A stretch of DNA of 64,000 bases from Pleomorphomonas diazotrophica (GTDB taxonomy: Bacteria > Pseudomonadota > Alphaproteobacteria > Rhizobiales > Pleomorphomonadaceae). The translations under genes were made by a program, and so were the position numbers. Below the pieces are notes generated by a model, which saw nothing but the letters and a program-made list of their open reading frames with translations, made no database searches and had not been told where the DNA came from. Below, in pieces: positions 1 to 64,000 of the stretch; positions within the stretch are counted from its first letter, which is position 1; each line of letters opens with the position of its first letter. The stretch is taken from positions 744,001 through 808,000 of the forward strand of contig NZ_PJNW01000002.1 in assembly GCF_002844595.1 (NCBI RefSeq). The letters run 5' to 3'.

Positions 1-260
1 CGGCGACGCCGTCGGCCGCCTTCGGCATCGGTGAGAAGGCCGATGCCGATCCGGTGGAAATGTACCTCAACGACGTGTTCACGGTGACGGTCAACATGGC
101 CGGCCTGCCGGGCCTTGCCGTGCCGGCCGGACTCAACGCCGAGGGGCTGCCGCTCGGCCTGCAACTGATCGGCCGGCCATTCGACGAAGAGACGCTGTTC
201 ACCCTGGGGGCGGCGATCGAGAGGGCTGTCGGCACATTCGCGCCAACGCAGTGGTGGTGA
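1..260 (+). CDS. gatA: Glutamyl-tRNA(Gln)/aspartyl-tRNA(Asn) amidotransferase subunit A, C-terminal fragment
   Basis: The reading frame is already open at base 3 and runs to a TGA at 258-260, so only about the last 85 residues lie in the window. They carry the GatA C-terminal pattern: a [12 protein letters not shown] segment, then an NMAGLPG turn and a [15 protein letters not shown] block. GatA is the amidase subunit that releases ammonia from glutamine for transamidation of mischarged Glu-tRNA(Gln). Its partner gatB lies 1.7 kb downstream, with an unrelated secreted esterase gene between. A strong hairpin ends the transcript just after the stop codon. Other amidase-signature enzymes share parts of this tail, but the gatB neighbour makes GatA much the likeliest. 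Confidence 0.93.
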
Positions 261-268
261 AACGATGG

Positions 269-293
269 GGCGCCGGTCTCTGACCGGCGCCTT
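269..293 (+). terminator. Hairpin terminator after gatA
   Basis: A perfect 10-bp stem (269-278 with 282-291) closes a 3-base loop nine bases after the gatA stop. The T-tract behind it is short (CTTCAT), so termination may be partial. Confidence 0.7.
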
Positions 294-355
294 CATATCA
301 GCTTCAAACTACAAGCCTACTGAGCAACCTCTCTGGTTTCACCAAAGAGGTTGCC

Positions 356-1750
356 ATGAAGATTCTCCCGCTTTCCATTTTCTCCGTCACGCTTCTTGCC
401 GGCGCCATGGCGTCGGCGGCGGCCGACCTGCCCATCAACAAGGGACTTGTGGCGGCAGGCCGCCTGCCGGCCGATCTTCTCGACAGCTTCGGTGAAACCT
501 TTGGCTCCGGGTCAGGCATGTCCGTCATCGACTGGAAGAAGACCGACAGGGGCTACGAGGGATCGTTCCTGCTGCTGCCCGACCGCGGCTACAATGTGGA
601 AGGCACCACGGACTACCGAACCCGCGTCAACAGGCTGTCGATCGCTTTCGCAGCGCCGGAGGCGGGCAAGGCGGCCGTTGCCGAGCTGAAGCTCGAGAGT
701 ACCGTTCTTCTGACCGACAAGTCCGGCAAGCCGATGAGCGGCCTCGATCCGGTCGCCGTCAACAGGGACAACGGCGCCGATCTTCCCGGCGCGGCGACGG
801 GTGCCGTCAGCCTCGATCCCGAGGCAATCGTTCGCCTTCCCGACGGTTCTCTGATGATTTCCGACGAGTATGGACCGGCCGTCTACCATTTCACGGCGGA
901 CGGCAAGCTGGTGTCGGCCACGCTGCCGCCGCCGGCCCTCTTGCCGATGCGCAAGGGCGCCATCAACTTCTCGTCCAACAACCCAGGCGTCGGCGCGCCC
1001 AAGCCCGATCCGGAGGATCCGGAGACCGGCCGCCAGAACAATCAGGGCTTCGAGGGCATGGCGTTCAATCCGGCCACCAGGGAACTGACGGTGGTTCTGC
1101 AGAGCGCTACCCGCCAGGACGGCGGCGACAAGAAGACGACGCGCTTCAACACGCGCGCACTGGTCTATGACGCCGCCGATCCCGACGCGTTGAACCTCAA
1201 GGCCGAATATGTCGTGCCGCTGCCGACCTTCAAGGACGGCGAGGGTAAGACCTTGGTGGCCGCCCAGTCCGAGCTGGCGGTCCTGCCGGATGGTCGGCTC
1301 TTGCTGCTGTCGCGCGACAGCAACAACGGCTGGGGCGTCAAGGGCGACACCTCGCTCTATCGCCGCGTCGATCTTCTCGACCTTGCGGGTGCCACCAATA
1401 TCGCCGGCACCGAGTTTGACGGCGGGAAGCCGGTGGCGCCCAAGGGTGTCCTCGACCCATCGGTAACGCCGGCGACGCTCGCCACGGTCGTCGACATGAA
1501 CGACAATGCCGAGCTCAACAAGGCCGGTCTTCACAATGGCGCGCCGCATGACGCCAGCGACCTCTCTGAAAAGTGGGAGGCGATGGGTGTCGTGCCGGCG
1601 CTCGATCCAGAGCACCCGAACGACGTCCTGCTGCTCATCGCCAACGACAACGACTTCATGACCACCAAGGGGCACCAGGTCGGCGCGGACTACAAGGCCG
1701 ACGCCGATGTCGACACCATGGTGCTGGTCTATCGCCTGTCGCTCGACTGA
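356..1750 (+). CDS. Secreted esterase-like protein of the phytase-like family
   Basis: This 464-residue protein starts with a signal peptide (basic MK, hydrophobic stretch, likely cut after ASAAA near residue 23). The rest matches the phytase-like esterase family (PF13449-type): a LLPDRGYN block near residue 75, a [14 protein letters not shown] stretch, ISDEYGP near 170 and a C-terminal IANDNDF segment near 430. These are six-bladed-propeller-like periplasmic or extracellular proteins; true phytase activity is not established for most members. The ATG follows GAGGTTGCC with acceptable spacing. It sits alone between gatA and gatB with hairpins on both sides, so it is probably its own transcript. 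The exact substrate is unknown. Confidence 0.85.
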
Positions 1751-1775
1751 TCCCGGCCGCAGCGCACAGTTGGGA

Positions 1776-1801
1776 GGGCGTCGCGTCATCGCGGCGCCCT
1801 T
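1776..1801 (+). terminator. Hairpin terminator after the phytase-like esterase
   Basis: A 10-bp stem (1776-1785 with 1790-1799, one G-T wobble) with a 4-base loop is followed by TTCGCC, a weak T-tract. Confidence 0.6.
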
Positions 1802-1926
1802 CGCCATTTTCGGGTCGTTCTTCAACCCGCGACATGCTGGACTGGTGCGCCTTTCCCGTTTACCTCCGGCGCAAAACGGGCTATCCCGCCAGACAGATGT
1901 CGTCCGACCGATCCGAGAGACCCTTC

Positions 1927-3405
1927 ATGAACATGGCAGTTCGCACCCCCGACCCCAAGAAGCTCATCAAGGGCGCCACTGGCGACTGGGAGGTCATCAT
2001 CGGCCTCGAGGTGCATGCCCAGGTCACCTCCAACGCCAAGCTGTTTTCCGGCGCCTCGGCCGTCTTCGGAGCCGAGCCGAACATGCATGTGTCGCTCGTC
2101 GACGCGGCGATGCCGGGCATGCTGCCGGTGATCAACGAGGAATGCGTTGCGCAGGCGATCCGCACCGGCCTCGGCCTCAAGGCGGCGATCAACCTCTACT
2201 CGGTGTTCGACCGCAAGAACTATTTCTATCCGGACCTGCCGCAGGGCTACCAGATCAGCCAGTACAAGCAGCCGATCGTCGGTGAGGGCAAGGTGCTGCT
2301 CGACATGCCGGAAGGCGTCGTGGAGATCGGCATCGAACGGCTGCACCTCGAACAGGACGCCGGCAAGTCGATCCACGACCAGCATCCGACCATGTCCTTC
2401 GTCGATCTCAACCGCTCGGGCGTGGCGCTGATGGAGATCGTCTCCAAGCCGGACCTCCGCTCGTCGGAGGAGGTGAAGGCTTATCTCGCCAAGCTCCGCA
2501 CGATCCTGCGCTATCTCGGCACCTGCGACGGCAACATGGAAGAAGGCTCCATGCGCGCCGACATCAACGTCTCGGTGCGCAAGCCCGGCGAGCCGCTCGG
2601 CACGCGCTGCGAGATCAAGAATGTCAACTCGATGCGCTTCGCCGCCCAGGCGGTGGAGTTCGAGGCACGCAGGCAGATCGGCATCCTGGAGGATGGCGGC
2701 AAGATCGATCAGGAGACCCGTCTCTACGATCCGGGCAAGGGCGAAACACGCTCGATGCGCTCCAAGGAAGAGGCGCACGACTACCGCTACTTCCCCGATC
2801 CGGATCTGCTGCCGTTGGAACTCGATCCGGCCTGGGTGGAGAGCCTGAAGGCCCACCTTCCGGAACTGCCGGACGAGAAGAAGGCCCGTTTCGTCGCCGA
2901 CTACGGCATTACACCCTATGATGCCATGGTGCTGACGCTCGAACGCGCCTCGGCCGACTATTACGAGCAGGTCGCCAAGAATCGCGACGGCAAGGCAGTC
3001 GCCAATTTCATGCTCAATGAGCTGTTTGGCCGTCTCAACAAGGACGGCAAGGGCATCGAGGCATCGCCCGTTTCCCCCGACCAACTCGGCGCCATCGTCG
3101 ACCTGATCGGCGACGGCACCATCTCCGGCAAGATCGCCAAGGATCTGTTCGAGATCGTCTATACCGAAGGTGGCGATCCCAAGAATCTGGTTGAAGAGCG
3201 CGGTCTCAAGCAGGTCACCGATACCGGGGCCATCGAAAGGGCCGTGGACGAGGTGATCGCCGCCAACCCCGACAAGGCCGAGCAGGCCAAGGCGAAGCCG
3301 ACTCTCAGTGGCTGGTTCGTCGGGCAGGTGATGAAGGCGACCGGCGGCAAAGCCAACCCGCAGGCGGTCAACGACCTCGTCAAGCGGAAGCTTGGAATCG
3401 AATGA
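1927..3405 (+). CDS. gatB: Glutamyl-tRNA(Gln)/aspartyl-tRNA(Asn) amidotransferase subunit B
   Basis: This 492-residue protein is full length for GatB, the subunit that binds and activates the mischarged tRNA. The GLEVHAQV signature is at residues 26-33. The [12 protein letters not shown] block and the [14 protein letters not shown] motif follow in the central catalytic domain. The C-terminal YqeY-like tRNA-binding domain ends in VKRKLGIE. The frame is open far upstream, but the ATG at 1927 puts the first conserved motif at the usual distance from the N-terminus; the ATG at 1933 is an alternative. It works with GatA, whose gene ends at base 260, and GatC. Confidence 0.97.
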
Positions 3406-3455
3406 GCCGGGAAAGGGCGGCACAAGCTGCCGTCTGCAAAGCAGAATTTGCATGA

Positions 3456-3480
3456 GGGTGGCCTTCGGGCCGCCCTTTTT
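3456..3480 (+). terminator. Rho-independent terminator after gatB
   Basis: An 8-bp GC-rich stem (3456-3463 with 3468-3475, one G-T wobble) closes a TTCG tetraloop and is followed by five T residues, a textbook intrinsic terminator. Confidence 0.9.
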
Positions 3481-3611
3481 CATGCCTCGGAAGGTTTGGT
3501 TAACCCTGTTCGTTAAGCCTGCCTTATCGCCACCGTCCCTAATATTGGAAGGCCGGGGTTCGGCGGCGCAAGCCGCACTGCCTGTTTCATTCCCCCCGGA
3601 TTGAGCGACCG

Positions 3612-4391
3612 ATGGATATTGCAACCCTTCTCGGTGTTTTTGGCGGCTTTGCCGTGCTCTATATAGCCGTCATCCTTGAAGGTTCGAACATCATGATGTT
3701 CATGAACCTTCTGGCGACCGTGGTGGTGGTTGTCGGCGCCCTGGTTGCGATGCTCGGCCGCTATACGCTCAAGACGTTTCCTGTGGCCGTATTCGGCGGC
3801 TTCAAGGAAGCGATCATGTACAAGACGCATGATACCTTCCACTTGCTCGATCAGTTGACCGAGATTGCCGAGGTGGCGCGCAAACAGGGGCCGCTCGGTC
3901 TCGAGAAGCTGGAGATCGACGAACCCTTCCTTCAGAAGGCGATCCAGATGATCGCCGACGGCTATTCCGGCGAGACCATCCAGCACGTTCTCGAGCGCGA
4001 GCGTGACTTGCAGCACGAGCGCCTGCACATGGGGCACACGGCTTGGGCCAAGATCGCCGAGGCGGCGCCGGGCATGGGCATGGTGGGCACCATCATCGGC
4101 CTCGTGTCGCTGTTCGCCCACATGTCGGATCCCAAGCAGATCGGTCCGGCCATGTCGATCGCGCTGCTGACTACCCTCTACGGCGCGGTCGTCGCCAACG
4201 TCGTTGCGGCGCCGGTGGCCGACAAGTTGTCCAACCGGGCCAATCACGAAGCGGAGATCCAGTCGATGATCATCGACGCGGTCTTGATGATTCGCGAGAA
4301 CAAGAGCCCCAAGCAGGTTCATGAGGAGCTCCTCTCCTACCTGCCGCTCAAGCATCGGGCCAAGGCCGAAGCTGGCAGGGAAGCGGCCTGA
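3612..4391 (+). CDS. motA: Flagellar stator protein MotA (PomA type)
   Basis: This 259-residue membrane protein belongs to the MotA/TolQ/ExbB ion-channel family. Two hydrophobic helices lie in the first 60 residues. A long cytoplasmic region (about 65-155) rich in charged residues and able to contact the rotor follows. Then come the PGMGMVGTIIGL helix and a fourth helix around LLTTLYGAVVANVVAAP. The tail (MIIDAVLMIRENKSPKQVHEEL) is of the PomA/LafT type rather than the longer enterobacterial MotA. The motB gene starts 31 bp downstream. No other flagellar gene is in the window. The coupling ion (H+ or Na+) cannot be read from sequence alone. Confidence 0.93.
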   Translation: MDIATLLGVFGGFAVLYIAVILEGSNIMMFMNLLATVVVVVGALVAMLGRYTLKTFPVAVFGGFKEAIMYKTHDTFHLLDQLTEIAEVARKQGPLGLEKLEIDEPFLQKAIQMIADGYSGETIQHVLERERDLQHERLHMGHTAWAKIAEAAPGMGMVGTIIGLVSLFAHMSDPKQIGPAMSIALLTTLYGAVVANVVAAPVADKLSNRANHEAEIQSMIIDAVLMIRENKSPKQVHEELLSYLPLKHRAKAEAGREAA

Positions 4392-4422
4392 AGGCCGGAC
4401 ATAAAAACGGAAGGGCAGCTGA

Positions 4423-5289
4423 ATGAGCGGCAGGAAGAAGGGCGGCGGTGGAGGAGGGGGACATGGCGGGGCGCCATGGGTCATCACCTTTGCCGACCTG
4501 ATGGCCCTCCTGATGGCTCTCTTCGTGATGATCGTGTCCTTCTCCAGTCAGGACGAGCAGAAGCTGCATGACGCCGCCGGCTCGATGCGCGACGCCTTCG
4601 GTTACCAATCGGTGCAGCGCCCGGCCGGCATGATCGAGCAGAGCGGCCTGCCCGAGCGCAAATATCTGCGCAACGTTCAGCCCATGTCGCTGTCCGAGGC
4701 CGTCGAGTTCGCCACCGACTTCAACGACCAGTATGAGAAGCAGGGACCGGAGGTGAACACCAACCGGTTCGAGAAGGCGGCCGAGAGCAAGCCGCGCGAG
4801 TATCTCACCGCCTCGGAATCCTTGCGGCAAGCGTTGCAGGACCTGCCCGACTACGCCGAACTCTCCAAGCAGATCGTGCTCAGCGTTACCCACGACGGTC
4901 TGCATATCTCGATCATCGATCAGGATGGCCGGCCGATGTTTGGTGCGCAGTCGAGCGAACCGACAGACCGCATGAAGATCGTTCTGTCGCGCATCGCTCC
5001 GGTCATCCAGCAGATGCCGGGCCGGTTGCAGATTATCGGGCACACCGAATCGACCGGCGACATGGCTGTTCCTGGCGGCGCGGCCTGGACGCTCTCCACC
5101 AAGCGGGCGCTTGCCACGGCAGAAATCCTCGGCAGCTTTGGTCTCGGACCGGGCAGCCTCGCTCAGGTGATTGGTGTCGCCGACAAGGACCCCATGTTCC
5201 CCGACGATCCCTTCCTGTCGGGCAACCGTCGCATCGAACTGGTCCTTCTCAAGGAAGCGCCCGCCCTGCCCAGCGAGAGCCCTTTCTGA
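4423..5289 (+). CDS. motB: Flagellar stator protein MotB (PomB type), OmpA-like C-terminus
   Basis: This 288-residue protein has a glycine-rich cytoplasmic N-terminus (seven glycines in a row, residues 7-13) and one transmembrane helix that begins at WVITFADLMALLMALF. Asp25 in that helix is the expected ion-binding residue. The C-terminal OmpA-like peptidoglycan-binding domain has IIGHTES near residue 206, WTLSTKRA near 222 and GNRRIELVLL near the end. It pairs with MotA from the gene just upstream in one operon. A PilZ gene follows within 25 bp, which suggests c-di-GMP control of the motor. Confidence 0.93.
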   Translation: MSGRKKGGGGGGGHGGAPWVITFADLMALLMALFVMIVSFSSQDEQKLHDAAGSMRDAFGYQSVQRPAGMIEQSGLPERKYLRNVQPMSLSEAVEFATDFNDQYEKQGPEVNTNRFEKAAESKPREYLTASESLRQALQDLPDYAELSKQIVLSVTHDGLHISIIDQDGRPMFGAQSSEPTDRMKIVLSRIAPVIQQMPGRLQIIGHTESTGDMAVPGGAAWTLSTKRALATAEILGSFGLGPGSLAQVIGVADKDPMFPDDPFLSGNRRIELVLLKEAPALPSESPF

Positions 5290-5311
5290 GGCGCAAGGCT
5301 GAGGCAAGCGA

Positions 5312-5650
5312 GTGAAGAGACGTTCGGTCAGTCTCTTTCCGCAAAGCCGTGTCATGACCGACCCTGCCCCGCCAAACACCGGCAATCGCCGCCGGGAAGA
5401 TCGCCACAGGACGCGCCTCAGAGCCGGCATCCTGCGCAGCCGTGACGGTCGTCGGCTCGGTGACTGCATCATCCGCGATCGATCCGACAATGGCGCCAGA
5501 CTCGTCCTCACCGAGCCGGTGCCCTTGCCGCTGGAGCTGCAGCTTGAAGATGAGGCGGACCACCGGCGTTACGACGTTCGCATCGTCCGTCGCGACGGCC
5601 AGGAGATCGGCGTTGTCATGGAGCGGGCGAGTGACGGCAAGATCGGCTGA
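5312..5650 (+). CDS. PilZ-domain protein downstream of motAB
   Basis: This small protein (112 residues from a GTG at 5312, or 98 from the ATG at 5354) carries both halves of a PilZ c-di-GMP-binding site. An arginine-rich NRRREDRHRTR stretch is followed by the RDRSDNGARL motif (D-x-S-x-x-G). GAGG at 5301-5304 sits seven bases before the GTG, which favours the longer form. PilZ proteins bind c-di-GMP and often act as brakes on flagellar rotation. Lying 22 bp behind motB, it is a good candidate for a dedicated stator regulator, though that is inference from position. Confidence 0.82.
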   Translation: MKRRSVSLFPQSRVMTDPAPPNTGNRRREDRHRTRLRAGILRSRDGRRLGDCIIRDRSDNGARLVLTEPVPLPLELQLEDEADHRRYDVRIVRRDGQEIGVVMERASDGKIG

Positions 5651-5769
5651 AGCGGCTGACCCGTCCGTCTGAACACGCGGAGTTCATCACCGACCTCTTT
5701 TCGCGTCCGTAGCGGGACAATATGCTGCCTCGTGGAATACTGTTCCCCAAAACAGGCGAGGAGAAGCCG

Positions 5770-6477
5770 ATGACTGCGATCCAAACCAAGCCGATCGACC
5801 TCTATTACTGGCCGACGCCCAACGGCCACAAGATCACCATCATGCTCGAGGAACTCGGCGTTCCCTACAATCTGCATTTCGTCAACATCGGCAAGGGCGA
5901 CCAGTTCCAGCCGGACTTCCTGGCTATCTCGCCCAACAACAAGATGCCGGCCATCGTCGATCCGGAGGGGCCGGACGGCAAGCCGATTTCGGTATTCGAG
6001 TCGGGCGCCATCCTGCTGTACCTCGGCCGCAAGTTCGGCAAATTCTATCCGCAGGACGAGCGCGGCCGCGTCGAGGTGGAACAGTGGCTGATGTGGCAGA
6101 TGGCGGGCTTCGGCCCGATGCTCGGCCAAAATCATCATTTCGCGCTCTATGCGCCCGAGAAGATACCCTACGCCATCAAGCGCTACCGGGACGAGACGCA
6201 CCGCCTCTATGGCGTATTGGAGAAGCAGCTCGCGGGCAGGGACTATGTCTGCGGCGACTATTCCATCGTCGACATCGCCTGTGTGGGCTGGGCGCGTGGG
6301 TGGGAGCGGCAGGACATAAAGGCAGCCGAGTTCCCGAACGTGATGGCTTGGATCGACCGGGTGTCAAGCCGGCCGGCCGCGGCCAAGGCCCTGGCCATTA
6401 CCGCGCCGACACCGCCGAGCAACCTTGCCGACGACAAGGAGGCGCAGAAGGTATTGTTCAACCAGCGTGCTCGCTGA
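5770..6477 (+). CDS. Glutathione S-transferase family protein, YfcG/YghU-like
   Basis: The protein has 235 residues from the ATG at 5770, chosen because GAGGAG lies just upstream; the frame also opens at 5722. The N-terminal thioredoxin fold starts DLYYWPTPNGHKITIMLEEL, the nu-class (YfcG/YghU) pattern in which a Thr-x-Asn motif replaces the usual Tyr or Ser. It continues with NNKMPAIVD and FESGAILLYL, the glutathione-contacting segments. The all-helical C-terminal domain includes GDYSIVDIA. These enzymes show disulfide-bond reductase activity with glutathione. The gene is single, with a clear terminator behind it. Confidence 0.92.
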   Translation: MTAIQTKPIDLYYWPTPNGHKITIMLEELGVPYNLHFVNIGKGDQFQPDFLAISPNNKMPAIVDPEGPDGKPISVFESGAILLYLGRKFGKFYPQDERGRVEVEQWLMWQMAGFGPMLGQNHHFALYAPEKIPYAIKRYRDETHRLYGVLEKQLAGRDYVCGDYSIVDIACVGWARGWERQDIKAAEFPNVMAWIDRVSSRPAAAKALAITAPTPPSNLADDKEAQKVLFNQRAR

Positions 6478-6567
6478 AGAACGCCTCTTGCGCACTGCCG
6501 CCCGAGAAGCCGGCAGGCGAGCGGGGAGTCCTGCTATTCTATACGACTAAAGTCTTATGCCATGTTG

Positions 6568-6593
6568 GCCCCGGCAATGCGCCGGGGCTTTTT
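6568..6593 (+). terminator. Rho-independent terminator after the GST gene
   Basis: A perfect 8-bp stem (6568-6575 with 6581-6588), a 5-base loop and five T residues make a strong intrinsic terminator. Confidence 0.92.
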
Positions 6594-6688
6594 CATTGAA
6601 CTGTGAATGGTTCATGCATTCAGGCGGTTGTTCAATATTTGATCGGATTTTATGTATTTTAGGAGTCATTATGAATAAATAGATCTAT

Positions 6689-7054
6689 GTGCTATTGTTG
6701 TTGTCCTACCTGGCAGTCTCGATGGGTGCAGGCATGGCGGCTTCGCAAAACTCGATGCATATGCAAGACGTTCTGAAGCAACTTCGCAACCCGAATGTCA
6801 GGGTTGGGGATGGCCGCCGGCATAAGCGAGCGAAGTGTTTCTTGTTGGCCACCGTGCAGCACAACAAATATACTTGTGAATGCATTGTCGAAGACATGAG
6901 TGTTGGCGGTTGTAAGGTCAACAATACCGATGGTCAGCTTGCGATTGGCCAGTCGGTGGTTATCAGCATTCCGGAACAGAACATGTCGCTGAATGGCATG
7001 GTAATGTGGGTTCGCGGTAAGGCGGCAGGGCTCTGCTTCAACCTGTCCATCTAG
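6689..7054 (+). CDS. PilZ-domain protein with disrupted or unusual start
   Basis: The domain is clear: RRHKR (positions 43-47 counted from a GTG at 6689), then EDMSVGG and a C-terminal MVMWVRGKAAGLCF strand, the PilZ pattern. The start is the problem. The only good ribosome site (AGGAG at 6661-6665) precedes an ATG at 6671 in this same frame, but codon 4 is TAG (6680-6682). Later candidates are the GTG at 6689 and ATGs at 6722, 6734 and 6755, none with a Shine-Dalgarno. The region between codon 4 and residue 20 is hydrophobic, like a signal or anchor. It may be a nonsense allele or use re-initiation at the GTG. Local base composition is lower in GC than the neighbours. Confidence 0.7.
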   Translation: MLLLLSYLAVSMGAGMAASQNSMHMQDVLKQLRNPNVRVGDGRRHKRAKCFLLATVQHNKYTCECIVEDMSVGGCKVNNTDGQLAIGQSVVISIPEQNMSLNGMVMWVRGKAAGLCFNLSI

Positions 7055-7396
7055 AATAGCTCCGTCGAATCTCGGATTGCCGACGTTCTCCCTGTTTCGG
7101 TCAGACAACCCGCCTCAACGTCTGTTGGACTGCGCCGGTTATTCTCCGGTGTGGTTTCCGGAAGGTTTCACCCGGTGAGCGGCCTGTCCTGGTGTTTGAG
7201 ATGGGAATGGCCGGAAACTGGGGAATCGATGGTTTATATCTACTGAACACAATACTTCATTTAGAACTCGTTTGTCGCTTGTTAAGTCTGCAATTTAATC
7301 TGCTTTTTAATCAATTGGCGCAGCATGATCACATCGTTCGGCGAACGAAGATACGGGGCGAAAGACCTCGAACAATACAGAACAGGGAATGTGATC
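7055..7396 (+). other. Gene-free stretch, AT-rich at its 3' end
   Basis: There are 342 bases without a supported gene. The last 150 bases are AT-rich (runs such as TTTAATCTGCTTTTTAAT near 7290-7310) and probably hold the promoter of the small gene that follows. I see no structured RNA or repeat. Confidence 0.5.
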
Positions 7397-7663
7397 ATGG
7401 CTCGTCTTGAACTGAACTCGACCGATCAACTGGCCGGCGGCTCTGGTGCCACCAGCGACATCCTCTACGAACTTGGTGTGATGTATGCCGTGGGTCGCGA
7501 TGTTGAGCAGAACCTCATCGAAGCCCACAAATGGTTCAACATCGCCGCTTTCCGTGGCTCCGAAAGCGCTGCCCGTTATCGCCGCGAACTCGCAGACGAG
7601 ATGTCTTCAGCTGATATCGCCGCGGCCCAGCGCCAGGCGCGCGAGTGGATTTCGCTGCATTGA
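7397..7663 (+). CDS. Small SEL1-like repeat protein
   Basis: This 88-residue protein holds one SEL1/TPR-like repeat. LYELGVMYAVGRDVEQNLIEA is followed by HKWFNIAAFRGSESAARYR, matching the Gly-x2-Tyr...Ala-x2-Trp-x3-Ala pattern. A short helical tail ending AQRQAREWISLH follows. The start at 7397 (MARLEL) has GGGAA nine bases upstream and leaves out an unlikely N-terminal extension from 7325. Similar stand-alone proteins are common in Hyphomicrobiales. The function is unknown; SEL1 repeats usually mediate protein contacts. A terminator follows. Confidence 0.85.
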   Translation: MARLELNSTDQLAGGSGATSDILYELGVMYAVGRDVEQNLIEAHKWFNIAAFRGSESAARYRRELADEMSSADIAAAQRQAREWISLH

Positions 7664-7736
7664 TCGCTGCGGTCGGCCCCGGAACGGGCCCCGCAACGGA
7701 ACCTGGATATTCCACGCCCGGGACAGTGGGCGACTG

Positions 7737-7769
7737 ACGGCGGTCCTTCCTGAGGAAGGGCCGCCGTTT
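7737..7769 (+). terminator. Hairpin terminator after the SEL1-like gene
   Basis: A 14-bp stem (7737-7750 with 7754-7767, one G-T wobble) with a TGA loop ends in TTT. It is a strong hairpin with a short T-tract. Confidence 0.8.
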
Positions 7770-7848
7770 CGTGTTGTTGGCGCCGCGAAAGGCAGGACAG
7801 GGCGGGCAAGCTGTGCTATGGCCGGGCAAATCAGCTAGGGGACCCTCC

Positions 7849-8526
7849 ATGGACAAGTCGTTCATCGCCCGCGAGACCGCCCGCCTTCTGCTGGAGGTCG
7901 AGGCCATCCAGTTCAACCCGGAAAAGCCCTATATCTTCACGTCCGGCTGGGCGAGCCCCGTCTACACCGACTGCCGCAAGCTCATTTCCTTTCCGCGCCT
8001 GCGCAAGCGGCTGATGGCCTTCGCCGAGGAGATCATTCTCTCCGAGATCGGCGCCGAGTCGCTCGATGCGGTCGCGGGCGGTGAGACGGCCGGCATTCCC
8101 TTCGCCGCCTGGCTGTCGGATCGACTTGAACTGCCGATGCTCTACGTGCGCAAGAAGCCCAAGGGCTTCGGCCGCAATGCTCAGATCGAGGGCGACGTCA
8201 AGGAAGGCGCCCGTGCCATCCTCGTCGAGGACCTCGCGTCCGACGGCCGCTCGAAGCTGATATTCACCAAGGCGATGCGCGACGCCGGCCTCAAGGTGAG
8301 CCACGCCTTCGTCGTCTTCCATTACGGCATCTTCCCCTCGTCGACCGAGGTGCTGGCCGCCGATGGCATCACGCTGCACGCGCTCGCCACCTGGTGGGAC
8401 GTGCTCGCCGAAGCCAAGGCCTCGAACCGGTTCCCGGCGGCGATGCTGGCGGAAGTCGAGAAGTTCCTGCACGCCCCGGCCGAGTGGTCGGCGGCCCATG
8501 GGGGCAGGGCTTCCTTCGAGGGGTAA
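7849..8526 (+). CDS. pyrE: Orotate phosphoribosyltransferase
   Basis: This 225-residue enzyme transfers the phosphoribosyl group of PRPP to orotate to form OMP in pyrimidine synthesis. The [14 protein letters not shown] substrate loop is near residue 30, GGETAGIP near 80 and the PRPP-binding [10 protein letters not shown] near 123-132. The frame opens at 7771, but the ATG at 7849 gives the family N-terminus ([16 protein letters not shown]). No other pyr gene is adjacent; pyrG is 19 kb away. The neighbour on the other strand, ending at 8547, is convergent and unrelated. Confidence 0.96.
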
Positions 8527-8546
8527 CAATAGCTGAGGGGCGGGGA

Positions 8547-8976
8547 TTATCCCGCCCGCTTGCCCTCGGCGTCGATCACCAGCTCGCCATACTCCTTGGC
8601 GAAGGGGGGGCGGCCAGCGGTCGAGGAGATCGAGCACCTGTTCGCTCGGCCGGCAGAGCGCGGTGCCCTTGGCGGTCACGACGAACGGCCTGTCGACGAG
8701 GATGGCGGGCGCGATCATCGCCTCGAGAATGTCCTCGTCGGCTACCGACGGGTCGGTGAGGCCCAGGTCGACGGCCGGCGACTTCTTGACGCGCAGCGCG
8801 TCGCGTGGCCCGATGCCGGCGGCGGCGAAGAGCGCAAGAAGCTGAGGTTTGGTCCAACCGGTCTCGAGATATTCGGGCACGGTCGGCGTATAGCCCGCCG
8901 CCTCGACGATGCGGACGACGTTGCGCGAGGTGCCGCAGTCGGGATTGTGAAAGACGACGACGTCTGTGACGGGCGT
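8547..8976 (-). pseudogene. arsC: ArsC/glutaredoxin-type reductase gene with a frameshift and no normal start codon
   Basis: The conceptual product is an ArsC-family protein: VVVFHNPDCGTSRN with the active-site Cys in CGTSR, then a YLETGWTKPQLL block, GPRDALRVKKSP, RPFVVTAKG and LCRPSEQVLDLL. Two lesions break it. No ATG, GTG or TTG lies in frame before the CGTSR motif; a GGGAG site sits seven bases before an ACG codon at 8976-8974, where an ATG would be expected. A run of seven C residues (plus-strand G at 8604-8610) throws the frame by one, so the expected tail (FAKEYGELVIDAEGKRAG, stop at 8547-8549) is in another frame. The defects could be real decay or sequencing error. Confidence 0.8.
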
Positions 8977-9126
8977 GGCGGGTCTCCCTGGATCGGTCTC
9001 GTTATAGCGGCCGCAGTGGCCAACCGAAACGATTTGCTGGCCGTCGCGCGCTTTTGAACTCGGCTATCCCTCGTCTTTTCTCGACTTTTGGCTTATGGGA
9101 GCGGAAACCCAAGCCGCAAGGACCCG

Positions 9127-10113
9127 ATGAGCCACTATACCGCCCCTGTTTTCGCCGTTGCACCGATGCTCGATTGGACCGATCGCAATTGTCGGCTGTT
9201 CCATCGACAGCTGAGTGCGCGGGCGCTGCTCTACACGGAAATGGTGACGACGGCGGCGATCCGCTTTGGCGATCGCGAGCGGCTCTTGGGCTTTTTCCCT
9301 GAGGAACACCCCGTTGCCTTGCAGCTTGGCGGCTCCGATCCGGCCGAGTTGGCCTTTGCGGCCAAGGTGGGCGAGGATTGGGGTTATGACGAGATCAACC
9401 TCAACGTCGGCTGCCCGTCGGATCGCGTGCAATCGGGCCGCTTCGGCGCCTGCCTGATGCTGGAGCCCGAGCTGGTCGCGGACTGCGTCGCGGCGATGCG
9501 CCAGGCGGTCAGCGTGCCGGTCACCGTCAAGTGCCGCATCGGCGTCGACGAGCAGGATCCCGAGGAGGCGCTCGACAAGCTCGCCGATGCCGTGATCGCT
9601 GCCGGCGTGTCCGCGCTCTGGGTGCATGCCCGCAAGGCGTGGCTCAAGGGCCTCAGCCCCAAGGAAAACCGCGACATCCCGCCGCTCGATTATGACCGCG
9701 TCCGTCGCCTCAAGGCGCGCTATCCCCATGTGTTCATCGGCATCAACGGCGGCATCAACGATCTCGATGCGGCCGTCGATCTTCTGAAGACACTCGACGG
9801 CGTCATGCTGGGACGCGCTGCCTATCAGGAGCCGGCATTGCTCGGTTCGGTCGACCGGCTCATTTATGGCGAAGCCACCGACGATGCCGATCCGTTCGCC
9901 GTGGTGGAACGGATGCGACCCCATATCGCCGCCCATCTCGCCGCCGGCGGGCGCCTGTCCGCCTTCACCCGCCATATGCTCGGCCTCTATCACAAGGTCC
10001 CCGGCGCTCGTGCCTGGCGCCGCATCCTGACCGAGGGGGGTGTCAAGGAAGGCGCCGGCCTTGAGGTGATCGATGCGGCTATCGATGCGCTCCAGCGCCG
10101 CAAGGCCGCCTGA
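9127..10113 (+). CDS. dusA: tRNA-dihydrouridine(20/20a) synthase
   Basis: This 328-residue flavoenzyme reduces U20/U20a in the D-loop of tRNA using FMN and NADPH. VAPMLDWTDR sits near residue 11. The NLNVGCPSDRVQSGRFGA signature near 94-111 contains the catalytic Cys. VKCRIGVDE and a WVHARKAWLKGLSPKENR segment follow; this last stretch is characteristic of DusA. The ATG at 9127 follows AAGGA with seven-base spacing. A transporter gene starts 21 bp downstream and may be cotranscribed. Confidence 0.95.
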   Translation: MSHYTAPVFAVAPMLDWTDRNCRLFHRQLSARALLYTEMVTTAAIRFGDRERLLGFFPEEHPVALQLGGSDPAELAFAAKVGEDWGYDEINLNVGCPSDRVQSGRFGACLMLEPELVADCVAAMRQAVSVPVTVKCRIGVDEQDPEEALDKLADAVIAAGVSALWVHARKAWLKGLSPKENRDIPPLDYDRVRRLKARYPHVFIGINGGINDLDAAVDLLKTLDGVMLGRAAYQEPALLGSVDRLIYGEATDDADPFAVVERMRPHIAAHLAAGGRLSAFTRHMLGLYHKVPGARAWRRILTEGGVKEGAGLEVIDAAIDALQRRKAA

Positions 10114-10134
10114 CCTCCGAAAGCTCGTCCGCCC

Positions 10135-11112
10135 GTGTCCCTCCGCCTTCCCAAGCTCGACTACTTCCTCATCGGCCTCGTGTTGATGGTGGCGCTGGCG
10201 CTGATCTGGCCGACGCCCGGCACGAGCGGCGGACCGCTGCATTTCGAGTATGTCACCACCTACGGCGTCTCCGTGGTGTTTTTTCTCTATGGGCTGACGC
10301 TGTCACCGGAACGGATGAAGGCCGGCGTGCTGCATTGGCGTCTGCACATCTGCGTGCAATTTGCCACCTTCGTGCTGTTTCCGCTCTTGTTGCTGGCCGC
10401 CCGGGCGCTGATGCCCGGCATGTTCTCCGACGATCTCTGGCTCGGCTTCTTCTACGTGGCGGCGCTGCCATCCACCGTGTCGTCGTCGGTGGCGATGACC
10501 AACATCGCCCGTGGCAACGTGCCGGCCGCCGTGTTCAATGCGTCACTGTCCAGTCTCCTTGGCGTGTTCGTGACGCCGCTTCTGATGAGCTGGTACATGA
10601 AGAGCAATGGCATCGACATGCCGCTGCTGCCGGTGATCCTCAAGGTGGTGATGCTGGTGCTGGTGCCGATCGTGCTCGGCCAGATCGCCCGTCGCTGGCT
10701 GGGCGGCTGGGCGCATCGCAACGCCTTCTGGGTGAAGCTCGCAGACCGCTCCACGATCCTCGCCATCGTTTATAACTCCTTCTGTGATTCCGTGGCGGCC
10801 GGCGTCTGGAGCGCCAGCGATCTGACCGTCGTGCTGGAGATCGCCGTGGCCTCTGTGGCGCTGTTCCTCGTGGTCTATCTGATCATGAACGGCGTTTGCG
10901 CCATCATGGGCTTCAACATCCGCGACCGCATCGCCTGCCAGTTCTGCGGCTCCAAGAAGTCGCTGGCGACCGGCGTGCCTCTGGCGCCGGTGATGTTCGG
11001 CCAGAATGCCGCGATCGGCCTGATCGTGGCGCCCATCATGGTCTTTCACTTCCTGCAGTTGGTGATCGTCAGCGTGCTGGCGGCGCGCTTTGCCAGGAGA
11101 GCAGGAGATTGA
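10135..11112 (+). CDS. Bile acid:sodium symporter family (YfeH-like) membrane transporter
   Basis: This 325-residue integral membrane protein has about nine or ten hydrophobic helices. It carries the SBF/YfeH signatures: YGVSVVFFLYGLTLSPERM near 40-58, AALPSTVSSSVAMTNIARGN near 112-131 and CGSKKSLATGVPLAPVMFG near the C-terminus. The family moves organic anions with sodium; the YfeH-like subgroup has no settled substrate. The start is a GTG at 10135 with no strong Shine-Dalgarno, 21 bp behind dusA, so it may depend on read-through from dusA. Confidence 0.88.
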   Translation: MSLRLPKLDYFLIGLVLMVALALIWPTPGTSGGPLHFEYVTTYGVSVVFFLYGLTLSPERMKAGVLHWRLHICVQFATFVLFPLLLLAARALMPGMFSDDLWLGFFYVAALPSTVSSSVAMTNIARGNVPAAVFNASLSSLLGVFVTPLLMSWYMKSNGIDMPLLPVILKVVMLVLVPIVLGQIARRWLGGWAHRNAFWVKLADRSTILAIVYNSFCDSVAAGVWSASDLTVVLEIAVASVALFLVVYLIMNGVCAIMGFNIRDRIACQFCGSKKSLATGVPLAPVMFGQNAAIGLIVAPIMVFHFLQLVIVSVLAARFARRAGD

Positions 11113-11424
11113 TCAGACTGCCGTCGAACGGACGTTCTCGTTCGGCACCACCACCGTCGGCGCCTGATGGAACCAGCGATAGCCGGCGGCAAGCGCCAGG
11201 AAGACGGCGAGCCAGACGGCAATGTGCCATAGGCGCGCGTTGATGCGGTGGCGCCCGAGGGCGAGCGAGGCGCCGATCAGCAGGGCAAAGATCGAGAGAT
11301 AGGCGACATTGGCGAACTCGGCCGGGGCCAGACCGGCTATGCTGCCCGATCCTCCAAAGAGCAGGAGAACGCCGGTGGCGACGACAAGGATCGCCACGGC
11401 GAGATAGAGCACGGGTTGCCGCAT
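11113..11424 (-). CDS. Small membrane protein resembling the N-terminal part of TIGR02281-type aspartic proteases
   Basis: The 103-residue protein has about three hydrophobic helices: an N-terminal one (LYLAVAILVVATGVLLLF), one near residue 42 and one near 70 (WHIAVWLAVFLALAAGYRW). This resembles the membrane anchor of the TIGR02281 clan AA aspartic proteases, which often follow a DUF1289 gene in Hyphomicrobiales. Here the protein stops at residue 103 with no D-T/S-G protease motif. The stop codon abuts the stop of the convergent transporter gene, so a 3' deletion is possible. It is last in the cobS-DUF1289 operon, 3 bp after the DUF1289 stop. Confidence 0.72.
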   Translation of the reverse strand: MRQPVLYLAVAILVVATGVLLLFGGSGSIAGLAPAEFANVAYLSIFALLIGASLALGRHRINARLWHIAVWLAVFLALAAGYRWFHQAPTVVVPNENVRSTAV

Positions 11425-11427
11425 CGC

Positions 11428-11634
11428 TCAGGCCTCCGACTGGGACTTGCTGTCCCGAATGTCGGCGTGCCGCAGCCGCTCCGCAAGGCCACCCATGATC
11501 GCCCGCCGCTCTTCCGGACTCATCGACGTCCAACGGGCGATTTCGTCGAGCGTGCGGCCGCAACCGCGACAAAGACTACCGCCTTCCAGTATGCGACAGA
11601 CCTTGATGCAGGGCGTCTCCACCATTGATGTCAC
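11428..11634 (-). CDS. DUF1289 family protein
   Basis: This protein of about 68 residues has the DUF1289 pattern: PCIKVCRI, then LCRGCGRTLDEIARW and a MSPEERRAIM segment. The four cysteines (C-x3-C...C-x2-C) suggest metal binding. A GTG at 11634 overlaps the cobS stop by four bases (GTGA), implying translational coupling; an ATG at 11625 (MVETPC) is an alternative. The function is unknown. Confidence 0.88.
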   Translation of the reverse strand: MTSMVETPCIKVCRILEGGSLCRGCGRTLDEIARWTSMSPEERRAIMGGLAERLRHADIRDSKSQSEA

Positions 11635-12455
11635 CTGGCGATCAGGAGGCCGATGAGAAAGGCGGCTTCGGTGAGGACCTGCGTCGCGCCGAGAATGTCG
11701 CCGGTCTGTCCGCCGATTTTCTCGCGGGCAAGGGCGCCGAAGGCGAGGGCGGCGAGCCCGGCAAAGACGACGCCGAGCAGGACAGCCGGCGCGCCTAGGA
11801 GCGCCGGCAGCGGCGACAGGAGAAGCACCGTCACACCGGCGCCGATTGCCACCGCGAGGCGGTCTGGCTGGCCGAGCCGCGCCGCGAGGCCGTCGGGCCG
11901 TGCATTGGGCAACGCCGCCCAGAGAGTGATCATCGAAAGACGACTGAGGGCACCGCCGCTCAGCACGGCGAAGACACCCGCTGTCGGGTCAAGAAAAAGC
12001 AGGGCGCCGTAGGCGCTTGCCCGAATGAGCGTCGACAGAATCAGGGCGAGGCCGGCGAAGGTGCCGATGCGGCTATCCTTCATGATCAAAAGCCGCTTTT
12101 CCACCGTGGCGCCGCCGACAAGGCCGTCGGCGCTGTCGGCGAGGCCATCCTCGTGCAGCGCACCGGTCGGCGCGACCAGCGCAGCGACCACGAGAAGACC
12201 GGTGAGGAGATCTGGCAAGCCCGCAGTGGAAGCTCCGAGACCGACGAGCGCCGCCGGCAGGGCGATCAGAAAGCCAGCGAGGGGAAAGGTCGCCGCCGCC
12301 CGTGGCAGCACGGGCAGCGCGCCAGTGTCGTCCAGCCGGCCGAACTGGGGCACGGGCAGGCGCGAGAGGAAGCGGAGCGAGGCGCCGAGATCGGCAAGAC
12401 GGTGGAGGAGTTCGTCACGAAGCATTCTTCGTTTGTAGGCCGTGGAGCGAGTCAT
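11631..12455 (-). CDS. cobS: Adenosylcobinamide-GDP ribazoletransferase (cobalamin synthase)
   Basis: This 274-residue membrane enzyme joins adenosylcobinamide-GDP with alpha-ribazole in the last step of cobalamin assembly. It shows FLSRLPVPQFGR near residue 34, the HEDGLADSADG metal-binding motif near 100-110 and KDSRIGTFA shortly after, with several hydrophobic helices behind. A start at 12425 (MLRDELL) is also possible. cobT, which makes the alpha-ribazole phosphate precursor, is divergent across a 104-bp gap. No cobalamin riboswitch is visible there. Confidence 0.94.
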   Translation of the reverse strand: MTRSTAYKRRMLRDELLHRLADLGASLRFLSRLPVPQFGRLDDTGALPVLPRAAATFPLAGFLIALPAALVGLGASTAGLPDLLTGLLVVAALVAPTGALHEDGLADSADGLVGGATVEKRLLIMKDSRIGTFAGLALILSTLIRASAYGALLFLDPTAGVFAVLSGGALSRLSMITLWAALPNARPDGLAARLGQPDRLAVAIGAGVTVLLLSPLPALLGAPAVLLGVVFAGLAALAFGALAREKIGGQTGDILGATQVLTEAAFLIGLLIAR

Positions 12456-12559
12456 GTATAGCGTGAACCCGCTAAATGTTGTGTCATTTCGTGGTATTGC
12501 GGCAGTCTGCCCACTAAATCCAGACTTGCCGTTTCCAGTTCAATCAGAAAGACGATGAT

Positions 12560-13585
12560 ATGATTCCCTCGATGTCCGGTTTGCCGTTCGACGATTTCCG
12601 CGAACTGATCCGCTCGATGCCAGGGCCGGACGAGGCTTCGATTGCCGCCGTCCGCGCTCGCAATGCCGAGCTCACCAAACCGCTCGGCTCGCTCGGCCGG
12701 CTCGAGGAGCTTGCCGAGTGGCTGGCCGCCTGGCAGCGGGTTGAGCGGCCGGCGGTACGGCATCCGATGGTGTCGATCTTCGCGGCCAGCCATGGCGTAG
12801 CTGCCAAGGGCGTGTCGGCCTTCCCGGTCGAAGTGAACTTCCAGATGGTCGCCAACTTCACTGCCGGCGGCGCGGCGATCAACCAGCTTTGCAAGAGCTA
12901 CAACTACGGGCTCAAGGTGTTCGAGCTGGCGCTGGAGATGCCGACGCCGGACATCACCGAACAGGATGCCTTCGACGAAGCCGGCTGCGCCGCCACCATG
13001 GCCTTCGGCATGGAATCGGTGGCCGGCGGCACCGACCTCCTGATGCTTGGCGAGATGGGAATCGGCAACACCACGGTGGCGGCCGCCATCTATCACGCGC
13101 TCTATGGAGGAGTGGCTGCCGACTGGATCGGACGCGGGACCGGCGTCGATGACGCCGGTCTTGCCCGCAAGCGCGATGCGGTCGCCGCCGCCGTGGAGCG
13201 CCTCGGCAAGGGAGAACGCGACGGCCTGGAGGTTCTGCGCCGGGTCGGCGGCCGCGAGATCGCCGCCATGGCCGGCGCCATCATCGCCGCCCGCCATCAG
13301 AACATTCCGGTGGTCGTCGACGGCTATGTCGTCACCGCCGCGGCCGCAGTGCTGCACGCCGTTGACCCTCGCTCCATCGATCATGTTCAGATCGCCCATG
13401 CCTCGGTGGAAGGCGCCCATCGCGACGTCATCGCTCGGCTCGGCAAGGAGCCGCTTGTCGACCTGCGCTTCCGTCTCGGAGAAGGCACCGGGGCGGCCAT
13501 TGCCGGATCAATCATTCGGGCGGCAGCCGATGTCCACTCGGGCATGGCGACCTTCGCCGAGGCCGGCGTCTCCAATAAACACTAG
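12560..13585 (+). CDS. cobT: Nicotinate-nucleotide--dimethylbenzimidazole phosphoribosyltransferase
   Basis: This 341-residue enzyme makes alpha-ribazole 5'-phosphate, the lower ligand of cobalamin. Typical CobT blocks are present: TKPLGSLGRLEELA near 40-53, FAASHGVAAKGVS near 75, LLMLGEMGIGNTT near 160 and a C-terminal LRLGEGTGA-type segment (FRLGEGTGAAIA) with the catalytic Glu. It is divergent from cobS and ends in a good terminator. An ATG at 12572 (MSGLPF) is an alternative start. Confidence 0.95.
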   Translation: MIPSMSGLPFDDFRELIRSMPGPDEASIAAVRARNAELTKPLGSLGRLEELAEWLAAWQRVERPAVRHPMVSIFAASHGVAAKGVSAFPVEVNFQMVANFTAGGAAINQLCKSYNYGLKVFELALEMPTPDITEQDAFDEAGCAATMAFGMESVAGGTDLLMLGEMGIGNTTVAAAIYHALYGGVAADWIGRGTGVDDAGLARKRDAVAAAVERLGKGERDGLEVLRRVGGREIAAMAGAIIAARHQNIPVVVDGYVVTAAAAVLHAVDPRSIDHVQIAHASVEGAHRDVIARLGKEPLVDLRFRLGEGTGAAIAGSIIRAAADVHSGMATFAEAGVSNKH

Positions 13586-13599
13586 GCAGGAAAATTCAG

Positions 13600-13625
13600 C
13601 CCGGGCAAGAAATTGCCCGGGTTTT
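13600..13625 (+). terminator. Rho-independent terminator after cobT
   Basis: A perfect 9-bp stem (13600-13608 with 13613-13621) with a GAAA tetraloop is followed by TTTT. It may also serve the convergent gene ending at 13646. Confidence 0.9.
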
Positions 13626-13645
13626 CTCATTCGCTATCTTAGGAA

Positions 13646-14671
13646 TCAACTCACACGGCTGACGCAGAAATAGACCACGTCCTCCAGGGCTGCCCGGTAT
13701 GGGCCCTCCTCGAGCACCTCCAGCGCCGCGATGGCCTTGTCGCCATAGGCCCGGGCGCGCTCGACGGTGGCGGCAATGGCCTGATGCTTTCCGAGCAGCT
13801 CGATGGCGTGGTCGAGATCGGCGTCCTCGATGTCGCCCTGTTCGATGGTGCGTTGCCAGAAGGCACGGTCGTCGTCACCGCCACGGGCGGCGGCGATCAG
13901 GATCGGCAGGGTCACCTTGCCCTCGCGGAAATCGTCGCCGACCTTCTTGCCGAGCGTCATCGACGAGCCGCCGTAATCGAGTGCGTCGTCGACGAGTTGG
14001 AAGGCGAGGCCGAGCTGCGTGCCATAGTCGGCGAGGCCGGCTCGTACCTTGGCGCTGCTGCCGGCGATGATCGGGCCGACCTCGGTGGCCGCTGAGAACA
14101 GCGCCGCCGTCTTGGCGTTGATCACCTGCAGATACTGCTCTTCGCTGGTGGAAAGGTGCTTGGCGGCCACGAGCTGCAGCACCTCGCCCTCGGCAATCAC
14201 CGCCGCGGCACGCGACAGCACGGCGAGCGCATCCAGCGAGCCGACCTCGACCATGGTGCGGAAGGCCTGGCCGAGCAGATAGTCACCGACCAGCACGCTC
14301 GCCTGATTGCCCCAGACCATGCGCGCCGACGGCTTGCCGCGTCGAAGCTCGCTTTCGTCGACCACGTCGTCGTGCAGGAGTGTCGCGGTGTGCATGAACT
14401 CGACGGTGGCCGCCAGCTTGACATGTCCATCGCCCCGATAGCCGCAGGCGAGGGCGGCGGCCAGTGTCAGCATCGGCCTCAGGCGCTTGCCGCCGGAATC
14501 GATCAGATGGCGGGCGATCTCCGGGATCATCTCGGCGTTGGCGGCCGCCATGTCGAGGATCATCTGGTTGACCCGCTGCATGTCGGCATCGACGAGCTGC
14601 ATGAGGGGCGCGATCGACGTCTCGCGCGGTGCCGCCGGAGCGTTGCTGTGCTGAGGTGCGACCGAGCTCAA
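13646..14671 (-). CDS. ispB: Polyprenyl diphosphate synthase (octaprenyl/decaprenyl type)
   Basis: This long-chain trans-prenyltransferase makes the ubiquinone side chain. The first Asp-rich motif LLHDDVVDESELRRG and the second LVDDALDYGG are both intact. GGKRLRPMLTLAAA lies upstream of them and FREGKVTLP after the second. I take the TTG at 14671 as the start because GGGAG lies about seven bases before it, giving 341 residues; the frame opens at another TTG at 14722. The chain length made (C40 or C50) cannot be read from the motif alone. A small DUF2007 gene is divergent. Confidence 0.93.
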   Translation of the reverse strand: MSSVAPQHSNAPAAPRETSIAPLMQLVDADMQRVNQMILDMAAANAEMIPEIARHLIDSGGKRLRPMLTLAAALACGYRGDGHVKLAATVEFMHTATLLHDDVVDESELRRGKPSARMVWGNQASVLVGDYLLGQAFRTMVEVGSLDALAVLSRAAAVIAEGEVLQLVAAKHLSTSEEQYLQVINAKTAALFSAATEVGPIIAGSSAKVRAGLADYGTQLGLAFQLVDDALDYGGSSMTLGKKVGDDFREGKVTLPILIAAARGGDDDRAFWQRTIEQGDIEDADLDHAIELLGKHQAIAATVERARAYGDKAIAALEVLEEGPYRAALEDVVYFCVSRVS

Positions 14672-14840
14672 ACCTTCACTCCCGAAACCGTCCGTCCGGC
14701 TTGCTGCCGGTTGTATCCACAACGCTTCCCGTCACGAGTCGGTGCCCGCACCGGAAAAGATTAATTGGGTGACCATTAGGCCGCCAAGCGGATAATGTCC
14801 AATCCTGTCGGGGAAGGCCACCGGCAATTCCGGAGGTTTC

Positions 14841-15086
14841 ATGGAAGAATTGATCCGCACCAACGATCTCGTCCTCATCTCCTTTGTCGAGGCGCTGCTC
14901 AAGGACGCCGATATCGCATATCTCGTTGCGGACCAGGCGATGAGTGCGCTGGAAGGCATGGTTGGCGCTTTTCCCCGCCGTGTCCTGGTCGACACCGACG
15001 AGGCGGACCGTGCCCGGCGTCTTCTGACCGACGCCGGCCTTGGACACGAGTTGCGTCCGAAGTCCAAGGCGGGCCGTGAAGTATGA
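14841..15086 (+). CDS. DUF2007 family protein
   Basis: The 81-residue protein matches DUF2007 (putative signal-transducing protein): a MEELIRTNDLVLISFVEALL start, a central AYLVADQAMSALEG segment and RVLVDTDEADRARRLL. It overlaps the next gene by four bases (ATGA), so the two are translationally coupled. The function is unknown. The pairing with a TrmN6-type methyltransferase recurs in related bacteria, to my knowledge. Confidence 0.9.
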   Translation: MEELIRTNDLVLISFVEALLKDADIAYLVADQAMSALEGMVGAFPRRVLVDTDEADRARRLLTDAGLGHELRPKSKAGREV

Positions 15087-15856
15087 CCCTTTCCGGCGTC
15101 ACCAGTCGTGATGGTTTCCTCGACAACAAGCTGATGATCGATCAGCCATTGTCCGGGGCACATCGGGCCGGCCTCGATGCCGTGCTGCTGGCCGCCGCGC
15201 TGCCTGAAAGGACGACCGGCCATGTCGTCGATCTCGGTGCGGGCGTTGGGGTCGCCGGTCTCGCCGCCGCCCACAGACTGCCGGAAATCAGCGTCACGCT
15301 GGTGGAGATCGATCCGGAACTCGCAGGTCTTGCGGAAGGCAATGCCGCGCTGAACGCCGGTACGGCCGGTCGCGTCAGCATCGTCATTGCCGACGTGCTG
15401 GCGCCGGCCGCCGAACGCCGGGCTGCCGGGCTTCTCGACAACATGGCGGATCATCTCGTCATGAATCCGCCCTTTCATCCTGCCGATCGAGGCCGGTCGT
15501 CGCCGGCAGCGTCGCGGGCACGGGCGCATGCGCTTGCGGCGGATGCGATGGAGGGTTGGGTACGCGCTGCTGCCGCCGTCCTGAAACCATCCGGTACGCT
15601 GACGGTGATCTTTCGCGCCGACGAACTGCCGAGGTTGCTCTCGGCGATCGGCAATCGCTTTGGCTCGCTCACGCTGCTGCCGATCCACGCGCATGCCGGC
15701 GAGCCGGCACATCGGCTGATCCTGCGCGGCCGGCCGCAAGGGCGAGCGCCGCTCCGCATCCTGCCGGGACTGACCCTGCACGCGCCAGACGGTGGATTTC
15801 TGCCGGAGGCTGAGGCTGCGCTGCGCGGTGGGGGGCTGCCTGTGGTCTGGTGGTAG
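15083..15856 (+). CDS. TrmN6-type methyltransferase (tRNA1(Val) A37 N6-methyltransferase family)
   Basis: The 257-residue class I SAM methyltransferase shows HVVDLGAGVGVAGLA (motif I, about 47-61), VTLVEIDPEL (the acidic residue that holds the SAM ribose) and the catalytic LVMNPPFHP motif near 130. The N-P-P-F motif marks N6-adenine or related base methylation. The YfiC/TrmN6 subfamily modifies A37 of tRNA1(Val); that substrate is inferred from resemblance. It is coupled to the DUF2007 gene. The convergent EEP gene ends at 15858. Confidence 0.88.
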   Translation: MTLSGVTSRDGFLDNKLMIDQPLSGAHRAGLDAVLLAAALPERTTGHVVDLGAGVGVAGLAAAHRLPEISVTLVEIDPELAGLAEGNAALNAGTAGRVSIVIADVLAPAAERRAAGLLDNMADHLVMNPPFHPADRGRSSPAASRARAHALAADAMEGWVRAAAAVLKPSGTLTVIFRADELPRLLSAIGNRFGSLTLLPIHAHAGEPAHRLILRGRPQGRAPLRILPGLTLHAPDGGFLPEAEAALRGGGLPVVWW

Positions 15857-15857
15857 C

Positions 15858-16892
15858 TCAGGGCAGGCGCAGGTCGGCGAACACTGGAAAGTGGTCGGAG
15901 CCGATGTCCGGGCCGACCTCGAAATGTCGAACCTCGATGTTGCGCGAGACGAGGATATGGTCGACCGGCGAGCCGAAGGCGAAACGCTTGACAAGGGCAC
16001 GCCTGGAGAACCGGGTGGTGGCCGGCCAGCCGGTGCCAGCGGCGTCGATCAAGCCGGATTTCTTCAGGAACGATTGAAAGAACGGCGACCAAGTGGGCGT
16101 GTTGAAGTCACCCATGGCGATAACAGGGGTTCCCGGCGTTTCCGCGGCGATCGCTCGCGCAACGGTATCGAGATAGGCGTTGCGGCTCTCCCACTGGTCG
16201 AAACTGCGCGGCGTCGTGGGGTGAAGGATGTAGACGACAAGGACGGACTGCCCTGTGACACTGATTGCCTCAGGCAAACCGGGTGGGGCGAGTTCCAGTC
16301 TCAACGGGTTGCCACCCCAGCCGAAGACCGGATCAAGGGTAACGTTCTTGACATGCTCGGCCTTGAGAATTTTCCAGCCGGACCAGGCCATGACTTCGGG
16401 GTGACGGCCCAGAAGCTCGGCGGGCGGGGTTGAAGGGAAGTGAGCGCGCAACGCGCCGAACCGCCTAAGCTGGTAACCGCTGACCTCCTGCTGGCCCAGG
16501 ATGTCGATGCCGGATTGAGTGCTCCAGGCGATGAGGTCACCGTAATCGCTGCGGCCGCCCAGAACGTTGCTGGTGGCAACGCGCAGTTCACGGCCGCCCG
16601 CCGAAGCGGCACCGCGCTCGACCGGCAAGACCAGTGGCAGTCCGTTGACGAGCGAGAGGACGACGGCGATCGCTGCGGCAAGGCGGTTGCCTGTTATAAG
16701 CGCAAGGAGCGCGGCGGCGACGCAAAGCGCAGCCAGGGCCGGCAGGAAGAAGGTAAGGAGGTCGCCGAAATAGAGACTATCCGCATTGAGCCGGGCCAGC
16801 GTGACGAGCCCGATCGCGACGATCATGGCGGCCGTGACGAAGCTGGAGATTTTTCGCCGGGCAGGAGCCGCACCTAACTCGAATACCGTCAT
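15858..16892 (-). CDS. Membrane-anchored endonuclease/exonuclease/phosphatase family protein
   Basis: From the ATG at 16892 the protein has 344 residues; longer in-frame starts exist but lack support. Three hydrophobic helices in the first 100 residues are followed by a periplasm-facing EEP domain. This contains RVATSNVLGG, a GQQEV metal-binding Glu, VIAMGDFNTPTWSP and the C-terminal GSDHFPVFADL with the catalytic His. EEP proteins cleave phosphodiesters in nucleic acids, lipids or inositol phosphates; this substrate is unknown. It lies downstream of ogt on the same strand after a 134-bp gap. Confidence 0.9.
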   Translation of the reverse strand: MTVFELGAAPARRKISSFVTAAMIVAIGLVTLARLNADSLYFGDLLTFFLPALAALCVAAALLALITGNRLAAAIAVVLSLVNGLPLVLPVERGAASAGGRELRVATSNVLGGRSDYGDLIAWSTQSGIDILGQQEVSGYQLRRFGALRAHFPSTPPAELLGRHPEVMAWSGWKILKAEHVKNVTLDPVFGWGGNPLRLELAPPGLPEAISVTGQSVLVVYILHPTTPRSFDQWESRNAYLDTVARAIAAETPGTPVIAMGDFNTPTWSPFFQSFLKKSGLIDAAGTGWPATTRFSRRALVKRFAFGSPVDHILVSRNIEVRHFEVGPDIGSDHFPVFADLRLP

Positions 16893-17026
16893 ACGAACTC
16901 CCCAAGCCTCGACGATACATTCCAGCATCGATCGTCGGGAAAGTCTGCGGCAATCTTGTGAACGCCGACCCCGAGCAGCCACCGGTACAGGAAAAGCAAG
17001 GCCCAGGCCAGCTTGCGCGACGCGGC

Positions 17027-17536
17027 CTAAAAGAGGCTGCCCTGGAGGTCTCCGGGATTGCCGCCCGTCTCATGCGCCACCAGCCAGCGCTTGGTGTCGA
17101 TACCGCCACCGAAGCCGGTCAGGGCGCCCGACGTACCGATCACCCGGTGGCAAGGCACGATGATCGGGATGGGATTGGCGCCATTGGCGGCGCCGACGGC
17201 ACGGCTTGCCGAGGGACGATCGATGCGCCGGGCGAGTTCGCCGTAGGACATGGTTGCGCCATAGGGGATGGCTGTGAGCGCTTGCCAGACGGCAAGCTGG
17301 AAGGGTGTGCCCGCCGGCATCAGATCGAGGTGGAAGGTGCGCAGTTCACCCGCGAAATAGGCCGAGAGCTGGGCGCGTGCCTCGATGAACTGGCCGTCGT
17401 CGCGCCGCCAGTGATCGTGCGGCGCGACACGCCCCTTGCCGTTGGGAAAGCCGACCTTCGACAGCCGGATACCATCTCCGGCCAGAAGCAACGGTCCGAT
17501 GGGGCTTTCGAGATAGGTATAGACGAGGTCGAACAT
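17027..17536 (-). CDS. ogt: Methylated-DNA--[protein]-cysteine S-methyltransferase
   Basis: This 169-residue suicide repair enzyme removes methyl groups from O6-methylguanine onto its own Cys129 in the VPCHRV motif. The N-terminal ribonuclease-like domain and the FQLAVWQALTAIPYGATMSY helix-turn-helix are present. The IDRPSASRAVGAANGANPI stretch precedes the active site. It lies 7 bp behind an EamA-type transporter on the same strand, divergent from an Ada-type regulator, so the three may form an alkylation-response unit. Confidence 0.96.
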   Translation of the reverse strand: MFDLVYTYLESPIGPLLLAGDGIRLSKVGFPNGKGRVAPHDHWRRDDGQFIEARAQLSAYFAGELRTFHLDLMPAGTPFQLAVWQALTAIPYGATMSYGELARRIDRPSASRAVGAANGANPIPIIVPCHRVIGTSGALTGFGGGIDTKRWLVAHETGGNPGDLQGSLF

Positions 17537-17543
17537 GGGCGCC

Positions 17544-18449
17544 TCACGTGGCTGGGGCTCGCCTCAACATGGCGAAGATCCGGCCGTCGATCGACAGGAG
17601 ACCGAGGGCGATCAGCGCCATGCCGAGAAAATGGTTCGGCGACAGCCGCTCGCCCAGCACGAGGCTGCCGAGCAGGATGGCCGAGACGGGGATCAGCAGC
17701 GTCACCAGTGACGAGTTGGTCGCTCCGCCGACCGACAGAACGTGGAAGTAGATGATGTAGGCGAGCGCCGTCGAGATCAGCGCGAGGGCAAGGATTGCGC
17801 CGATGGTGACGAGATGGGGTGCCGCGAGCTGCCATGGCGCGTCGGCGAAAGCGACGAGCGGCAGCATCATCACCGTGCTGGCGGTTGTCTGGCCGAAGGC
17901 GCCGACGGCCGGTGAGATGCCCATGCGGCGAAATCGGCGCCCGAGGATGCCGGCGAAGCCGTAGGAGAGGGCGGCTCCCAGGCAGGCGAGAAGCGCCCAA
18001 AGCGGCGGACCGTCGCCTGCAAAGGCATTGCCGCCCATCAGAACAGCGACGCCGAGAACCCCGAGCAGGACACCGGCGATCTTCTGCGGCGTCATTTTTT
18101 CATCTGCGGTCAGGAGGTGTGCAACGAGAATCGCAAAGATCGGCGTGGTCGCGTTGAGAATGGAGGCGAGACCGGAGGCAATGGCCGTCTGCCCCCAGAA
18201 GATCAGGCTGAAGGGGATGATATTGTTGATCACGCCCATGCCGAAAAAGAGGCGCCACGCTTCGCCACTCGCCGGAATCACCCGGCCGGTTGCCCGAAGA
18301 TAGAGGTAAAGCGCCGTCGCGGCGATCGCCACGCGGCAGAGAACGACGGTGAAGGGCGGCAGTTCGGCAAGCGCCACCTTCGAGAAGAAGAAGGACCCGC
18401 CCCAGAGGATGGAGAGGACAAGGAGAAGACCCCATTCGAGGAGGCCCAT
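17544..18449 (-). CDS. EamA/DMT-family transporter
   Basis: The 301-residue protein has ten hydrophobic helices in two EamA repeats. It opens with LLLVLSILWGGSFFFSKVAL and contains SLIFWGQTAIASGLASILNA near 81-100. The second repeat has STALAYIIYFHVLSVGG and LLIPVSAILLGSLVLGE. The ATG at 18449 is the likely start; an upstream TTG at 18467 is possible. The reading frame stays open much further upstream, but that part is antisense to the Ada-type gene. The family exports small metabolites and the substrate is unknown. It probably shares a transcript with ogt. Confidence 0.9.
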   Translation of the reverse strand: MGLLEWGLLLVLSILWGGSFFFSKVALAELPPFTVVLCRVAIAATALYLYLRATGRVIPASGEAWRLFFGMGVINNIIPFSLIFWGQTAIASGLASILNATTPIFAILVAHLLTADEKMTPQKIAGVLLGVLGVAVLMGGNAFAGDGPPLWALLACLGAALSYGFAGILGRRFRRMGISPAVGAFGQTTASTVMMLPLVAFADAPWQLAAPHLVTIGAILALALISTALAYIIYFHVLSVGGATNSSLVTLLIPVSAILLGSLVLGERLSPNHFLGMALIALGLLSIDGRIFAMLRRAPAT

Positions 18450-18575
18450 CTGCGGTGCTTTGGTCAAGGAAGCCTCCAGGATGGCGGGTCGAACATGGCC
18501 CACCGAGGAATGATCGGCTCGCCGAAATCGGACTCGGTTCGTTGAACTTGCCAGATCGTGTATACAATTCCTGTC

Positions 18576-19178
18576 ATGAGCCTCGATATCACTCTCTGCG
18601 AAACCGCCTGGGCGGCCCGTGATCCGGCCTATGACGGCGCCTTCTTCGTTTGCGTCAGGACGACCGGCATCTACTGTCGCTGCGTCTGCCCGGTGAAGCC
18701 ACCGCTCAGGCGCAACGTCGAATTCCTGCCGAGCGCCACGGCGGCCGAGCTTGCCGGTTATCGCCCCTGCCTGCGTTGCCGACCGGAGACGGCGCCGTTC
18801 TGTCCGGCGTGGAAAGGCACGCTGACCACCGTCGAGAAGGCGGCGCGGCTCATCAGGGACGAGGGGGTGCTTGATGGCAACGGCAGCGTCGAAACTCTCG
18901 CGGAGCGCGTCGGCGTCGGCAGCCGCCATCTCACGCGCCTGTTCCGCCGCCATCTCGGCGCCAGCCCGATCGAAGTGGCGAAGACGGCCCGCGTGCAGCG
19001 CGCCAAACGCCTCATCACCGACACCGACCTGCCGATGACCGAGGTCGCGCTTCAGGCGGGTTTCGGCAGCCTCCGCCGCTTCAATGCGGTGTTCCGGGAG
19101 GTTTACAAGCGGCCGCCAGGCGAGATGCGGCGAGGACGGAGAGCGAACGAACAGCCGTCCGTCCATCAGACCGGATAG
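18576..19178 (+). CDS. Ada-type regulator: methylphosphotriester-sensing zinc domain plus AraC helix-turn-helix (AdaA-like)
   Basis: The 200-residue protein has the Ada metal-binding domain (residues 1-72), with zinc ligands Cys34, Cys38, Cys65 and Cys68; Cys34 is the expected methyl acceptor. An AraC-type helix-turn-helix pair (about 85-185) follows, with SRHLTRLFRRHLGASP and QAGFGSLRRFNAVF. There is no C-terminal methyltransferase domain, so this is AdaA-like rather than full Ada. Its divergent neighbours are the EamA transporter and ogt. Its 3' end overlaps the convergent SGNH hydrolase gene by 13 bases. The start at 18576 (MSLDIT) is preferred over 18558. Confidence 0.9.
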   Translation: MSLDITLCETAWAARDPAYDGAFFVCVRTTGIYCRCVCPVKPPLRRNVEFLPSATAAELAGYRPCLRCRPETAPFCPAWKGTLTTVEKAARLIRDEGVLDGNGSVETLAERVGVGSRHLTRLFRRHLGASPIEVAKTARVQRAKRLITDTDLPMTEVALQAGFGSLRRFNAVFREVYKRPPGEMRRGRRANEQPSVHQTG

Positions 19179-19813
19179 TCAACCGCCGTCAGGAACGCAC
19201 GGGCGATGATCATGTGGCCGGTCAGGGTCGGGTGGACGCGGTCGGTGGCGATGCCCATGGGGTGGATTTCGGCCATCACCTCATCGAAGGCGGCCTGGGT
19301 GTCGACGAAGACGGCGTCGTGCTTGTCGGCGAGCTTTTTGACCACCGCACCGTAGTCGTCGATCATCTTGCGCATGGGATCCGTGCGGTTGAACTCGACG
19401 AAATAGGGCGCCATCAGCACAAGGCCCTTGAGGCGGGGCAATGTGCGCAGGATCAGGCGTTCCAGCGTCGCTTCATACTCGCCGATCAGCACGTGGTTCT
19501 CGGTCTGGAGGCGGGCGTCGAACTGCCGCCAGACGTCGTTGACGCCGATCATGATCGACAGCCAATCAGGCTTCAGCGCTTCGACGTCGGTCGCCCAGCG
19601 TGCCTCGAGATCGCGCACCGTGTTGGCGCTGACGCCCATGTTGACGACGCGGATGCGGTGGGCGGCGTGCGTGACGTTGAGGAAGGCATTGACGAGGCCG
19701 ACGTAGCCGGTGCCGAGCGAGTCGAACAAGGCTTCGCCGATCGGCCGGGCGCGGCTCCAGTCGGTGATCGAGTCACCGATGAACAGCAGCTTGCTGTCCT
19801 CATGGATCTTCAC
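19166..19813 (-). CDS. SGNH/GDSL-family hydrolase
   Basis: This 215-residue esterase or lipase-like enzyme has FIGDSITDW with nucleophile Ser15, NMGVSANTVRDL (block II Gly), MIGVNDVWRQF (block III Asn) and DRVHPTLTGH (block V Asp and His) near 192-201. No signal peptide is seen, so it is probably cytoplasmic. Natural substrates of such enzymes are usually acetylated sugars or acyl esters. An acyltransferase gene lies 30 bp upstream on the same strand, which makes a joint role in acylation and deacylation conceivable but unproven. Confidence 0.93.
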   Translation of the reverse strand: MKIHEDSKLLFIGDSITDWSRARPIGEALFDSLGTGYVGLVNAFLNVTHAAHRIRVVNMGVSANTVRDLEARWATDVEALKPDWLSIMIGVNDVWRQFDARLQTENHVLIGEYEATLERLILRTLPRLKGLVLMAPYFVEFNRTDPMRKMIDDYGAVVKKLADKHDAVFVDTQAAFDEVMAEIHPMGIATDRVHPTLTGHMIIARAFLTAVDYPV

Positions 19814-19843
19814 TTCATCGTCCTCCCATTCAAGCGGCGGTCC

Positions 19844-20878
19844 TCACCACACCCGATTGAGCCATGTCCTGACGCGATTCTCGTAGGCATAGAACGTCAG
19901 GAAGCCGATCGCCACGGATAGCACCATACCGACCAGCGCATGGCCAGGCAGACTGGCAAACAGGTGTCTTTTGTATTGATAGAAGGGCTGCTGCCACAGG
20001 TAGATCGAGAAGGACGCGATGCCGAGCAGCCTGAGCGGCGCCAGCGAAAGCGACGATCGTACCCACTCCGGCGCCTCGGCCAGATGATTGACGGTGAAGG
20101 CCAGGAAGAAGGGCGCAACCGTCATGGTCAGCATCCACGGAAACACCGAGCCGACATAGAGCGCTGTGGCCACGGCGAAGGCGGCGACAGGCATCCACGG
20201 GCGAACGTGGGGCGCCGTGCGGTCCCTGAGGAGCGCGTAGCCGGCCGACAGAAGAAGACCGGTCGCTGCCACCTCGCTCCGCACCCAATATTCCTTGGGC
20301 GGAGCGATGTCAGGGAACGCGTAGTAGCTGAGGTGTATCGCGATGGTGAGGAGGCCGACGGCGATCAGAGCACCGGCCTCGCGACCGCGCAGGAATGGGA
20401 AAAGCGTCAGGAGCGACAGGAAGATGTAGGAATGCTCCTCCACGTTCAGAGACCAGAGGTGTCCTATCGGGTAGGAACTGGCGAACATGTGGAAGTCGGC
20501 CGGCAGGTAGGAGCGGAGGAACAGGACCGTCGGTACCACTTCGCTCGCAGGCGCCGTCTTGCCGATCAGCGCGGCAATGCCGAAGACGATCAGAAGGAAG
20601 AGCAGGAAGGCCGGGATGATGCGGGATATGCGGCGTTTGTAGAAGGTGGCGAGGGGGACGCGCCGCTGGAACAGGATGCGGCTCATCAGAAGGCCGGACA
20701 GGCAGAAGAAAACGTCGACGCCCATCCTGCCGCTGTGCCAGCCCTGGATGGCTAGGAAATGACCCTGCAGTACCAGAAAGATAGCCAGCCCCCGCCAGCC
20801 GTCCAGGTAGTCGATGCGCTGCAGTTCGCTGGCGCCGTGCTGCGCCGACGAAGACGCAATTTTCTCGATCGTCATCAT
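19844..20878 (-). CDS. Acyltransferase 3 family membrane protein (OafA/YrhL-like)
   Basis: The 344-residue membrane protein has about ten hydrophobic helices. Near the N-terminus it carries RIDYLDGWRGLAIFLVLQGH with the expected active-site His40, and then the GVDVFFCLSGLLMSRIL helix typical of the family. FYKRRISRIIPAFLL follows. These enzymes put acetyl or other acyl groups on surface polysaccharides, lipids or antibiotics. It is upstream of the SGNH hydrolase gene on the same strand. The second ATG (20875) is an equally good start. Confidence 0.92.
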   Translation of the reverse strand: MMTIEKIASSSAQHGASELQRIDYLDGWRGLAIFLVLQGHFLAIQGWHSGRMGVDVFFCLSGLLMSRILFQRRVPLATFYKRRISRIIPAFLLFLLIVFGIAALIGKTAPASEVVPTVLFLRSYLPADFHMFASSYPIGHLWSLNVEEHSYIFLSLLTLFPFLRGREAGALIAVGLLTIAIHLSYYAFPDIAPPKEYWVRSEVAATGLLLSAGYALLRDRTAPHVRPWMPVAAFAVATALYVGSVFPWMLTMTVAPFFLAFTVNHLAEAPEWVRSSLSLAPLRLLGIASFSIYLWQQPFYQYKRHLFASLPGHALVGMVLSVAIGFLTFYAYENRVRTWLNRVW

Positions 20879-20988
20879 TTGGCTCGAAAAGAACCAGTCG
20901 CGAGACTGGCGGCCGGGGTGCGGCAGTCATTCAGTAAAATCGTGATAAAATGGTGACCGTCGCCGGCGGAAATCCCATATACGACAAA

Positions 20989-21018
20989 GCGCCCGGCATC
21001 CCCTCGGGGATCGGGCGC
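20989..21018 (-). terminator. Hairpin terminator after the 53-residue gene
   Basis: A long GC-rich stem pairs 20989-20995 with 21012-21018 and 20998-21003 with 21006-21011, with a 2-base bulge and a 2-base loop. Read on the minus strand, the hairpin is followed by TTTGTCG, so it terminates the small minus-strand gene. Confidence 0.75.
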
Positions 21019-21044
21019 TCACATCGCATCAGTGGCTTGACCTC

Positions 21045-21206
21045 TTAGAGGCCGAAACCCTTCAGGAAACCGCGCTTCGGCGCGCGAGCCTTGCTGCCGG
21101 CGGTCTCTTCGTAGTGGGCGATCGCCTCGGCGACCTCGCGTTCGGCGGTGCTCTGGCTGTGGCGCTTCTTGTTGGCACCCAGCATGGCGAACATCATGGC
21201 GTCCAT
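21045..21206 (-). CDS. Hypothetical 53-residue protein
   Basis: An ATG at 21206 with GGAG seven bases upstream opens a 54-codon frame ending in TAA at 21045, with a terminator behind it. The protein starts MDAMMFAML, has a central charged helix (STAEREVAEAIAHYEE) and ends in the basic, glycine-rich APKRGFLKGFGL. Ribosome site, codon use and terminator all support a real gene. I do not recognise the family. It is flanked by an acyltransferase gene (same strand) and the divergent S49 peptidase gene. Confidence 0.72.
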   Translation of the reverse strand: MDAMMFAMLGANKKRHSQSTAEREVAEAIAHYEETAGSKARAPKRGFLKGFGL

Positions 21207-21404
21207 CGTTGTTCTCCGTTCTCTTCTCTGTCTCTCTTCTTACAGCCTCAATATAAGTGTCATGCCCAATGGGGACAAATCGTATCTTCTGAAAGGCGCC
21301 TTCAGATTTCCTGCAACCGGCAACGGGAACAACGCCACCGTTTGAATCTCTTCGGTCCGCTTCCTACATGCGAGGCGACGAACCCTCCGCAAAGGAACCC
21401 GCCC

Positions 21405-22259
21405 TTGGTCGATCTCAGGTCCTGGCTGCCGCGACGGTTTCGCGGCGACGTGCCCGTCGTGCCGCTCGTTCGCCTGTCTGGGGCCATCGGCATGCCTGCT
21501 GCGCTAGGTCGCGGATCATTGTCGCTGTCCGCCATCGACGGCACGCTCAAGAAGGCGTTCTCGGTGACCGGGGCAAAAGCGGTGGCGCTCGCCATCAACT
21601 CGCCCGGCGGCTCGCCCGTTCAATCGCACCTGATCTTTCGCCGCATTCGCCAGCTTGCCGATGAAAAGAAGCTGCCGGTGATCGCCTATGTTGAGGATAT
21701 CGCGGCGTCGGGCGGCTACATGCTGGCCTGTGCGGCCGACGAGATCGTCGCCGACCGCTCGTCCATCCTGGGATCGATCGGCGTGGTCTCGGCGACGTTC
21801 GGCCTCGACAAGGCCATAGCTCGCCTGGGCATCGATCGCCGCGTCTATACGGCCGGTACGCGCAAGGTGACGCTCGATCCTTTTCAGCCGGAGAACGGCG
21901 AGGACGTCGAACACCTCAAGACGCTGCAGCGCGACATCCATGCCTTCTTCATCGAGCTGGTGAGGGAACGCCGCGGCACCCGACTGACCGGTGGCGAAGA
22001 GCTGTTCTCCGGCCTCTACTGGGCCGGCGAGCGATCGGCGGCGCTCGGCTTGGTCGACCGGATCGGGACCGCCCATGACGATCTCGTCGCTCGTTTTGGC
22101 GAGAAGGTCGACATACGCCCGTTCGAGCCCGGACGGAGCGGCTTCCTGCGGCGCCGCCTGTTCGGTGCCACGGCGGGAGAAACGAGCGGCCTCGTGGACT
22201 TCGATGATGTTCTCGCGGCGATCGAACGGCGCAGCCTGTTCTCGCGCTACGGTTTGTGA
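21405..22259 (+). CDS. S49 family serine peptidase (SppA/SohB-like)
   Basis: From a TTG at 21405, with AAGGA eight bases upstream, the protein has 284 residues; the frame itself opens at 21114. It carries the S49 fold: LAINSPGGSPVQS near 62-73, nucleophile Ser102 in DIAASGGYM and Lys154 in GTRKVTLDPF. The 52-residue Ser-Lys spacing matches SohB-type enzymes. SILGSIGVVS lies between. These peptidases cut signal peptides or other membrane-embedded peptides. A strong N-terminal membrane helix is not obvious here. A small membrane protein gene follows. Confidence 0.92.
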   Translation: MVDLRSWLPRRFRGDVPVVPLVRLSGAIGMPAALGRGSLSLSAIDGTLKKAFSVTGAKAVALAINSPGGSPVQSHLIFRRIRQLADEKKLPVIAYVEDIAASGGYMLACAADEIVADRSSILGSIGVVSATFGLDKAIARLGIDRRVYTAGTRKVTLDPFQPENGEDVEHLKTLQRDIHAFFIELVRERRGTRLTGGEELFSGLYWAGERSAALGLVDRIGTAHDDLVARFGEKVDIRPFEPGRSGFLRRRLFGATAGETSGLVDFDDVLAAIERRSLFSRYGL

Positions 22260-22335
22260 ACCCTTCACAGGAATTTGCGCTTGCCAGGAAACCGAGACGG
22301 TGGTCTCATGGTTTCGTCAGCAAAGGAGACAGGCC

Positions 22336-22515
22336 ATGTCCCATCTGGTTGGATTAGCTCTCATCGGGGCCGGCATTTATGTCGTCGTTCGGGTGCTGAA
22401 GCGTGAGATGACGCGCGTGGCCGAGATTCTCCACGAGGCCAACGCTCAACCGGTACGCGTCGAGATCCGCATGGAGCGCGATCCGGTGACTGGCGTCTAT
22501 CGCGAGCGGCGCTAG
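22336..22515 (+). CDS. Small single-pass membrane protein, 59 residues
   Basis: The ATG at 22336 has AAAGGAG in good position. The protein has one hydrophobic helix (LVGLALIGAGIYVVVRVL) followed by a charged segment with ERDPVTGVYRERR at the end. It lies 76 bp behind the S49 peptidase gene and ahead of a strong terminator. Similar short proteins sit in this position in relatives, as far as I recall. The function is unknown. Confidence 0.75.
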   Translation: MSHLVGLALIGAGIYVVVRVLKREMTRVAEILHEANAQPVRVEIRMERDPVTGVYRERR

Positions 22516-22560
22516 GCATTGCTTGCCTTTTGGTGGGTCTTCCACCGTGATCGAGCCCGG

Positions 22561-22588
22561 GGCCGAAGCGGATTGCTTCGGCCTTTTT
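22561..22588 (+). terminator. Rho-independent terminator after the 59-residue gene
   Basis: A perfect 9-bp stem (22561-22569 with 22575-22583), a 5-base loop and five T residues form a strong terminator. Confidence 0.93.
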
Positions 22589-22598
22589 CATGTCAGGC

Positions 22599-22904
22599 CT
22601 ACGGTGGCAGCAGGTTCCCGGCGACGCGGCAGTCGGGCGCGCGGATCTTTCGGCTCCCGCGTTCAGGTTTCTTTTCGGAACAGACGACCTTCCACGTCAG
22701 ACGTCCGACGGCATTCCTTTCATGTACCGTGCGGCAATAGCAGAGCTTGCCCACCGAAGCCGGCTCAACCTCTCTTTCCTGCTGACGACGATCCGGCTGG
22801 ATCGGCTCGATCAGTTGGTGGCGCCTTTCGGCGGCGAAGGTCGAGGTCGCAGCAATCAGCGTGGCGAGGAAAGCCAGGGATAGGCGGAGGGGTCTTGATG
22901 TCAT
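22599..22904 (-). CDS. Hypothetical secreted protein, 101 residues
   Basis: The protein starts MTSRPLRLSLAFLATLIAAT and looks like a signal peptide cut near STFAA (about residue 25). The mature part of about 75 residues is charged and has four cysteines (KLCYC, VVCSE, PDCRV), enough for two disulfides. The minus-strand frame is open far beyond, but that part is antisense to glyQ. GGACAGGA precedes the ATG at 22904. It is divergent from glyQ. No family recognised. Confidence 0.62.
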   Translation of the reverse strand: MTSRPLRLSLAFLATLIAATSTFAAERRHQLIEPIQPDRRQQEREVEPASVGKLCYCRTVHERNAVGRLTWKVVCSEKKPERGSRKIRAPDCRVAGNLLPP

Positions 22905-23075
22905 CGTCCTGTCCTGTGACGACATCAGCCAGTGGATGTCGTTTCTTTCTTGGACGATGGTCGCCGCTTTTCCGGGCGGCGTTTTGCGGTTGACGGGGCG
23001 AGGGGCGGCACCTAATTTCGCGCCCGATCCCGCCCGGCATCTGCCGGCGCTCCAGCCTTTTTCAGGTAGCTTCCG

Positions 23076-24014
23076 ATGACCCAGACCGCCGACGTCAACG
23101 ATCCCCGCCGCTCTTTCCAGGGGCTGATCCTGACCCTTCAGCGCTTCTGGGCCGAGAAGGGTTGCGTCATCCTGCAGCCCTACGACATGGAAGTCGGCGC
23201 CGGCACCTTCCACCCGGCGACGACGTTGCGCTCGCTGGGGCCGAAGTCCTGGAAGGCCGCCTATGTACAGCCGTCGCGCCGGCCGAAGGATGGCCGCTAT
23301 GGCGAAAACCCCAACCGTTTCCAGCACTACTACCAGTTCCAGGTGATCCTGAAGCCGTCGCCCGAGAACCTGCAGGAGCTCTATCTCGAAAGTCTCGAGG
23401 CCATCGGCATCGACCTCAAGCTGCACGACGTGCGCTTCGTCGAGGACGACTGGGAGAGCCCGACGCTCGGCGCCTGGGGGCTCGGCTGGGAATGCTGGTG
23501 CGACGGCATGGAAGTCAGCCAGTTCACCTATTTCCAGCAGGTGGCTGGCATTGAGTGTTCGCCGGTGTCCGGCGAGCTCACCTACGGTCTTGAGCGCCTC
23601 GCCATGTATCTGCAGGGCGTGGACAATGGCTACGAGCTCAACTTCAACGGCCGCGACGGCGAGGACAAGGTCACCTATGGCGACGTCTTCCATCAGGCCG
23701 AGGAAGAATACTCCCGCCATAACTTCGAGTATGCCGACACCGACGTGCTGATGCAGCATTTCAAGGACGCCGAGGCCGAATGCAAGGCGCTGCTCGAGAA
23801 GGGCGCGGCGGCGACCGGCAACGACGGGCTGCACAAGTGCGTGCTGCCGGCCTATGACCAGTGCATCAAGGCCAGCCATCGCTTCAATCTGCTCGACGCA
23901 CGCGGCGTCATCTCGGTGCAGGAGCGGCAGAGCTATATCCTGCGCGTTCGCGAACTGGCGAAGGCCTGTGGCGAAGCCTGGCTCAAGACGGCCGGCGGCG
24001 GCGCGCTGGCGTGA
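23076..24014 (+). CDS. glyQ: Glycine--tRNA ligase subunit alpha
   Basis: This 312-residue catalytic subunit of the heterotetrameric glycyl-tRNA synthetase shows [21 protein letters not shown] near the N-terminus, [35 protein letters not shown] and [12 protein letters not shown]. All are hallmarks of the alpha2beta2 bacterial enzyme. The beta-subunit gene glyS does not follow; a HAD phosphatase gene begins 21 bases later instead. glyS must then be elsewhere in the genome. Confidence 0.97.
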
Positions 24015-24034
24015 GCGGCGCGGGAAGCCCATCG

Positions 24035-24712
24035 ATGATGCCGAAGCTCGTTCTGTTCGATTGCGACGGCACGCTGGTGGACAGCCAGCACATGATCGTG
24101 GCCACCATGACGGAAGCCTTCGCCAAGCTGGGCCACGCGCCGCCCGGCCGAGACGGCATCCTTTCCATCATCGGCCTGTCGCTGCCGGAGGCGATCGGGC
24201 GGCTCAATGCCAACCTGGACGCCATCAGCGTCGGCCTCGTCGCCGACGCCTACCGCGACACCTATCAGGCGATGAAGTTCCGCCTCGCCGAGACGGCGCC
24301 GCTTTATCCCGGTGCGCTCGATGCGCTGAAGGCGCTGACGAGCCGGGATGACGTGGTGCTCGGCGTGGTCACCGGCAAGTCGCGTCGCGGCCTCGATGCC
24401 ATCCTGGAAACGCACGGGCTCACGAGCCTGTTTTCAGTCCTGCGCACCGCCGATGACGGCCCGTCGAAACCTCATCCCTTCATGGTGGTTGATGCAGTGG
24501 CTGCGCTTGGCGGTCATGTATCGCAGACGGTCGTGGTCGGCGACACCAGCCATGACATGCTGATGGCCCGAGCGGCCGGCGCTTTCGCGCTAGGCGTCAG
24601 TTGGGGTTATCACGGGCGAGACGAGCTTACGCAGGCGGGTGCCCAGGTGCTCGCCGACAATTTTGGCGACGTGCCGGTTCTTGCAATGAAACTCCTTGAC
24701 GGGGAGGTGTGA
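24035..24712 (+). CDS. HAD-IA family phosphatase (phosphoglycolate phosphatase-like)
   Basis: The 225-residue protein has FDCDGTLVDS (motif I, Asp9 and Asp11), VTGKSRRGLD (motif II), a conserved lysine in GPSKPHP (motif III) and VVGDTSHDMLMA (motif IV). The helical cap lies between motifs I and II, as in Gph-type enzymes. Its substrate is uncertain. It sits between glyQ and the ATP12 gene, only 4 bases before the latter, so the three probably form one transcript. Confidence 0.9.
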   Translation: MMPKLVLFDCDGTLVDSQHMIVATMTEAFAKLGHAPPGRDGILSIIGLSLPEAIGRLNANLDAISVGLVADAYRDTYQAMKFRLAETAPLYPGALDALKALTSRDDVVLGVVTGKSRRGLDAILETHGLTSLFSVLRTADDGPSKPHPFMVVDAVAALGGHVSQTVVVGDTSHDMLMARAAGAFALGVSWGYHGRDELTQAGAQVLADNFGDVPVLAMKLLDGEV

Positions 24713-24716
24713 ACCG

Positions 24717-25487
24717 ATGGCCGATCTCTTCGAGGACCTCGCCGCTTCCTTCGATCCGGTGCTGGCGACCGAGCGGGCACGCGCCAACGTGCAGCGCTTG
24801 CTGCCCAAACGCTTTTATAAGGTCGTGTCGGTCGAGCCGGTCGATGGACTTCATCGCGTGCTGCTCGATGGCAAGCCAGTGCGGACGCCGGGGCGCCACC
24901 AGCTCGCCGTCGCGTCGTTGCGCGCCGCCTGCGCCTTGGAAGCCGAATGGGCCGGGCAGGGCGAGTATGTCGATCCCATGACCATGCCGCTCACCCGCCT
25001 CGTCAACTCGGCGATCGACGGCGTATCGAGCGAGATCGACGCGGTGAAGGATTCCATTGCCGCCTATGCCGGATCCGATCTCACCTGCTATCGCGCCGGC
25101 GAGCCGCCGCGCCTCGACGAGCGGCAGCGCCTCGCCTGGGAGCCGGTGCTCGACTGGGTCAGGGAGCGGTTCGGCGTGCGGCCGGTCGCGACCATAGGCG
25201 TGATGGCGGTCACCCAGCCGCGAGAGCTCGTCACGGCGATCCGCGCCGCGCTGCCGGACGACGCCATCCGTCTTGCCGCCATCGAGCAGATCACCACGCT
25301 GACCGGGTCGGTGTTCCTGGCGCTGGCGCTCCTCGAAAAGCGTCTCCTGCCCGACGACGTCTGGCTGGCCGCCCATGTCGACGAGGATTGGAACGCCGAG
25401 CTCTGGGGTGTCGACAGCGAGGCGCGCCAGCGACGCGACTTCCGCCGGGCCGATTTTGACGCGGCGGCGTTGCTTCTTCTGGACTGA
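24717..25487 (+). CDS. ATP12 family ATP synthase F1 assembly chaperone
   Basis: The 256-residue protein matches the ATP12 family: KRFYKVVSVEPVDGLHRVLLD, then GKPVRTPGRHQLAV, MPLTRLVNSAID, YAGSDLTCYRA near 122-132 and a C-terminal WGVDSEARQRRDFRRADFD. ATP12 proteins help assemble the F1 alpha subunit in mitochondria and alphaproteobacteria. The ATG at 24717 (MADLFED) is preferred over a GTG-type extension at 24696 that overlaps the HAD gene. Confidence 0.94.
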   Translation: MADLFEDLAASFDPVLATERARANVQRLLPKRFYKVVSVEPVDGLHRVLLDGKPVRTPGRHQLAVASLRAACALEAEWAGQGEYVDPMTMPLTRLVNSAIDGVSSEIDAVKDSIAAYAGSDLTCYRAGEPPRLDERQRLAWEPVLDWVRERFGVRPVATIGVMAVTQPRELVTAIRAALPDDAIRLAAIEQITTLTGSVFLALALLEKRLLPDDVWLAAHVDEDWNAELWGVDSEARQRRDFRRADFDAAALLLLD

Positions 25488-25490
25488 TCC

Positions 25491-26039
25491 TCAACGTTGG
25501 AAATCGTCCCGCTTCAGGCGATAGAGCACATGCGGCCTTAAGGGATGATCCTCCGGCAGCTGCGGGTGCTGAAAGTCGTCGGCTGCATCGTGTGTCATGC
25601 CGAGGCTCGTCATCACCGCCTGCGACGGCAGGTTGGAAACTGCCGTGAAGGCGACGATTTCGGGGAGGCCGAGGACATCGAAGCCATGGGCGAGGGCGGC
25701 CCGCGCCGCCTCGCCGGCATAACCCTGTCGCCAGAACGCCTTGGCGAGCCGCCACCCCACCTCGACCGCCGGTGCGAAGGGGAAGGCGGGGTTCAAAACC
25801 TTCTGAATGCCGACCATGCCAATGAAGGCGTCGTCTTCCCGACGGCGCACGGCCGAGAAGCCATAGCCGTGTTCGCTCCACATGCCCTGGAGCCGCCCGA
25901 CGACGGCGTTGCTTTCCTCGGTTGTCAACGTCTTCGGGAAGTAACGCATCACCTCGGTATCGGCGTTGAGCGCCGCAAACGGGGCAAGATCCTGCTCCGC
26001 CCAGGGAGCAAGCACGAGGCGCGGCGTGACGAGGATCAT
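25491..26039 (-). CDS. GNAT family N-acetyltransferase (RimJ/RimL-like)
   Basis: The 182-residue protein starts MILVTPRLVLAPW and has the GNAT core: VEVGWRLAKAFWRQGYAGEAARA with the acetyl-CoA loop Q/R-x-x-G-x-A/G, then VAFTAVSNLPSQAVMTSLGM. It belongs to the Acetyltransf_3 group that acetylates ribosomal proteins or small amines; the substrate is unknown. It ends 3 bases from the ATP12 stop and is convergent with it. Confidence 0.92.
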   Translation of the reverse strand: MILVTPRLVLAPWAEQDLAPFAALNADTEVMRYFPKTLTTEESNAVVGRLQGMWSEHGYGFSAVRRREDDAFIGMVGIQKVLNPAFPFAPAVEVGWRLAKAFWRQGYAGEAARAALAHGFDVLGLPEIVAFTAVSNLPSQAVMTSLGMTHDAADDFQHPQLPEDHPLRPHVLYRLKRDDFQR

Positions 26040-26224
26040 GGTCGGCTCCTTCCGGGCTGCCAGGGGCTTGTAACAAGGTGGCGGCTTTCCAAAATAAACG
26101 CCATAGAAAGGTGGAAAGGCCGCCGGCCTTCGTGTACAACGCCGCGGACTCGGACCGCACATGCGGTCGGTGTGCCCTTTGGCGCGTCCCCGGCCGGGAT
26201 GCCCATCCAGAGTTTTGGGGTTAC

Positions 26225-26731
26225 ATGCAAACCGTTCTTCTCGTCATCCACCTGATGGTGGTCGCAGCCCTGGTGGGCGTCGTGCTCCTGCAGCGTTCCG
26301 AAGGCGGCGCGCTCGGCATTGGCGGCGGCGGTGGCTTCATGACCAGCCGCGGCACCGCCAATGTGCTGACCCGCACCACCGCCATCCTGGCGGCGCTGTT
26401 CTTCCTGACCTCGATCGGTCTGTCGATCCTGCCGCGCTTTACCGGATCGCAGGGCTCGATTCTTGACCGGGTACAGACGGCCCCAACCGCGCCGGCCGCC
26501 GACCAGCCGATCGGCACCGGCAAGGGCGGCGTCCTCGACCAGCTCAACCAGATGAGCAAGCCGGCGGCCCAGCCCGGCAACGCGCCGGTTGCGCCCGCGG
26601 TGGAGATTCCGGCCGCGCCGGCAACCCCGGCCCCGGCGACCGAAGCGCCAGCGGCTCCAACGACTGATTCGGCCCCCGCCGCTCCGGCGCCGGCCCCCTC
26701 GGCACCGGCCGCGCCCGCGCCGACGCCCTAA
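26225..26731 (+). CDS. secG: Preprotein translocase subunit SecG
   Basis: The 168-residue protein has the two SecG helices: MQTVLLVIHLMVVAALVGVV at the N-terminus and one from about 52 to 72. The diagnostic LLQRSEGGALG and the GGGGFMTSRGTANVLTRTT loop lie between. The C-terminal half is a long proline-alanine-rich tail, as in other alphaproteobacteria. SecG assists SecYE in protein export. The upstream promoter overlaps the divergent GNAT gene, and pyrG follows after a terminator. Confidence 0.95.
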   Translation: MQTVLLVIHLMVVAALVGVVLLQRSEGGALGIGGGGGFMTSRGTANVLTRTTAILAALFFLTSIGLSILPRFTGSQGSILDRVQTAPTAPAADQPIGTGKGGVLDQLNQMSKPAAQPGNAPVAPAVEIPAAPATPAPATEAPAAPTTDSAPAAPAPAPSAPAAPAPTP

Positions 26732-26764
26732 GGACGAAACCCGTCCGGCAGACAGCGGATAGAG

Positions 26765-26791
26765 ACGGTCGCGGACTTCCGCGGCCGTTTT
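26765..26791 (+). terminator. Hairpin terminator after secG
   Basis: A 10-bp stem (26765-26774 with 26779-26788, one G-T wobble) with an ACTT loop leads into a run of four T residues. Confidence 0.85.
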
Positions 26792-26928
26792 CGTGAGGCA
26801 GAACAATAGCTTGAAACGACGTGTCGACCGGTGGGTTAACGCCTTCCGGGACGGCCTTTTCGTTTTGTTTTGGAAAAACCGGTCGGCCCCCTCCCCAACG
26901 GGTCCGCGAAAAGATAGGTTGAAGGCCC

Positions 26929-28557
26929 ATGGCGCGGTACATTTTCATTACTGGCGGCGTGGTTTCGTCCTTGGGCAAGGGGCTCGCGGCAGCGGCTCTT
27001 GCGTCTCTCCTGCAGGCGCGTGGCTACAAGGTTCGTCTCCGTAAGCTCGACCCCTATCTGAACGTCGATCCGGGGACGATGTCTCCGTATCAGCACGGCG
27101 AAGTCTTTGTGACCGACGATGGCGCGGAGACTGACCTCGATCTCGGCCACTACGAGCGCTTCACGGGGCGCCCGGCCAACAAGCAGGACAACATCACCAC
27201 CGGTCGCATCTACCAGGAGATCATCGCCCGCGAACGACATGGCGATTATCTCGGCGGCACGGTGCAGGTGATCCCGCATGTCACCGACGCCATCAAGGCG
27301 TTCATTCTCGACGGCAACGAGAACTATGATTTCGTGCTCTGCGAGATCGGCGGCACGGTGGGCGACATCGAGGCGATGCCCTTCCTCGAGGCGATCCGCC
27401 AGCTCGGCAATGAACTGCCACGCCGGCATTGCGTCTACATTCACCTGACGCTGATGCCCTACATCCCCTCGGCCGGCGAGCTCAAGACCAAGCCGACGCA
27501 GCATTCGGTGAAGGAGCTGCGCTCCATCGGCATCCAGCCGGACATCCTGCTCGTTCGCTGCGATCGGCCCATCCCCGAAGGCGAGCGCAAGAAGCTGTCG
27601 CTGTTCTGCAACGTCCGCCAGTCAGCGGTCATTCCGGGCCTCGACGTCGGCACCATCTACGAGGTGCCGCTCGCCTATCACAAGGAAGGCTTCGACGACG
27701 AGGTGCTGGCCGCCTTCGGCATCGAGGCGGCGCCGGCCCCCAAGCTCGACCGCTGGCAGGGCATCGTCAACCGCATCAAGAACCCCGAGGGCGAGGTGAA
27801 CATCGCCGTCGTCGGCAAGTACACGGTGCTGAAGGATGCCTACAAGTCGCTGATCGAGGCGCTGGTGCACGGCGGCATCGCCAACAACGTGCGCGTCAAG
27901 ATCGAGTGGATCGAGAGCGAGGTGTTCGAGAAGGAAGATCCCACCCCCTATCTCGACCATGTGCATGGCATTCTCGTGCCGGGCGGTTTCGGCGAGCGCG
28001 GCTCGGAAGGCAAGATCCTGGCGGCCCGCTTCGCGCGCCAGCACAATGTGCCCTATTTCGGCATCTGCTTCGGCATGCAGATGGCGGTGATCGAAGCGGC
28101 GCGGGCATTGGCCGGCGTGGCGGACGCCTCGTCGTCGGAGTTTGGTCCGACCGAACAGCCGGTCGTCGGTCTGATGACCGAATGGCTGAAGGGCAACGCC
28201 CTTGAGAAGCGCAAGGCCGGCGGCGACATGGGCGGTACGTTGCGTCTTGGCTCCTACGAGGCGCACCTCGCCAAGGGGTCGAAGATCGCCGAGATCTATG
28301 GCTCGGAGATCATCCACGAGCGTCATCGTCACCGCTACGAGGTGAACATCGACTATCGCGAACGGCTTGAGTCCTGCGGCCTGTCGTTTGCCGGCATGTC
28401 GCCGGATGGCGTGCTGCCGGAGACGGTGGAGATTCCCGACCACCCCTGGTTCATCGGCGTTCAGTACCATCCCGAGCTGAAGAGCCGGCCGTTCGAGCCG
28501 CATCCGCTGTTTGCGAGCTTTATCGGAGCGGCTGTGGAACAGAGCCGCCTGGTTTGA
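26929..28557 (+). CDS. pyrG: CTP synthase
   Basis: This 542-residue enzyme aminates UTP to CTP with ammonia from glutamine. The N-terminal synthetase domain opens with the family signature [17 protein letters not shown] and contains [14 protein letters not shown] and [11 protein letters not shown]. The C-terminal class I glutaminase domain has the nucleophilic Cys in [10 protein letters not shown] and the His-Glu pair in the [11 protein letters not shown] segment. Length is normal. A strong terminator follows. Confidence 0.98.
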
Positions 28558-28581
28558 TGCCAGATGTCAGGTAAAAATCGG

Positions 28582-28613
28582 AAGCCGGCCGCCGCGAGGC
28601 GAGCCGGCTTTTT
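28582..28613 (+). terminator. Rho-independent terminator after pyrG
   Basis: An 8-bp stem (28582-28589 with 28603-28610) is followed by TTTTT including the last stem bases. It may also act for the convergent dctP gene. Confidence 0.85.
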
Positions 28614-28619
28614 CGTTGT

Positions 28620-29606
28620 CTACAGGGCGGCGAGGGCCTTGATGCGCTCGATGCCGCCAACCTTCGGCGCCAGGGCGGTCCAGACACTTTCGGCTCCCTG
28701 CGCCCAGGAATCTCGATCTTCCGGGACGATTGTCTGACCGCCTGCCGCTTTTGCGGCTTCCATCGAGACCGTCTCGTCAGCCTGCATCAGTTCGTCGAAA
28801 TAGGCAGATCCCTCCGAGATCGCTGCCGCGAACACGGTCTTCTCGTCGTCGGCGAGGCTGTTCCAGAACCCGGCCGACAGATAGACGGCGCCGGTCGCCC
28901 AGATGTGGGCGGTCTCGATGAGATAGGGCACCACCTCGTAGAGGCGGAAGCCGGCGTAGGCGGACTTGGTAAGATCCATCATGTCGACGACGCCGGTCTT
29001 CAAGGCGTTGTAGGTCTCGGTGATCGGGATGGGCGTCGGCAGGGCACCATAGGCCTTCCAGAGTTCGACGTGCAGCGGGCTCTGGATGACGCGGATGCGC
29101 TTTTCGGCCACGCCCTCCGGCGTCGTCACCGCTTCCTTGGCGAGCAGATGGCGCGCGCCGTAGTTGATGAAGCCAAGGGTGACGAAGCCCTGGCCGGTCA
29201 GCGTCTGCTTGAACTCGTCGCCGATCGGGCCGGAGGTGGCGCGACGGACATGGTCGCGGTCCCGGAAGACGAAGGGCAGGTCGAAGAGCTGTGTTTCCGG
29301 CACCCAGGCCGACAGTACCGACATGGTGGAGAGGCTGGCCTGGATGGAATCGAGACGGATGCCCTCGGCAACCTCCTTCTCGCCACCCAGCGCGGCGTTG
29401 CCGACGATGCGGAAATCGAAGCGGCCGGGGAGCTTGGCTTCCACGAGATCGCGCACCTTCAGCCAGATCTTGGTTTCCGGCTTGTCATCACCGAGCAGCG
29501 AGGCGACGGTCAAGGTGCGCGGCGCGGCGCGGGCTGGCCGGATGATGGACGGAAGGGCAAGAGCGGTGAGACCGGCGGCAAAGGCGCGACGGGTGAGAAT
29601 GGGCAT
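28620..29606 (-). CDS. TRAP transporter substrate-binding protein (DctP family)
   Basis: The 328-residue protein has a TRRAFAAGLTALALP leader that looks like a twin-arginine signal, cut near ARAAPRT. The mature DctP fold shows RFDFRIVGNAALGGEKEVAEG and the conserved GFINYGARHLLAKE segment. The family Arg that binds the substrate carboxylate is expected in the RIRVIQSPLHVELWKAYGA region. It is the last gene of the riboswitch-controlled NIPSNAP-DctQM-DctP operon. The riboswitch, not the protein motif, suggests that the ligand is a thiamine-related compound. Confidence 0.92.
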   Translation of the reverse strand: MPILTRRAFAAGLTALALPSIIRPARAAPRTLTVASLLGDDKPETKIWLKVRDLVEAKLPGRFDFRIVGNAALGGEKEVAEGIRLDSIQASLSTMSVLSAWVPETQLFDLPFVFRDRDHVRRATSGPIGDEFKQTLTGQGFVTLGFINYGARHLLAKEAVTTPEGVAEKRIRVIQSPLHVELWKAYGALPTPIPITETYNALKTGVVDMMDLTKSAYAGFRLYEVVPYLIETAHIWATGAVYLSAGFWNSLADDEKTVFAAAISEGSAYFDELMQADETVSMEAAKAAGGQTIVPEDRDSWAQGAESVWTALAPKVGGIERIKALAAL

Positions 29607-29629
29607 CGAGTTTTCTCCGAGGTTGGGTG

Positions 29630-31423
29630 TCAGACAAGCGCCCAAAGGGCGACGACGAGCGCCATCGCCGAGGTGGCGGCGACGAGAGTGAGGGTCAGCG
29701 GCAGCGCGGCCCGGAAAACGGCGCTGGCGGAGAGGCCGGTGATGCCGGCGGCGACGAACACCAGCACGCCGACGGGTGGTGTCAGCCCACCGATCATCAG
29801 GTTGATCGTGAGAATGACGCCGAAGGCCACCGGATCTATGCCGGCGGCGGTGACCGATGGCAGCAGCAGCGGTGCAAACAGCAAGATGCCGGGACCAACA
29901 TCGAGCGGCCCGCCGACGACGAGCAGGATCAGGTTGGCGATCAGCATGATGGCCAGCGGATTGCCGCCCAAAGCCGTTACCCAGCCGGCCAGCGCCTGGG
30001 GAAGGCCGTCGATGGCCAGCAGGAAGACCAGCGGCGCCGATGAGGCGACGAGAAGGCCGATGGCGGCCGTCTCGCGCCCCGCCTGCAAGAAGGCTGCCCG
30101 GGTGGACCGACGGCCGCCCGGGCCGACCACCGCCGCGATGAGCGCGTAGACCGAGGCGACGGCGGCCGCCTCGGTGGGCGTGGCAATGCCGAGGCGAATG
30201 CCTAAGAAGACCACCAGTGCCAGGCCGAAAACCGGGATCGCGGCGGTGAAGGCGGCAAGGCGCTCCACCCGATGAACAATCGGACGCGTCGGGGTCTCGG
30301 TGGCAAAATGCAGCATCACGGCCATGGCCGCCGCCAGGATCAGACCGGCGACGAGCCCGCCCTCGAACAAGGCGCCGACCGAGAGGTTGGTGGCCGAAGC
30401 GAGCAGCAGGAAGGCGATCGACGGGGGGATGATGTTGGGCAGGACCGCCGTGGCGGCGACGATGGCCGCCGCCTTCTCAGGTTTGACGCCATCATCAACG
30501 AGAGCAGGCGCCAGCACCTTGGCGCCGAAGGCGGCGTCGGCGATCGATGAGCCGGACACGCCGGAGAACATAAGGTTGGTTACGAGCGTCGCCTGGGCCA
30601 TGCCGCCGCGACGGTGACCAACCAGTGCCGAGGCGAAGCGGACGAGGCGGTGGGCCAGACCGCCGGCGTTCATCAGCATGCCGGCAAGCAGGAAGAAGGG
30701 AATGGCGAGCAACAGGAACTTTCCCATGCCCGACACCGTCTGCTGCACGATGGCCGCTTCCGGCAGTCGGGCGCCGAAGGGCACGGCAACGGCGAGCCCG
30801 ACCAGCAGCGAGTGGACGAACGGCGCGCCCGCAGCGAGCGCAAGACAGGCGGCGAGGCAAGCAATAAGGCTCGGCGAGACCACCGGCACCAGCACCGGCA
30901 GGTGGGGCAGGGCGGCGAGGCTCATTCCGCCTGCGACAGTCAAAGCGGTCAGCCAAGAACGACTGCCGGCGACCGATTTCAGCACCACTTGCCCCGCTGC
31001 CAACCCGCCACCGATCGCTACCGGCCAGAAGCGCCAGCTTTCGGGAATGCCGAGAGTGGGCGACGTTCCGCCGATCAGCGCTGCCACCTTGCCGGCGCCG
31101 AGCGTCAGGACCAGAGCCGCGGCGAGCGTGATGGCGTCAGAGGCCACGTCGGCGATCGCTCGCGCCCTTGGACCAAGGCGGCGGGTTGCCACGTCGATCC
31201 GCATGGCGAGTGGTCCGCTGGCGCAAAGCGGCAAGCCGAGGAAGACAAGCGCCGTGTGGAGGAGAATGCCGAGATCCTCGGTGGCGACGAAGCCGGTTGA
31301 GAAGAGGTAACGCAGCAGCGTGGCGCCGAACACCAGCACGAGCAGCGCCGCGAGAACAACCGCCAGCAGACCGGCAAGTACCCGGTCGATCGCCCGGGAA
31401 AGGCGTGCCGCGATCGTCCTCAT
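29630..31423 (-). CDS. TRAP transporter fused small and large permease (DctQM)
   Basis: This 597-residue membrane protein joins a DctQ-like domain of four helices (about residues 1-170) to a DctM domain (about 190-597). The DctQ part includes LVFGATLLRYLFSTGF. DctM marks include LLAIPFFLLAGMLMNAGG, GVSGSSIADAAFGAKVL and TVGGLTPPVG-type residues (MIGGLTPPVGVLVFV) near the C-terminus. The ATG at 31423 overlaps the stop of the NIPSNAP gene by ATGA, so the frame upstream to 31456 is unlikely to be used. Fusion of Q and M is known in many TRAP systems. It works with the DctP protein encoded next. Confidence 0.93.
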   Translation of the reverse strand: MRTIAARLSRAIDRVLAGLLAVVLAALLVLVFGATLLRYLFSTGFVATEDLGILLHTALVFLGLPLCASGPLAMRIDVATRRLGPRARAIADVASDAITLAAALVLTLGAGKVAALIGGTSPTLGIPESWRFWPVAIGGGLAAGQVVLKSVAGSRSWLTALTVAGGMSLAALPHLPVLVPVVSPSLIACLAACLALAAGAPFVHSLLVGLAVAVPFGARLPEAAIVQQTVSGMGKFLLLAIPFFLLAGMLMNAGGLAHRLVRFASALVGHRRGGMAQATLVTNLMFSGVSGSSIADAAFGAKVLAPALVDDGVKPEKAAAIVAATAVLPNIIPPSIAFLLLASATNLSVGALFEGGLVAGLILAAAMAVMLHFATETPTRPIVHRVERLAAFTAAIPVFGLALVVFLGIRLGIATPTEAAAVASVYALIAAVVGPGGRRSTRAAFLQAGRETAAIGLLVASSAPLVFLLAIDGLPQALAGWVTALGGNPLAIMLIANLILLVVGGPLDVGPGILLFAPLLLPSVTAAGIDPVAFGVILTINLMIGGLTPPVGVLVFVAAGITGLSASAVFRAALPLTLTLVAATSAMALVVALWALV

Positions 31424-31749
31424 GGTGTCCCCGAGCCGCCGAGCGGCGAGAACCACGTCGGCTTGAGGATGCGGCTGCGCATGGCCTGTACCAGGGGCGC
31501 CGCCTTGGCGCGGAAGGCCTGCCAGGCAGGGTCGGCCTCCATCGCGGCGCGCCGGCGTTCTCGGTCGGCAAGATCCTCGTATTGCCAGATGTGGACGACG
31601 TCGTTGACGGTGCCGATGTCCTGGGTGAACCAGCCGATCAGCATACCGAGATGGCCTGTTTGAATCGCCATGCCCTCGCGGACATAGAGATCGAGATAGG
31701 TGCCGACATGCGCCGGCTCGATGGTGTAGGTACGTTCGTCGAGAATCAT
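31420..31749 (-). CDS. NIPSNAP family protein under TPP riboswitch control
   Basis: The 109-residue protein has the NIPSNAP dimeric alpha-beta-barrel pattern: DERTYTIEPAHVGTYLDLY at the N-terminus, LGWFT-type core (MLIGWFTQDIGTVNDVVHIW) and YEDLADRERRRAAM. It is the first gene after the TPP riboswitch and overlaps the TRAP permease gene by four bases. Its ATG lacks an obvious Shine-Dalgarno. Function in bacteria is not settled; small alpha-beta-barrel proteins can be monooxygenases or ligand carriers. A link to thiamine compounds is inferred only from the riboswitch. Confidence 0.9.
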   Translation of the reverse strand: MILDERTYTIEPAHVGTYLDLYVREGMAIQTGHLGMLIGWFTQDIGTVNDVVHIWQYEDLADRERRRAAMEADPAWQAFRAKAAPLVQAMRSRILKPTWFSPLGGSGTP

Positions 31750-31790
31750 GGTCGTTCGGCCGTCGTTGGAATGGCGGGCGGCGGAACGCG

Positions 31791-31808
31791 TCAGGCGAAT
31801 GTCTGCAT
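31791..31808 (-). other. Five-codon leader ORF directly after the TPP riboswitch
   Basis: The riboswitch ends in GGAGGGA, a good Shine-Dalgarno, and eight bases later an ATG opens M-Q-T-F-A-stop. The NIPSNAP start is 41 bases further on in another frame. The ORF may be chance or may couple riboswitch control of ribosome access to the genes downstream. Confidence 0.4.
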
Positions 31809-31815
31809 GGCTCTA

Positions 31816-31894
31816 TCCCTCCGCCGGCATGACCCGGATCAGGTTCGTCGGGTTGGAGAAACTCCTCTCAGCCCCGGATGGGGCACCCCGTGAG
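31816..31894 (-). promoter_or_regulatory. Thiamine pyrophosphate (TPP) riboswitch, THI element
   Basis: Read on the minus strand, the segment has every conserved THI-box part. An ACGGGGTGCC start is followed by GGGGCTGAGA (CTGAGA at 31871-31866, the pyrimidine-binding loop). AACCTGATCCGGGTCATGCCGGC and the 3' GGAGGGA end at 31816 come next. The orientation places it 66 bases upstream of the NIPSNAP-DctQM-DctP operon. In alphaproteobacteria such riboswitches usually block ribosome access when TPP is bound; the GGAGGGA end fits that mode. The 190 bases upstream to the aminotransferase gene hold the two divergent promoters and no gene. Confidence 0.96.
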
Positions 31895-32090
31895 ATGCAA
31901 GGAGCTTAGCCGGATGAGGCGTGATGCGCCATAGGCAAAGACCTCAGGCCGAGCCATGCGCCGGGAAAATCACTTGAGGTGCCACGTGGCGCCGATCGCC
32001 CTTTGAACTCGTCTCGGATTATCCGAAAACCGGTTTCCACTTTTCGGCCCGATGCTTTAGGGTCGGGACGTTTTCTGCGATTGATTAGCG

Positions 32091-33257
32091 ATGAAGCCCA
32101 CCAACCCCATCTTCACCGGCCTTCCCACCACCATCTTTGAGGTGATGTCCGGCCTTGCCCGCGAGACCGGCGCCATCAACCTCGGTCAGGGCTTTCCGGA
32201 TATCGACGGTCCCGAAGAGGTGCGGCGCGCGGCAGCGGAAGCCTTTCTAGCCGGCCCCAACCAATATCCGCCGATGATGGGCCTGCCGGTCCTGCGGCAG
32301 GCAGTCGCGGCGATCAACAAGCGCTTCTATGATCTGAACATCGACTGGCAAACCGAGGTGATGGTGACGTCGGGCGCCACCGAGGCGCTCGCCGATGCCA
32401 TTCTCGGTCTCGTCCGTCCCGGCGACGAAGTGGTGCTGATCGAACCGCTCTACGACAGCTACCTGCCGATCGTCCGGCAGGCCGACGGCATTCCCAAACC
32501 GGTGCGCATCGCGCCGCCGACCTGGGAACTCGACCCCCAGACGCTGGCCGCCGCCTTTTCGGACCGAACCAAGGCGATCCTGATCAACACGCCGATGAAC
32601 CCGTCCGGCAAGGTGTTCTCGCGCCAGGAACTCGATCTGATCGCCAGTCTCTGTCTGAAGCATGATGCGGTGGTGATTTCCGACGAGGTCTACGAGCATC
32701 TGGTGTTTGATGGCGGGCGGCACGTCTCGCCGATGCAGCTTCCCGGCATGCGTGACCGCGTCGTCCGCATCGGCTCGGCCGGCAAGACCTTTTCGCTGAC
32801 CGGCTGGAAAGTAGGGTATGTCACAGCCGCACCCGCCTTGATGGAACCGATCGCCAAGGCGCATCAGTTCGTCACCTTCACCACGCCGCCGGCACTGCAG
32901 ACGGCCGTCGCGCACGGACTTTCATTGGGCAATGACTATTTCGACGGGTTCATCGCCGGGCTGCAGGCAAAGCGCGACCGTTTGTCGAAGGGCCTTTCGG
33001 CGCTCGGCTTTTCGGTTCTGCCTTCGGCCGGCACCTATTTCATCGTGACCGACACCGGGCCGCTCGGCATGGATGACGATGCCGAGGCATGCCTGAGGAT
33101 GACGCGCGAAGCCGGCGTCGCGGCTGTGCCTGTTTCGGCTTTCTATGTTTCCAACCCGCCGAAGCGGTTCATCCGCTTCTGTTTTTCCAAGCGCGACGAG
33201 GTGCTGGACGAGGCCGTTGCCCGTCTCGCCGCCTGGATCGACAAACAGGGACAATAG
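32091..33257 (+). CDS. Class I/II pyridoxal-phosphate aminotransferase
   Basis: This 388-residue fold-type I PLP enzyme has INLGQGFPDIDGP near 29-41, SGATEALADAILG, the NTPMNPSGKVFS block, ISDEVYEHLVFDG and the PLP lysine in GSAGKTFSLTGWKVGY near 235-250. The sequence is closest by eye to the YbdL/methionine or aromatic aminotransferase group. It is 4 bases upstream of an asparaginase gene, which suggests a shared role in nitrogen salvage from amino acids. The exact amino donor is not readable here. Confidence 0.92.
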   Translation: MKPTNPIFTGLPTTIFEVMSGLARETGAINLGQGFPDIDGPEEVRRAAAEAFLAGPNQYPPMMGLPVLRQAVAAINKRFYDLNIDWQTEVMVTSGATEALADAILGLVRPGDEVVLIEPLYDSYLPIVRQADGIPKPVRIAPPTWELDPQTLAAAFSDRTKAILINTPMNPSGKVFSRQELDLIASLCLKHDAVVISDEVYEHLVFDGGRHVSPMQLPGMRDRVVRIGSAGKTFSLTGWKVGYVTAAPALMEPIAKAHQFVTFTTPPALQTAVAHGLSLGNDYFDGFIAGLQAKRDRLSKGLSALGFSVLPSAGTYFIVTDTGPLGMDDDAEACLRMTREAGVAAVPVSAFYVSNPPKRFIRFCFSKRDEVLDEAVARLAAWIDKQGQ

Positions 33258-33261
33258 GTCG

Positions 33262-34284
33262 ATGGAGAATCCGGTTCTGGTCGAGGTGACGCGCGGCCCC
33301 ATCGTCGAGAGCTTTCACCGCGGATCGGTGGCGATCGTCGATGGCGACGGCCGCTTGGTTTTCGGTGCCGGCGACATCGAGCGACCGAGCTTTCCGCGTT
33401 CGGCGGTGAAGCCGTTCCAGGCGCTGTCCTTCCTGGAGAGTGGCGCAGCCGATCGCTTCGGTTTCGGTGATGCGGAGATCGCCCTTTCCATGGCATCGCA
33501 CAGCGCCGAGCCTCGACACGTCGAGACAGCCAGGGCAATGCTTGCGGCGGCGGGTCTCGACGAGGGGTGCCTTGCCTGCGGTCCCCATTGGCCGGGACGG
33601 CACGATGACCAGGGCGAACTGCATCGGCGAGGTGAGAAGCCCGGCCGCATCCACAACAACTGTTCCGGCAAGCACGCTGGCTTTCTTTGCACCTGCGTCG
33701 TCATGGGCGCGGACCCGCGCGGCTATGAAAAGGCTGAACATCCGGTGATGCGCGAGGTGATCGCCGCCGGTGCCTCGATGACCGGCACGCCGCATGCCAC
33801 CGATATCTGCGGCACCGACGGGTGTTCGATCCCCACCTTCGCCGTGTCGCCGCGGGCGCTGGCCCATGGCTTTGCCCGCTTTGTGACGGGCGTCGGCCTC
33901 ACGGCCACGCGGGCCCGGGCGGCCGAGCGGTTGAGGCTCGCGGCGGCGGCCGAACCCTTCATGATCGCCGGCACGGGGCGCTTCTGCACGCGGGCGATGA
34001 CGGCGCTCGGCAACCGCGTCCTGGTCAAGACCGGCGCGGAAGGCGTGTTCATTGCGGCGATCAAGGAGCTCGGCCTCGGCGTTGCCCTCAAGATCGACGA
34101 TGGCGCCACTCGAGCCTCCGAAGCGGTGATGGCTCGAATTCTGATCGATCTCTTGAAACTCACTCCCGATGATGCGGGTTATGCCGAGATGCAGGACCTC
34201 GCCAATCCCCCAGTGAAGACGTGGGCGGGCGACAAGGTCGGCGAAATCCGCGTGACTGAAGCGCTTGATGGCGTTACGGGCTGA
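33262..34284 (+). CDS. Asparaginase of the Rhizobium etli type (PF06089 family)
   Basis: The 340-residue protein fits the asparaginase family first known from R. etli, distinct from the E. coli types. It starts VLVEVTRGPIVESFHRG and has a Ser-x-x-Lys motif in PRSAVKPFQ near 45-53. The MASHSAEPRHVE, HNNCSGKHAGFL and TDICGTDGCSIPTFA blocks follow. Several cysteines in these blocks are thought to hold zinc in this family. The start at 33262 follows the aminotransferase stop by 4 bases, so the two are probably cotranscribed. Confidence 0.92.
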   Translation: MENPVLVEVTRGPIVESFHRGSVAIVDGDGRLVFGAGDIERPSFPRSAVKPFQALSFLESGAADRFGFGDAEIALSMASHSAEPRHVETARAMLAAAGLDEGCLACGPHWPGRHDDQGELHRRGEKPGRIHNNCSGKHAGFLCTCVVMGADPRGYEKAEHPVMREVIAAGASMTGTPHATDICGTDGCSIPTFAVSPRALAHGFARFVTGVGLTATRARAAERLRLAAAAEPFMIAGTGRFCTRAMTALGNRVLVKTGAEGVFIAAIKELGLGVALKIDDGATRASEAVMARILIDLLKLTPDDAGYAEMQDLANPPVKTWAGDKVGEIRVTEALDGVTG

Positions 34285-34313
34285 GCGGCAAGGCAGGGAC
34301 GGAGGGTGGTCTG

Positions 34314-34493
34314 ATGGGCGAGGTCGTCAAGCTCGACAAGAAGGCGCGTGAGGCGCGCAGAAAGGCCGCGGCTGCACGGGAGGCCGGTGGAAACGCGTCC
34401 GGCAGCCGTGCCTCGGGAGGCGGCCGGCCGGTCGTTGCCATTGTCGGCGGCCTGATCCTCGTCTTGATGATCGGCGTCACCTTCTTCCTGTGA
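34314..34493 (+). CDS. Small C-terminally anchored membrane protein, 59 residues
   Basis: The ATG at 34314 has GGAGGG eight bases upstream. The product has a charged helical N-terminus (KLDKKAREARRKAAAAREAG), a Gly/Ser linker and a C-terminal hydrophobic helix (VVAIVGGLILVLMIGVTFFL) that ends at the stop, a tail-anchored layout. It lies 29 bp behind the asparaginase gene on the same strand. No family recognised. Confidence 0.72.
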   Translation: MGEVVKLDKKAREARRKAAAAREAGGNASGSRASGGGRPVVAIVGGLILVLMIGVTFFL

Positions 34494-34499
34494 CTCAGC

Positions 34500-35792
34500 T
34501 CAGGCGGCCTGCGGCAGCGGTGCCGCTGGTTCGCGCTTGCGCTCGATGGTGAGGCAAAGCGCCGCCGCCACGAGGCAGAAGCCGCCGGCCACCACCAGCG
34601 CCGGCACGTAGCTTTCAAGGTCGGTACGGCTCCAGCCGGCGCCATAGGCCGCGGTGGCCGCGCCCAGCTGGTGGGCGGCGAAGACCCAGCCAAAGACCAG
34701 GCCGGCCTTCTCGGCGCCGAAGCGCTCAGCGGAGATCTTGACGGTAGGCGGCACCGTTGCCACCCAGTCGAGGCCGTAGAAGACGGCAAAGCCGGCGAGC
34801 AAAAGCGGATCGAAGCCGGTCAGCGGCAGATAGAGCAGCGACAGGCCGCGCAGGCCATAATACCAGAACAGCAGCCAGCGATTGTCGTAGCGATCCGACA
34901 GCCAGCCGGAGAGCAGCGTGCCGGCGAAGTCGAACAACCCAACGAAGGCGAGGAATCCGGCCGCACTGACCGGCCGGATGCCGTAATCGCCGCAAATCGA
35001 CACCCAATGGGTCTGGATGAGGCCGTTGGTGGACAGGCCGCAGACGAAGAAGGTGATGAACAGCACCCAGAACACATAGGAGCGCGCGGCGTCGCGCAGG
35101 CCGACGATTGGCGCCGATACCAGCGTCAAGAAACCCGTCGTGTGGGCCGGAGCCGGCTGGTGCGTGCCGCCGAGCGGCGCAAGGCCGACGTCAGCCGGCC
35201 GGTCGCGCATCAGGACGAGCACGCCGACGAGTGCGATAGCGAGCAGGACCACCACGAGGCCAAGGGCGGTGCGCCAGCCCCAGGCCTCGGTGGCGGCGGC
35301 AATCACCGGCAGGAAGATGAGCTGCCCAGTGGCGTTGGACGCCGTGAGCAGGCCGACAACCAGACCACGCCGACTGACGAACCAGCGAGTCGCCACCGTG
35401 GCGCCCAGCACCTGCGCGGTCATGCCGGTGCCGAAACCGATGACGAGGCCCCAGAACAGCATCAACTGCCAGAGTTGCGTCATGGTGACGGAGAAGCCGA
35501 AGCCGGCGATGATCAGGAAAAGTGCGGTGACGACGACACGGCGGACGCCGAAGCGGTTCATCAGCGCTGCCGAGAACGGGCCCATCAGGCCGAACAGCAC
35601 CAGGCGGACGGCGAAGGCGGTAGAGATGTCGGAGTTCTGCCAGCCGAACTCTGCTTCGAGCGGCCGCAGCATGACGCCCGGTGCCCCAAGCGCTCCGGCC
35701 GTTGCCAGCATGGTGACGAAGGTGACGGCGGCCACCACCCAGCCATAGTAAATGTTGCGACGGGCAAAGAAGGCCGGAAGGGCGGTCGTCAT
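34500..35792 (-). CDS. Major facilitator superfamily transporter
   Basis: The 430-residue protein has twelve hydrophobic helices. It shows the MFS loop motif after helix 2 (MNRFGVRRVVVTALF), the GFGTGMTAQVLGATVATRWF helix and FISRRG-type turn (VSRRGLVVGLLTASNATGQLIF). The overall sequence resembles oxalate/formate-like or monocarboxylate MFS carriers. The ATG at 35792 is used; the frame further upstream overlaps the MarR gene. A MarR regulator gene ends 40 bp upstream on the same strand and probably controls it. Confidence 0.92.
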   Translation of the reverse strand: MTTALPAFFARRNIYYGWVVAAVTFVTMLATAGALGAPGVMLRPLEAEFGWQNSDISTAFAVRLVLFGLMGPFSAALMNRFGVRRVVVTALFLIIAGFGFSVTMTQLWQLMLFWGLVIGFGTGMTAQVLGATVATRWFVSRRGLVVGLLTASNATGQLIFLPVIAAATEAWGWRTALGLVVVLLAIALVGVLVLMRDRPADVGLAPLGGTHQPAPAHTTGFLTLVSAPIVGLRDAARSYVFWVLFITFFVCGLSTNGLIQTHWVSICGDYGIRPVSAAGFLAFVGLFDFAGTLLSGWLSDRYDNRWLLFWYYGLRGLSLLYLPLTGFDPLLLAGFAVFYGLDWVATVPPTVKISAERFGAEKAGLVFGWVFAAHQLGAATAAYGAGWSRTDLESYVPALVVAGGFCLVAAALCLTIERKREPAAPLPQAA

Positions 35793-35832
35793 CGGCGGTC
35801 TTTCAAGGAAAAGGGATGGGAGAAAAAGCGAA

Positions 35833-36231
35833 CTACAGGGCGTCGGAGAGGGTCGTGAGCGCGACGATCTGATCCGGGGCGAGCACGGCCTCGATCTCGG
35901 CCTGCGCTGCCCGCCAATGCGGAGCGGCGGCGGCAAAGCGCTGTCGACCGGTTTCCGTGAGCTTCAGCATGCTGCGACGACCATCGCCGCAACTGCATTC
36001 CGCAACGAGATCGTGTTTCTCGAGCACCTGGGCATTGCGGCCAATCGTCGAGCGGTCAAGATCGCAGGCGGCGGCCAGTTCGGAGATCGACAGTTCACCG
36101 GCGCGTTCGATCTTCTTCAAGAGTTTGTACTGGGCGAGCGTCAGCCCGACCTCGGCGAGGTGCCGATCGTAGATGGCGGTCGTCTTGCGCGCCGCCGTCC
36201 TCAGGAGATCGCAATAGCAGGGTGAGTCCAT
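35833..36231 (-). CDS. MarR family transcriptional regulator
   Basis: The 132-residue winged-helix protein has LTLAQYKLLKKIERAGELSISELA and the recognition helix in DLDRSTIGRNAQVLEKHDLV, then the wing CGDGRRSMLKLTETG. Two cysteine pairs (PCYC near the N-terminus, CSC in the wing) could make it redox- or metal-responsive. The ATG at 36231 gives the normal MarR length. A perfect 12-bp palindrome (36237-36248) sits just before the start codon, a natural autoregulation site. It is upstream of the MFS gene in one operon. Confidence 0.92.
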   Translation of the reverse strand: MDSPCYCDLLRTAARKTTAIYDRHLAEVGLTLAQYKLLKKIERAGELSISELAAACDLDRSTIGRNAQVLEKHDLVAECSCGDGRRSMLKLTETGRQRFAAAAPHWRAAQAEIEAVLAPDQIVALTTLSDAL

Positions 36232-36236
36232 AACGC

Positions 36237-36248
36237 GGGTATATACCC
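36237..36248 (-). promoter_or_regulatory. Palindrome upstream of the MarR gene, probable operator
   Basis: The 12-bp sequence GGGTATATACCC is a perfect palindrome starting six bases before the MarR start codon. Its position would block translation initiation or the promoter, as expected for MarR autorepression. The binding itself is inferred. Confidence 0.5.
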
Positions 36249-36416
36249 CTATTGAACTTGCGGCAAGTCCTTGCGCATGCCGGACTGTCGGAACACCGAT
36301 GTCATCCCGACGATTATCTCTATGGCACTCGGCAAGGGCAGCATAGGCCTCAACGTCGCTTCCCATGGTTGCGGATTCTCTGGCCAGCTATAGGCGAAAG
36401 GGCTTATTGACGGAGA

Positions 36417-36432
36417 ATGTAACCGGTTACAT
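36417..36432 (+). promoter_or_regulatory. LacI-type operator upstream of the sugar ABC operon
   Basis: ATGTAACCGGTTACAT is a perfect 16-bp palindrome with the central CG typical of LacI-family operators. It lies 137 bases before the substrate-binding gene, whose operon encodes a LacI-family regulator. The 337-bp stretch from 36232 to 36568 holds this site and the MarR palindrome and no supported gene. Confidence 0.75.
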
Positions 36433-36568
36433 CATCGCTTCGGGCAGAGAGGGCCCAGGGATTGTTCCGGCCAAGGCGATTGCCATGGAGCGAAATCCCG
36501 GAGGAGCGATACCAAGCGACAGGCCGACGGGCCGGAGGGCCGGTTCGCGGCGCGTCAGGGAGGCGACA

Positions 36569-37585
36569 ATGAAATCAGTTCTGTTGGCGGCCGGCATCGC
36601 CGTGGCCGCGGTCAGCGCGGCGTCGGCGGCCGAGACCTTCACCATCGGCCTGTCGAACGGCTGGGTCGGCAGCGAGTGGCGCACCCAGATGATCGAGGAG
36701 GCGCAGGCGGCCGCCAAGGCGTGGGCCGACAAGGGCGTCACGGTCAACGTCGTGGTGCAGTCGGCCAACGTCGACGTGCAGGGCCAGATCGGCAACGTCC
36801 GCAACTTCATCAATCAGGGCGTCAACGCCATCATCATCAACCCGAACAGCCCGACGGCCTTCGACCCGATCTTCGCCCAGGCCAAGGCCAAGGGCATCCT
36901 GGTCGTCGCCACCGACGCCGAGGTGTCGTCCAAGGACGCCATCTACGTCGGCATCGACCAGAAGGGCTGGGCGATGAAGTCGGCCGAGTGGCTGGCCAAT
37001 GCGTTGGGCGGCAAGGGCAATGTCGTCACCATCAACGGTGTCGCCGGCCATCCGGCCAACCAGATGCGCGTCGAGGGCTATACGGAAGTCTTCAAGAAGT
37101 TTCCGGACATCAAGATCCTCAACGAGGCCAACGCCAACTGGGATCAGGCGCAGGGCCAGCAGACGGCGCAGACGCTGCTCGCCACCTATCCCGACATCAA
37201 CGGCATCTGGGTGCAGGACGGCATGGCGGCCGGCACCTGGCGCGCCATTATGGCGGCCGGCAAGCAGAAGTCCATCGTCGCCACCGGCGAGATCCGCAAG
37301 GACTTCATGGACCTGTGGTCGAAGGAGGGCCTGACGTCGGGCGCGTCCGTCAATCCGCCGGGCGTGATGGCCTCGGCGCTCAATGTCGCGGTTCTGAAGC
37401 TTCAGGGCAAGGAGTTCAAGGATGACGTATTCGGTGGCGTCTATGGCAACGCCATCTACATCCCGATCCCCTTCGTCTCCAATGACAACCTCGCGGAGAA
37501 GCTGAAGGAAGCCGAAGGCAAGCCCGGCTACTGGTCGGTGACCGACGTCGTGTCGATCGACGACGCGGCCAAGTTCTTCAAGTAA
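36569..37585 (+). CDS. Sugar ABC transporter substrate-binding protein (ribose type)
   Basis: The 338-residue protein has a signal peptide (MKSVLLAAGIAVAAVSAASA) and the Peripla_BP_4 fold: FTIGLSNGWVGSEWRTQMIEEA, then QGVNAIIINPNSPTAFDPIF, VVATDAEVSSKD and GHPANQMRVEGYTE. The ATG follows GGGAGG. It begins an operon with the ATPase, two permeases, a LacI regulator and a Gfo/Idh/MocA dehydrogenase. The sugar is unknown; the dehydrogenase suggests an inositol-like or oxidised sugar. Confidence 0.92.
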   Translation: MKSVLLAAGIAVAAVSAASAAETFTIGLSNGWVGSEWRTQMIEEAQAAAKAWADKGVTVNVVVQSANVDVQGQIGNVRNFINQGVNAIIINPNSPTAFDPIFAQAKAKGILVVATDAEVSSKDAIYVGIDQKGWAMKSAEWLANALGGKGNVVTINGVAGHPANQMRVEGYTEVFKKFPDIKILNEANANWDQAQGQQTAQTLLATYPDINGIWVQDGMAAGTWRAIMAAGKQKSIVATGEIRKDFMDLWSKEGLTSGASVNPPGVMASALNVAVLKLQGKEFKDDVFGGVYGNAIYIPIPFVSNDNLAEKLKEAEGKPGYWSVTDVVSIDDAAKFFK

Positions 37586-37593
37586 ACTCCTGA

Positions 37594-37629
37594 ACGGGCC
37601 GGCCTGTCTTCCTCCCGGGACCGGCCCGT
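37594..37629 (+). terminator. Intergenic hairpin after the substrate-binding gene
   Basis: A 9-bp stem (37594-37602 with 37621-37629) spans an 18-base loop and is followed by TCCTTTTCC. It probably attenuates or stabilises the message so that the binding protein is made in excess of the membrane parts. Confidence 0.6.
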
Positions 37630-37706
37630 CCTTTTCCCTTCGGCCCGGCGTGCGCTGTTCATGCGTGCGACTGCGCTGTCTTGCCGATCCGATCCGGATG
37701 CGACCG

Positions 37707-39209
37707 ATGCAACCAATCCTCCGCGCCCGCGACATATCCAAGAGCTTCGGCGCCGTGCGTGCGCTCGAGAAAGCCCGCCTGACGGTGGAGCGCGGCGAGA
37801 TCCACGCGCTGCTCGGCGCCAACGGCTGCGGCAAGTCGACGCTCTGCAAGATCATCGCCGGAACCGTCGCCCTCGACAGCGGCGAGGTGCTGATCGATGG
37901 CGAGGCAGCGGCACTCGGTTCGCCGCGCCTTGCCGAAGAGCAGGGTGTGGCGTTGTTCTACCAGGAACTGTCGCTGGTGCCGCAGCTTTCGCTCGGTGAG
38001 AACATCTTCCTCGGTCGCGAACCGCGCAATGCCCTGGGCTTTACCGATCGGGCGGCCATCCAGTGCGAGACCGAGGCGCTGATCGCTCGCGTCGCCGCCG
38101 TGGCCGGTACCGGATTCACGCCGGATGCCCGCGTGTCGGATCTTTCGCCCGATCAGCGCCAGCTCGCTGAAATCCTGAAGGTTTTGGCGCGCAAGCCGAA
38201 GATCATCATCTTTGACGAGGCGACGGCGACGCTCGATCGCAGGCAGGTGGAGGTGTTCTTCGACATCCTGCGCGAGCTCAAGGCCGAAGGCGTCTCGTCG
38301 ATCTTCATTTCGCATCGCATGGACGAGGTGTTTGCCATCGCCGATCGCATTACCGTGATGCGCAACGGCGAAACGGTGGCAGAGTTTTCCGCCGCTGAAA
38401 CCGATCGCTATGCAGTCGTCTACGCCATGGTGGGCGAGACCGGCGCCATCGCCGCATCGGTCCGCGACCACGAGCCGCTTGAGGGCGATGCCCGCCTCGT
38501 CGTGGACGGCGTCAGGTCGACCCGGCTCGGGCCGGTGTCCTTTGTGGCGAAGCGTGGCGAGATCCTGGGGCTTGGCGGCTTGCAAGGGCAGGGGCAGAAG
38601 GCGCTGCTATCAGGCCTGTTCGGCGCCGAACCGTTCCACGTCGGGCGCGTCACGCTCGACGATGTCGACGTCACGGCCCGCCGGCCGGCTGACGCCATCG
38701 CCCACCGCATCGCCTATGTCTCCGGCGACCGCGGGCGCGACAGCGCGCTGCCCGGCCGCTCGATCCTGGAGAACACCGCCATCGCCAGCCTGGTGCGAGA
38801 GAAGCGGCACGTCATTCCCGGAGCACAGTTTCGCGAGCGTTTTGCCGACGTGCTGACCGGGCTCAACACCCGCTATGCCGGTCTCGACGCGCCGATCGGC
38901 TCGCTGTCGGGCGGCAACCAGCAGAAGGTGTTCATTTCGCGCTGGCTGTCGCCGGCACCGGGCCTCTTGCTGCTCGACGATCCTACCAAGGGCATCGACC
39001 TCGGCGCCAAGGGCGACTTTTATCTCCTGGCGCGCAAACTCGCCGACGAAGGGGCGACCGTGATCATCTATTCGTCAGAGGACAGCGAACTCCTCTCGCT
39101 CTGCGACCGCGTCCTGGTGCTGAACGGCGGCGTCATCACCGCCGACCTCCAGGGCGATCGGCTGACGCCCTTCGAGTTGACGCGCGCCTCCTATGGAGAT
39201 GCGGCATGA
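37707..39209 (+). CDS. Sugar ABC transporter ATP-binding protein, two nucleotide-binding domains (RbsA type)
   Basis: From the ATG at 37707 the protein has 500 residues; 37698 is an alternative. The first ABC domain shows Walker A in GANGCGKSTL and Walker B in IIIFDEATATLD. Its signature is degenerate (LSPDQRQLAEI). The second has lost a normal Walker A, as is usual in this family (GLGGLQGQGQKALL), but keeps the LSGGNQQKVFISRWL signature. This one-protein, two-domain layout is typical of ribose-type importers. The first permease gene overlaps it by ATGA. Confidence 0.93.
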   Translation: MQPILRARDISKSFGAVRALEKARLTVERGEIHALLGANGCGKSTLCKIIAGTVALDSGEVLIDGEAAALGSPRLAEEQGVALFYQELSLVPQLSLGENIFLGREPRNALGFTDRAAIQCETEALIARVAAVAGTGFTPDARVSDLSPDQRQLAEILKVLARKPKIIIFDEATATLDRRQVEVFFDILRELKAEGVSSIFISHRMDEVFAIADRITVMRNGETVAEFSAAETDRYAVVYAMVGETGAIAASVRDHEPLEGDARLVVDGVRSTRLGPVSFVAKRGEILGLGGLQGQGQKALLSGLFGAEPFHVGRVTLDDVDVTARRPADAIAHRIAYVSGDRGRDSALPGRSILENTAIASLVREKRHVIPGAQFRERFADVLTGLNTRYAGLDAPIGSLSGGNQQKVFISRWLSPAPGLLLLDDPTKGIDLGAKGDFYLLARKLADEGATVIIYSSEDSELLSLCDRVLVLNGGVITADLQGDRLTPFELTRASYGDAA

Positions 39210-40150
39210 GCGGCCTCGGCAAACTCGGCGGACGCGCCTGGCTGGTGACGGCGGCGGCGCTTCTCGTTCTCCTCATGGTCAACGCTGTGCTCCAGCCCAA
39301 CTTCCTGGAGCCGTCAGTCATCCAGTCCAATCTCACCACCTTCCTGCCGCTGGTGCTGGTGGCGATCGGCCAGACCTATGTCATCCTGGGCGGCGACATC
39401 GATCTGTCGGTTGGCGCCATCGTGGCGCTCGTCAATGTCGTCACTGTGACGGTGATCGCTGCGCTCGGCGGTGAGGGCACCGCCGTCATTGTCGGCCTTC
39501 TCGTCGGCATGGGGGTCGGCGCCGGCTCCGGCCTCGTCAACGGCCTGATCATCGCCGGCCTGCGCTTTCAGCCGATCGTCACTACCTTTGCGACGTCGAT
39601 CGTCTTCTCGGGTCTTGCCCTCTGGGTTCTGCCGCAGGCGGGCATGCCGGTACCCGAACCCTACTGGCGCACCTATGCCGGCACGATCCTCGGCGTGCCC
39701 ACCGTCTACGTCATCTATCTCCTTGCCTTTCTTCTTGCCGCCTTTTTGGCTGCCCGGCCGTTCATGATCCGCCTCAAGGCTGTCGGCGGCCTCAGGACAG
39801 CCGCCTTCCAGACCGGCCTCGACCTCGGACGGTTGAGGGTTTCCGCCTTCGCGCTGTCCGGCCTCTACGCCGCCTTCGCCAGTCTCTGCCTCACCGGCGA
39901 GACCGCCAGCGGCGATCCGCTGATGGGGCAGACGCTGGCCATGTCGGCGATTTCTGCCGTGGTTCTGGGCGGCACCGCACTGGCCGGGGGCGTCGGCGGC
40001 GCGCTCGGCTCGGTGCTCGGTGCCTGGGTGGTCGGGATGATCGGTTCGGTGATCTTCTTCGCCGGCCTTCCGTTCGAGTACCAGACGCTGGTGCAGGGCC
40101 TCATCATTCTCGCCGCGCTGGCCGGCGGCGTCCTCGTCACCCGGCGCTGA
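39206..40150 (+). CDS. Sugar ABC transporter permease (RbsC type), first
   Basis: The 314-residue membrane protein has about eight to ten helices and the RbsC-type core: TYVILGGDIDLSVGAIVALVN near 53-73 and an ALAGGVGGALGSVLGAWVVG segment near 252-271. It overlaps the ATPase gene by four bases and is followed 10 bp later by a second permease gene, so the channel is probably a heterodimer. Confidence 0.92.
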   Translation: MSGLGKLGGRAWLVTAAALLVLLMVNAVLQPNFLEPSVIQSNLTTFLPLVLVAIGQTYVILGGDIDLSVGAIVALVNVVTVTVIAALGGEGTAVIVGLLVGMGVGAGSGLVNGLIIAGLRFQPIVTTFATSIVFSGLALWVLPQAGMPVPEPYWRTYAGTILGVPTVYVIYLLAFLLAAFLAARPFMIRLKAVGGLRTAAFQTGLDLGRLRVSAFALSGLYAAFASLCLTGETASGDPLMGQTLAMSAISAVVLGGTALAGGVGGALGSVLGAWVVGMIGSVIFFAGLPFEYQTLVQGLIILAALAGGVLVTRR

Positions 40151-40160
40151 GGAGAAAGCC

Positions 40161-41117
40161 ATGAACCGCTTCGCGGACCATGCCAAGAACCCGCTGCTGA
40201 TCTCCTCCATCGCCATTCTGGCGCTGCTCGTCATCGGCGAACTGGTATCGCCGGGCTTTGCGCGCGGCGACCAGATCGTCCGTCTTCTGACGGTATCGGC
40301 CATCCTCGGCATCGCCGCCGCTGGACAAAACCTTGTCATTCTCGGCGGGCGCGAGGGCATCGACCTGTCGATCGGCGCCGTCATCTCGCTCGGCGCCGTC
40401 ATCGCCGGCAATGTGATGAACGGTTCCAACGCCGCCATACCCCTGGCCTTCGCCGCCGCCTGCTGCGCCGGTTTCCTGATCGGAGTCGTCAACGGGCTCG
40501 GCGTCACCTATCTGCGCATTCCGCCGCTGGTCATGACGCTCGGCATGATGGGTGTCATCCAGGGCGGCCTCGTGGTGCTGTCTCGCGGTGTGCCCTCTGG
40601 CAACGCGGCACCCGCCTTGATGGCTTTCGTCAGCCGCTCGGCCTTTCTCGGCATTCCCGGCATCCTGTTTGTTTGGGCGGCGATCATCGCGCTGATGGCG
40701 CTGGTACTGAAGCGGACGCGTTTCGGCTGGTCGATCTACGCCATCGGCTCCAACGAGAACGCCGCGGTGCTGACCGGCCTGCCGGCGCGCCGCATCCGCG
40801 TGCTGCTCTATGGTCTCGCCGGTCTCTTCGGCGGCTTCACCGGCGTCTGTGTCATCGGCTACACCGGCAACTCGTTCATCAGCGTCGGCGACCAGTATGT
40901 GCTGCCATCGGTGATCGCGGTGGTGATCGGCGGCACGTCGTTGTCGGGCGGTGCAGGTTCCTATACCGGTACGGCGCTTGGTGCCATTGCTCTGATCTTG
41001 CTGCAAAGCGTGCTGACCACGCTGAACCTGGAGTTCTGGGGACGGCAAGTGATCTTCGGGGTGACGCTGCTGCTCTTGATGCTGCTTTATGGTCGGCAAG
41101 CGCGGTTGAGGGTGTGA
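40161..41117 (+). CDS. Sugar ABC transporter permease (RbsC type), second
   Basis: The 318-residue membrane protein shows AAAGQNLVILGGREGIDLSIGA near 54-75 with the family Asp, then IPPLVMTLGMMGVIQGG and GGTSLSGGAGSYTGTALGA near 263-281. AGGAG precedes the ATG. It partners the first permease. The LacI regulator gene begins 5 bp after its stop. Confidence 0.92.
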   Translation: MNRFADHAKNPLLISSIAILALLVIGELVSPGFARGDQIVRLLTVSAILGIAAAGQNLVILGGREGIDLSIGAVISLGAVIAGNVMNGSNAAIPLAFAAACCAGFLIGVVNGLGVTYLRIPPLVMTLGMMGVIQGGLVVLSRGVPSGNAAPALMAFVSRSAFLGIPGILFVWAAIIALMALVLKRTRFGWSIYAIGSNENAAVLTGLPARRIRVLLYGLAGLFGGFTGVCVIGYTGNSFISVGDQYVLPSVIAVVIGGTSLSGGAGSYTGTALGAIALILLQSVLTTLNLEFWGRQVIFGVTLLLLMLLYGRQARLRV

Positions 41118-41122
41118 TTGCC

Positions 41123-42154
41123 ATGGCAGATTCCGTCAATATTCGCGACGTCGCCGCGATGGCCGGCGTGTCGGTGGCCACCGTGTCGCGCACCCTCAAG
41201 AACCCCGATCTCGTGCGGCCGGAAACGCGCGAGACGGTGCTGCGCTGCGTCGCCGAGCTCGGCTTCGTACCGAACGCCCAGGCGCGCCATTTCCGACGGC
41301 AGGCCACCGACACGGTGATCCTGCTGGTGCGTGACATCTCCAACCCGTTCTACCTCGACGTCTTCAAGGGCGTGGAAGACGTGGCCTCTTCGGCTGGTTA
41401 CAAGGTGCTGATGGGCGACGCCCGCTCCGATCCGGCGCGCGTCCACCATTATATCGACATGGTGCGCGAGCGGCATGCCGACGGCCTCATCCTGATGACC
41501 GGCTCGATGCCGGTGGAGCTTGCGGATGCGGGATTGCCGCCGATGGTGGTGGCGCTCGAATATCTGCCGACGCGCAAGTTGCCGACCGTACTGATCGACA
41601 ACGAAGGGGCTGGCGCCAAGGCGACGCAGCATCTGCTGGATCTCGGACACACGGCCATCGCCCATATCAGTGGGCCGGTGCCGGAGGTGATGAGCGTCGC
41701 GCGCGTCGCCGGCTGGCGCAAAGCCTTGGCGGAGGCCGGCATTCCTCCCGACGAGCGGCTCACGGTGCGGGGCGACTTCAGTCTGGCCTCTGGTGAGGCG
41801 GCGGTCGATGAACTCTTCGCGCGAGGTCTGCCCTTTTCGGCCATCTTCGCCGCCAACGACGAAATGGCGGTCGGCGCCATCAACCGTCTCAGGGCGCGCG
41901 GGGCTTCGGTGCCGGGCGACATCTCCGTGGTCGGCTTCGACGATACGATCTTCGCCGTCGCCTGCAATCCGCCGCTGACCACCGTCCGTCAGCCGCAGCG
42001 CGAGATCGGCGTCGAAGTCATGCGGCTGATGATCGAGCGGCTGGAAGGCCGCCTTGCACCGGATGCGACCGTGGTCATGCCGACCGAACTCATTCTGCGC
42101 TCATCGACCACTGTGGCCAAGCCGGATGCCAGGATGGCCGCCGGACAAAGATAA
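41123..42154 (+). CDS. LacI family transcriptional regulator of the sugar operon
   Basis: The 343-residue protein has the LacI helix-turn-helix (NIRDVAAMAGVSVATVSRTL, residues 5-24) and hinge, followed by a sugar-binding domain with VILLVRDISNPFYLDVFKGVE, FAANDEMAVGAINRLR and VVGFDDTIFA. The frame is open upstream in the permease gene, but the ATG at 41123 gives the normal N-terminus. As part of the operon it probably binds the 36417-36432 palindrome, releasing it when the transported sugar or its product is present. Confidence 0.94.
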   Translation: MADSVNIRDVAAMAGVSVATVSRTLKNPDLVRPETRETVLRCVAELGFVPNAQARHFRRQATDTVILLVRDISNPFYLDVFKGVEDVASSAGYKVLMGDARSDPARVHHYIDMVRERHADGLILMTGSMPVELADAGLPPMVVALEYLPTRKLPTVLIDNEGAGAKATQHLLDLGHTAIAHISGPVPEVMSVARVAGWRKALAEAGIPPDERLTVRGDFSLASGEAAVDELFARGLPFSAIFAANDEMAVGAINRLRARGASVPGDISVVGFDDTIFAVACNPPLTTVRQPQREIGVEVMRLMIERLEGRLAPDATVVMPTELILRSSTTVAKPDARMAAGQR

Positions 42155-42174
42155 ACGATCTGGGAGGACAAGAC

Positions 42175-43419
42175 ATGACGACCGATTTTCCGCGCCAGAC
42201 CCTCCGCATCGGCTTTGTGGGCAGCGGCTTCATCGCGCATTTCCATCTGAAGTCGCTGGTCGGCGTCCGCAACGTCGAGGTAACCGGTGTCTATTCGCCG
42301 ACCGAAGGCAAGCGCAGGGCCTTCGCCGGCGCCGTGCGCGATCTCGATCTTGGTTCCTGTACCGCCCATCCGAGCCTGGAAGCGCTACTGACGGCGCCTG
42401 ATGTCGATGCCGTCTGGGTGCTGTCGCCCAACTATACGCGTCTCGACGTGATGCGGGCGCTGCATGATCTCAAGAAAGCCGGCCGCTCGACGATCCATGC
42501 CGTTGCCTGCGAGAAGCCGCTCGCCCGGACGCTGCGCGAGGCACGCGAAATGCTGCGGCTCGTCGAGGACGCCAAGCTCATCCACGGTTATCTCGAGAAC
42601 CAGGTGTTTTCGACGGCCGTCATGCGCGGCAAGGACATCATCTGGCGGCGCGCCGTTCCGGCGGCCGGGCGCCCCTATCTGGCGCGCGCCGCCGAGGAGC
42701 ACGCCGGCCCGCACGAGCCTTGGTTCTGGAAGGGCGATCAGCAGGGCGGTGGTGTGCTGCTCGACATGATGTGCCATTCCGTCGAAGTGGCGCGCTTCCT
42801 GTTGACGCGGCCGGATGCGCCGCGCTCGTCGCTGAAGCTCAAGTCGGCGACGGGCGCCGTCGCCTGCCTTAAATGGACGCGACCGAACTATGCCGCCGAA
42901 CTCAAGGAGCGCATGGGACCGACGGTCGACTACAGCCGGCGGGCCAGCGAGGATTTCGCACGCGGCATGATCACGCTTGAGGATGACCTTGGTCAGGAAG
43001 TGATCATCGAGGCGACCACATCCTGGGCCTATGTCGGCGCTGGTTTGCGTATCCAGCTCGAGTTGCTAGGCCCCGAGTATGCTCTCGAATTCTCCTCGCT
43101 CAACACCGGTCTCAAGGTGTTCATGTCGCGCCGGGTCAGCGGCAGCGAGGGCGAAGATCTCGTCGAGAAGCAGAATGCCGAGCAAGGCCTGATGCCCGTG
43201 TTGGAGGACGAGGCCGGCATCTATGGCTACACCGACGAGAACCGCCACATGGTCGAGCGCTTCCGCAAGGGACAGGCGCCGGACGAGACGTTCGCCGATG
43301 GCGTGGCCGTGATCGAGATGTTGATGGCGCTCTACAAGTCGGCAGAGGAGGGGCGCACCGTCTATTTCGATCGCGAGGATCTTTCCGATTTCGTTCCAGC
43401 CGTCGGCCGGCCCGACTGA
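42175..43419 (+). CDS. Gfo/Idh/MocA family oxidoreductase
   Basis: This 414-residue NAD(P)-dependent sugar dehydrogenase-like enzyme has a Rossmann GFVGSGFIAHFH motif at 13-24 and the catalytic-region EKPL at 113-116. A GGGVLLDMMCHSVEVARFLL helix carries the conserved Asp and His near 198-204. The protein is longer than typical members (330-390), with extra charged segments near 300-350. It closes the sugar ABC operon, so it probably oxidises the imported sugar or polyol. GGGAGG precedes the ATG. Confidence 0.92.
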   Translation: MTTDFPRQTLRIGFVGSGFIAHFHLKSLVGVRNVEVTGVYSPTEGKRRAFAGAVRDLDLGSCTAHPSLEALLTAPDVDAVWVLSPNYTRLDVMRALHDLKKAGRSTIHAVACEKPLARTLREAREMLRLVEDAKLIHGYLENQVFSTAVMRGKDIIWRRAVPAAGRPYLARAAEEHAGPHEPWFWKGDQQGGGVLLDMMCHSVEVARFLLTRPDAPRSSLKLKSATGAVACLKWTRPNYAAELKERMGPTVDYSRRASEDFARGMITLEDDLGQEVIIEATTSWAYVGAGLRIQLELLGPEYALEFSSLNTGLKVFMSRRVSGSEGEDLVEKQNAEQGLMPVLEDEAGIYGYTDENRHMVERFRKGQAPDETFADGVAVIEMLMALYKSAEEGRTVYFDREDLSDFVPAVGRPD

Positions 43420-43425
43420 TCCAGT

Positions 43426-44004
43426 CTATGCGGTCTCCTGCGCCTGGAACTCCCCGCGCAGGAGGCCGTAGCAGAGCGAGCCGGTGATCGAACCGTCGGG
43501 GTGGCGTTTGTCGGCACGCAGATGTCCCTCGCGGCGCATGCCCAGCCGTTCGGCGATGCGCTGGCTGGCGAGGTTGGTATCGTCGCACCAGAGCCCGACG
43601 CGCCATGCGCCGCATTCGCGGAACAGCGCGGCAACCGTGGCCGATACGGCCTCAATCGTATATCCCTGCCTCAGGTGCGCTTCGTCGCAGAAATAACCGA
43701 CGAGGTAGCCGGGCAGGTTCGAGTCGCCGACGCCGACGTAGACCTGTCCGATAAAGGTTCGGTCGCTGCGGCGGAAGGCGCCCAGGAAAGCGGCCGTGCC
43801 GGTGTCCGCTGCTTCGTGGAACGCCTTTATCGCGGCGAGCGCATCCGCTTCACTGGCGATCTTCATCGCCGCATTGCCGCTCTCGAAACGGGCAAGATGG
43901 GCGCGGTTGCGAAGCGCCATCGTGGCGTACCAAGCGGCATCGTCCGGCGTGTAACGACGCAGGACGAGACGTTTCGTGGTAACGCTCGAAGGGAGGATGG
44001 GCAT
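43426..44004 (-). CDS. GNAT family N-acetyltransferase
   Basis: The 192-residue protein has VTTKRLVLRRYTPDDA at the N-terminus, FIGQVYVGVGDSNLPGYLVGYF, the acetyl-CoA loop region HLRQGYTIEAVSATVAALF and WCDDTNLASQRIAERLGMRREG. It belongs to the RimJ/RimL-like group; the target is unknown. It is convergent with the MocA gene, whose stop is 6 bases away, and divergent from the efflux operon. Confidence 0.91.
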   Translation of the reverse strand: MPILPSSVTTKRLVLRRYTPDDAAWYATMALRNRAHLARFESGNAAMKIASEADALAAIKAFHEAADTGTAAFLGAFRRSDRTFIGQVYVGVGDSNLPGYLVGYFCDEAHLRQGYTIEAVSATVAALFRECGAWRVGLWCDDTNLASQRIAERLGMRREGHLRADKRHPDGSITGSLCYGLLRGEFQAQETA

Positions 44005-44250
44005 CGGGCAAACTCACATGCAACCATGGGACGCGGTGGGTTTGGATGGTGACAGGTGTCGCGTCAAGCGTGGTGCTTTTCCCGATGCAACCGATGGCAC
44101 TCGTGTCGGAACCTATCGGCAGAGGCATCCCCCTCCAACAATTCGGTGGGTTGCAAAGAATGGATACACTTTTCAACCTCTTTTGATTTGCCGGGCGCCC
44201 CCGAAGCGGTCCAAATCCCAGCGGTTTCAAAACGGATAGCCAGTACAGCC

Positions 44251-45741
44251 ATGGTTTTGCGCGCGGATATGATGGTCAATGCTTCCCCTTCCTTCCGCCG
44301 CGCAGCCGGGATCACCATCCCGCTCCTCGGCCTCATTCTGTCGGGCTGCGCCGTCGGCCCGGACTACATGGTGCCGAGGCTTGCACTGCCGGTGAGCTGG
44401 AGTTCGTCGGGCACCGAAACGCCGTCGCGACCGGTTGAGCTCGCGCGCTGGTGGGAACGGCTTGGCGACAAGGAACTCGACGCCCTGGTCGAGGAGGCGG
44501 TCGCAGGCAATCTCGACGTTGCTGCGGCCAAGGCCAGGATCCGCACGGCGCGTGCCACCGAGCGCCAGACGAATGCGGCGCTGGCGCCATCTGCCGACGC
44601 CTCGTCGTCGGCGGCGCGACAGAAGTCGCAAGGCGAAGTCGGCAATCAGTTCAAGGGTGGTTTCGACGCTTCCTGGGAACTCGACTTGTTCGGTGCCAAT
44701 GCTCGGTCGTCGGAAGCAGCACGTTACGGCAGCCAGGCGGCCGACGAGGATCTCAATGCGGTACTTCTGACGCTGGTTGGCGACGTCGCTTCCAACTACG
44801 TGGCGGCACGCGGCTATCAGGCCCGCATCGCGCTGGCCCGGCAAAGCGCTGCGTCGCAGCGCGAGACGGCGGCCCTGACGCGCAAGAAGTTCGAGGCGGG
44901 TTCGGCGTCGGCGGTCGACGTCGCCAATGCCGAAGGGCAGGCGGCGAGCACCGAGGCCAAGGTGCCGGACCTTCAGACGTCCTATGCCGAGGCCGTCCAT
45001 CGCCTTGCCGTCCTGACGGGCCGTGGCCCGGCGGAACTCGATGCCCGCATGAAGCGGGGTGGCCCCATCCCGAGGCCTCGACGGCCCGTGCCGACCGGCT
45101 TGCCGGCCGACCTTCTCGCCAACCGGCCGGATATCCGGCAGGCCGAGCGTGAGTATGCCCAGGCGACGGCAAAAATCGGCGCTGCCACAGCCGCGCGCTA
45201 TCCGTCGGTCAGCCTGTCCGGCGCCATCGCGACAACCGCGACGAGCGTGGGCGATCTCGGCAAGTCCTCATCCATTTCCTGGAGCCTGGGGCCGTCCCTG
45301 TCGGTGCCGATCTTCAACGCCGGCAAGCTCGCCGCCGCACAGGAGGCCGCCGAGGCGACGCGCGACCAGTATTTCGTCGCCTACAAGGCTGCGGTGCTCG
45401 GCGCGTTGGAGGATGTGGAGAACGCCATCGTCGCCTACCGGCAGGAGCGCATCAAGAACGGCCGCCTCGCTGCCGCCACGCAGTCATACCGCAAGGCGTC
45501 GGAGCTGGCGCAATCGCTCTACCAGTCGGGGTCATCCAGTTTCCTCGATGTGCTCGATGCCGAGCGTTCGCTCTATTCGGCCGAGGATTCGCTGCTCACC
45601 AGCACGGTCGCCATCGCCGACAACTATATCACCCTCAACAAGGCGCTGGGCGGCGGGTGGGACGGTATTGTCGACGCCTCGAAGCCAGAGGTCGTGGATG
45701 CCAACACCGGCCCGCGCCTACGGAAAGTGTCCGCCAACTGA
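44251..45741 (+). CDS. Outer-membrane efflux lipoprotein (NodT/OprM family)
   Basis: The 496-residue protein (start at 44251; ATGs at 44269 and 44272 are alternatives) has a lipoprotein signal with lipobox LSGC, lipid on Cys33, followed by AVGPDY, the NodT-family mark. Two OEP repeats follow, with WWERLGDKELDALVEEAV and SWELDLFGANARSS in the first. LPADLLANRPDIRQAEREYA and SSFLDVLDAERSLYSAED are in the second. It is the outer-membrane channel of the MacA-MacB system encoded next. The 246 bases upstream show no gene. Confidence 0.94.
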   Translation: MVLRADMMVNASPSFRRAAGITIPLLGLILSGCAVGPDYMVPRLALPVSWSSSGTETPSRPVELARWWERLGDKELDALVEEAVAGNLDVAAAKARIRTARATERQTNAALAPSADASSSAARQKSQGEVGNQFKGGFDASWELDLFGANARSSEAARYGSQAADEDLNAVLLTLVGDVASNYVAARGYQARIALARQSAASQRETAALTRKKFEAGSASAVDVANAEGQAASTEAKVPDLQTSYAEAVHRLAVLTGRGPAELDARMKRGGPIPRPRRPVPTGLPADLLANRPDIRQAEREYAQATAKIGAATAARYPSVSLSGAIATTATSVGDLGKSSSISWSLGPSLSVPIFNAGKLAAAQEAAEATRDQYFVAYKAAVLGALEDVENAIVAYRQERIKNGRLAAATQSYRKASELAQSLYQSGSSSFLDVLDAERSLYSAEDSLLTSTVAIADNYITLNKALGGGWDGIVDASKPEVVDANTGPRLRKVSAN

Positions 45742-45906
45742 CCCAATGGCTTTGGGCCGCGAGCCGGCGCATCCCCGGCGAGCTCCGGAAACAATGTCCC
45801 TTTTCGTGCCTGCCGTCGTCAACCCCCTGGGCTTGACCGTAACTCCCGGCAATCCGTTCGCCGGTTGCGTGTTCGTCTTGCCGGCCCATTTCACAGGATG
45901 CCGCGC

Positions 45907-47154
45907 ATGACCATCGCCCCGCGCAAACGCAAGAGCCGCCGCGGCCCGATCCTCCTCGTGGCGCTTGTTGCCCTCGCCGTAACCGCCTACGTCGTCAAGG
46001 ACCGCTACTATGCGGCGCCGACGGTGACCATGATGACCGCCACCGTTACGCCGGGCAGCGTCGAGGAAACCGTGTTGGCTACGGGCCAGCTCCGGCCTGT
46101 GAAACTGGTGGCCGTCGGAGCACAGGTCTCGGGCCGCATCACCTCGCTCGCCGTCGGGCTCGGCGATCGCGTCAAGGCTGGTGATCTGATCGCCGAGATC
46201 GACTCGGTGACGCAGCAGAACGATCTCAAGAAGGCCGAGGCCTCGCTTGCCAGCGTCCGTGCCCAGCGATCGGAAAAGGAAGCGTCGCTGACGCTGGCCC
46301 GGCAGACGCTGGAGCGTCAGCAGACCATGGTCAGCCAGAACGCCGTGGCACGCGCCGATCTCGAAAGCGCCGAGGCAAGCGTCAAGACAACCGAAGCGCA
46401 GATCGCCGCCCTCGATGCCGAGATCCAATCCTCGGAAGTGGCTGTGGCGACGGCTGAGGCCGATCTCGGCTATACCCGCATCACGGCGCCGATCGACGGC
46501 ACGGTGCTCGCCGTGGTCAGCCAGGCCGGGCAGACGGTCAATGCCGTTCAGTCGGCCCCGACCATCGTGGTGCTCGGCCAGCTCGATACCATGACCGTAC
46601 GCGCGGAGATCTCCGAGGCCGACGTCGTTCATGTCACGCCGGGCCAGAAGGTCTATTTCACCATCATCGGCGACCCCGACCATCGCTATGACGCGACGCT
46701 CGAAAGTATCGACCCGGCACCGGCGTCGATCCGCAACGACTCCGACATCACCTCGTCGAGTTCTTCCTCCTCGTCGAGCTCATCTTCGACGGCCATCTAT
46801 TATTACGGCAACTTCAACGTCCCTAATCCCGAAGGTCGTCTCCGCACCTACATGACCGCCGAGGTGAACATCGTGCTCGGCCGCGCTGAGAACGTGCTGA
46901 CGGTACCGGCCGCTGCTCTGGGCAACCGCGAGCCCGATGGGGCATATCGCGTCAAGGTTCTCAATACCGACGGCAGCACGGACGAACGGCGCGTCGAGAT
47001 CGGTCTCAACGACAAGGTCACCGCCGAGGTGAAGTCCGGCCTTTCCGACGGCGACAAGGTGGTGACTGGCGAAATGACCGCAGCCCAACGGGCAGCATCC
47101 TCGTCCTCGCTGAGGCTTGGCCGGGGAGGTGGCGGGCCACCTCCGGGGATGTGA
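45907..47154 (+). CDS. macA: Periplasmic adaptor protein MacA-like, with a 12-serine tract
   Basis: The 415-residue membrane-fusion protein has an N-terminal helix (GPILLVALVALAVTAYVV), lipoyl halves around VGAQVSGRITSLAVGLGD and YTRITAPIDGTVLAV, an alpha-helical hairpin (about 105-185) and beta-barrel domains. Residues 283-294 are twelve serines in a row, coded with all six serine codons at 46753-46788, in the loop before IYYYGNF. The start at 45907 has AGGA eight bases upstream. It links MacB to the NodT channel. Confidence 0.93.
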   Translation: MTIAPRKRKSRRGPILLVALVALAVTAYVVKDRYYAAPTVTMMTATVTPGSVEETVLATGQLRPVKLVAVGAQVSGRITSLAVGLGDRVKAGDLIAEIDSVTQQNDLKKAEASLASVRAQRSEKEASLTLARQTLERQQTMVSQNAVARADLESAEASVKTTEAQIAALDAEIQSSEVAVATAEADLGYTRITAPIDGTVLAVVSQAGQTVNAVQSAPTIVVLGQLDTMTVRAEISEADVVHVTPGQKVYFTIIGDPDHRYDATLESIDPAPASIRNDSDITSSSSSSSSSSSSTAIYYYGNFNVPNPEGRLRTYMTAEVNIVLGRAENVLTVPAAALGNREPDGAYRVKVLNTDGSTDERRVEIGLNDKVTAEVKSGLSDGDKVVTGEMTAAQRAASSSSLRLGRGGGGPPPGM

Positions 47155-47157
47155 GCC

Positions 47158-49122
47158 ATGGCCGACCTCATCCGGCTGGAAAAGCTCCGGCGTGAATTCC
47201 CATCCGGCGACGGCACCATCACCGTTTTGAAGGACCTAGACCTGGTGATCGAGGCCGGCGAGATGGTGGCCATCGTCGGCGCCTCCGGCTCCGGCAAGTC
47301 GACACTGATGAACATCCTCGGCTGCCTCGATCGGGCGACGGCCGGCAGCTATCGCATCTCCGGTCGGGAAACCGCCTTGCTGGAGCCGGACGAACTCGCC
47401 GCCCTCCGGCGCGAGCATTTCGGCTTCATCTTCCAGCGCTATCATCTGCTTGGCGAGCTCGACGCGCTCGCCAATGTGGAGATACCGGCCATCTATGCCG
47501 GCATGGCGCCGCGCGACCGGCGGGCGCGGGCGGAAAGCCTGCTCGACCGGCTTGGCATGAGCGACCGCACCGACCATCGGCCGGGGCAGCTTTCGGGCGG
47601 TCAGCAGCAGCGGGTTTCCATTGCCCGCGCCCTGATGAACGGCGCCAACGTCATCCTCGCCGACGAACCGACCGGGGCCCTCGACAAACACTCCGGCGAG
47701 GAGGTGCTGCGTATCCTCGAGGAGCTGAACGCCGAGGGCAAGACGATCATCATCGTCACCCACGACATGAACGTCGCCAGCCGGGCGCGCCGCATCATCG
47801 AAATTTCCGACGGCGTCATCCTCAGCGATCGGCGACGCGAGCCGGCAGCGGACATCGCTCCCGTTGCCGAATCGGTACCGTCTGGCGAAAAGCCGCGGCG
47901 CGGCGGCTATCTTCGGTCGTTGACCGATCGCTTCCGTGAGGCGCTGCGCATGGCGGTGCTGGCCATGGCGGCACATCGTCTTCGCACCTTCCTCACCATG
48001 CTCGGCATCATCATCGGCATCGCCTCGGTGGTGTCGGTGGTGGCGATCGGGCAGGGCACGCAGCAGCAGGTGCTCGCCAATATCTCCAGCCTTGGCACCA
48101 ACACGCTGGAAATTTTCGCCGGACGCAATTTTGGCGACACCCGGTCCGGGAAGATCACCACGCTGGTGGTATCCGATGCCGAGGCATTGGCACGCCAGAG
48201 CTACGTCGCAGCGGTGACCCCCACGGTTTCCACCAGCAAGACCCTGCGCGTTGGTTCGCAAGAGGCGAGTGCCCTCGTCAACGGTGTCGGCGAGCAGTAT
48301 TTCGCCGCGCGCGGCACCAAGCTCGCCGAAGGCAGCTTCTTCGACGCCCGGTCGGTGCGCAGCCGGGCCACCGACGTGGTCATCGATGAGAACACCCGCA
48401 AGACCCTGTTCGCCGATGATCCGGTGTCGCCGGTGGGGCAGGTGCTGCTGATCGGCAACGTGCCGGCGCGCATCGTCGGGGTCACGGAGCCACAGCAGGG
48501 TGGTTTCGGCTCCAGCCAGAACCTTTCCGTCTATCTGCCCTACACAACGGTGCAGACCCGTTTCCTGGGCGATCTGTCGCTGCGCTCGATCACCGTGCGC
48601 GTTGCCGACGACGTCGATACGAGCCTTGCCGAACAGGACGTCACGCGCTTTCTGACACAACGTCACGGCAGCCAGGATTTCTTCATCCTCAACACCGACG
48701 ACATCCGGCAAACGATCACCTCGACCACGCAGATGCTGACCTTGCTGATCGCGGCGATCGCCGTCATCTCGCTGGTGGTCGGGGGCATCGGCGTCATGAA
48801 CATCATGCTGGTGTCGGTGTCCGAACGGGTGAGCGAGATCGGTGTGCGCATGGCGGTCGGCGCCCGACAGGGCGATATCCTGCAGCAGTTCCTGATCGAG
48901 GCCGTGCTGGTGTGCCTGATCGGCGGCCTTTGCGGCATCGGTACCGCCTTCGGCATCGGCCAGTTGGTACGACTGGCGTCCAGCGACTTCACGCTGATCT
49001 ACTCTACGACCTCGATCATTGCCGCCTGCCTCTGCTCCACGCTGATCGGGGTGGTGTTCGGCTTCCTGCCGGCCCGCAACGCCTCGCAGCTCGATCCGGT
49101 GGTCGCCTTGTCGCGAGACTGA
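47158..49122 (+). CDS. macB: MacB-like ABC efflux transporter (ATPase-permease fusion)
   Basis: The 654-residue protein has an N-terminal ATPase domain with Walker [10 protein letters not shown], the [22 protein letters not shown]-loop region, signature [15 protein letters not shown] and Walker [13 protein letters not shown] membrane part of four helices follows: one near 275-295, then a large periplasmic domain, then three near 545-640 of the FtsX type. MacB expels peptides, siderophores or macrolides using ATP. It overlaps no gene but starts 3 bp after macA. Confidence 0.95.
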
Positions 49123-49233
49123 GGGAACGTGCAACTCGGAAACGAGTTCGCAGGCCATAGACACGCATGCCCGGACGCTGAAATACTGCCGTCAGTTAGG
49201 CTTGGATGCTCCCTGCGGATCAGAGGTGCAGCA

Positions 49234-50031
49234 ATGAGTGAACTCTCATCTGTCGGTTTGTCGGTCGAATCCGGCGTCGTGCCCGGCTGGAATGTACCAA
49301 TCCGGACATACAGGAACCCGGAGGCAAATCCCAAGGCCCAGCTGGTATTCGCCCACGGAGGGGGCTTCAGCTGGGGCACCCTGGATGACTACGACCAGAT
49401 CTGCCGAAACCTGGCGGCGGGTACGGTAAGCACCGTGATTTCCGTCGACTATCGTCTGGCACCCGAAAACCCATTTCCGGCCGGTTTTGACGATGTCTAC
49501 CATGCCGCGGTGTGGGCGGCTTCCCAGCTCAACAAGTTCAACGAAGAGAAGCTGATCATCGCCGGCGACAGCGCAGGCGCCTGCCTTGCGGCGGGGGTGG
49601 CGCAGCGCGCCGCGGCCGAACAGTCCATGAGTTTGGACGGACAGCTCCTGATCTATCCCATGATCGAGTACTATGACCGCACTCCACCCGAGTTCTTCAC
49701 CCTTTCGGACCGCTTTCATCCCAGCTTCGACGCGATCCGCGGCGCCTGGGATACCTATCTTGGTGGGCCAAGGACAGAGCTGCCTCCCTATGCGGTCCCT
49801 CCCAGAGCAACGGACCTGTCAGCTCTCCCGCCTGCTTTTCTCGCCGTGGCAGAAAACGATCCGCTGAGGTTCGAGGCCCTGTCCTACGCTGCGGCGATGC
49901 ACGCAGCCGGCGTTCGTGTCGAGCACAGACAATACGGCGGGGTCGGGCACGGCTTTCTGTCAGAGCGCCCCGACGCATCAAGCGTGCGCTCCGCCATCCT
50001 CGATATAGCGACCTGGATCGGGCGGTTGTGA
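49234..50031 (+). CDS. Alpha/beta hydrolase of the hormone-sensitive lipase (HSL) family
   Basis: The 265-residue esterase has the oxyanion-hole HGGGF at 41-45, nucleophile Ser113 in GDSAG, the acid in AENDPLRFE near 221 and the catalytic His in GVGHGF near 243. This is the HSL (lipase family IV) layout. The ATG at 49234 follows AGAGGTG; an upstream ATG at 49129 would add an unlikely leader. It is a single gene between the efflux operon and the CecR operon. Confidence 0.93.
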   Translation: MSELSSVGLSVESGVVPGWNVPIRTYRNPEANPKAQLVFAHGGGFSWGTLDDYDQICRNLAAGTVSTVISVDYRLAPENPFPAGFDDVYHAAVWAASQLNKFNEEKLIIAGDSAGACLAAGVAQRAAAEQSMSLDGQLLIYPMIEYYDRTPPEFFTLSDRFHPSFDAIRGAWDTYLGGPRTELPPYAVPPRATDLSALPPAFLAVAENDPLRFEALSYAAAMHAAGVRVEHRQYGGVGHGFLSERPDASSVRSAILDIATWIGRL

Positions 50032-50078
50032 TCCAGCGCCCGGCGTCTCTGCGTTTGCCGGTCTTGACGCCACATAAA

Positions 50079-50094
50079 TCAGTCGATTGACTGA
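50079..50094 (+). promoter_or_regulatory. Inverted repeat upstream of the CecR-like gene, probable operator
   Basis: TCAGTC and GACTGA form a 6-bp inverted repeat with a 4-base spacer (GATT), 27 bases before the TetR-type gene. This fits a TetR-family autoregulatory site. Binding is inferred. Confidence 0.65.
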
Positions 50095-50120
50095 AGTGAT
50101 TCTGGGTGTAGAATGGCGGC

Positions 50121-50825
50121 ATGACCAAAGCGCCTTCCTCCCGGTCCGCCACTGACGCTGTTCGCAATGACGGCGCTCGCGAAAAGCTGCTTCTTGCCGC
50201 ACTCGAGCTGTTCGGACAGTACGGCTTTGACGGCGTGTCGACCCGCAAGCTCGCCGAGCGAGCCGGGGTGAACCTCCAGGCGATCAACTATTATTTCGAC
50301 AACAAGCGCGGTCTCTACAACGCCGTCGCCGACTATCTGATCGAACGATTACAGGTTCGCATCGGCGAGCGGCGGAAGATGGTGCTCGGACGTTTCGCAG
50401 AGGCCCAGTTCGGAGGACGGCCGATCGATGTGGACGAGGCGCGCGCCATCCTCACCATGCTCGGCGAGTCCATGCTGACTCTGTTCGCCGATGACGAGTC
50501 GGCCGTGTGGGTCCGTTACATGGTGCGCGAGCAAGCCGAACCAACCGAAGCCTACGACCGCATCTACACGGGCTTCATGCAGCCGATGCTGACGGCCGTA
50601 CGCCATCTCGTCGGCATCCTTCTCGAAGCTGATCCCAACTCCGAGCGCGTAAGGCTGCGGACGCTGTCTCTGGTCGGTTCGCTGATCGTCTATCGCGTCG
50701 GACGGGCAACCATCCTGCGCGAGATGGAATGGTCGTCGGTCGGCCCGAAGGAAATCACCGCGATCCGCCGTATTGCCTCCGAACTCGTCGCCAGCATCCA
50801 CCCCATCGGGGAAAATCCAACATGA
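50121..50825 (+). CDS. cecR: TetR-type regulator of the CecR (YbiH) family
   Basis: The 234-residue protein has the N-terminal TetR helix-turn-helix ([24 protein letters not shown]) near 36-59 and a longer C-terminal ligand domain with [20 protein letters not shown] and [12 protein letters not shown], as in CecR/YbiH. In E. coli CecR controls the ybhGFSR exporter genes. Here it is the first gene of the same cluster, overlapping the HlyD-like gene by ATGA. An inverted repeat lies just upstream. Confidence 0.92.
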
Positions 50826-51835
50826 ACAAGATCGTCCCCGTCGTCCTGCTCCTTGCCGCCGCTGGTGCTGGCGCTGCCTGGCACTTCGGCCTGCCGCAGC
50901 GCTACGGCTACTTCCTGCCGGCGCCGCCGGCGCAGGTGCTCTACGGCAACGTCGACATCCGGCAGGTGTCGCTCGGCTTCCGCGTTGGCGGTCGGCTCGC
51001 CGCCGTGGCGGTGGAAGAAGGCGATGCGGTGAAGACCGGGAATGTGCTGGCCCGCCTCGATGCCGGTCCCTATGAGATCGCGGCTCGCGCCGCCGAGGAA
51101 AATGTCGCGGCGCTCAGGGCAACGCTCGACAAGCTCAGGGCGGGCGCCCGTCCGTCGGAGATCGAGAAGGCGCGCGCCGCCTATCAGGAGCAGGTCGCCA
51201 ACCTTGCCAATGCCGAGCTGGCGCTCTCCCGGGCCGGTCAGTTGCGCAGCCAGGGCACCGTGGCCCAGTCGAGCCTCGATACGGCCACCGCCGCCAAGGA
51301 CATGGCAAGCGCCCGCGTCGCCAATGCCAAGGCTGCGCTGACACTGATCGAGGAGGGCAGCCGCACCGAAGATATCGCTGCCGCCGAGGCACAACTACGG
51401 GCCGCCGAGGCGCAGCTCGATGCCGCCCGCACGTCGCTTGCCGACACCGAACTGAAGGCACCGGCCGATGGCGTCATCCTGTCGCGGGTCAGCGAGCCGG
51501 GCGCCATCGTTGCCTCGTCGACCAATGTGCTGGTGCTGGCGCTGACCGAGCCGGTCTGGGTGCGCGCCTATGTGTCCGAGGTGGATCTCGGCCGTGTCCA
51601 TCCGGGGCTGAAGGTCAAGGTCACCTCCGACAGCATGACCGGCGCCGGCTACGAGGGGCAGGTGGGCTTCATTTCGCCGGTGGCCGAGTTCACGCCGAAG
51701 TCGGTCGAGACGCCGGATCTGCGCACCGACCTCGTTTACCGGCTCCGCATCGTCATCGACCATCCGGGCAAGGATCTCAGGCAGGGCATGCCGGTGACCG
51801 TTCACCTGCCGCCCGCGGCGAGCGAGGCAAAATGA
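50822..51835 (+). CDS. ybhG: HlyD-family secretion protein (YbhG-like)
   Basis: The 337-residue adaptor has one N-terminal helix ([16 protein letters not shown]), a biotinyl-lipoyl part ([20 protein letters not shown]), a long coiled coil (about 80-205) rich in Ala and Glu and a second lipoyl half with [17 protein letters not shown]. It is coupled to cecR upstream and the ATPase gene downstream, both by ATGA. It probably connects the ABC exporter to an outer-membrane channel encoded elsewhere. Confidence 0.93.
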
Positions 51836-53577
51836 GCACCGGCGACGGCAAGCCCGTCCTCGTTCGTCTCGCCGGTGTCGTCAAGCGCTTCGGCGATGGC
51901 GCGCCGGCGCTCGACGACGTGTCGGGCGACATTCGTGGCGGTGAAATCACCGGTCTCGTCGGCCCCGATGGCGCCGGCAAGACGACGCTGATCCGCCTGA
52001 TGACCGGCTTGATGCAGCCCGAAGCCGGCCGCATCACCGTGCTCGATCATGACGCCCGCGCCGAGGCGCCGGCCATCCAGGCGGCGATCGGCTACATGCC
52101 GCAGCGCTTCGGTCTCTACGAGGACCTGTCGGTTCAGGAAAACCTCGATCTCTATGCCGACATGCGCGGCCTGCCGCACCGCCAAAGGCCGGCCGTATTC
52201 GACGAGTTGCTGACCTTCACCGACCTCAAGCGCTTCACGGCACGGCTTGCCGGCAAGCTTTCCGGTGGCATGAAGCAAAAGCTCGGCCTCGCCTGCGCAC
52301 TGATCCGCAAGCCGCGTCTTCTGTTGCTCGATGAGCCGGGCGTCGGCGTCGATCCCATTTCGCGGCGCGAACTTTGGAAGATGGTGGAGAACCTCACGGA
52401 CGAGGGTATCGGCGTCGTCTGGTCGACCGCCTATCTCGACGAGGCGGAGGCTTGCGACCGCGTTCTTCTGATGAACGCCGGCAAGCTCCTCTATTCTGGC
52501 GCGCCGTCCGGCCTCACCGATCGGGTTGCCGGCCGCGTGCAGCGACTGACCGGCATCGAAGGCAGCCGACGCCGATTGCTGGCCCGTCTGCTGGACGAGG
52601 ACAGGGTTGTCGATGGCGTCATCCAGGGCGAGGCGATCCGGCTGGTGTTGGCTGAAGCGGGTGACGCCGACGCCGTCGCAAAAGCGATCAATACCGACGC
52701 CACCCGCCTGGTTCCTGCGACGCCTCGTTTCGAGGACGCCTTCGTCGACATGCTGGGGGGTGGTCCCGGTGGACGCTCGGCGCTGGCCGAGGCACAGGCG
52801 CCGCGCGAAACCGGCAATGGCCGACCGGTCATCGAGGCACGCGGATTGACCAAGCGCTTCGGCGACTTCACTGCCGCCGATCGCATCACCTTCGACATTC
52901 CGCGCGGGCAGATCTTCGGACTCCTTGGTCCGAATGGCGCCGGCAAGTCCACCACGTTCAAGATGCTCTGCGGCCTCCTGAAGCCGACGGAGGGCGAGGG
53001 CAGGGTGGCCGGCTTCGATCTGCGCCGCGATGCGGCCGAGGCGCGCAACCGGCTCGGCTACATGGCGCAGAAGTTCTCGCTCTACGGCGATCTGTCGGTC
53101 GCCCAGAATCTCGACTTCTTCGCCGGCGTCTACGGCCTGTCCGGCGCGCGCCGGCGGGAACGCATCGCTATGATGCTCGACATCTTCGACCTGAAGCGGC
53201 AGGCCGCCATGTCGGCCAAGGACCTGCCGCTCGGCCTCAAGCAGCGTCTCGCGCTCGCGGCGGCCGTCATGCACGAACCCGAGGCTCTGTTCCTCGACGA
53301 ACCGACCTCAGGCGTCGACCCCATCACCCGCCGCGAGTTCTGGACGCATATCAATGGTCTCGTCGAGAAGGGGGTGACGGTTCTGGTCACCACTCACTTC
53401 ATGGACGAGGCGGAGTACTGCGACCGCATCTCGCTGATCTATCGGGGCAAGTCGATCGCCCTCGGCTCGCCCGACGAGCTCAAGGCCAAGGTGGCCAAGC
53501 CCGACCGGCCGGACCCCACCATGGAAGACGCCTTCATCTCCCTGATCGAGGCGAGCGAGCAGGAGGCCGCCGCATGA
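51832..53577 (+). CDS. ybhF: ABC exporter ATPase with two nucleotide-binding domains (YbhF-like)
   Basis: The 581-residue protein fuses two ABC domains. Domain one has Walker [10 protein letters not shown] (Asp in place of the common Asn), signature [15 protein letters not shown] and Walker [13 protein letters not shown]. Domain two has GPNGAGKST, a degenerate signature [15 protein letters not shown], as usual for YbhF, and [12 protein letters not shown]. It powers the two permeases encoded next. Both ends overlap neighbours by ATGA. Confidence 0.95.
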
Positions 53578-54704
53578 TCACGCATCGCCGCGGCAGAGCC
53601 CGCCGTGTCCTCGCCCTCATTCGCAAGGAAAGCTTCCAGATCGTCCGCGACCCCTCCAGCATCCTCATCGCGCTGGTCTTGCCGCTGATCCTTCTGTTCC
53701 TGTTCGGCTATGGCGTGTCGCTGGACACCACGCGCACCCGCGTCGGGCTCGTGCTGGAGGAGACCACCCCCGTTACCCTCGACCTCGCCGCCAGCTTCCA
53801 GAACTCGCGCTATTTCGATGTGACGATCGGTCGCGACCGGCGCGTGTTCACGGCAGATCTTGTCCAGAGTCGGATCGGCGGTATCCTGGTCATACCCGAC
53901 GGCTTCACCGCCGATCTGACGGCCGCTCGCCACCCGGCTGTGCAGGTGATCGTCGATGGCGCCGACCCCAACACGGCCAACTTCGTGCAGAATTACGCGG
54001 CCGGTACGGTCTCCACCTGGGAGGCGCAACGGGCGGCCGAGCGGGCGTTGACGGCGATGCCGCTCGCCGTTCAGCAGCGCGTCTGGTTCAACCCCGAGCT
54101 CACCAGCCGCAACTTCCTGGTGCCGGGATCGATCACCATCGTCATGACGCTGGTCGGAACGTTGCTCACCTCGATGGTGATCGCCCGCGAGTGGGAACGC
54201 GGCACCATGGAAGCGATGATGGCAACGCCCGTCACGGCCTGGGAGTTGCTCGCCGGCAAGATCGTGCCCTATTTCCTGCTCGGTCTCGGATCGATGAGCC
54301 TCTGCGTCGCGCTCGCCGTCTGGCTTTTCGGTGTGCCGTTCCGGGGATCGGTTCTGGCGCTTTATGCGCTGTCGTCCGCCTTCCTGATGCCGGCGCTGGG
54401 GCAGGGCTTCCTGATATCGGCGGTCACCAAGAACCAGTTCCTCGCCTCGCAACTGGCGCTGTTGTCGGGCTTCCTGCCGAGCTTTCTCTTGTCGGGCTTC
54501 ATCTTCGAGATCAACTCGATGCCCCTGGTGATCCAGTACATCTCGATGATCGTGCCAGCCCGGTACCTGATCCCGAGCCTGCAATCGGTCTTCCTGGCCG
54601 GCGACATCTGGCCGCTGTTCCTGCGCTCGATCCTCGTTCTCCTGGCATTCGGCTTCGTTCTCTTTGCCGTCGCCATCCGCAAGACCGCCAAGAGGATCGC
54701 CTGA
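53574..54704 (+). CDS. ybhS: ABC exporter permease (YbhS-like)
   Basis: The 376-residue ABC-2 type permease has an N-terminal helix (ILIALVLPLILLFLFGYGVSL), a periplasmic domain (about 55-180) and a C-terminal bundle with MVIAREWERGTMEAMMATPV, the conserved ABC-2 loop, and LPSFLLSGFIFEINSMPLVIQ. It pairs with the YbhR-like protein encoded one base further on. Confidence 0.93.
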   Translation: MITHRRGRARRVLALIRKESFQIVRDPSSILIALVLPLILLFLFGYGVSLDTTRTRVGLVLEETTPVTLDLAASFQNSRYFDVTIGRDRRVFTADLVQSRIGGILVIPDGFTADLTAARHPAVQVIVDGADPNTANFVQNYAAGTVSTWEAQRAAERALTAMPLAVQQRVWFNPELTSRNFLVPGSITIVMTLVGTLLTSMVIAREWERGTMEAMMATPVTAWELLAGKIVPYFLLGLGSMSLCVALAVWLFGVPFRGSVLALYALSSAFLMPALGQGFLISAVTKNQFLASQLALLSGFLPSFLLSGFIFEINSMPLVIQYISMIVPARYLIPSLQSVFLAGDIWPLFLRSILVLLAFGFVLFAVAIRKTAKRIA

Positions 54705-54705
54705 C

Positions 54706-55818
54706 ATGGGACTGACACGTCTCTTCGCCCTCGTCCGGAAGGAGTTCCTCGCCCTCTTTCGCGATCCCAAGAGCCGGATGATCCTGATCGCGCCTCCGGT
54801 GATGCAGTTGCTGGTGTTCTCCTACGCGGCCACCCTTGAAGTGCAGAACGTCGACGTCATGGTGCTCAACCGCGATGCCGGTCATTGGGGAAGCGAGTTC
54901 ACGAGCCGCATCGAGGCATCGCCGCAGTTTCGCCTCGTCCAACGCACCCAGGACCCCGCAGAGCTTCGGGAGGCGATCGACCGCGAGCGGGTGATCGCGG
55001 CTGTGGAAATCGGCGCGGACTTCTCGCGCAACATCGAAGCCGGCACGACCGCCGATCTCGCCATCATTCTCGACGGCCGGCGGTCCAACGCTTCGCAGAT
55101 CGTCGGCGGCTACCTTTCCTCCATTGCCGCCGGTCTCGCCGCCGACACCCCGGCCGGCAAGCGGCTTGCGACGGTCCGCGTTGGCACCGTGGCACGCAAC
55201 TGGTTCAATCCCAGCCTGGATTTCAAATGGTTCATGGTGCCTGGTCTCGTCGCCTCGATCGCCATGCTGGTTGGCCTGTTGGTGACGTCGCTTTCCATCG
55301 CCCGTGAACGTGAACTGGGCACCTTCGATCAGTTGATGGTGTCGCCGCTTCGGACCCATGAGATCCTGATCGGCAAGGTGATCCCGCCGATCCTGATCGG
55401 CTTGCTGCACATCACCCTGTTCATTCTCGCCGCCGTCTGGATCTTTGGCATTCCCCTGCGCGGGTCGCTGATCGCCCTCTATGCGGCGGCCTTCTTCTAC
55501 CTGATCTCGCTGGTCGGCTTCGGCCTGTTCATCTCGGCCATGGCGGCTACCCAGCAGCAGGCCATCCTTGGCGCCTTCCTGTTCCTCGCGCCGGCGATGC
55601 TGCTCTCCGGCTTCGCCACGCCAATCGCCAACATGCCCGAGTGGTTGCAGGCGCTCACCTACGTCAATCCGCTCCGCTATTTCCTGGTGATCGTGCGCGG
55701 CGTGTTCCTGAAGGACATCCCGCTTGCCGAGATCATCGCGGAAACCGTGCCGTTGGCGCTGATCGCCTGCGTGACGTTGCCTGCGGCGGGATGGCTGTTC
55801 CGGCGGCGGCTGGAATGA
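54706..55818 (+). CDS. ybhR: ABC exporter permease (YbhR-like)
   Basis: The 370-residue ABC-2 permease starts LFALVRKEFLALFRDPKSR, with a first helix at about 27-45, a periplasmic domain, then LSIARERELGTFDQLMVSPL and the six-helix bundle with AMLLSGFATPIANMPEWLQ. It is the last gene of the operon. Only about 50 bases separate it from the convergent chemotaxis gene; I see no strong terminator between them. Confidence 0.93.
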   Translation: MGLTRLFALVRKEFLALFRDPKSRMILIAPPVMQLLVFSYAATLEVQNVDVMVLNRDAGHWGSEFTSRIEASPQFRLVQRTQDPAELREAIDRERVIAAVEIGADFSRNIEAGTTADLAIILDGRRSNASQIVGGYLSSIAAGLAADTPAGKRLATVRVGTVARNWFNPSLDFKWFMVPGLVASIAMLVGLLVTSLSIARERELGTFDQLMVSPLRTHEILIGKVIPPILIGLLHITLFILAAVWIFGIPLRGSLIALYAAAFFYLISLVGFGLFISAMAATQQQAILGAFLFLAPAMLLSGFATPIANMPEWLQALTYVNPLRYFLVIVRGVFLKDIPLAEIIAETVPLALIACVTLPAAGWLFRRRLE

Positions 55819-55867
55819 AAAGCGGCGACCCGAGGGCCGCCGCAAGATCGCTATCGCATGAAGCTTC

Positions 55868-57901
55868 TCAGGCGCTACGGACCGAGGAGAGGAAGCGGCT
55901 CACCTCGTCGCGCAGCGTGTCCGACTGCCGGGCGAGATCGTCGGCCGACGACAGTACCTGCGTCGCCGCGCTGGAGGACTCGGTCGCCGCCTGAGTGATG
56001 CCGACGATGTTCTGCGACACCTGATGGGTGCCCGACGAAGCCTGGGAGACGTTGCGGGCAATCTCGTTGGTCGCCGCGCCCTGCTGGTCAACGGCCGCAG
56101 CGATGGACGACGCGATGGCGTTGAGCTGCTCGATGATCGAGGTGATGCCGACGATCGCTTCGGCCGACGACTGGGTCGACGACTGGATTTCGCCGATCTG
56201 GCGGGAGATCTGCGAGGTCGCCTTCGACGTCTGGTCGGCGAGTTGCTTCACCTCGGCGGCAACCACCGCGAAGCCCTTGCCGGCCTCGCCGGCCCGTGCC
56301 GCCTCGATGGTGGCATTGAGCGCCAGAAGGTTGGTCTGGCTGGCGATGCTGTCGATGAGGTTGACCACCTCGCCGATGCGGTTGGCGCTTTCCGCCAGCT
56401 CGCGGACGCGGTTGGCGGTCGCCTGCGCGTCGCTGGCCGCGCGGGAGGCGACACGGGTGCTCTCGTCGGCTTGCCGCTTGATCTCGCCGATGGAGGAGGC
56501 GAGTTCCTCAGCCGACGCCGCGACGGTTTCGACGTTGGTGGACGCCTCCTCGGCGGCGCTCGCCACCGTGATCGACTGCCCCGACATCTCCTCGGTGGCC
56601 GAGGTCATCGATCGCGCGGCAAGCTGCAGCTGGGACGATGCGCTGACCACCGACTGCACCACGCCGCCGACGGCCATCTCAAAGGCGTCGGCGAGCTGGT
56701 TCATCTCGCCGCGCCGGCGCTCTTCGGTCACGGCCTTGGCGTGATCCTGCTCGACGCGCAGACGCTCGTTCTCCTGCAGCCCCTCCTTGAAGACGTTGAG
56801 TGTCGCGGCCATCGTACCCACTTCGTCTGCCCGGCCGAGGCCGGGAATGGTCACTGCGAGCTCACCGGTCGACAGGCGCTGCATGGCGCGGGTGATGGAG
56901 ACGATTGGACGGGAAATGCCACGGCCGAGCAGAAAGGCGAACACCAGCCCGATGACGAGACCGCCGGCCGAGATGCCCCACAGCATGGTCTCTGACGACG
57001 CCAGCATCTGCTCGGACTTTGCCTGCAATGCGGCCTGGCTCTTGGTGGCGACGCCCATGAAGGCGTTGAGCGTGTCGGTGATGGCGGCGACCTTGTCATT
57101 GAGCGCCGCGACATCCTTGATGTTCTGAAGACTGGAGGCTTGAATGACCGTGAAATCGGACTCGTATTGCTGCGCCTTGTCGCGCAGCTCGGCAAATGTT
57201 GACCGCAGTTCCTTCGGACCGGACTTGGCCGTGGAATCGATCCAGCTGTCCGCCGTGGTCAGCGTGTCGAGCGCCGTCTGAAGCGACTCGTCGTCGAGGT
57301 TGGCAAGGGCGACATTCACCTGATTCTGCACAAGCAGGATCAGCCGCAGGATCTCGTTGACGGTATCGCGCGTGGCGGCGTCGCTGGTGGCCAGCGCAAT
57401 GGCGGCCACGTCCTCAAGGCCCTTCTGCACGGCGGCGACGGCCGGTTCCATCGACTGGGCGCGCATCGTGGCCAACTTGGCTTTTTCGCTACCGATGCGG
57501 GCGAGTTCCGTTGCGTAGGACTCGAACTCCAGGCTGAGTTCCTGAAGCGTATCGCGTTGCCCAAAGTCGGAAACCTTGCTGGTTCCCTCGGCAATGGCGG
57601 CGCGCAGAAGTTCGGCCTGCTTTTCGGTGGCCTGAGCCGTACCGGGCAGCGAGGTGTAGATGAGCTCGCGGCTCAGACGGCGATACTCCAGGAACTTGGC
57701 CTGGATGTCATTGGCGATGCTGACTTCGACATTGCGCGTGGCAAGGTCGGTCACGACGCTGTTCGACTGGGAAAACGTCCGGAGCGCGACGCCTGCCACG
57801 ATAGTCATCAACGTTAGCGCTATCAGAAAACCCGAAACGATCTTTGCCGATATGCCGAGCCGCCAGGCCTTTCCCTTGAGCTTGCCAACAGTCCAGCGCA
57901 T
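55868..57901 (-). CDS. Methyl-accepting chemotaxis protein
   Basis: The 677-residue receptor has a first helix ([20 protein letters not shown], about 21-40), a periplasmic helical sensor region (about 41-300), a second helix ([19 protein letters not shown]), a HAMP domain ([19 protein letters not shown]) and a long cytoplasmic coiled-coil signalling domain. The hairpin tip has [20 protein letters not shown]. No CheB/CheR-docking pentapeptide is seen at the C-terminus, which ends SVRSA. The periplasmic region has no small-molecule motif that I can name. It lies between two exporter/importer operons and is a lone gene. Confidence 0.94.
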
Positions 57902-58523
57902 CTCTCTCTCCCAAAAGCAATCGTCCGGGCAATTTCCTGCCTGAACCGCGCGTTCAAACCTGTGGGCTCATTTCAGGACTGACTGGGTTAAGCCGCCGTT
58001 TATTCCCGCGACAAACTTGAGAAGCTGACGCTGCTGCCTGAACAAATGTCGAGATACTTGACGATGTGCTTTGTTCCGGTTTGAGGTGAAACGATACAAT
58101 CTGTAGTGAACCACTGTAGAGTCTATTGTATATTTTCATTCACTGATAGTATATTTGATGTGTATGTGGACTTACGACGTAACTCCACTGTAAAGATGGC
58201 TTGCAGCCTTCGGAGAAAGCGTCCCTTGCCTGGCCGCTCTCCAGCGTCGTCTTGCAAAACGAAGGCGGGTTATTGGCTGACCGGCTTCCCAAGATACCCG
58301 TGTGCCAACGGTTTCCTTCAAGTTGGTGGAAGCCACATCAGGCTCAAATGGGCCGAGTGAAAGTACGTATCGACGAAAGGACTAGATGTTTTTCCCGTCC
58401 CGCTGCGCTGTCGGCGCTTGGTCCGAAAGGTGCGAAATTGCAGACCGCTGCCGATTCCTGTCGGTTTTCCGGTCCGGGCCGGTGGTTGGCGGGGGCGTCA
58501 ATGGCCCTTCCGAACCGTCTTCG
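57902..58523 (+). other. Long gene-free stretch, AT-rich in its middle
   Basis: No supported gene lies between the chemotaxis gene and the ugp operon. Several short frames cross the stretch but have neither ribosome sites nor recognisable products. From about 58085 to 58200 the composition is AT-rich, with CTGTAG at 58101 and 58114, CTGTAA at 58188 and CCACTGTA at both 58111 and 58185. It probably holds the chemotaxis promoter and distal ugp control sites. Confidence 0.5.
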
Positions 58524-58541
58524 CTGTCGTCGAACCGTCAT
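58524..58541 (+). promoter_or_regulatory. Pho-box-like site upstream of ugpB
   Basis: CTGTCGT-CGAA-CCGTCAT is two 7-base direct repeats with a 4-base spacer and 11-base period. It matches the PhoB box (CTGTCAT-N4-CTGTCAT) at 12 of 14 positions, 76 bases before ugpB. A further CCGTCAC at 58557 is in the same 11-base register (two periods on). It suggests activation under phosphate limitation. Confidence 0.65.
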
Positions 58542-58616
58542 GGCGCAGCAATCTACCCGTCACACACCGCTCCTACTGCTTGCCGTCACCGACAACCTTG
58601 AGAGTAGGAAAACGCC

Positions 58617-59936
58617 ATGCTGACGCGGTCCTTCATCGCTGGACTTGCCCTGACCTTCCTGTCCGGCTCGTCTTTCGCCGCCACCGAAATCACCTGGTGG
58701 CATGCCATGGGCGGCGAACTCGGCAAGAAGCTCGATGAAATCGTCGCCAAATACAACGCCTCTCAGGGCGACTATAAGGTGACGGCCGTCTACAAGGGGT
58801 CCTATCCCGAGACCATGACGGCTGCCATTGCCGCCTTCCGCGCCAAGCAGCAGCCCGACATCGTACAGGTGTTCGAGGTCGGCACCGGCACCATGATGGC
58901 GGCCGAGGGCGCCGTCTATCCGGTCTATCAGCTGATGAAGGATACCGGCGCCACCTTCGATCCGAAGGCCTTCCTGCCGGCCGTCGTCGGCTACTACACC
59001 GATACCGACGGCAGCATGCTGTCGATGCCGTTCAACTCGTCGACGCCGATCCTCTACTACAACAAGGACGTCTTCCAGAAGGCCGGGCTCGATCCCGAGC
59101 AGCCGCCCAAGACCTGGGAGGAGGTGGAGTCCTTCTCGAAGAAGATCATGTCGTCGGGCGCTGCCAAGTGCGGCTTCACCACCGGCTGGATCTCCTGGAT
59201 TCAGCTCGAAAACTTCTCGGCCTGGCACAATCAGCCGATCGGCACCCAGCAGAACGGCATCGGCGGCATGGACGCCGAACTAACCTTCAACGGCGACCTG
59301 CAGGTCCGCCACTGGACCAATCTCAAGAAATGGCAGGACGAGGGGCTGTTCCAATATGGCGGCCCGGCCGGCGGCAACGACGCTCCGCCGAAATTCTACA
59401 GCCAGGAATGTGCGATCTACATGAACTCCTCGGCCTCGCGGGCCGGCGTGATCGCCAACTCCAAGGACTTCAAGGTCGGCTTCGGCATGCTGCCCTATTA
59501 TTCGGACGTTCAAGGCGCGCCGCAGAACTCAATCATCGGTGGCGCCACGCTCTGGGTTCTGAAGGGACACGACGAAGCCGAGTACAAGGGCGTCGCCAAC
59601 TTCTTCACCTTCCTGTCGTCGCCGGAGGTACAGGCCGACTGGCATCAGTATTCCGGCTATCTGCCGATCACCGAGGCCGCCTACAGGCTCGGTCAGGAGC
59701 AGGGCTTCTATGCCAAGAACCCCGGTTCGGACGTCGCCATCAAGCAGATCACGCTCAATCCGCCGACCGACAACTCCAAGGGCCTGCGCTTCGGCAACTA
59801 TGTGCAGATCCGTGACGTGATCGACGAGGAGTTCCAGAACCTGCTCGCCGGAAAGAAGGCTCCGAAGGAGGCGCTCGACTCCGTCGTGACGCGCGGCAAC
59901 AAGCTGATCGCCGACTTCCGCGCCGCCAACGGCTGA
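58617..59936 (+). CDS. ugpB: sn-Glycerol-3-phosphate ABC transporter substrate-binding protein
   Basis: The 439-residue protein has a signal peptide ([21 protein letters not shown]) and the UgpB pattern: [49 protein letters not shown] and [18 protein letters not shown]. It binds glycerol-3-phosphate or glycerophosphodiesters in the periplasm. It opens the ugpBAEC operon behind a Pho-box-like site. Confidence 0.95.
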
Positions 59937-59958
59937 GACCGCAAACCCGATCAAGCGC

Positions 59959-59987
59959 GGCGCCGGCGGGTTCGCCCGTTCGGCGCC
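59959..59987 (+). terminator. Intergenic hairpin between ugpB and ugpA
   Basis: A 7-bp GC stem (59959-59965 with 59981-59987) encloses an inner CGGG/CCCG stem with a TTCG loop. Without a good T-tract it more likely protects the ugpB message and reduces read-through than terminates fully. Confidence 0.55.
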
Positions 59988-60045
59988 AGCTTTCATCACG
60001 GCGGCTGATACGCGATGCCGCCCGGCTTCTCGATCCGGTTTTCTC

Positions 60046-60930
60046 ATGCAGACCAAGCGCACCGTCTTCGGCAACCGCCTGCTGCCTTACGCGCTCCTCT
60101 TGCCGCAGATCGCAGTGACCGTCGTGTTCTTCCTGTGGCCGGCGGCCCAGGCGGTTCTCCAGTCCTTCCAGCGAGAGGACGCCTTCGGTCTTTCAACCAC
60201 CTGGGTCGGCCTTGCCAACTACCTCGACCTTCTGGACGACCCGAGCTATCTCAACTCGCTCAAGGTAACGGCCATCTTCGCGCCGGCGGTAACGCTGTTG
60301 TCGGTGGGGCTCGGGCTCGTCTTCGCCGCCAGTCTCGACCGGCTCGTCCGCGGCGGCCGCGCCTATTCGACCTTGCTGGTCTGGCCCTACGCCGTGGCGC
60401 CAGCCGTCGCCGGCATCATGTGGTGGTTTCTGTTCAATCCCACCGTCGGCCTGCTGCCTTACCTTCTTGCCATGATCGGTTATCGCTGGGACCATGCGTT
60501 GCAGCCAACAGACGCCATGATCTTGGTGGTGATCGCCGCGAGCTGGAAGCAGGTTTCCTACAACTTCCTGTTCTTCATGGCCGGTCTGCAGGCGATCCCC
60601 AAATCGATGATCGAGGCGGCGGCCATCGACGGCGCCGGGCCGGTGAAGCGCTTCTTCACCATCGTCTTCCCGCTTCTGTCGCCGACCACCTTTTTCCTGG
60701 CGGTGATCAACCTCGTCTACGCGATGTTCGACACCTTCCCGGTGATCCACGCGACCACCGGCGGCAATCCGGCTCAGTCGACCAACATCCTGGTCTACAA
60801 GGTGTTCGTCGACGGCTTCATCGGCCTCAACCTCGGCTCGTCGGCGGCGCAATCGGTGGTGCTGATGGCCATCGTGGTGGCGCTCACCGTGATCCAGTTC
60901 AAGTGGGTCGAGCGCAAGGTAACCTATTGA
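60046..60930 (+). CDS. ugpA: sn-Glycerol-3-phosphate ABC transporter permease
   Basis: The 294-residue MalF-type permease has six helices and the EAA loop ([22 protein letters not shown]) near 185-206. It begins [22 protein letters not shown] and has [20 protein letters not shown], both typical of UgpA. It pairs with UgpE, encoded 10 bp downstream. Confidence 0.94.
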
Positions 60931-60940
60931 GGAACCGGCC

Positions 60941-61789
60941 ATGATCGACCGCCATCCCTGGCTCGACGCGCTCGCCCATGCCGTATTGATCATCGGCGTG
61001 CTGGTCGTTGCCTTTCCCGTCTATGTCGCCGTCATCGCCTCGACGCACGGCCCCAACGACTTCATGTCCGGGCTGGTGCCGTTGCTGCCGGGCGGCGAGA
61101 TGGTCGCCAACTACCGCTCCATGCTGACCGACGGTCTGTCCAGTTCCGGCGCGCCGCCGCTCGGCGGCATGCTGTTGAACTCGCTGGTGATGGCGCTCGC
61201 CATCGCCTTCGGCAAGATCGTCATCTCCATCCTGTCGGCCTATGCCATCGTCTACTTCCGCTTTCCCTTCCGGGCGGTCGCCTTCTGGATGATCTTCATC
61301 ACGCTGATGCTGCCCGTCGAGGTGCGCATCGTGCCGACCTTCAAGGTGGTGGCCGATCTCGGCCTTCTCGACAGCTACGCCGGCCTGACGATCCCGCTGA
61401 TCGCCTCGGCGACGGCCACCTTCCTGTTTCGGCAGTTCTTCCTGACGGTGCCGGATGAACTGATGGAAGCGGCTCGTATCGACGGCGCCGGGCCGCTCAA
61501 GTTCTTCCGCGACATTCTGCTGCCGCTCAGCCGGACCAACATCGCCGCCCTGTTCGTCATCCTCTTCATCTACGGCTGGAACCAATACCTCTGGCCCTTG
61601 ATGGTCACCACCACCTCTAGCCACTACACCATCGTCATGGGCATCAAGCGCATGTCGGACGTCGCCGACGCTCTGCCGCAATGGAACGTCGTCATGACCA
61701 CGGTGGTGCTCGCCATGCTGCCGCCGGTGATCGTGGTGGTCGGCATGCAGCGGCTGTTCGTCAAGGGCCTCATCGAAACGGAGAAGTGA
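60941..61789 (+). CDS. ugpE: sn-Glycerol-3-phosphate ABC transporter permease
   Basis: The 282-residue MalG-type permease has six helices, the [21 protein letters not shown] segment and the EAA loop ([22 protein letters not shown]) near 173-194. The [14 protein letters not shown] segment is typical of UgpE. ugpC starts 2 bases after its stop. Confidence 0.94.
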
Positions 61790-61791
61790 GC

Positions 61792-62868
61792 ATGTCCGCC
61801 ATCGAAATCGCCGCCGTGAGCAAGGTCTACGCTGGCGGCGTTCGGGCCGTTTCCGAGGTCAGCCTGTCCATTGCCGACGGCGAGTTCATCGTGCTGGTCG
61901 GCCCGTCCGGCTGCGGCAAGTCGACGCTGCTCAGGATGATCGCCGGCCTAGAGACGATCTCGTCGGGAACCGTCACGATCGGCAGCCGTGTGGTCAACGA
62001 CATCGATCCGGCGGCGCGCAACATCGCCATGGTGTTCCAGAACTATGCGCTCTACCCGCACATGAGCGTCTACGACAATCTCGCCTACGGTCTCCGGAAC
62101 CGCGGCGTTCCCAAGGCGGACATCGACGCCCGCGTTGCCGAGGCGGCGCGCATGCTGGAGATCGAACCATTTCTTGAGCGCAAGCCGAAGCAGCTGTCCG
62201 GCGGCCAGCGGCAGCGCGTTGCCATGGGGCGAGCCATCGTCCGTAAGCCCGACGCCTTCCTGTTCGACGAGCCGCTCTCCAATCTCGACGCCAAGCTGCG
62301 CGTTTCCATGCGGGGCGAGATCCGCCAGTTGCAGCGCCGGCTCGGCGTCACGTCGGTCTATGTGACGCACGACCAGCTCGAGGCGATGACGCTGGCCGAC
62401 CGGATCGTCGTCTTGAACGGCGGCCGCGTCGAGCAGGTCGGTCGGCCGCTCGACGTCTATCACAGCCCCGCATCGACCTTCGTTGCGAGCTTCATCGGCT
62501 CGCCGGCCATGAATCTCGCCGATGCCGAGGTGATGGGCGGCTCGGTGGCGATCGGCGGGCAAGTGGTAGCACGGGGCGTCGCCGGCATCGTCGACGGCAA
62601 GCTGACCGTAGGCCTCCGAGCCGAGGACATCCAGCTAGCCACCTCGGGGGCCGGTGTGCCCTTTGTGGTCCGCTATGTCGAGGAGCTCGGCGCTCTCCGT
62701 CTGGTGCATGGCTCGGTCGAGGGGAGGCACCTGACCATGGCACTGTCGCCGGATTTGCCGCTTTCCGACGAGATGAAGGTGGCGGTCGCTGCCGACCGGC
62801 TGCATTTCTTCGAGGGAGCTAGTGGCCGGCGGTTGGCCCGGCCGGCTGACGCTCAGGTCGGCAGGTAG
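61792..62868 (+). CDS. ugpC: sn-Glycerol-3-phosphate ABC transporter ATP-binding protein
   Basis: The 358-residue ATPase has Walker [11 protein letters not shown]-loop [20 protein letters not shown], signature [15 protein letters not shown], Walker [12 protein letters not shown] and the TOBE/MOI regulatory C-terminus (about 240-358) with [14 protein letters not shown] and VGLRAEDI. It completes ugpBAEC. Its 3' end overlaps the convergent cysteine hydrolase gene by 16 bases. Confidence 0.95.
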
Positions 62869-63545
62869 CCGATCGCCTCATCGGTGCTCATCACCGAGCA
62901 GTAGATCATGTTCATGATCTCAAGCTCGCGATCATGCAGGTCCATGGTGCCGGCAGCGCAGGCATCCTCGGCGACGATGACGTCGAAGCTTTCATCGGCG
63001 AGGCTGCGCACCGTCGAGGCGACGCACTGGTCGGTGAAGATGCCGCAGCAGACCACGTGGGTGATGGCGAGGTTGGCGAGCACCAGGCGCAGATTGGTGC
63101 CGGTGAGCGCGCTGTCGGTGGTCTTGGTGACGACGATCTCGTCGCCCTCAGGCGCGATGGCCGGCACGATCTGGGACGCCAGCCCATCCTTCGGCAGCAG
63201 GAGGTTATTCCAGCCGGGCTTTTTCTGGCTGAGGGAGCGGTCGCGTCCATCATGGCGCAGGGCCGCGATGCGGGCATAGAGCACATCGAGGCCACGGCCG
63301 CGGAAAGCGGCAAGCAGCTTCTCAATCGATGGGATCACCGTGCCGTGCATGCGCTCGTGGAAGGGCGTCCAGGCATGATATCGGGCGAGGTCGTCGCCGA
63401 TCAGTTTCGTCGGATCCGGGCGGTCGAGATAGACGTTCTGAACGTCGATGATGAGCAGCGCCACCTTGCCGGGAAGGAGCATCGGGTCCTCCGGGGCGGG
63501 TGCGCCGTCATAATAGAAGGAGCGACGGGCGGTCTTCCAGGTCAT
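62853..63545 (-). CDS. Isochorismatase-like cysteine hydrolase
   Basis: The 230-residue enzyme has the family triad Asp34 ([10 protein letters not shown]), Lys141 ([10 protein letters not shown]) and Cys174 ([11 protein letters not shown]). The fold covers nicotinamidases, isochorismatases and N-carbamoyl amidohydrolases; the substrate is unknown. The gene is transcribed toward ugpC, which it overlaps at the 3' ends. A tandem 17-bp repeat lies just upstream of its start. Confidence 0.93.
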
Positions 63546-63563
63546 GGTTGCTCCTCAACGATG

Positions 63564-63597
63564 CTGCTTCTTCATGAAGGCTGCTTCTTCATGAAGG
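63564..63597. repeat. Two perfect tandem copies of a 17-bp unit
   Basis: CTGCTTCTTCATGAAGG occurs at 63564-63580 and again at 63581-63597 with no gap. Each copy holds the inner palindrome CTTCATGAAG. The pair lies 18 bases upstream of the cysteine hydrolase start codon, a possible duplication or regulator-binding tandem. Confidence 0.85.
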
Positions 63598-63695
63598 CCC
63601 GCCCTCGCTTCCGCCGAGGCGAGGCGGGAGGCGAGGGCGGCAGGCCCCTCCGAGTGGCTGGCTCCACATGTACGGAGGGTGAAGGCCGAAAACGG

Positions 63696-64000
63696 TCACT
63701 CGTCGACCGATTTCAGGAAGTCCGACACGGTCGCAAGGCACTTTTCCTGTTCTTCGACGTGCGGCATATGGCTCGACTGCTCGAACAGCACCCAGCGGAT
63801 GCCGGGCACCTTCTCGACATAGGGGCGGACCACCTCAGGCGTCGCTTCGTCGTACTTGCCGGAGATGAGCAGCGTCGGCACGTTGATCTGCGGCAGGCGG
63901 TCCTCGATGGTCCAGTCCTTCATCGTACCGATGACGTGGAACTCGGTGGGGCCGTTCATGTTGATGTAGACGGTGTTGTCGAGGTCCATCAGCTCGAAGG
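63696..64000 (-). CDS. Alpha/beta hydrolase, proline iminopeptidase-like, 3' part
   Basis: The frame is open to the window edge, so the N-terminal part with the nucleophile is missing. The visible end has WTIEDRLPQINVPTLLISGKYDEATPEVV, with the catalytic-acid Asp in GKYDEATP, and FEQSSHMPHVEEQEKCLA with the catalytic His in SSHMPH. This is the C-terminus of the proline iminopeptidase/proline amide hydrolase group. It is on the same strand as the cysteine hydrolase gene, about 150 bp upstream. Confidence 0.88.
   Translation of the reverse strand, partial: FELMDLDNTVYINMNGPTEFHVIGTMKDWTIEDRLPQINVPTLLISGKYDEATPEVVRPYVEKVPGIRWVLFEQSSHMPHVEEQEKCLATVSDFLKSVDE

Follow-up and report, generated by a model that had tools for sequence, protein, structure and literature searches.

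A TPP riboswitch-headed NIPSNAP-TRAP operon in Pleomorphomonas as a candidate for thiazole import

The NIPSNAP-DctQM-DctP operon and its leader

The window analyzed in this work is a 64,000-nucleotide stretch of the Pleomorphomonas diazotrophica genome (contig NZ_PJNW01000002.1, positions 744,001 to 808,000). It bears on the minus strand an operon for a NIPSNAP-family protein, a fused DctQM permease and a DctP binding protein, preceded by a TPP riboswitch. This gene content, proposed in a preliminary description, was borne out by domains passing the Pfam cut-offs on the same strand as the riboswitch. The NIPSNAP protein of 109 aa (31420–31749, minus strand) matched PF07978 with 99.7 bits vs. 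the cut-off of 22.3; no NCBIfam model was found for it at E 0.001. The fused DctQ-DctM permease (29630–31423, minus strand) matched PF04290 (66.6), PF06808 (280.2) and TIGR00786 (290.4 bits vs. the cut-off of 268.45). Judging by the sequence, its start is more likely the ATG at 31423, forming an ATGA overlap with the NIPSNAP stop, than the GTG at 31456 given in the ORF list. Likewise, DctP (28620–29606, minus strand) more likely starts at the ATG at 29606, which gives a Tat-like signal MPILTRRAF, than at the listed TTG at 29645; it matched PF03480 (185.5 bits) and NF037995 (196.3 bits vs. the cut-off of 50), while its TIGR00787 score was below the cut-off (157.1 vs. 175.05). The TRAP domain set is complete, as PF03480, PF04290 and PF06808 are encoded together, each above its cut-off, and the transporter domains found were of the TRAP type only. 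The median dN/dS values across NIPSNAP, dctQM and dctP are 0.11–0.16.

Two arginines of DctP, R152 and R172 (numbered from the ATG), are invariant in 25/25 aligned rows. They also align with those of the solved TRAP binding proteins 4n15/4n17 and their kin, which belong to the same family. Unlike in these proteins, the usual ENN/ENP segment has another residue in place of its Asn in the DctP group studied here: Leu in 21/25 and Met, Phe or Ile in 4/25 rows. Since the predicted DctP model had a mean pLDDT of 69.9, with the stretch 182–223 below 50, no structural reading was drawn from it.

A THI-box element had been described on the minus strand at 31816–31894, and the Rfam search confirmed it: RF00059 matched at 31798–31900 (minus strand) with 69 bits vs. 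the gathering score of 54.3 when 11 kb were scanned, covering the whole model (1–105 of 105) with an E-value of 3e-12 for the 11 kb and 3e-13 for the genome. The aptamer lies 48 nt upstream of the NIPSNAP gene. It is one of three TPP elements revealed by the RF00059 scan of the genome, the remaining two heading ThiM and an ABC permease with an NMT1-type binding protein. When three NIPSNAP aptamers were compared with others, they were closer to two thiM aptamers of the clade (69–75%) than to five thiO aptamers (58–69%) or two thiX aptamers (60–67%). Furthermore, the leader comprises a mini-ORF, ATG CAG ACA NNN NNN TGA (31791–31808, minus strand), of the same length in 12/12 genomes; its possible SD sequence GGAGGGA falls within the 3′ end of the aptamer, and the mini-ORF may have a function. 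A possible hairpin immediately 5′ of the NIPSNAP start (31753–31788, minus strand) can fold but is weak, with a stability no greater than that of shuffled sequences (z −0.11), and the entire leader also folded no better than shuffled sequence (z 1.23).

Conservation and thiamine pathway genes in Pleomorphomonas

The riboswitch and the operon are present in 12 of the 14 Pleomorphomonas genomes, P. diazotrophica included. In each of the 12, the aptamer (67.0–69.1 bits) lies 47–49 nt 5′ of the NIPSNAP gene, which is always the first gene 3′ of the riboswitch; the NIPSNAP genes are 86–100% identical, and the order of DctQM, DctP and the neighbouring genes is the same in 12/12. The riboswitch-operon arrangement is not due to chance, and the aptamer, being near-invariant in 12 species, is under selection. 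The possibility that the arrangement occurs in this genome alone is thus removed by the 12 genomes sharing it, although its spread is narrow: according to the tree, all of them form one clade within one genus.

The gene content points to a loss of thiazole synthesis. Full-length ThiG was found in only 3/14 Pleomorphomonas genomes, and the TRAP operon in 11/11 ThiG-less genomes vs. 1/3 ThiG-bearing ones, the exception with both being P. carboxyditropha (G002); Fisher's p of 0.033 overstates this evidence, as the carriers are one clade. All 12 TRAP genomes bear the order thiO-(25–54 nt)-thiE-thiD, where thiG and the riboswitch before thiO are gone, while the relatives G006, G014, G015, G016 and G018 keep thiO-thiG-thiE-thiD. 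Because all carriers fall in one clade, the thiG-to-TRAP swap was probably a single evolutionary event. THI4 as a replacement for ThiG was rejected: the PF01946 matches listed were short N-terminal FAD-binding pieces, none of them full (39.2 bits for the best listed, 26.6 in this genome), and the model is unspecific here, since every one of the 20 genomes and of the 14 controls gave a match.

The genes for using a thiazole are retained. ThiM was found in 14/14 and TMP-TENI proteins in all 14 Pleomorphomonas genomes; ThiE passes Pfam and is below the NCBIfam cut-offs (134.1 vs. 145.1). ThiM and ThiG are both present in G006 and G007, where TRAP and ThiC are absent. As to the pyrimidine half, ThiC was detected in 0/14 Pleomorphomonas genomes, and ThiB-type thiamine import was also rejected, as ThiB matches occurred in 18/20 genomes, none above the cut-off, in a search for thiamine importers confined to ThiB. 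With neither ThiC (14 genomes) nor ThiB above the cut-off (20 genomes), an importer of thiamine or pyrimidine is also required. The NMT1 fold and the TPP control suggest that the TPP-headed ABC permease and its NMT1-type partner may be a ThiXY-like pyrimidine importer; no NCBIfam model scored above the cut-off for either protein.

Related loci outside the genus

At 22/22 other NIPSNAP-type loci, the TPP element was absent according to Rfam, so that membership in the wider NIPSNAP-TRAP family does not in itself make a thiamine system. A sub-threshold riboswitch at the other loci was rejected on an exact-motif scan of 600 bases 5′ of NIPSNAP: CTGAGA, ACCTGA and GGAGGGA-like words at aptamer spacing were found jointly in 9/9 Pleomorphomonas loci and in 0/23 loci outside Pleomorphomonas, 7 of which have single words. 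Among 385 sampled Alphaproteobacteria, a DctQM match at E 1e-60 was seen in 25, this genome among them; scoring of the three best first-look candidates from each gave no identity above 41% outside this genome. The 12 of the 29 other loci that were scanned with Rfam, with 1.5 kb flanks, have no TPP element.

In 8/22 non-genus loci, NIPSNAP stands without a close TRAP beside it (L115 has a distant one, 25–31%). Genes of the SsuD-like and SsuA-like kinds stand beside 5/20 homologous TRAP loci. Such loci encode homologous DctQM (47–51%) and DctP (55–64%), either with NIPSNAP (Terrarubrum L116, Bosea sp. LC85 L094) or without it (Thioclava L119, Marinibacterium L121). What sets them apart from the Pleomorphomonas operon is the lack of a riboswitch and the adjoining Ssu-type genes, one SsuD-like (a monooxygenase) and one SsuA-like. 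The SsuA-like protein of Terrarubrum L116 showed no signal peptide by eye.

Outside the genus, full-length ThiG is encoded in 6/14 TRAP-bearing genomes; it is absent from 8/14 of these vs. 0/8 TRAP-less NIPSNAP genomes (p 0.018), with Lampropedia G086 counted as ThiG-less despite a 20.5-bit fragment (27.9 with neighbours; cut-off 23). This lends weak support to an association between ThiG absence and TRAP, the TRAP-bearing genomes being mostly Bosea kin, and 30/60 relatives lacking a full ThiG anyway.

Proposed role in thiazole uptake and its alternatives

The operon was initially proposed to import thiamine, a precursor or a breakdown product. The context backs a precursor and narrows it to the thiazole half, while import itself is deduced from that context: precursor import is the best reading because a TPP-controlled TRAP operon is found in a lineage without thiazole synthesis. 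As the thiazole half is short of only an entry route, TRAP is the candidate. TRAP is present in all 11 genomes of the genus that, having no ThiG but having ThiM, cannot make thiazole but can use it; G002, with both ThiG and TRAP, is the exception. We therefore predict, with a probability of about 0.6, that the TPP-controlled TRAP imports the thiazole half, thereby replacing the lost thiG; of the two forms considered, hydroxyethylthiazole (HET) and its 2-carboxylate cHET, the latter is the likelier substrate. At low TPP, the riboswitch would turn the operon on, assuming repression by TPP; TRAP would bring in HET or, likelier, cHET, to be phosphorylated by ThiM; the pyrimidine would enter via the ThiXY-like ABC importer and be phosphorylated by ThiD, and ThiE would couple the two halves. 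Upon thiG loss in the clade, the TRAP operon would have taken over. TRAP systems carry mostly acids, and the HET version is weaker because HET is not an acid. Given the two invariant DctP arginines and the organosulfur-type enzymes next to some of the homologous TRAPs, the substrate may be an acid that contains sulfur, for example cHET. A fuller version, in which a high-affinity cHET importer from an organosulfur-acid TRAP family, provided with a copy of the thiM riboswitch, replaced thiazole synthesis in one lineage and NIPSNAP acts on the imported cHET, is put forward only tentatively, and we doubt that it holds in every part.

TPP control alone does not tell which moiety is carried, and the absence of ThiC (0/14) and of ThiB above the cut-off (0/20) could also call for uptake of thiamine, its phosphate ester or a non-thiazole breakdown product, including the pyrimidine, by TRAP. 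We consider this unlikely: a separate TPP element heads a ThiXY-like importer whose fold suits the pyrimidine; G006 and G007 likewise have no ThiC, yet lack TRAP, and both have ThiG; finally, thiamine is a cation, whereas DctP retains two arginines that occur in acid binders.

That TRAP imports an organosulfur or organic acid unrelated to thiamine, with the riboswitch captured by chance or tying uptake to a TPP-dependent catabolic enzyme, would agree with the preference of TRAP systems for acids, with the SsuD/SsuA-like genes beside 5/20 TRAP loci and with the riboswitch in 0/22 homologous loci elsewhere. It appears improbable given an aptamer held near-invariant by selection in 12 species and the thiO-thiE-thiD scar in the same 12 one-clade genomes; besides, one would not expect the uptake of an ordinary carbon source to be repressed when TPP is abundant. 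The leading position of NIPSNAP in the operon, and the 8/22 non-genus loci where it has no close TRAP adjacent, might indicate that NIPSNAP alone is of importance, with the TRAP genes as mere passengers; otherwise, the operon might export or detoxify thiamine-like compounds. We give either idea very little credence, as purifying selection acts on dctQM and dctP, which are directly adjacent in 12/12 genomes, and TRAP systems having a binding protein are importers by their known mechanism.

ThiW and ThiU, which are not known to be TRAP proteins or to have a DctP-type binding protein and in this respect differ, share with the TRAP operon the predicted uptake of thiazole precursors by cells without thiazole synthesis. 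ThiXYZ/ThiY resembles it in being a salvage importer that is under TPP riboswitch control and uses a periplasmic binding protein, and differs in being of the ABC type, with an NMT1-fold binding protein, and in serving the pyrimidine half. PMC6593275 (2019) lists ThiW and ThiU as HET transporters, ThiXYZ for HMP and ThiXYZ2 for B1, and reports that only 64% of the HET auxotrophs possess ThiW. According to PMC5899164 (2018), cHET use by Ostreococcus tauri requires ThiM, and the E. coli delta-thiG mutant grows on sub-picomolar cHET, the need for HET being about a million-fold higher; use of cHET at sub-picomolar to picomolar levels is ascribed there to transport systems of “unknown sequence identity”. 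Our literature search on TRAP, TPP riboswitch, thiamin and NIPSNAP found no TPP-controlled TRAP.

Thiazole importers are a weak spot in the reconstruction of vitamin B1 metabolism, and a TPP-controlled TRAP, found where thiG has left its operon, is a concrete and testable candidate for such an importer. If the prediction is true, a vitamin precursor would be added to the substrates of TRAP systems, and a biosynthetic step would have given way to a transporter that answers to the same signal.

Riboswitch, operon and leader in Pleomorphomonas

The preliminary description placed a TPP riboswitch on the minus strand in front of a NIPSNAP-DctQM-DctP operon, and both were confirmed. In cmscan, the whole RF00059 model matched the minus strand at 31798-31900 with 69 bits (cut-off 54.3), and the element is followed by the genes for NIPSNAP (31420..31749), the fused permease DctQM (29630..31423) and the binding protein DctP (28620..29606), in this order. 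As read from the sequence, the stop codon of NIPSNAP shares an ATGA at 31423-31420 with the start codon of DctQM, and the best-fitting DctP start is the ATG at 29606, which gives a Tat-like signal. That the riboswitch and the operon themselves are real is nearly certain.

We compared 60 relatives (own genome included), 14 of which belong to Pleomorphomonas. In 12 of these 14 genomes, the NIPSNAP is 86-100% identical and is preceded by a TPP element (67.0-69.1 bits) located 47-49 nt upstream; the arrangement is missing from G006 and G007. The nine closest named NIPSNAP loci (seven Pleomorphomonas and two MAGs labelled only Proteobacteria) fall within genomes already counted among the relatives. 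The order pyrG - dctP - dctQM - NIPSNAP - TPP element - aminotransferase is kept in all 12 TRAP-bearing genomes, with a protease-like gene inserted between dctP and pyrG in G005, G008 and G013. This gene, recognized by eye (L069 9787-11040, L070 9747-10996, L075 1727-2977), lies on the strand opposite to the operon, and in L070 it is split over two frames. In the pyrG tree, built from 18 of the 20 loci without G015 and G016, the 12 TRAP genomes form one clade with support 100/100, and G006 and G007 are outside it. The median dN/dS (66 pairs for each gene) is 0.107 for NIPSNAP, 0.161 for DctQM and 0.116 for DctP.

In all 12 TRAP genomes, a GGAGGGA within the 3′ part of the aptamer is followed by a five-codon mini-ORF at the aptamer's 3′ edge (31791-31808 in the window, minus strand), whose length is constant across the 12 species and whose codons 4 and 5 vary; a clear SD sequence is absent before NIPSNAP. 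TPP binding would close P1 over the GGAGGGA/mini-ORF region and thereby stop translation of the mini-ORF, which in turn would lower NIPSNAP expression via lost coupling or Rho.

Thiamine genes and the loss of thiG

ThiC is found in none of the 14 genus genomes and in 22 of the 60 relatives, and ThiM is present in all 14. Full-length ThiG occurs within the genus only in G002 (P. carboxyditropha), G006 and G007; in the others ThiG is either unmatched or matched by a fragment that scores 21.8 bits or less, below the cut-off. Among the 20 genomes of the genus and family, TMP-TENI proteins are found in every one and ThiB scores over its cut-off in none; for THI4, the matches listed are FAD-domain pieces only.

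In G006, G014, G015, G016 and G018, a TPP element precedes thiO in the order DMT transporter - thiO - thiG - thiE - thiD; the thiG match of G015 is in two pieces and its DMT gene is more distant, and ThiS was seen by eye between thiO and thiG in G006 only. The corresponding place in P. diazotrophica and the 11 other TRAP genomes reads DMT - thiO - thiE - thiD, where thiE starts 25-54 bases after the thiO match ends. There, G006 ThiG and ThiS gave no tblastn match, and all 12 stretches (L188, L190-L200) were negative for a TPP element in Rfam. The retained thiO (L188 5769-6782 on P. diazotrophica contig C11, and the homologous places in 11 other genomes) is under purifying selection (dN/dS 0.105), and its product scores 174.6 on the ThiO model against 244 for G006 ThiO, both under the cut-off of 250.8. 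Having outlived thiG, thiO may have a new job. In P. carboxyditropha, the sole TRAP-bearing species of the genus with ThiG, this protein is 42% identical to G006 ThiG and is encoded elsewhere, in a TPP-headed operon that also contains thiH and, as judged by eye, a gene resembling thiF (L148 4346-7640).

The P. diazotrophica genome (4.53 Mb, 40 contigs, completeness 100) bears three TPP elements, the one before NIPSNAP-TRAP being second best. The element on contig C37 heads an ABC permease (PF00528, 107.5 bits) and an NMT1 binding protein (PF09084, 238 bits) at L063 6877-8825; no NCBIfam model scored above its cut-off for either protein, no gene for an ATPase was recognized next to the pair, and we read them as ThiX/ThiY because of the TPP control and the fold. 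The element on contig C40 heads ThiM (TIGR00694, 257.9 bits, cut-off 256.4). TPP-controlled genes therefore cover phosphorylation of the thiazole and probably import of the pyrimidine; entry of the thiazole is the step left uncovered unless the TRAP transporter supplies it. When three of the 12 NIPSNAP aptamers were compared with others, they matched the clade's thiM aptamers (two sequences) at 69-75%, thiX at 60-67% and thiO at 58-69%; by this modest margin, the NIPSNAP aptamer looks as if it had been copied from thiM. At L205 5218-6494 in G013, a further TPP element heads a Nudix-like and a second ThiD-like gene, both recognized by eye among the ORFs; TPP elements in G005 and G008 are likewise 119 bases long.

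Relatives outside the genus and the predicted substrate

When genome contigs were scanned with the NIPSNAP alignment, 31 loci were recovered, nine from the genus and 22 from others, among them Bosea and its kin, Gluconacetobacter, Lampropedia, Stella and Marinobacter; the scan may miss distant kin, since one of two conserved peptides was required. A homologous TRAP adjoins NIPSNAP in 14 of the 22. The preliminary description would have been refuted by an arrangement confined to this one genome; the pairing with a riboswitch held across most of the genus, and Rfam detected no TPP element at any of the 22 non-genus loci. At least 12 plasmid records carry DctP at 55-62% among the best 30 of 1062 rows, and the six of these loci examined have no TPP element.

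Of the 14 NIPSNAP-TRAP loci and the six plasmid loci taken together, five (L094, L096, L116, L119, L121) have genes for an SsuD-like monooxygenase and an SsuA-like protein immediately ahead of the TRAP/NIPSNAP gene, the pattern being absent at the other 15. On the SsuD equivalog (cut-off 518.2), the L116 and L094 proteins reach 411 and 406 bits, and on SsuA_fam (cut-off 163.5) they reach 131 and 92; they are therefore relatives of SsuD/SsuA rather than SsuD/SsuA proper. Such neighbours hint that the substrate of this TRAP family contains sulfur. At L116 854-1708, the SsuA-like protein starts without a signal peptide (by eye) and adjoins the monooxygenase, NIPSNAP and TRAP; this locus is possibly an undescribed organosulfur pathway.

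Two DctP arginines, R152 and R172 in ATG numbering, do not vary over the 25 aligned rows (four of the 12 genus loci, 11 of the 14 non-genus NIPSNAP-TRAP loci, five of the six plasmid loci and five more distant) and have counterparts in the alignment among the arginines of TRAP binding proteins of solved structure, the second of which, as in SiaP, holds the ligand carboxylate. The Asn that normally comes next is replaced in this group by Leu, Met, Phe or Ile. An acid fits as the ligand; the pocket is unusual.

In the open-access literature, three papers that survey the genes and transporters for B1 (PMC6593275, PMC3766115, PMC12442306) name no TRAP transporter in their main text; the sole “TRAP” of PMC3766115 is the tryptophan RNA-binding protein. 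The 2-carboxylate of hydroxyethylthiazole (cHET) combines an acid group with a thiazole and, according to PMC5899164, is a precursor whose use depends on ThiM. Overall, the TRAP transporter of Pleomorphomonas likely serves thiamine-related import, and the predicted moiety is the thiazole rather than another (probability 0.6); cHET in particular is a tentative candidate for its substrate.
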